Positions 1 to 19,633 of a stretch of DNA of 19,633 bases are shown in pieces. The notes beneath the pieces are model-generated. The model was not told where the DNA came from. It did not search any database and saw only the letters and a program-made list of their open reading frames with translations. Source of the stretch: Bdellovibrionales bacterium (GTDB lineage: Bacteria > Bdellovibrionota > Bacteriovoracia > Bacteriovoracales > Bacteriovoracaceae); contig SXUH01000065.1 in the NCBI GenBank assembly GCA_005791855.1, positions 1 to 19,633 of the forward strand, in the 5' to 3' direction. A program made the translations under genes and the position numbers. The stretch's first letter is position 1; each line of letters begins with the position of its first letter.

Positions 1-278
1 AGCGGATCTCTGTGGCGCAGGAGATCCGCGTGGAACCTCCGGAAGACCGTCTCCTGATCCAGGGCCGCGCCGAGCATCTCCGGAGAGATCCCCGTGAGGG
101 CTTCGACTTTCTTCGGGAGGTAGCTCGCCTCCGGAAGACAGACGAGGTGGGCCTCCGGTGGCCAGTCGCAGACCCGCTCTCCGTGGACGAGCCAGCTGAT
201 CTCGATGACCTGGCCTCTCGGGGGTCGCATTCCGGTGGTCTGGCAATCTACGACGACGACGGTCCGTTGGCTTAGCAT
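1..278 (-). CDS. DnaQ-like DEDDh 3'-5' exonuclease domain protein, partial
   Basis: The gene runs leftwards off the window, so only the first 92 codons are visible. The N-terminus, MLSQRTVVVVDCQTTG, is a beta strand plus the exonuclease motif I region. Further on, VEALTGISPEML matches the conserved 'LTGI' helix of epsilon/DnaQ-type exonucleases. In this family motif I is normally D-x-E and both acids bind the catalytic metals. Here it reads D11-C12-Q13, so the Glu is Gln, which suggests weak or lost nuclease activity; the rest of the active site is outside the window. The ATG used sits directly behind GGAAGG with almost no spacer, so a TTG five codons upstream (position 293) is a possible alternative start. 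It lies 56 bp downstream of the PilZ gene on the same strand and may be cotranscribed. Family is fairly sure; function is not. A fusion to another domain beyond the edge cannot be excluded. Confidence 0.7.
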   Translation of the reverse strand, partial: MLSQRTVVVVDCQTTGMRPPRGQVIEISWLVHGERVCDWPPEAHLVCLPEASYLPKKVEALTGISPEMLGAALDQETVFRRFHADLLRHRDP

Positions 279-334
279 CCTTCCATTATGCAAGCTCCGT
301 CGCCCGGATGAACAGGGGGATTTGAAGAGAAGTG

Positions 335-973
335 CTACAGTCGGAAGCTCACTCCGATTTGGAGAAACTCACCGTAGCCGTCAAGCTTGTTCTTCGCGAC
401 GTGCCTCACCTCACCGACGGTCACCGTCGCGTCACTCCCGAGCCGCATCCAGATCCGATCCCCTTTCTGGAGGCCGTAGGCCGAGCTCGCGGCCCCCTTG
501 AACGCGAGCCCGCGCGGCGAGAGGTCCACGACCTCGGCCCGGAGGAACTCGTGCTCCGGAGCGAACTCTTCCTTCCGCGACGGGGAGAACATCAGCGGCA
601 CTCCCTGCCCGAGGACGTGGACCCGCTCGTCCTTCCTCGTGTCTCGGATCATCATCTGCTCCGGGATGCCGAGGACGACCTTCTTTCCCTCGGAGCGCAG
701 GAGGGTGGTCTTGAGCACCGAAACCCGGTCACCGACCACGGCGTAGACGTAGACCGGAATCTCTTCGATGAGGGTGAACTCCTCTTGGTGAGAGACCACC
801 GTCAGCGTCTTCTGAGTAGCGTTCACCGAATCGATGGTTCCGTAGCGCATGACCCTCCGGTTCTCACTCTCCGTCTGCCAGACGAGGACCTCGTCTTTGT
901 TGGCGTACAGCGACGCGAGGACCTTCAGAAGTTCCGGTTGGTTCAAAGGGATCATGTTGTCTTTCTTGCTCAA
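335..973 (-). CDS. PilZ domain protein, probable c-di-GMP effector
   Basis: About 212 residues from the TTG at 973. The C-terminal half shows both PilZ c-di-GMP signatures: an RxxxR motif (RKDER, about residues 113-117) and a DxSxxG motif (DLSPRG, about residues 150-155), followed by the beta-barrel strands (GDRIWMRL, GEFLQIGVSF). The N-terminal ~100 residues have the strand-rich look of a YcgR-type flanking domain, though I cannot assign it firmly. PilZ proteins bind cyclic di-GMP and relay it to motility, exopolysaccharide or envelope targets; the target here is unknown. The start was chosen because AAGGAGG lies 4 nt before this TTG. The frame stays open to another TTG at 1015 that lacks a ribosome site, and an ATG at 955 would be 22 nt from the SD. 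Both c-di-GMP motifs are intact, so ligand binding is expected. Confidence 0.85.
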   Translation of the reverse strand: MSKKDNMIPLNQPELLKVLASLYANKDEVLVWQTESENRRVMRYGTIDSVNATQKTLTVVSHQEEFTLIEEIPVYVYAVVGDRVSVLKTTLLRSEGKKVVLGIPEQMMIRDTRKDERVHVLGQGVPLMFSPSRKEEFAPEHEFLRAEVVDLSPRGLAFKGAASSAYGLQKGDRIWMRLGSDATVTVGEVRHVAKNKLDGYGEFLQIGVSFRL

Positions 974-977
974 TTTG

Positions 978-984
978 CCTCCTT
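978..984 (-). promoter_or_regulatory. Ribosome binding site selecting a TTG start for the PilZ gene
   Basis: On the minus strand the sequence AAGGAGG is followed by four bases and then TTG. It is the only strong Shine-Dalgarno match near the 5' end of the open frame, and it supports a TTG start at 973 over TTG 1015 or ATG 955. Confidence 0.6.
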
Positions 985-1104
985 GGCCTTGCAGCTTTAG
1001 CAAGGAGCGAGCCAACTCGAAGGAGAGATAAAACAGCAGCTTACCTGAGGCCGTTCTGGCCCTGGGGCCAAGAAGCCGAGACGATCGATCAATTTTTTCT
1101 CAGA

Positions 1105-2613
1105 TTACCGGACTTCACCCAGGAGCTTCTCCAGAGCAGCTCGGTTCTCCGGCGACCAGGACCGGAGCTCCCGGAAAACCGCAGCGCTGTGGGTTCCCCG
1201 GAGCGGAGACTTCTCGATGATCGCGAGGTACCGCTTCTGGATCTTCTCCACCGCACTCGAGAGCCGCGGGTACGCTCCGAACTCCTCCCAGGTGAACTGC
1301 TTCAAGGGAAGCGGAACCCGCTCGTAGAGTTCGGCGAAGTCCCGGTGGTTCCTCCCGAGGTAGAAGGCGGCGATGGCCGGAGCGTGTTCCTGCCCGAGGA
1401 AGTCCGAGCTGAGAAGATGGGACAGGGTAAGGGCCGTGGTCTGCCGAACCTGCCGTCGGTCGAGGGCGTTCGAGTGCGGGAGGGCCGCGGCTTCCGGGTG
1501 GAGCGACCTCCAGTACCGGTAGAACATCCCCGGGTACCGGACGTAGTCTTCTTCGTCGAAGTAGTTCAGCCGGTTCCGCAGCCTCACCCCGAGGCCCGGC
1601 TCGACGGGAGGCAGGGGTTCGTACCCCGTCCGGTACCCTTCGACGGCCCGGTAGAGCTCGAGCTTCGATCCCCAGGTTCGATCCCACTCCGTCCCGAGGC
1701 CAGCGACGAGGGCCTTGTACCTCGAGAGTCTCGCCCGGGCCATGGCCCCGGCTTCCGCTCCGTAGGCCGCTTCGGTCTCTTTGAAGTAGCTCAGGTACCC
1801 CGCGTAGCGTGGATCCTCGGTGACTTCCTTGAAGTAGACGGGACCGGCGTCTCCCCACGATTCGATCGGAAAGGACATGGTGTAAAAGGTGTTGAGCTCC
1901 TCGAGGGTCCGCGCCGACTCGTAGACCTGGAGCGCCTGCCGCTCGTGGAGGTTGTGGATGATCTTCGCTCCGACCGCGGTGTTGAGCTCGGAGAGCGACG
2001 TCACCGTCGCGGCGTCGAGCTTGAGCAGCCGCCGGTACCGGTTCAGCGCCGGCGCCGAGTCGACGAACTTCTTCAGCGCCTGGACCTCGAACTCCTGCCG
2101 AGGGATCTGCCCGGCCCCGTACTTCTCCCCGTAGGCCTTCCCATTGTGGCTCGATCCGAAGAAGCCTCCCCAGTGCGGATAGGATTCGAAGATCGGAGCT
2201 CCCTGGTGGCAGCCGATGCAGCGGCTCGGGTCTCTCTCGACGACGGCCTTCTCCCCTTCCCAGGTGATCTGCGTGAACCGCGACTCGTCCAGGCCATAGG
2301 ACTCGATGATCTCGATGCTCTGATCCGCCGGCTTCGTCCCGCTCCCGTCGGAGAATGAAAGGTAGAACTGCTCCTCCGGTGACAGGAGGATCACCCGCGG
2401 CTTCTCCGGAGAGGCGCTCTGGAGGCTCCGGGAACCGTAGACCAGAAGGTACTTACTCCGGAGCTCCGGCGGGAGGACACTCAGGAAGGCATCGATGGAA
2501 GCCGGCCGGTGCTGCTCAAGGAGATCCAGGACCTTGCTCGTCCAGGGAGACCGGTCGTGGGCGCTGGCAGAGAAACATAGGACGAGCAATGTAAGGTAGG
2601 TCAGGGGTTTCAT
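1105..2613 (-). CDS. Exported mono-haem cytochrome c-like protein of unknown function
   Basis: 502 residues. The N-terminus is a clear Sec signal peptide (MKPLTYLTLLVLCFSASA, cleavage expected after residue 18, AxA type). One c-type haem attachment motif is present, C132-I-G-C135-H136, within a segment typical of periplasmic haem-binding folds (RCIGCHQGAPIF). No second CxxCH is seen. The remaining ~360 residues are rich in Tyr, Trp and Arg and match no enzyme family I recognise. The product should be periplasmic or outer-membrane associated, receiving haem from a cytochrome c maturation system elsewhere. AAGGA lies 4 nt before the ATG. It has no cotranscribed neighbour: the PilZ gene downstream is about 130 bp away. 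It may take part in electron transfer or redox sensing, but that is inference from one haem site. Confidence 0.75.
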   Translation of the reverse strand: MKPLTYLTLLVLCFSASAHDRSPWTSKVLDLLEQHRPASIDAFLSVLPPELRSKYLLVYGSRSLQSASPEKPRVILLSPEEQFYLSFSDGSGTKPADQSIEIIESYGLDESRFTQITWEGEKAVVERDPSRCIGCHQGAPIFESYPHWGGFFGSSHNGKAYGEKYGAGQIPRQEFEVQALKKFVDSAPALNRYRRLLKLDAATVTSLSELNTAVGAKIIHNLHERQALQVYESARTLEELNTFYTMSFPIESWGDAGPVYFKEVTEDPRYAGYLSYFKETEAAYGAEAGAMARARLSRYKALVAGLGTEWDRTWGSKLELYRAVEGYRTGYEPLPPVEPGLGVRLRNRLNYFDEEDYVRYPGMFYRYWRSLHPEAAALPHSNALDRRQVRQTTALTLSHLLSSDFLGQEHAPAIAAFYLGRNHRDFAELYERVPLPLKQFTWEEFGAYPRLSSAVEKIQKRYLAIIEKSPLRGTHSAAVFRELRSWSPENRAALEKLLGEVR

Positions 2614-2667
2614 AAGGTCCTTAGAGTAGTTCAGAGGAAAATGTCACAAGCCCGGCGGAAGAGCAAC

Positions 2668-2683
2668 GGTGCTTTTTAGCACC
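2668..2683. repeat. Perfect inverted repeat, 6-bp arms, TTTT centre
   Basis: GGTGCT-TTTT-AGCACC. It is not followed by a T tract on either strand, so it is not a standard intrinsic terminator. Together with the similar repeat 34 bp downstream (centre to centre) it could be an operator pair or paired RNA hairpins. Confidence 0.45.
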
Positions 2684-2700
2684 AGGAAAAAGTTAGTGAC

Positions 2701-2718
2701 GGATTTCTTTTGAAATCC
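2701..2718. repeat. Perfect inverted repeat, 7-bp arms, TTTT centre
   Basis: GGATTTC-TTTT-GAAATCC. Same architecture as the repeat at 2668-2683 but a different arm sequence. No T tract follows it. Function unknown. Confidence 0.45.
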
Positions 2719-2834
2719 CCGTGCGCTGCTAAAGGTCGAGGCCGTAGGCTGTTACATTTTGACGGAGGTAGACTAGTCCGTGCCGAAGCTTCTGCGGTAT
2801 TGTTCTCTTTGAAACTTCTACCTGGGGGTGGAGC

Positions 2835-2942
2835 ATGCAGCAATCCAAATCAAGTTCACCGGCCGTCCTTCGGACCTACGGCTTCTACGTCCTCACCTTC
2901 ACGGGTCTCGCCTGCCTCCTGTTCTGGTTCTTCTGGGTCTAG
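2835..2942 (+). CDS. Small single-pass membrane protein (35 residues)
   Basis: The ORF reads MQQSKSSSPAVLRTYGF followed by a strongly hydrophobic stretch to the C-terminus (about residues 14-35, ending LLFWFFWV). It begins at an ATG just behind a purine-rich GGGGGTGGAG. Its stop codon lies 2 nt before the ATG of the CPXCG protein, so the two are very probably translationally coupled. The Ser-rich polar head and C-terminal aromatic helix suggest a single inner-membrane segment with the N-terminus in the cytoplasm. I do not recognise a family. Evidence for being real is the ribosome site, the membrane-like composition and the tight spacing. It could be an accessory subunit of a membrane complex, but no partner is visible. 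Confidence 0.6.
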   Translation: MQQSKSSSPAVLRTYGFYVLTFTGLACLLFWFFWV

Positions 2943-2944
2943 AG

Positions 2945-3130
2945 ATGGAAACCACCTTCGACCTCCAGTGCCCGTTCTGCGGTGAAACCATCGTCCTCGA
3001 CTTCTACCCCGAGGATGGGAAACACCAGGAGATGATCACCGACTGCGAGGTCTGCTGCCAGCCGATCCAGTTCGACGTCCGGTTCGACCGAGACGGTGAG
3101 GCGTCGATCACTGCCGAGCGAGCACAATGA
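2945..3130 (+). CDS. CPXCG-motif cysteine-rich zinc-binding protein
   Basis: 61 residues from an ATG that starts 2 nt after the stop of the small membrane protein. It carries C9-P-F-C12-G and, 20 residues later, D33-C34-E-V-C37-C38-Q-P, the two halves of the CPXCG cysteine-rich family. That family is small, widespread in proteobacteria and of unknown function. The four main cysteines should form a zinc-ribbon-like site. The C-terminal half is acidic and beta-rich (IQFDVRFDRDGEASITAE). The next gene (DUF3253) starts 15 nt downstream on the same strand, so the three form a likely operon. Identity is confident; role is unknown. Confidence 0.88.
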   Translation: METTFDLQCPFCGETIVLDFYPEDGKHQEMITDCEVCCQPIQFDVRFDRDGEASITAERAQ

Positions 3131-3145
3131 CAAGGCCGGTGGGTC

Positions 3146-3394
3146 TTGTCTGAGATCGATCGCCTCCTCATCGCGACCCGGGTGCTGGAGCTCCTGGAAC
3201 GCCGGAGGGGGAAGTCCATCTGTCCCTCCGAGGTTGCCCGGGACCTCTACGAAGACGACTGGCGAGAGCGCATGGAACTGGTGAGGGACACGGGGTTCTT
3301 GATGAAGGCCGAGGGCCTGATCGAGATTACCCAAGAAGGTAACCCGGTCCCGAGGGACCACAAAGGGCCGATCCGTTTCGGGCCAAGGCGCTAG
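3146..3394 (+). CDS. DUF3253 family protein
   Basis: 82 residues from a TTG start with GGTGGG just upstream. The pattern matches DUF3253: an N-terminal helix ending in a Arg/Lys-rich turn (VLELLERRRGKSICPSEVARDL), a central W-x-x-x-M helix (DWRERMELVRDTGFLMKAEG) and a C-terminal IEITQ...V....KGPIRF block. The arrangement resembles a small winged-helix-type fold, so nucleic-acid or protein binding is possible, but the family has no established function. It is the last gene of the three-gene cluster that begins at 2835. An ATG start is not available near the N-terminus without losing conserved residues. Confidence 0.8.
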   Translation: MSEIDRLLIATRVLELLERRRGKSICPSEVARDLYEDDWRERMELVRDTGFLMKAEGLIEITQEGNPVPRDHKGPIRFGPRR

Positions 3395-3521
3395 CGATCA
3401 ATGGGTTACATCCTCCTTACCCGAGGGCGCGGGTCGGTTTCTAGGAATCCTGGAAAAACTAGCCCCGTCTCCCGCATCTCCCGAACGTGATACTGTAGTA
3501 GGGAATTTCCAAGGAGAGAAA

Positions 3522-3971
3522 ATGAAATTCATGAGTATTGTCTGTCTTCTGGCCGCCGTTAGCTGTGCTCACCACCACCACCACCACCACAATAAGAAAG
3601 TCCACAGCGCCATGTCCAACGAAAAGGTGAAGGCGTCCGCGGTGAAGGTCACTGAAGGAAACGAAGTCTGCTTCGATATCACCCTCAACACGATCGGAGA
3701 AGAAGACTGGGAAGTCGAGCCGACGAACTGGACCATGGCCTGGGTCGACGCAGATGCGAAGGAACACCCGATCCGCTACACGCAGCGGGGGCCGGCCTCG
3801 GTCCCGCAGCAGGATGAGGCGGCGGCACCCTACGGAGCTTTCAAGGAGTGGAACAACTCCTTCCGCACCTGCGCCCCGGGGGCGAAGATGAATGAGGTGA
3901 AGTCGCTGATCCTCGTTCCGAAGGACCTCACGGATAAGGAAGTCGAGACGTTGAAGCTTAACTGGAACTAG
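3522..3971 (+). CDS. Lipoprotein with natural seven-histidine tract
   Basis: 149 residues. A short signal peptide ends in a lipobox (AAVSC, lipidated Cys15). The mature protein starts Cys-Ala and then has seven consecutive His (residues 17-23), all encoded by CAC, followed by Asn-Lys-Lys. The globular part (about residues 35-149) is beta-rich with two further Cys and a motif VCFDITL; I do not recognise it. AAGGAGA lies 6 nt before the ATG, so expression should be good. The His run directly behind the lipid anchor should be surface-exposed and could bind Zn, Ni or Cu. It stands alone, with 127 bp upstream and 136 bp downstream to its neighbours. Membrane location is confident; the metal role is inference. 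Confidence 0.8.
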   Translation: MKFMSIVCLLAAVSCAHHHHHHHNKKVHSAMSNEKVKASAVKVTEGNEVCFDITLNTIGEEDWEVEPTNWTMAWVDADAKEHPIRYTQRGPASVPQQDEAAAPYGAFKEWNNSFRTCAPGAKMNEVKSLILVPKDLTDKEVETLKLNWN

Positions 3972-3983
3972 GCTTACCATCAT

Positions 3984-4005
3984 CGCGGGCCAGGAATAGC
4001 CCGCG
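3984..4005 (+). terminator. Hairpin downstream of the His-tract lipoprotein gene
   Basis: CGCGGGC and GCCCGCG form a perfect 7-bp stem around an 8-base loop, 12 bp behind the stop codon. No T run follows, so it may only protect the 3' end of the transcript or act with Rho. Confidence 0.4.
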
Positions 4006-4107
4006 TATCCCATCCGGCATAAAACCATCCTAAAAAAAGTACGCGCTCCCTATGAACGCAGCCAAACTCTGAGATGATTGGGTTAAACCAACCAGAGAGC
4101 GTGTCCA

Positions 4108-4854
4108 ATGAATCGAATCATCCCCTTGGTCCTGGTCGCGGTCCTTTCCTCCATCATTACTCCGGAAGCCTCCTCCACTCCCATGGAGGGCGGCACGGTC
4201 CTGACAAACGCCACCCCCCTCGAGGGCAAGATCCTGAAGTCCACCGTCTTCCTGAAACTCGAAGGTTTCGACGGCGGCGGGTCTTCTAACTGCACCGGCG
4301 TCATGCTTAACCAGAACACCGTCGCGACGGCCGCCCACTGCTTCGACGACCCCGGGGCCATCACTGCGATCAACTTCCTCTCCCGGAGCAACCGATCCGC
4401 CACCGGCTACGGCACGCACCTCGGGTTCACCTACGGATCCACCCGCGACGACATCGCGAAGGTCACCCTGGGCTCGGAGAGAAACGCCCGGACGCTAGCT
4501 CCAACCTCCGGCCCCGTCCAACCGCAGATGAAGCTCGTCCCGGGATCGGCGATCAAGAAAGGCATGAAGCTCATCATCGTCGGAGCGGGGCTCGAAATCC
4601 CCCATACGAAAACCGGCCCTTGCCGCCTGAAGTACAACGAGCTCACCGTTACCTCTGTGGGCCCTGGCTCCTTCAAGGGCGTGATCAGTAACGGGCGGAT
4701 CTGCCCTGGGGATTCCGGCGGCCCGGCCTACCTGGTTGGGCAGGATGGGAACCTGGCGCTGGCGGGGATCGTCTCGTCCTACATGACGGCCGGAAGGGAC
4801 GCGGGCTGCGGGGGCGACCGCCGTCTACACCACCACCGATGGCTTAAACTCTGA
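4108..4854 (+). CDS. Secreted trypsin-like (S1) serine protease, C-terminus frameshifted
   Basis: 248 residues as read. An N-terminal signal peptide (about residues 1-22) is followed by a chymotrypsin-fold domain. The catalytic triad is visible: His77 in TVATAAHCF, Asp115 in RDDIAKV and Ser203 in CPGDSGGPAY. Cys62/Cys78 flank the His as in trypsins, and Cys199 should pair with Cys234. After Cys234 the reading frame becomes improbable and stops at 4854. If one G is removed from the G5 run at 4810-4814, the frame continues as CGATAVYTTTDGLNSDRF and ends at a TAA at 4880-4882, giving 257 residues with the normal trypsin-like C-terminal strand and helix region. So the gene has a one-base insertion, a sequencing error or (less likely) programmed frameshifting. 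A protease active outside the cytoplasm is expected if the C-terminus is intact. Confidence 0.82.
   Translation: MNRIIPLVLVAVLSSIITPEASSTPMEGGTVLTNATPLEGKILKSTVFLKLEGFDGGGSSNCTGVMLNQNTVATAAHCFDDPGAITAINFLSRSNRSATGYGTHLGFTYGSTRDDIAKVTLGSERNARTLAPTSGPVQPQMKLVPGSAIKKGMKLIIVGAGLEIPHTKTGPCRLKYNELTVTSVGPGSFKGVISNGRICPGDSGGPAYLVGQDGNLALAGIVSSYMTAGRDAGCGGDRRLHHHRWLKL
4810..4814 (+). other. G5 run at the apparent frameshift in the serine protease gene
   Basis: Upstream of the run, frame 1 encodes the protease core. Downstream, frame 2 encodes a plausible protease C-terminus ending at 4882. Homopolymer G runs are common sites of indels and base-calling errors. Confidence 0.6.
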
Positions 4855-4929
4855 TCGCTTCGACTTCCGGGAGTTCTACTAACCCAGGCTTCGGAGCTTG
4901 ACCCCGGCACTTGGCCCGGTTCGAAGAAG

Positions 4930-6144
4930 TCAGACCACCATCTTCCCGGTCCCCTCGCCCAGCGACCGCATCACCTCGAGGAGGTCGTCGATCTGGCGAG
5001 TGGTATGGTTCGCGTTGGCGATGAAGCGCAGGCGCGCCTTTCCTAGGCGGACGGCCGGGAACTTCACGGAGTCGACGTGGAACCCGGAGGCGCACAGGGC
5101 CTCCTGGTAGAAGTCCGTCCGCCGTTCGTCACCGATCACCACGGGCAGGATCGGGGTTTGCTTGGAGACGAGTTCGTAGCCCAGGTTCTCAAGGCCCGCG
5201 GCCAGGTACGCCTGGTTCGTCCAGAGCCGGACGCGGCGGTCTGGTTCGTTCCGGACGATGTCGATGGCGGCGAGCACGGCGAGGACCTGGTCCGGGGGCA
5301 ACGTCGAGGTGAACCCGTAGGCGGGGCAGGTCAGCCGCAGGTTCTCTCCGATCCTCCGGTCCAGGGCAACGAAGCCGCCGATCGCGCCGTACGCCTTCGA
5401 GAGGGTGCCCATGTGGATGATGCGAGGATCGTAGCAGTTGAAGTGCTCCGCGATCCCCTGGCCGTGGGTCCCGAGGACTCCGGTTCCGTGGGCGTCGTCG
5501 ATGTACAAGAGAGCGTCGTAGCGGTTCGCCAGACTCAGGAGCTCGGGCAAGGGCGCGATGTCTCCGTCCTGGCTGAAGACCCCGTCGCTCACGATGATCT
5601 TCGTGTGAGCGTCCGAAGTCCGGAGCTGGGCTTCGAGGTGGTCGAGGTCGAGGTGCCGGTAGGTCCGGCGCTCGGCCTCCGAGAGGCGGATCCCTTCGCG
5701 GATGCTGATGTGGTTGAACTCGTCGGAGAAGTAGGCGTACTTGTACCGCTTCGTTGGCCGGAAACCGTAGAACCGGAGGATGAGGGAGGACCGGACCAGC
5801 GAACTCAGGACTCCGAGGTTCGTGAGGTACCCCGTCGCGAAGAGGAGGGCCGAGTCCTTCTTCTTGATCTCGCACAGCCGCTGCTCGAGCTGCCGGTAGA
5901 GGTCGATGTCTCCGCCGAGGAGGCGGGACTCGCAGTTCCCGACGCCGTACTTCGAAAGCCCGGACTGGGCGGCTTCGATCAGCCCCTTGCTTTTCGCGAG
6001 GGCGAGGTAGTTATTCGTACTGAAGGAAACCATCCGGCGGTTCCCCATCTCGAAGCACGGGTCCGGAAGCGAGGCCGAGAGAGGGACGTCGTGGAGGCCA
6101 CCGACATCGGACAGCCAGTTCGCGATTTCTTGGTACTCGTCCAT
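4930..6144 (-). CDS. Alpha-oxoamine synthase family PLP enzyme (BioF/KBL/SPT-like)
   Basis: 404 residues, fold-type I PLP enzyme. The Schiff-base lysine is K250 in MGTLSKAYGAIGG; D217/H219 in YIDDAHGTGVLG hold the pyridine nitrogen and cofactor; H145 in FNHIS stacks on PLP; R372 in RLRF should bind the substrate carboxylate. Such enzymes condense an amino acid with an acyl-CoA, releasing CO2 (8-amino-7-oxononanoate, 2-amino-3-ketobutyrate, aminolevulinate or 3-ketosphinganine). The substrate cannot be told from motifs. The glycine-rich loop reads YGVGNCESRLLGG instead of the usual GSGGSR, and about residues 117-137 form a basic/aromatic stretch longer than in BioF or KBL. No biotin or threonine genes lie nearby, so a lipid or signal-molecule role (SPT- or CqsA-like) is as likely as biotin. 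GGAGG is 8 nt before the ATG. Confidence 0.85.
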   Translation of the reverse strand: MDEYQEIANWLSDVGGLHDVPLSASLPDPCFEMGNRRMVSFSTNNYLALAKSKGLIEAAQSGLSKYGVGNCESRLLGGDIDLYRQLEQRLCEIKKKDSALLFATGYLTNLGVLSSLVRSSLILRFYGFRPTKRYKYAYFSDEFNHISIREGIRLSEAERRTYRHLDLDHLEAQLRTSDAHTKIIVSDGVFSQDGDIAPLPELLSLANRYDALLYIDDAHGTGVLGTHGQGIAEHFNCYDPRIIHMGTLSKAYGAIGGFVALDRRIGENLRLTCPAYGFTSTLPPDQVLAVLAAIDIVRNEPDRRVRLWTNQAYLAAGLENLGYELVSKQTPILPVVIGDERRTDFYQEALCASGFHVDSVKFPAVRLGKARLRFIANANHTTRQIDDLLEVMRSLGEGTGKMVV

Positions 6145-6392
6145 TTCACTAGCCTCCGACCCTAGGGATCTTTGTGGTTGCAGCTCATCCTAGCACGGAC
6201 CCCCTCCGGGCCAGGTCGGTCCTTTAATATTTCGTCAGAGGTGTTTAAAAGTTTGACACCGACACCACTCCCGAGCCACCGTCCGGACGCTCAACTCCCT
6301 GCAATATTTTGATCCTTCCACCGTAACACCTCTGGAAAAACACAACTCCGGATGGTAATAGTTGTCACATTTCCTAAACCATATGAGGATCC
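6145..6392. promoter_or_regulatory. Divergent control region of the PTS operon and oxoamine synthase gene
   Basis: This 248-bp region is more AT-rich than its surroundings. It contains a 10-bp inverted repeat with arms CAGAGGTGTT (6236-6245) and AACACCTCTG (6325-6334), a tandem GACACC-GACACC in between (about 6255-6266), and a TTGACA-like hexamer at 6253-6258 with no matching -10. A second repeat overlaps the nagE start codon. Repeated ACACC/GGTGT half-sites suggest an operator for a sugar-responsive regulator, but the regulator is not in the window. Confidence 0.45.
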
Positions 6393-6401
6393 GTGACAAC
6401 T
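6360..6401 (+). promoter_or_regulatory. Perfect 9-bp inverted repeat enclosing the ribosome site and GTG start of nagE
   Basis: Arms AGTTGTCAC (6360-6368) and GTGACAACT (6393-6401) are separated by 24 bases. The right arm begins exactly with the GTG start codon, and the ribosome site GAGGA (6385-6389) lies in the loop. In mRNA the stem would pair the start codon; as DNA it could be an operator at the initiation site. Confidence 0.5.
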
Positions 6402-8291
6402 CTACGCAACACATTATTTGCCCAATTCCAAAAACTTGGCCAATCTCTCATGCTGCCGGTTTCGGTTCTCCCCGCCGCTGGCCTCCTCGTGGCCTTGGGC
6501 CGCGCCCTCCAGGGCTCGAAGACCTCCTGGGTCCACGCGGTTGGAGAACTCTGCTACTCGGGCGGGATTTCGATCTTCGAGCAGCTCCCGACCCTCTTCG
6601 CGGTCGGAGTCGCCATCGGGTACTCCAGCGGCGCTGCCATCGCGGGCCTCGCGGCGGTGGCGGGGTACTTCACCCTCATCAACGTCCTGAAGACCACCAC
6701 CACGCTGCTGGAGCTCAAGCTCCCCATCAACACCGGTGTGTTCGGCGGGATCCTCGTGGGCCTTTTGGCCGCGGCCCTCTACAAGAAGTTCTACGACACC
6801 AAGCTGCCGCAGTTCCTCGGATTCTTCTCCGGTAAGCGGCTCGTCCCGATCGTCACGGCGGCCGCGTCCGTCGTCCTGGGACTCCTCCTGAGCCTGGTCT
6901 GGCCTCCGATCCAGCAAGGGATCAACGACTTCGGCGTGGCCGTCATGGGCTCGGACCTGGGCCCCGCCATGTTCTCCGCGGTCAAGCGCGCGCTCATCCC
7001 CCTGGGTCTGCACCACGTCTTCTATCCTCCGTTCCTCTACCAGTTCGGAGAATTCGTCACCAGCACCGGAGAGATCGTCCGCGGTGAAGCTTCCCGCTAC
7101 TACGCCGGAGATCCGAACGCGGGGATCTTCATGGGGTCCGAGTACCCGATGATGATCTTCGGCCTCCCGGCCACGACCCTCGCCATGTACCTCCGGGCCA
7201 AGCCGGAGCGGCGGAAGACCGTCGGCGGCGTCATGGTCGCGGCGGCCCTCACCGCCATCATCACCGGCATCACCGAGCCCATCGAGTTCTCCTTCGTCTT
7301 CGTGGCCCCGGTCCTCTTCCTCGCCCACGTGGTGCTGACCTTCTTCGCCGCACTCTTCACCTCCATGCTCGACGTCCACCTGGGGTACACCTTCTCCGCC
7401 TCCGTCATCGACCTCATCCTCGGTGCCTTCAACGCCAAGAACATGAACACCATGCTCTTCATCACGGGCCCGCTGACCGCCCTCGGGTACTTCCTCACGT
7501 TCTACTGGCTCATCGGCTGGCTCGACCTCAAGACCCCGGGCCGGGAGGACCTGGCCGAAGACCAGGAAGGCACTAGCCCTGCTTCCCGCTCTGACAAGGC
7601 CGAAGCCGTGATCGCGGCCCTCGGCGGAAAGGAGAACATCAAGGCCCTCGACGCCTGCATCACCCGGCTCCGCCTGACGGTCGCGGACTTTAGCAAGGTC
7701 AAGACCTCTGCGTTCAAGCCCCTCGGTGCGACCGGACACGTCCACGCCGGTGGGGGGAACCTCCAGGTGATCTTCGGCGTGGAATCCGACATGCTTAAAG
7801 AAGAGATGAGGCGCGCGATGGCGGCGGCTCCTTCCGCCGCCACCCTCCTCTCGCCGCTCCGAGGGAAGGTCCTCGACCTCTCCAGCGTTCCCGACGAAAC
7901 CTTCGCGCAGAAGATGATGGGCGAAGGTGTTGCCATCGAGCCGGTCGACGGGAAAGTCTACTCTCCCTGCGACGGGGTGGTGGGGATGATCTTCAAGACT
8001 AACCACGCGGTGGCCATCGCCGCGGACAACGGCGCGGAGGTCCTCATCCACGTCGGGATCGACACCGTGAAGATGAACGGCGACGGGTTCGCGGGCCTGG
8101 TGAAGACCGGCGACCGCGTGACCCGGGGCCAGCTCCTGATCGAGTTCGATCTGCAGAAGGTGAAGGCCTCCGCGAAGTCGCACCTCACCCCCGTGGTGGT
8201 GACCAACGCCGGGGACCTCGCCGAAGTGAAACCGCTCCGGACCTCCGGGACCGCCGACCTCTCCACCGCACTCATAGAAATCAGGAAGTAG
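6393..8291 (+). CDS. nagE: PTS permease EIICBA, N-acetylglucosamine/glucose type
   Basis: 632 residues, close to the usual ~650 of NagE. Domains in order: EIIC membrane domain (about 1-380, many hydrophobic segments, with TGITEPIEF at 291-299 and LGLHH at 204-208), linker [13 protein letters not shown] ([11 protein letters not shown]), EIIB (about 400-480, phosphoryl Cys422 in [15 protein letters not shown]) and EIIA (about 485-632, H538 in KTNHAVAI and phosphoryl His553 in [10 protein letters not shown]). It transports and 6-phosphorylates an amino sugar or glucose at the inner membrane, taking phosphate from HPr via EIIA and EIIB. The domain order C-B-A and the EIIB active-site block closely resemble E. 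coli NagE as I recall it, so GlcNAc is favoured, but glucose cannot be excluded. The start is GTG with GAGGA close by. It is first in the nagE-ptsH-ptsI-tlpA-like operon. Confidence 0.93.
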
Positions 8292-8294
8292 ACC

Positions 8295-8555
8295 ATGGAA
8301 AAGACGCTGAAGATCCTCAACGAAGAAGGCATGCACGCGAGACCCGCGGGAGCCTTCGTGAAAGTCGCAAACGAGTTCAAGTCCGCCGTCGAGATCAGGG
8401 CCAACGGCGTGACGAAGAACGGGAAGTCCATCATGGGCATCATGAGCCTGGGCCTGGTGAAGGACTCGGAGATCACCCTAGTGGCCAGAGGCGAAGACGA
8501 GGCCCAGGCGCTGGAGAAGCTCGCCGCCCTCGTGAACAACAAGTTCCAGGTCTAG
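8295..8555 (+). CDS. ptsH: Phosphocarrier protein HPr
   Basis: 86 residues, full length. The phosphorylated histidine is H14 in EEGMHARPAG. A second block, KNGKSIMGIMSLGL, has Ser45 in the context recognised by HPr kinase/phosphorylase in bacteria that have it. HPr passes phosphate from Enzyme I to the EIIA domain of the upstream permease. AGGA lies about 9 nt before the ATG, and the gap to the permease stop is 3 nt, so the genes are cotranscribed and probably coupled. The Ser45 context resembles that of Gram-positive and many proteobacterial HPr proteins more than that of enteric HPr, hinting at HprK control; no hprK is visible here. Confidence 0.95.
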   Translation: MEKTLKILNEEGMHARPAGAFVKVANEFKSAVEIRANGVTKNGKSIMGIMSLGLVKDSEITLVARGEDEAQALEKLAALVNNKFQV

Positions 8556-8563
8556 GACTCCGC

Positions 8564-10255
8564 ATGCTGGTTGGAAAGAACGCCTCCGGTGGGATCGCCC
8601 TTGGCCGGGCCCTCGTCTTAAGTCCGCAGGAGCCGACCATCGAAGAGGGCCGGGCCCTCGACGTCGACCGGGAAGTCCGCCGCTACCGGACGGCGCTGGA
8701 GAAATCCAAGGCGGAGATCTCCCGGCTCCACGGCTCCGTCCTCGAGAAGCTCGGCGCGGACAAGGCGCAGATCTTCGAGGCCCATCTCCTCATGATCGAA
8801 GACCCGGAGCTCACCGACGCCATCGAAAACTCCATCCGCGGGGAGCACCTCCTCGCGACGAAGGCGGTGAAGACCGCCGGCGACCAGTTCGTCTCCCTCT
8901 TCCAGGCGATGGACGACGAGTACCTGCGCGAGCGCGCCCTCGACGTCCAGGACGTCACCCAGCGGGTCCTCCGGAACCTGCAGGGGATCGAGTCCGTGGA
9001 CCTCACGGCCCTCACCGAGGAGACCGTCCTCGTCGCCCACGACATCACGCCCTCGCAGATGGCCACGCTAAGCCCGAAGGTCACCGGCATCGTGACAGAG
9101 ATCGGCGGGAAGACCTCCCACACCGCGATCATGGCCCGCACCCTCGACCTCCCGGCGGTGGTCGGGGTGAAGAACGCCGCGGGGACCATCCGGACCGGGG
9201 ACGTCGTCGTCGTCGACGGCGACCACGGGAAGATCTTCCTCAATCCTTCCGACGCCGACCTCCGGGCGCACGAGAAGCAGAGAGAAGACCTCGCCCTCCA
9301 GAAGAAGTCCCTCCGGGCCCTGGTGGGTCTCCCCTCCGTCACCAGAGATCACCGGACCGTCCACCTGGAAGCGAACATCGCGTCCCCGCTGGACCTGCAG
9401 AGCGTGCTCCACAACGACGCCGACGGCATCGGCCTGTTCCGCACGGAGTTCATCTACATGGACCGGACCGCGGCGCCGTCGGAGGAAGAGCAGTTCCAGA
9501 TCTACCGCTCCGTCGTGGAGAAGCTCGGATCGAAGCCGACGGTGATCCGGACCCTCGACGTGGGCGGAGACAAGCACCTCCCGTACCTCAACATCCCACA
9601 CGAGGAGAATCCGTTTCTGGGTCTGCGGGCGATCCGCTACTGCCTCAAGCACCCCGAGGTCTTCAAGCCCCAGCTTCGGGCCCTCCTCCGGGCCTCCGTC
9701 TTCGGCGACCTCTGGGTCATGTTTCCGATGATCTCCGGCGTGGACGAAGTCCTCGCGGCCAAGGCCGTCCTGGAAGAGTGCCGCCGGGAGCTCACCGCGG
9801 AAGGGAAGCCCTTCCGTGCGGACCTCCGGATCGGCATCATGATCGAGATCCCCTCGGCCGCGCTCCTGGCCGACGTGCTCGCAGCGCACGTGGACTTCTT
9901 CAGCATCGGCACCACCGACCTCATCCAGTACGTCTGCGCCGTGGACCGGATGAACGAAGCCATCCACGACCTCTACGATCCCTTCCACCCCGCGGTCCTG
10001 CGCCTCATCCGGAACGTCATCGCCGCCGGTGAGCGGGCGGGGATCACCGTCGCCATGTGCGGGGAGATGGCCTCCAACTCGAAGCTCACCGGAGTCCTCC
10101 TCGGCTTCGGCCTCACCCACTTCAGCATGGCCCCCGCCTCGATCCTGAAGATCCGGAAGAAGATCCGGGAGGCGAGCTTCTCCGAAGCGAAGGTCGCAGC
10201 TGAGCGGGTCCTCGCTCTCGGCACCGGACGCGAGATCGAGAAGTCCCTGTCGTGA
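8564..10255 (+). CDS. ptsI: PTS Enzyme I (PEP-protein phosphotransferase)
   Basis: 563 residues, typical length. The N-terminal HPr-binding and swivelling domain carries the phosphoryl His186 in GGKTSHTAIMAR. The C-terminal PEP-binding barrel has R293 in GLFRTEFIYMDR, the metal-binding block around IMIEIPSAAL, and active-site Cys499 in VAMCGEMAS. It autophosphorylates from PEP and donates phosphate to HPr. AGGA is 6 nt before the ATG, 8 nt behind ptsH. The 3' end overlaps the next gene by 4 nt (GTGA). No missing catalytic residue is seen, so with nagE and ptsH the operon encodes a self-sufficient sugar PTS. Confidence 0.96.
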   Translation: MLVGKNASGGIALGRALVLSPQEPTIEEGRALDVDREVRRYRTALEKSKAEISRLHGSVLEKLGADKAQIFEAHLLMIEDPELTDAIENSIRGEHLLATKAVKTAGDQFVSLFQAMDDEYLRERALDVQDVTQRVLRNLQGIESVDLTALTEETVLVAHDITPSQMATLSPKVTGIVTEIGGKTSHTAIMARTLDLPAVVGVKNAAGTIRTGDVVVVDGDHGKIFLNPSDADLRAHEKQREDLALQKKSLRALVGLPSVTRDHRTVHLEANIASPLDLQSVLHNDADGIGLFRTEFIYMDRTAAPSEEEQFQIYRSVVEKLGSKPTVIRTLDVGGDKHLPYLNIPHEENPFLGLRAIRYCLKHPEVFKPQLRALLRASVFGDLWVMFPMISGVDEVLAAKAVLEECRRELTAEGKPFRADLRIGIMIEIPSAALLADVLAAHVDFFSIGTTDLIQYVCAVDRMNEAIHDLYDPFHPAVLRLIRNVIAAGERAGITVAMCGEMASNSKLTGVLLGFGLTHFSMAPASILKIRKKIREASFSEAKVAAERVLALGTGREIEKSLS

Positions 10256-10755
10256 AGGCCTGGCTCTCCCGGAGGAGTAACCTCTTCCTCCTCGCCGTGA
10301 TCGCCCTCGTGGTCTACCAGCGGCTTCCGGTCCTGCGGGCCAACCTCACCCACGAGGGGAAGGAGGTCCGAAGCCGCAGCCTCCGGGTCCTCTCCACCAC
10401 AGATGCCCGGACCGTAGAGTTTCCTCCGCGAGACTCCCGGGCCATGGCCATCTTCTGGGCCAGCTGGTGTGGCCCGTGCAAGGTCGAGATGCGCCGGCTC
10501 CGGAGCTCCGTGGAGTCCGGGGCCATCCCGAGAGATGCGATCTTCGCGATCAACCCCTTCGAGTCAGACGCGGAAGCTCGGAAGTTCATCTCGGAGAACC
10601 GCTTCCCCTTCACCTTCGTCGAAGCTTCCACCATCGCTCAGGAGCTGGATATCCGGGTGACGCCGACCACACTCTTCCTGGATAAGGGGAGGGTCGAGGA
10701 GCTGAGTTCGGGGATGAGCCTCTGGGGGATCTGGAAGGCGGAGTTCTATCTCTGA
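10252..10755 (+). CDS. Membrane-anchored TlpA-like thioredoxin-fold protein
   Basis: 167 residues from a GTG that overlaps the ptsI stop (GTGA), so its translation is coupled to Enzyme I. Residues 10-24 form an uncleaved N-terminal membrane anchor after a basic head. The thioredoxin fold follows, with active site W72-C73-G-P-C76 in IFWASWCGPCK and the cis-proline loop VTPT (136-139). Such proteins reduce or shuffle disulfides on the periplasmic side, for instance in cytochrome c maturation. The TlpA-specific central insert looks short. Its place in a PTS operon is unusual; I see no sequence reason for a functional link beyond translation coupling. A resA-like role is possible but not distinguishable. 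Confidence 0.85.
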   Translation: MKAWLSRRSNLFLLAVIALVVYQRLPVLRANLTHEGKEVRSRSLRVLSTTDARTVEFPPRDSRAMAIFWASWCGPCKVEMRRLRSSVESGAIPRDAIFAINPFESDAEARKFISENRFPFTFVEASTIAQELDIRVTPTTLFLDKGRVEELSSGMSLWGIWKAEFYL

Positions 10756-10874
10756 ACCATAAATCAATCCCCTAGGCCCAAGGGGCCCGGTGCCCGTCCT
10801 ATAAAATGTTCACTAACCCCGCTCCGTCGACGTAACCGGGTATACTCCCTCCACCACGAACCACTGGAGGAATC

Positions 10875-11411
10875 ATGAAGCGATTCGGTTTACTAGCAGT
10901 GTTTCTCACGACCTCCGCCCACTCCCTGACGACCTACCCCCTGGCCTCCAAGTGCGTCCACGTCGAAGACTCGTCGATCACCAGGATCATCGGGGCCACC
11001 TCGGGCGTCTGGGTCCGGGCCCTCGCCGACTGTAAGAGGCTCGGGAAGATCGCCGCCAACACTCCCCTGTTCAAACTGCGAACTCCGACGAACGTCCCGG
11101 GCCTCGAGGTCTCCTACGAGTGCCACAAGATCGACTCAGAGGCTCGCTGGCGCGAGGTCGGCTGCAGCGGTGGACTCGAGCTGGGCTACCTCCTGGAGGT
11201 GTCGGTGAAGGTCGAGCGGCCCGACCCGAATCGCTGGTACTATCCGGAGAGCTTCGTCACGGACTACGCTTCTGCGAGGGGTGTTCACGGGTGCCGGGAA
11301 GCCGCCCAGAGTTTCATCTGGTTCGGGACTGATCGGGTGGTCACCGAAGCCGAGTGCCGGGTGGAGGGAACCAAGGTGACGAGGATGGTCCGGCTCCGCT
11401 TCATCCCCTAG
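10875..11411 (+). CDS. Exported six-cysteine protein of unknown function
   Basis: 178 residues. A signal peptide spans about residues 1-17 (MKRFGLLAVFLTTSAHS, A-x-S cleavage). The mature part has six Cys (27, 53, 83, 97, 140, 161), an even number compatible with three disulfides, and many beta-type stretches; no family recognised. GGAGG lies 4 nt before the ATG, and a TATACT hexamer is about 28 bp upstream (10841-10846) without a clear -35. It is monocistronic, converging with the DUF1761 gene 20 bp downstream. The neighbouring TlpA-like oxidoreductase could service such disulfides, but that is speculation. Confidence 0.7.
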   Translation: MKRFGLLAVFLTTSAHSLTTYPLASKCVHVEDSSITRIIGATSGVWVRALADCKRLGKIAANTPLFKLRTPTNVPGLEVSYECHKIDSEARWREVGCSGGLELGYLLEVSVKVERPDPNRWYYPESFVTDYASARGVHGCREAAQSFIWFGTDRVVTEAECRVEGTKVTRMVRLRFIP

Positions 11412-11431
11412 CTCCTTGCCTTCGACGTGCC

Positions 11432-11848
11432 CTAGATCGAAACGAGCAACACACTCGTCAAGATGCTCGACCCGACGAAGTACGGCGCATTGATGAGCGT
11501 GTAGAAGAACGGCCGGGGGAAGTTGGGATTGATCGCGATGTTCATGCAGGTCGAGAGGAGGTACCCGACTCCGACGATGAGGCCGAAGCACACCGCCTCC
11601 CCCAGCGAGTCGATCTTCAGCGCTCTCATCAGGACTGCGCTCGTGAGGACGACGAAGAGGTTGCAGACCGCCGGTCCGAAGATGAAGAGAGGCTTCACCT
11701 TCTCGACCGGGAGCGACTCCATTCCCAGAGCGACGACGTAGAGCCTCGAAACCACGGCCCCGAACCAGACGCCTCCGAAGAAGAAACTCGCCACGACGGA
11801 AGCCGCGACGGCAAGTAGGTTGATTTCACTCATGGCTTCCCAAAACAT
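11432..11848 (-). CDS. DUF1761 family integral membrane protein
   Basis: 138 residues, four predicted membrane segments (about 11-30, 52-72, 82-104, 115-136). The N-terminal INLLAVAASVVASFFFGGVWFG block resembles DUF1761, a family of small four-helix membrane proteins without known function. Start chosen at ATG 11848 because GGGGAG precedes it by about 4 nt; an ATG five codons later (11833, MSEINLL) is also possible. It is 51 bp downstream of the GFA-type gene on the same strand and may be read through from the P450 operon, though a separate promoter in that gap is conceivable (a TTATCTATAC stretch lies there). Confidence 0.75.
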   Translation of the reverse strand: MFWEAMSEINLLAVAASVVASFFFGGVWFGAVVSRLYVVALGMESLPVEKVKPLFIFGPAVCNLFVVLTSAVLMRALKIDSLGEAVCFGLIVGVGYLLSTCMNIAINPNFPRPFFYTLINAPYFVGSSILTSVLLVSI

Positions 11849-11899
11849 AGATCTCCCCTTTGAGAGACATGTATAGATAATGTCCTGGGAGTTTGAAAC

Positions 11900-12295
11900 T
11901 TAATTTCCCGGGAGCCGCGGAAAATGTGCGATGCTCTGGTCGAGCTGAACGAACGGGAGTTTTTCCGGTGCAAAGCACTCTCCGACAGGCAGGAGATCAG
12001 CTCTCCCGCGAATCGAGGACAGAGAAACACTAAGATACTCATCCCCGACACTATAATTCATCAGCCTGGAGCCGCAGGCCCCGCAGAACGCACGGACGAT
12101 CTCGCCGGCAACATACTCCGTCAGTCGATCCTGACCAGATAGGAACCGTAGGGTTTCCTTCCCGCAGATCACCTGCGTGGCAAAGGCCGCGCCGTGAGAC
12201 ATCCTGCACCGTGAACAGTGGCAGTTGAAGACCATGCCGGGCAGCTCGCTCGCTTCGAATCGGATCTCTCCACATAAACAGTTACCTTGGACCAT
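11900..12295 (-). CDS. GFA/CENP-V family zinc protein
   Basis: 131 residues. It shows the three zinc-binding blocks of the glutathione-dependent formaldehyde-activating (GFA/CENP-V) fold: C6-L-C8, C25-H-C27-S-R-C30 and C71-G-A-C74. Members are named after a formaldehyde-glutathione adduct enzyme, but most have no proven activity, so the substrate is open. The ATG is one base after the stop of the terpene-synthase-like gene, with AGGAG about 9 nt upstream inside that gene, so it is the third gene of the P450 operon and coupled to it. A role in handling an electrophilic or thiol adduct of the operon product is possible, but that is inference from position. Confidence 0.85.
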   Translation of the reverse strand: MVQGNCLCGEIRFEASELPGMVFNCHCSRCRMSHGAAFATQVICGKETLRFLSGQDRLTEYVAGEIVRAFCGACGSRLMNYSVGDEYLSVSLSSIRGRADLLPVGECFAPEKLPFVQLDQSIAHFPRLPGN

Positions 12296-12296
12296 A

Positions 12297-13115
12297 TTAG
12301 ATTACTCCTTTCAACTTTAGGTGAAGCTCGTGCAGGGCCCGGATCCCCCGGGCGTACTCTCGAGCTGAAAAACAATTTATCCCTTTGCCCGTCTCGATCT
12401 TCTGGAGCAGCGTCGCCAGTTCGGCTTCGAGCTCGCCCGGATCTCCCGAGACGAGGAGCTCGTTGGTCCGGTCGTCTTCTTCGAGCTCGCGGTCGTAGGT
12501 CGTCAGCACGTTCGAGATCCGCCCGGCCCGCTGGCCCAGGAGGAAGAGGTTCCTCGCCGGGCCCAGATCGGCGACGGTGAAACGGGGAACGTTCATGAGG
12601 TCGATCATCCCCGCGAGCACGATCCCCATGTTATGGTGGAGGTACAACCGGTTCTCCCCTTCGTTCCCGAGGAACCGGTGCTGGGTCAGGAGCTCGCTGT
12701 AGTGGTTGGCCAGGAAGAACTGCTTCAGATCGAAGCAGAAGACATCGGAGAGCAGGTAGTAGTTCCGGAGCCGCTCGATCCCGGTCAGGAGCTTCGCGAA
12801 CAGAGACTTCGCGAGGTCGAGGGCCAGCAGCTCCTCCCGGTCCAACGTCCCGGGGTCGACGGTGACCCGCTCGAATGGAATCCGGTAGAGGAGCTTGAGC
12901 AACCGAGGATTGAACCGGTCGGGCCTGTCCGCGTAGTCGTCGTAGAGGGTGATGAGCGTTCCCAGGAGGACCTTCAGCTCGACGACCTTCCGCCGGTCCT
13001 CGACCGAGTCGAGGGTGGTGAGCTCGTACCCCACCGGGAGGAACTCGCAGAAGAGCCTCCGGCTGCGGAAGGGCGCCACGAGGCCGAGGCCATCTAGTTC
13101 TTGCGCGTTTAGCAT
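12297..13115 (-). CDS. Class I terpene synthase-like protein (short)
   Basis: 272 residues, all-helical in appearance. It carries the class I terpene cyclase signature: an aspartate-rich D59-D60-Y-A-D63 (DDxxD) in LITLYDDYADRP, and an NSE-like triad N202-VLT-T206-YDR-E210 followed at the usual distance by Asn218 (N...E...DDRTN). Arg156 lies exactly 46 residues before N202, where bacterial terpene synthases keep the diphosphate sensor. The D59 to N202 distance (143) also fits. These residues bind Mg2+ and diphosphate and start cyclisation of a prenyl diphosphate (C10 to C20). Oddities: it is about 40-70 residues shorter than most bacterial cyclases, and the C-terminal Arg-Tyr pair normally some 80 residues after the NSE motif is beyond its end. 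GGAGGG precedes the ATG, which overlaps the P450 stop by 7 nt. Alternatives are a prenyl-binding non-catalytic homologue or another isoprenoid-fold enzyme. Confidence 0.68.
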   Translation of the reverse strand: MLNAQELDGLGLVAPFRSRRLFCEFLPVGYELTTLDSVEDRRKVVELKVLLGTLITLYDDYADRPDRFNPRLLKLLYRIPFERVTVDPGTLDREELLALDLAKSLFAKLLTGIERLRNYYLLSDVFCFDLKQFFLANHYSELLTQHRFLGNEGENRLYLHHNMGIVLAGMIDLMNVPRFTVADLGPARNLFLLGQRAGRISNVLTTYDRELEEDDRTNELLVSGDPGELEAELATLLQKIETGKGINCFSAREYARGIRALHELHLKLKGVI

Positions 13116-14359
13116 GCGACCCTCCTCTCGAGGCGAAGGAACAACGGGGACTTCGTGTGCGCGGTGATCAGCCCTTCGATCTCAGGGGGCTCGGGCCTCG
13201 CGGGGACGAGCCGGTAGCGCTCGCAGAGTTTCTGCAGGACCACCGTCGCCTCCATCATCGCGAGCGCGGCTCCGATGCAGATCCGGCTGCCTTCTCCGAA
13301 GGGGATGAAGGCATGGGAGTGCGCCGGGGCTTCGAGGAACCGTTCCGGCAGGAAGCGCTCCGGCTCCGTGTACGCCTCGGGGCATCTCTGGACGTGCCGG
13401 ACGCTGATGAAGATCTGACCGCCGGCCCGGATCTTCTGTCCCGAGATCACGTCGTCCTCCGCGGCCTGCCGCGGGAGGAAGTAGGCCGATGGGTAGAGCC
13501 GCAGGGACTCCTTGTACGCGGCCTGGGTGTAGGTGGCCCCTCGGTACCCCAGGTGCCTCTCGGCGAAGATCTTCTCCTGGACCCTCTGATCCCTCGAGAT
13601 CGAATCCACCGCGAAGATCAGCGACGAGGCCGTCGTATCGTACCCCGCGAACATGAAGGCCTTCACCTGATCCCGCATGAACGACCGGGGGAGGTCCCGC
13701 TTCTTTAGTTCCCGCAGGAGGGAGACCTGCTCCTCCCCGATCCCCTCGTCGATGATCCGATCGAGCTCGCGGTGGATGACCTCGAGGTACCGGGCCCGCT
13801 TGAACGAATACGGCTTCGGGATCAGGCTCCGGAGGCTCTCCCCGGCCATGCGGTTGAGCTCGACGAACGCTTCGTTGAGCTGGTCGGCTTGGGACTGGAT
13901 GTCCCGGTCCAGGATGAAGATCCCGGCGGTTCGCAGGACGAGCCGGGTGAGGAAGGGCTTCAGGTCGACGACCTCTCCTTCCTGCGCGGCCCGGTCGAAG
14001 CCGTCGAACTCTTCGCGCACGAATCCTTCGACGAACTTACTTAGCCGCAAGGCCCGCTCCTGGTGCATGAGGTGCCCGGCCATCTGCCGGACACCCTTGG
14101 CGTCCTGGTCGCTCAACTGGATGAGTCCGGTGGGCCCGGAGAGAGGAAGGATCTTCTTGAGCACGAGGGAAGACTTCGGGTAGTTCTCCTTCCGGTCCTC
14201 CAGCACGTGCTTGGCCTGGTCCGGGTGGTAGCAGAAGTAGAAGTCTTTGACTCCCAGTCGAAGCCGGCGCACCTGGCGGGGATCGGCCGGCCTCACCTGT
14301 TCGAAGAACAGGTACGGGCTCTTTTGAAAATTTAGCAGCAACTTAATGGATGAAAGCAT
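13109..14359 (-). CDS. Cytochrome P450 monooxygenase
   Basis: 416 residues from ATG 14359. The I-helix oxygen-activation motif is AGYDTT (238-243), the K-helix ExxR is E284-S-L-R287, PERF is present (TEPERFLPERF), and the haem loop FIPFGEGSRICIG places the proximal ligand at Cys361. There is no membrane anchor, so it is a soluble bacterial P450 that needs a ferredoxin or other donor encoded elsewhere. The substrate cannot be read from sequence. It is first in the operon with the terpene synthase-like gene (7-nt overlap) and GFA gene, suggesting it oxidises the terpenoid product. GAGG lies 5 nt before this ATG; a TTG ten codons upstream (14389) lacks a ribosome site and would run through the regulatory half-site. 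Expression is probably controlled by the divergent LysR gene. Confidence 0.92.
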   Translation of the reverse strand: MLSSIKLLLNFQKSPYLFFEQVRPADPRQVRRLRLGVKDFYFCYHPDQAKHVLEDRKENYPKSSLVLKKILPLSGPTGLIQLSDQDAKGVRQMAGHLMHQERALRLSKFVEGFVREEFDGFDRAAQEGEVVDLKPFLTRLVLRTAGIFILDRDIQSQADQLNEAFVELNRMAGESLRSLIPKPYSFKRARYLEVIHRELDRIIDEGIGEEQVSLLRELKKRDLPRSFMRDQVKAFMFAGYDTTASSLIFAVDSISRDQRVQEKIFAERHLGYRGATYTQAAYKESLRLYPSAYFLPRQAAEDDVISGQKIRAGGQIFISVRHVQRCPEAYTEPERFLPERFLEAPAHSHAFIPFGEGSRICIGAALAMMEATVVLQKLCERYRLVPARPEPPEIEGLITAHTKSPLFLRLERRVAC

Positions 14360-14388
14360 ACGGACCTCACTAGGGCTGTAATCTGGCA

Positions 14389-14438
14389 AACTTATTACTT
14401 GAATAAAAGTGATCTTTTGTTATAAGTTGATAACTTAT
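14389..14438. promoter_or_regulatory. Putative LysR operator: three AACTTAT half-sites
   Basis: The half-site AACTTAT occurs at 14389-14395, as its complement ATAAGTT at 14422-14428, and again at 14432-14438. The last two form an inverted repeat with a 3-base spacer (GAT). The left copy is 33 bp from the second, about three helical turns. LysR regulators commonly bind a strong dyad near their own promoter plus a weaker site near the target promoter, matching this layout between lysR and the P450 operon. The right copy overlaps the lysR ATG (14437). Confidence 0.55.
14399..14426 (+). promoter_or_regulatory. Possible lysR promoter
   Basis: TTGAAT at 14399-14404 and TATAAG at 14421-14426 are separated by 16 bp. 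Transcription would begin only a few bases before the ATG at 14437, giving a nearly leaderless mRNA, consistent with the lack of a ribosome site. The -10 lies inside the half-site dyad, fitting autorepression. Confidence 0.4.
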
Positions 14439-15303
14439 GGATATAGATCGCCTCAGATACTTCGTCGTCCTTTGTGATTCCAGCTCCATGAGAGAGGCCG
14501 CCGAGCACCTCCACATCTCCCAGCCAGCGCTCTCGAAGGCGATGAAGCTCCTGGAGTACGAACTCGGGGAGAAGCTCTTCGTCGCCTCGGGCCGGCGGAT
14601 CCTGATCACCGACAAGGGCAGGCTCATCGCCGAGAGGACCCGGAAGATCCTCGGAGACCTCGCTCGGATCACCGAGCAGGATGCGGCCGTGGAAGGGAGC
14701 CGCATCCGGATCGGCTCGTTTGAAGTCTTCACCACCTACTTCATGGGCCAGGTGGCCACGACCATCCTCAAGGACTTCCGGATCCAGCTGCGGGAGCTAA
14801 CCCCGGGCCAGCTCGAAGAGCAGATCGCCCTCGGCCACGTCGACGTCGGCATCACATACCTTCCGATCCCGAACCGGGAGCTCGAGTTCATCAAGGTGGC
14901 CGACGTCGAGATGGGGATCTACGGCGTGGAGAAGAACTTCAAGAAGCTGGAGCTCCAGGAGCTGCCCTTCGTCGTCCCCATCACTCCGGTCCAGGGGGCC
15001 CCACACAAGGTGAAGGGACTGGACGGCTGGCCCGACGACCGGATCCCCCGGACCGTGCGGTACCAGGTCGAACTCATGGAGACGGCTTTGGAATTCTGCC
15101 GGCGGGGCCTGGCGGTGGCGTACCTGCCGAGGTTCGTGGTGGAGCTCCATAACCGGCAGGTGAAGGCGGAGTTCACGTTGCAGCAGCTCGCCTCCCCTCC
15201 GGGCCTCAGGTCCTCGAAGCAGGGAGTCTTCGTGGTCAAGCGGAAGACGGACGTGGAGCATCCGGTGTTCCGGAAGCTTGCGACGGCCCTGCGGAACATC
15301 TAG
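14437..15303 (+). CDS. LysR-type transcriptional regulator
   Basis: 288 residues, standard length. An N-terminal winged helix-turn-helix (about 1-60, MDIDRLRYFVVL ... ISQPALSKAMKLLEYELGEKLF) is followed by a LysR substrate-binding domain (about 88-288, RIRIGSFEVFTTYF, GHVDVGITYLP, RRGLAVAYLPRFVV). It is divergent to the P450 / terpene synthase-like / GFA operon with 77 bp between starts and is therefore its most likely regulator, probably responding to a substrate or product. The effector is unknown. It lacks a visible Shine-Dalgarno before the ATG, and its own start codon lies inside the half-site dyad. No truncation seen. Confidence 0.9.
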   Translation: MDIDRLRYFVVLCDSSSMREAAEHLHISQPALSKAMKLLEYELGEKLFVASGRRILITDKGRLIAERTRKILGDLARITEQDAAVEGSRIRIGSFEVFTTYFMGQVATTILKDFRIQLRELTPGQLEEQIALGHVDVGITYLPIPNRELEFIKVADVEMGIYGVEKNFKKLELQELPFVVPITPVQGAPHKVKGLDGWPDDRIPRTVRYQVELMETALEFCRRGLAVAYLPRFVVELHNRQVKAEFTLQQLASPPGLRSSKQGVFVVKRKTDVEHPVFRKLATALRNI

Positions 15304-15309
15304 GTTCGG

Positions 15310-15337
15310 AGCTCACTTCATCCGGATGAAGTGAGCT
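15310..15337. terminator. 28-bp perfect palindrome between converging genes
   Basis: Arms AGCTCACTTCATCC and GGATGAAGTGAGCT are complete complements with no spacer, sitting 7 bp after the lysR stop and reaching the helicase stop codon (15336-15338). In RNA from either strand it gives a strong hairpin, so it likely acts as a shared bidirectional 3' end. No T tract follows on either side. Confidence 0.55.
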
Positions 15338-18300
15338 ACTCCAGTAGCATCTCCAGGTCTTCCTTGGTGAGCTTCTTCATGAAGTCCCCGTCCTCCGAGA
15401 CGATCGACTCCGCGAGCTCCTTCTTCGTCTTCTGCAGATCGAGGATCTTCTCCTCCACCGTCCCCTTGGCGATCATCCGGTACGCGATCACCTTGTTGGT
15501 CTGTCCCATCCGGTGGGCACGGCCGATCGCCTGGGCCTCCACCGCCGGGTTCCACCACGGATCGAGGATGAAGACGTAGTCGGCCGCCGTGAGGTTGAGG
15601 CCGGTTCCGCCCGCCTTGAGGCTGATGAGGAACGCCGGACACGCGGGATCGGTCTGGAACCGCTCCACCGGCGTCTTCCGGTCTTCCGTCTGCCCGTCGA
15701 GGTACTCGTAGGTGATCTTCTCTTCCTCGAGCCGGGCGCGCACGATCGCCAGGAGGCTCGTGAACTGCGAGAAGACCAGGACCTTGTGCCCCTCCTGGAT
15801 CACCTCCTGCATGTGCCGCAGGAGCTGCTCGATCTTCGCACTCGGCCCGGAGGCCCGGTTCGGATCGATGAGGCCCGAGTGGCAGGCCGCCTGCCGGAGC
15901 CGGAGGAGAGCCTCGAGGACGTGGAGCTTCGAGCGACCCAGGCCACTCTTCTCGATCTTCTCGGTGAGGGAGGCGCGGTACCGCTCGCGGATCGCGGCGT
16001 AGAACTGCTTCTCCTCCGCGTCCATCTCGCAGTAGAGGACCTGCTCGGAGCGGTCCGGGAGTTCGGTGAGGACCTTTTCCTTAGTCCGCCGGAGCATGAA
16101 GGGCTTGAGGAGCTTCGCGAGGGTCGCCTGGAGGTCCTGCTTCACTTCCCGCGTACCGATGAGGCCCGGGTTGGTGAACTCGAGGATCGAGAGCAGGTCG
16201 GTGATCGAGTTCTCGATCGGGGTTCCGGTCAGGGCGATCTTGAGCTCCGCCGCGAGCTGCTTGCAAGCCAGGGCGGCCTGAGATTTAGGGTTCTTGATCG
16301 CCTGGGCTTCGTCGATGATGGCGACGTCGAACTCCATCCCCTGGAGCTTCTCGATGTCCGCGCGCAGGGTTCCGTAGGTCGTCACCACCACGTCCGCTTC
16401 CTGCAGGTCGGCCTGCGCGCGGCCCGCGCCCGCGTAGCGCACGACCTTCAAGGTCGGGGCGAACTTCTCCGCCTCGTCCATCCAGTTGAAGGCTAAGCTC
16501 TTCGGGGTAACAACGAGGTGGGGCTTCTTGGTCTTACTCTTCTTCTTGGTCCGGCCGAGGAGGAACGCCAGGATCTGGATCGTCTTCCCCAGACCCATGT
16601 CATCGGCGAGGATGCCCCCGGTTTCAAACTCCTCGAGGAAGCGAAGCCAGGTGAGACCTTCCTTCTGATAATTCCGGAGGGTTCCTTTGAAGCCGGCCGG
16701 AGCCTTGGCGGTTTTCACACCTTCGAACTTCCCGATCTTATCGCGGAAGGAGACGAACCCTTCGTCCGCGCGAACCCGGTCCGTATCCGTCAGGACTGCG
16801 TTGAGCATCAGCCCCTGGGACCGGTTGAAGCGGAAGTTCCCGTCGGTGGTCAGCTCGCCGAACTGGCTGAGCGACGCGTACTTCGACTGCCAGTCTTCCG
16901 GCAGCATCCCGAGGGACCCGTCGGAAAGTCTCACCAGTCCGCTCTGGGACTTGAGGGCCGCGAGGAGGTCTTTCTGAGTTATGGTGACGTCCCCGAAGTC
17001 GAGGTCCATCCGCAGGTCGAACCAGTCCGTCGACGAACTCACGTTCATCGAGAAGTCCTGCGGGACTCTCACTTTCTTATTTTCAATGAAGACCGTCCAC
17101 CCCGCCTGGACCAGGTCCCCGGCCGCGCGCTGGAGGTCGCTCGTCGGCACGGACCCCGTCCCCTGCTGGTCCCGGAGGATCTGCAGCGCCTGGAACAAGG
17201 TCTTCTCCTCGAACTCCTGGTTCCGGATGTACACCTTCTTCTTCTCCGCCACGACGAAGCTCGGATCGAGATCCGAGAGCGGCACTTCCCGTCCGTCGTA
17301 GTCGAAGCTCACCGTCAGGATCATGCGGCCCAGGGCCGGGTCGTTGCCAAGGGGCCTAAAGACTCCGGTGGGCCTGGGTTCGATGACTTCCTTCGACCAG
17401 CCAAGTTCATCTGGCCAGGTGATCCGAGGCGCGGCCGGATCGAGGAGGATCCGCGTGAGGAGCTGGTCTCCCTGCTCCCGCGGCACGAGGAACTCGTTCA
17501 TGCTCCGAAGGCCCAGGGCCCAGGTCGCATGGTTCGGGTCGAGGAAGCGGCCGATCCTTTCTTCGAAGAGGAGGAAGCCTCCGCGCAGGATCGCCAGCGG
17601 GTAGTTGACCGAGCGGACTTCTCCCTGCCGAAGCAAGGTCCCGTCCAGCACGTAGTTCTCCGAGTCCTCCGACTCGAGCTGGAGCTCAAAGTCCCAGCCC
17701 GCTCCGCGGTCCATCCGCAGCGGACTCTCCGCCGAATCCGGAGTTCCGTTCGGGCTGCGCGAGAGGAAGAGTTTTCCAGAGTTCGCGAGCAGTGGAATCA
17801 GGTGCCCTTCGAGGACGGAGTCCACCGTGAAGCGGGTCGTGGAGCCGCCGCCGCGGCCCGGAGGTGTTACGGTCAGCGGGCTTGCGGTCTTGAGCAGGAT
17901 CGCGAGCATCTCCTGATCCTTCAGGTCGTAGTACTCGGCGATCCCCTGGGTGCCCACTCGATTGGGCCTTAGCGGTCCGAGGAGCCCGGTGTTCGACCGG
18001 GTCCGGATCCAGAGATCCATCACGAGCTTTCCGGTCGACGCCGTCTCCGACGCCGAGATCACGAAGAAAGAGGCAAGGCCCGCGGAGATCCGTGTCTCCG
18101 GAACGGCGACCTTCCCCTGGAGCTGGCCCAGGCGTTCCTGCCAGGTCCCGGTCTCCTGCTTGATCACCGAGGCCTTCCCTTGATCCCGGCGCTCTCTTCT
18201 TTCCTTACGCTCCTGCCGCCGATCCTTCCTCTCCTGAGGAGCGGTAGACGTCGCCGGCGGCTTTTCGAGCACGATCTTGACCTGTTCGCTCTCCGGAATC

Positions 18301-18704
18301 ATCCCCGGAGGTGAGTCTTTTTCAGTTTGTAGGATGGCCGCCCAGAGGTGCTTGCAGATGGCGCCCTTGGCGTAGATCGGGCACTCGCACCTGGCGGGGA
18401 GGATCCCCGCTTGAGCGGTCTGAGAGAAGTCGAATTGGACTCGGTACTTTCCACCCTCGCCGTTGACGAACAAGGTGCAGACTTGCCCGGCCCAGTTAGG
18501 TTCCGAGACTCGTCCTGTGGCAAAATACTTCCGACCACGTCCTAAGGTGGCGCTGGGGAACTGCCTTACGCAGCGCTGCTCGAGGGTCAAGGGTCCGGTT
18601 GGTTGACTTTCTCCGGAAGACCCCTCGGCAGGAGGATTGAGAGGAGGTCGATTCTGGGGTCGGTTACCGCCCCGTCGACGTCGGTTTGATCTGGGTCGAT
18701 TCAT
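15336..18704 (-). CDS. SWIM zinc-finger SNF2-family helicase/ATPase
   Basis: 1122 residues. Order: a basic, proline-rich N-terminus (1-40), a SWIM zinc finger C106-x-C108...C117-x-H119, a highly charged Arg/Lys/Glu linker (about 155-180), a large middle region (about 200-670) of the kind preceding the motor in bacterial SNF2 proteins, and then the SNF2 ATPase. Motifs: Walker A DDMGLGKT near residue 705, DEAQ Walker B near 800, LTGTPIENS, and in the second lobe VLVFSQF, GGTGLNLTAADYVF and the arginine-finger block QAIGRAHRMGQ. It should be an ATP-driven translocase on double-stranded DNA, probably acting in transcription recycling or repair; bacterial SNF2 proteins of this size are mostly uncharacterised. 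The start is an ATG with only a weak purine stretch before it. It converges with lysR at the 28-bp palindrome. Confidence 0.92.
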   Translation of the reverse strand: MNRPRSNRRRRGGNRPQNRPPLNPPAEGSSGESQPTGPLTLEQRCVRQFPSATLGRGRKYFATGRVSEPNWAGQVCTLFVNGEGGKYRVQFDFSQTAQAGILPARCECPIYAKGAICKHLWAAILQTEKDSPPGMIPESEQVKIVLEKPPATSTAPQERKDRRQERKERRERRDQGKASVIKQETGTWQERLGQLQGKVAVPETRISAGLASFFVISASETASTGKLVMDLWIRTRSNTGLLGPLRPNRVGTQGIAEYYDLKDQEMLAILLKTASPLTVTPPGRGGGSTTRFTVDSVLEGHLIPLLANSGKLFLSRSPNGTPDSAESPLRMDRGAGWDFELQLESEDSENYVLDGTLLRQGEVRSVNYPLAILRGGFLLFEERIGRFLDPNHATWALGLRSMNEFLVPREQGDQLLTRILLDPAAPRITWPDELGWSKEVIEPRPTGVFRPLGNDPALGRMILTVSFDYDGREVPLSDLDPSFVVAEKKKVYIRNQEFEEKTLFQALQILRDQQGTGSVPTSDLQRAAGDLVQAGWTVFIENKKVRVPQDFSMNVSSSTDWFDLRMDLDFGDVTITQKDLLAALKSQSGLVRLSDGSLGMLPEDWQSKYASLSQFGELTTDGNFRFNRSQGLMLNAVLTDTDRVRADEGFVSFRDKIGKFEGVKTAKAPAGFKGTLRNYQKEGLTWLRFLEEFETGGILADDMGLGKTIQILAFLLGRTKKKSKTKKPHLVVTPKSLAFNWMDEAEKFAPTLKVVRYAGAGRAQADLQEADVVVTTYGTLRADIEKLQGMEFDVAIIDEAQAIKNPKSQAALACKQLAAELKIALTGTPIENSITDLLSILEFTNPGLIGTREVKQDLQATLAKLLKPFMLRRTKEKVLTELPDRSEQVLYCEMDAEEKQFYAAIRERYRASLTEKIEKSGLGRSKLHVLEALLRLRQAACHSGLIDPNRASGPSAKIEQLLRHMQEVIQEGHKVLVFSQFTSLLAIVRARLEEEKITYEYLDGQTEDRKTPVERFQTDPACPAFLISLKAGGTGLNLTAADYVFILDPWWNPAVEAQAIGRAHRMGQTNKVIAYRMIAKGTVEEKILDLQKTKKELAESIVSEDGDFMKKLTKEDLEMLLE

Positions 18705-18867
18705 GTGTCTCTGTTGAGCTGAGAAATAACTAAGAATCTAGTTATAAACCATTAAATATGGTCCGTCAGGAAGAACAGGGCCAGAGCTTTCAATATTTTT
18801 CATGCAAAAATGACCGGAAGCAAAATTTACCGAGACATAACTGACAGTTTTGTCATATATCTTCGCC
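18705..18867. other. AT-rich divergent intergenic region of helicase and kinase genes
   Basis: This 163-bp stretch is much richer in A and T than the flanking genes. Just before the kinase start it has a short dyad TGACA-GTTT-TGTCA (about 18842-18855) followed by TATAT. It should contain the promoters of both genes, but I cannot fix a -35/-10 pair with confidence. No gene is seen in it. Confidence 0.4.
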
Positions 18868-19633
18868 ATGAAAATCCATGGATATACCATTATCAGCCGG
18901 CTAGGTGTTGGGGCCACTAGCGAAGTGCTTTCGGCATCCAGGAACGACACTGGCGAAACTGTCGCTCTCAAAAGGTTTAACCCACTCATCGTCCATGACC
19001 CGGAGATGCGCGAGCGCCTGGAACTTGAGGTAAAGACTCTGGAGAAGCTGAAGCATCCGAACATCGTCCAGCTCCGGGGAGTCTTCAACGACGCAGACAC
19101 GTGGGGCCTCGAGCTCGAGCTCGTCCACGGTTCCTCCATCCAGGTTTGGCGGGAGCAGCACCAGCTCCAGCTCCTCGAGCCCCGTCTGTGGCTCCTCGCG
19201 AAGATCGCCGAAGCTCTCTCCGCAGCTCACTGCTGTGGGATCGTCCACCGGGATCTGAAGCCGGAGAACATTCTGGTTTCAACGAAGGGTGAAGTTAAGC
19301 TTGCAGACTTCGGCCTCGCCCGCACCCTCACCCGCGCGACCATCACCAGGTCCGGGGTTCTCCTCGGTTCGCTGGCCTACATGCCTCCGGAAGTCCTGAA
19401 GCTCGACGACGCGACCCCGGTTTCGGATCTGTACTCGTTCGGGGTCATCGCCTACCAGCTCCTCTCGGGGGAACTCCCCCACCAGGCGGAGTCTCCTCAG
19501 GCATTGATCAAACAGATAAGCGAAGGCAAGATCCGACCCCTCGGCGAGCTCGTTCCCCACCTGTCTCCTCGGATGTCAGACCTCATCTCCGCGTGCCTTT
19601 CCCGAGATCCGAAGCAGAGGCCCCTGAGCGCCC
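18868..19633 (+). CDS. Eukaryotic-like Ser/Thr protein kinase, partial
   Basis: The frame is open from ATG 18868 to the window end (255 codons), so the C-terminus is missing. A nearly whole kinase domain is visible: glycine loop LGVGATSEV (12-20), ATP lysine K35 in VALKR, helix-C Glu54, HRD catalytic loop VHRDLKPEN (D129, K131, N134), DFG D147, the MPPE motif and the SDLYSFGV helix. All catalytic residues are present, so it should be active; the RD-type Arg128 suggests activation-loop control. Pkn-type kinases in Gram-negative bacteria often carry C-terminal sensor or TPR domains, which cannot be seen here. No ribosome site precedes the ATG, and a promoter-like TATAT is about 12 bp away, so the mRNA may be nearly leaderless. 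No operon partner is visible on its left. Confidence 0.93.
   Translation, partial: MKIHGYTIISRLGVGATSEVLSASRNDTGETVALKRFNPLIVHDPEMRERLELEVKTLEKLKHPNIVQLRGVFNDADTWGLELELVHGSSIQVWREQHQLQLLEPRLWLLAKIAEALSAAHCCGIVHRDLKPENILVSTKGEVKLADFGLARTLTRATITRSGVLLGSLAYMPPEVLKLDDATPVSDLYSFGVIAYQLLSGELPHQAESPQALIKQISEGKIRPLGELVPHLSPRMSDLISACLSRDPKQRPLSA

What the first reader, a model, noticed from the sequence alone, without database searches (positions are those of the whole stretch)
12297..13115. Unrecognised short protein carries a full class I terpene synthase motif geometry
Seen: DDYAD at 59-63, N202/T206/E210 with Asn218 eight residues on, and Arg156 exactly 46 residues before N202. Known: bacterial class I terpene synthases have DDxxD, the NSE triad, and a diphosphate-sensing Arg 46 residues upstream of it. 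Three independent spacings agreeing is hard to get by chance. Overall similarity to common cyclases looks low and the protein is only 272 residues, so profile searches may call it hypothetical. It may be a new terpene synthase clade.
Basis: partly seen in the sequence, partly recalled or inferred. Interest (0 to 1): 0.8.

Follow-up and report, generated by a model that had tools for sequence, protein, structure and literature searches.

The report
Unrecognised terpene synthase beside a P450
A short unannotated protein from a relative of predatory Bdellovibrio bacteria is very probably an enzyme that builds terpene skeletons, encoded with an oxidising partner enzyme, and it belongs to a family that standard annotation mostly misses.

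The parts
12297..13115 (-). Divergent class I terpene synthase, 272 aa (P0001)
   Evidence: ORF; fold; family conservation
12927..12941 (-). Codons of residues 59-63, DDYAD (Asp-rich metal motif)
   Evidence: D59 and D60 143 of 144, D63 144 of 144; aligned to the canonical Asp-rich columns by hhalign
12486..12512 (-). Codons of residues 202-210, NVLTTYDRE (NSE-type triad N202/T206/E210, with R209 before the Glu)
   Evidence: N202 143, T206 144, R209 144, E210 143 of 144; aligned to canonical NSE by hhalign
12648..12650 (-). Codon of R156, positional counterpart of the canonical diphosphate-sensing Arg at -46
   Evidence: falls on a column that is Arg in 16 of 16 canonical sequences in the realigned hhalign output, but is Arg in only 110 of 144 family members
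13109..14389 (-). Cytochrome P450 gene overlapping the synthase gene by 7 bases; ORF opens with TTG at 14389, an in-frame ATG at 14359 is the likelier start (inference)
   Evidence: Pfam p450 E 4.4e-50; heme motif FGEGSRICIG, AGYDT and ESLR
11900..12295 (-). GFA-type protein gene starting after a 1-base gap from the synthase stop
   Evidence: Pfam GFA E 2.1e-22; a GFA gene directly after the synthase in 8 of 25 relative loci
14437..15303 (+). Divergent LysR-type regulator
   Evidence: Pfam HTH_1 and LysR_substrate; divergent LysR in 14 of 25 relative loci
14419..14434 (.). Candidate LysR box GTTA-N8-TAAC (fits the T-N11-A rule, recalled), 2 bases before the LysR start codon
   Evidence: exact at the same offset in 9 of 14 compared regions, window included, against 0.07 expected from mononucleotide shuffles; the regions are related, so not independent

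Best explanation
The protein is a divergent bacterial class I terpene synthase. Inferred mechanism: D59/D60/D63 on one helix and N202/T206/E210 on another hold a Mg2+ cluster, basic residues (the near-invariant R209, R199 and R17, and R156 where present) grip the diphosphate of a linear prenyl diphosphate, the diphosphate leaves, and the carbocation cyclises or is quenched in the all-helical pocket. The P450, encoded by the overlapping upstream gene, then oxidises the terpene, and the divergent LysR regulator switches the pair through a box next to its own start. Shown here: motifs, their conservation, predicted fold, remote homology, gene linkage and the conserved box. Inferred: metal binding, catalysis, substrate, coupling to the P450 and regulation. 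Chain length (C10, C15 or C20) and product cannot be told.
Against: P0001 alone gives no match above a cut-off in Pfam or NCBIfam (its only row is DALR_1 at E 0.13) and no terpene synthase among PDB sequences; the A1 profile gave none either at E up to 10 (it listed one polyprenyl synthetase chain at E 0.86). hhalign probability is only 46%, and the local alignment without realignment covers only the last third, 68 columns. Second Asp of the NSE motif missing in 144 of 144, RY string in 9 of 144 tails, sensor Arg not strictly kept. Foldseek TM-scores are moderate (query-normalised 0.53-0.69 in 48 of the 50 rows). P450 and synthase distances would also correlate by plain co-inheritance. I found no reported activity for any member.
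Confidence: 0.85

Rival explanations
1. A prenyltransferase with the terpene synthase fold: it ionises a prenyl diphosphate but hands the prenyl group to an acceptor instead of cyclising it, and the P450 then modifies the prenylated product.
For: The N-prenyltransferase DabA is among the Foldseek rows (6vkz, rank 37, TM 0.42). The missing NSE Asp, mostly missing RY dimer and variable sensor Arg mean the active site is not canonical. Legionella clusters add an FAD enzyme and a GST-like protein, hinting at further partners.
Against: DabA ranks below many cyclases. Of the seven window neighbours sought in the 25 loci, the P450 is the most constant; I did not search for acceptor-making genes. P450 next to a terpene synthase is a usual pair (recalled).
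Confidence: 0.1
2. A non-catalytic or differently acting member of the isoprenoid synthase fold, for example a prenyl diphosphate binding protein.
For: One tandem copy in Ca. Uabimicrobium has lost metal residues (D59, D60, N202 and E210 replaced by Y, E, R and S), showing that non-catalytic members arise.
Against: 143 of 144 members keep the metal residues; the window's protein keeps all of them.
Confidence: 0.04
3. A chain-lengthening prenyl diphosphate synthase (polyprenyl_synt type) rather than a terpene synthase.
For: Same fold superfamily (recalled); a DDxxD motif is shared; one polyprenyl synthetase chain appears at E 0.86 in the profile search of PDB sequences.
Against: No polyprenyl_synt row for the family proteins, nor among the 25 of 34 families shown, whereas that model finds three members in the same genome at E below 1e-40. 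The second motif is of the NSE type, not a second DDxxD.
Confidence: 0.01

Closest known systems
Pfam PF19086 Terpene_syn_C_2 (bacterial/fungal class I terpene synthases)
   Same: Remote sequence homology through relatives, a few above the curated cut-off; DDxxD and N/T/E metal residues; predicted fold over the whole chain; basic residue just before the NSE Glu as in 16 of 16 canonical sequences compared.
   Different: P0001 itself does not match the model; hydrophobic residue or Thr instead of the second Asp of the NSE motif; C-terminus of P0001 too short for the RY dimer; sensor Arg not strictly kept.
Selinadiene, T-muurolol, epi-isozizaene and pentalenene synthases (solved bacterial cyclases)
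   Different: About 10-16% identity; the motif set described for bacterial cyclases (DDxxD, ND(L,I,V)xSxxxE, Arg at -46, RY dimer; passages of PMC5082573) is only partly present.
Plant terpene synthases (bornyl diphosphate synthase, 5-epi-aristolochene synthase; PF03936)
   Different: A single 272-aa domain with no room for the N-terminal domain of the plant enzymes (recalled); identity 8-13%. PMC6028579 argues that the R440/R441 position does not bind diphosphate in its enzyme, so the comparison says little about function.
CYP170A1 (albaflavenone monooxygenase) and pentalenene oxygenase
   Same: P450s of terpene pathways (the CYP170A1 name and pathway genetics are recalled); these two models are among the best NCBIfam rows for the window's P450.
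   Different: Scores of 75.5 and 104.7 bits against cut-offs of 700 and 800, so the P450 belongs to neither family.

Membership tests
Class I terpene synthase | All-helical isoprenoid synthase fold | tested here: met
[quoted passage not shown]
   DDYAD 59-63; D59 and D60 143 of 144, D63 144 of 144
Class I terpene synthase | NSE/DTE metal triad residues N/D, S/T, E with 4-residue spacing | tested here: met
   N202, T206, E210; 143, 144 and 143 of 144
Canonical bacterial class I cyclase (motif set as in PMC5082573) | Asp after the first NSE residue, ND(L,I,V)xSxxxE | tested here: not met
   Val 101, Leu 23, Ile 9, Thr 5, Met 5, Phe 1 of 144 at position 203
Canonical bacterial class I cyclase (motif set as in PMC5082573) | Diphosphate-sensing Arg 46 before the NSE triad | tested here: inconclusive
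   R156 is present and falls on the canonical Arg column (16 of 16) in the realigned hhalign output, but is Arg in 110 of 144 family members; Leu in Legionella members such as L017 and L019
[quoted passage not shown]
   RY string in the tail of 9 of 144; P0001 ends 62 residues after E210, while an RY sits 78-86 residues after the Glu in the 14 of 16 canonical sequences that have one
Class I terpene synthase | Sequence match to a curated terpene synthase model | tested here: inconclusive
   Not for P0001; relatives match, a few above the cut-off
Class I terpene synthase | D59, N202 and E210 face one cavity | not testable with these tools
Class I terpene synthase | Mg2+-dependent conversion of a prenyl diphosphate | not testable with these tools
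   Needs purified protein

The most novel reading that the evidence does not exclude
This is a separate subfamily of class I terpene synthases with its own way of gripping diphosphate: no second NSE Asp, mostly no RY dimer, a dispensable sensor Arg, and instead near-invariant R17, R188, R199 and R209. It makes a P450-oxidised terpenoid under LysR control that serves an invasive or predatory life style, since the named carriers found are Bdellovibrionota, Legionella, Ca. Uabimicrobium and one Myxococcota genome.
Probability: 0.3. Interest if true: 0.75.

Novelty: new variant of a known kind. Interest (0 to 1): 0.55.

Why it matters
Standard models miss most of this family, so the terpenoid chemistry of predatory Bdellovibrionota is largely invisible to genome mining: Terpene_syn_C_2 found a match (E up to 0.001) in 1 of 368 genomes of the phylum while the family profile found 18 (E up to 1e-10). 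The changed motif set also offers a natural test of which canonical residues class I catalysis really needs. The small LysR-P450-synthase unit is simple enough to express whole.

Tried and rejected
Direct profile and sequence searches with P0001 gave nothing useful; the profile search of PDB sequences gave no terpene synthase. Chance as the explanation of the motif: rejected on family conservation, not on the shuffles alone. R156 as a proven diphosphate sensor: not accepted, since it varies, although its position fits. An inverted repeat seen in the window (ATAAGTT-ATC-AACTTAT) was reported there for no other region; the element kept is GTTA-N8-TAAC. Of the 14 regions, the one of L008 was cut at a wrong place because its LysR ORF start was overcalled; L012, L050 and L052 have near matches; L015 has none. 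The 'heme motif in 15 of 23' is an artefact of a strict pattern: the others have Lys in place of Arg.

Literature. Terpene synthase with Bdellovibrio (11 papers, all listed), with Legionella (all listed), noncanonical bacterial terpene synthase mining (all listed), terpenome (20 of 121 listed), Legionella gene clusters (12 of 24 listed), Bdellovibrio gene clusters (15 of 35 listed), Uabimicrobium with terpene (all listed): no listed title or abstract start is about this family. Those were listings only; passages were seen of PMC7192455, PMC10325987, PMC10563020, PMC5082573 and PMC6028579. The library lacks most subscription papers and preprints, so absence from print is not shown.

Rows dropped: 3 of 78 proteins under 240 aa; proteins outside 240-335 aa before the 144-member set (129 database proteins and 15 from loci, two of them over 99% identical to a database row); 11 duplicate loci before the 25-locus counts. 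The 16 canonical sequences come from 20 fetched regions and were picked by having ND..S...E plus a DD motif, so their second Asp is there by choice. One search lists 120 of 164 hits; one search shows 25 of 34 families. Neighbours were sought by phmmer from the window's proteins only (E up to 1e-4), and some loci end near the cluster.

Full report
Observation. The ORF at 12297-13115 lies on the minus strand and encodes 272 aa. By chance the ordered pair of metal motifs appears in 380 of 100,000 shuffles and with Arg at -46 in 45, so the motif in one protein is suggestive only.

Family. A protein search found 77 relatives besides the query; 75 sequences of at least 240 aa, query included, were aligned (A1). 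D59, D60, D63, N202, T206, R209, E210, D215 and E219 are invariant there. A second round listed 120 of 164 hits; with 15 proteins from loci this gave 144, in which D59, D60, N202 and E210 are kept in 143 each and D63, T206 and R209 in 144; the same holds in 138 rows under 90% and 92 under 70% identity. The one protein that fails the motif test is the upstream of two tandem copies in Ca. Uabimicrobium.

Homology. P0001 itself matches no Pfam or NCBIfam model above a cut-off. Its relatives do: Terpene_syn_C_2 is hit by 31 of 75 and Terpene_synth_C by 12 of 75 at E up to 1, and by 11 and 8 of 42 spread members at E up to 0.01, best 3.8e-6 and 4.4e-6. A Legionella gratiana protein scores 24.6 bits against the curated 23.7, as does one genome of the window's phylum when its neighbours in the frame are counted (22.9 for the best stretch), and four listed database proteins carry PF19086 (P0130; P0135, P0140, P0142). 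hhalign of the family against 16 myxobacterial terpene synthases gave P 2e-4, with controls at 0.18-0.73; the probability was only 46%, and without realignment only 68 columns from the NSE triad onward align.

Where it departs from the textbook. PMC5082573 (passages) lists DDxxD, ND(L,I,V)xSxxxE, an Arg usually 46 upstream and a C-terminal RY dimer. PMC10325987 (passages) describes sensor Arg211, Lys263 before the NSE Glu, and RY as diphosphate contacts in VenA. Here the basic residue before the Glu is invariant (R209, 144 of 144), but position 203 is never Asp, RY is mostly absent, and R156 is Arg in 110 of 144. In the realigned profile alignment R156 falls on a column that is Arg in 16 of 16 canonical sequences and G164 on one that is Gly in 10 of 16, with a gap between; the model's helix breaks at G164, which is kept in 143 of 144. 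So the sensor place and the helix break seem to be preserved, four residues further apart than in the canonical set, while the Arg itself can be lost. Whether R199, R17 or R188 take over is inference.

Surroundings. Beside a divergent LysR gene come P450, synthase and a GFA-type gene with a 7-base overlap and a 1-base gap. In 25 distinct relative loci, searched by phmmer with the window's proteins, the P450 is next door in 22, LysR in 14 and GFA in 8. P450 and synthase ORFs overlap in 20 of 22 pairs, taking the most upstream start. GTTA-N8-TAAC sits at the same offset from the LysR start in 9 of 14 compared regions. The Legionella loci read (L014, L016) have P450, synthase, an FAD-type oxidoreductase and a GST-like protein; the Myxococcota locus L010 has an FAD-binding oxidoreductase and no P450 found; the Uabimicrobium locus L011 has no P450 found but a polyprenyl synthetase and a prenyltransferase-repeat protein nearby (the FAD hits of L014 are below the curated cut-offs).

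Distribution. 9 of 45 genomes of the Legionella genus. The tree puts the window with three Bdellovibrionota proteins (support 100/99), while another genome of its own genus (L052) falls in a different clade with a different P450 type, so presence and type do not simply follow species; transfer or ancient duplication are both possible.

Verdict. A divergent class I terpene synthase clade in a compact P450 cluster. Known in kind, new in its motif set and its carriers; product unknown.

Noticed in passing
L011:6737-7807 and L011:7878-8849: Ca. Uabimicrobium amorphum has two tandem family members; the upstream one has lost metal residues and looks catalytically dead beside an intact copy.
   Followed up: partly
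L062:886-2754 and L063:946-2763: Two distant relatives in the same Uabimicrobium genome are fused to, or directly followed by, what looks by eye like a SAM-dependent methyltransferase; this recalls terpenes made from methylated prenyl diphosphates (the methyltransferase reading was not scanned).
   Followed up: no
L016:8795-10021 and L014:2952-4211: Legionella versions of the cluster carry an extra FAD-type oxidoreductase and a GST-like protein after the synthase (the L014 pair scanned).
   Followed up: partly
L020:8025-8795: In Legionella anisa the P450 was not found and the synthase ORF is shorter at its start, as if the cluster were decaying.
   Followed up: no
window 4930-6144, strand -: A class I/II aminotransferase-family enzyme; by eye it resembles alpha-oxoamine synthases (for the Pfam hit, the rest recalled).
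   Followed up: no
window 6393-10255, strand +: Three ORFs in a row (632, 86 and 563 aa) that look by eye like a sugar PTS permease, HPr and enzyme I; not scanned.
   Followed up: no
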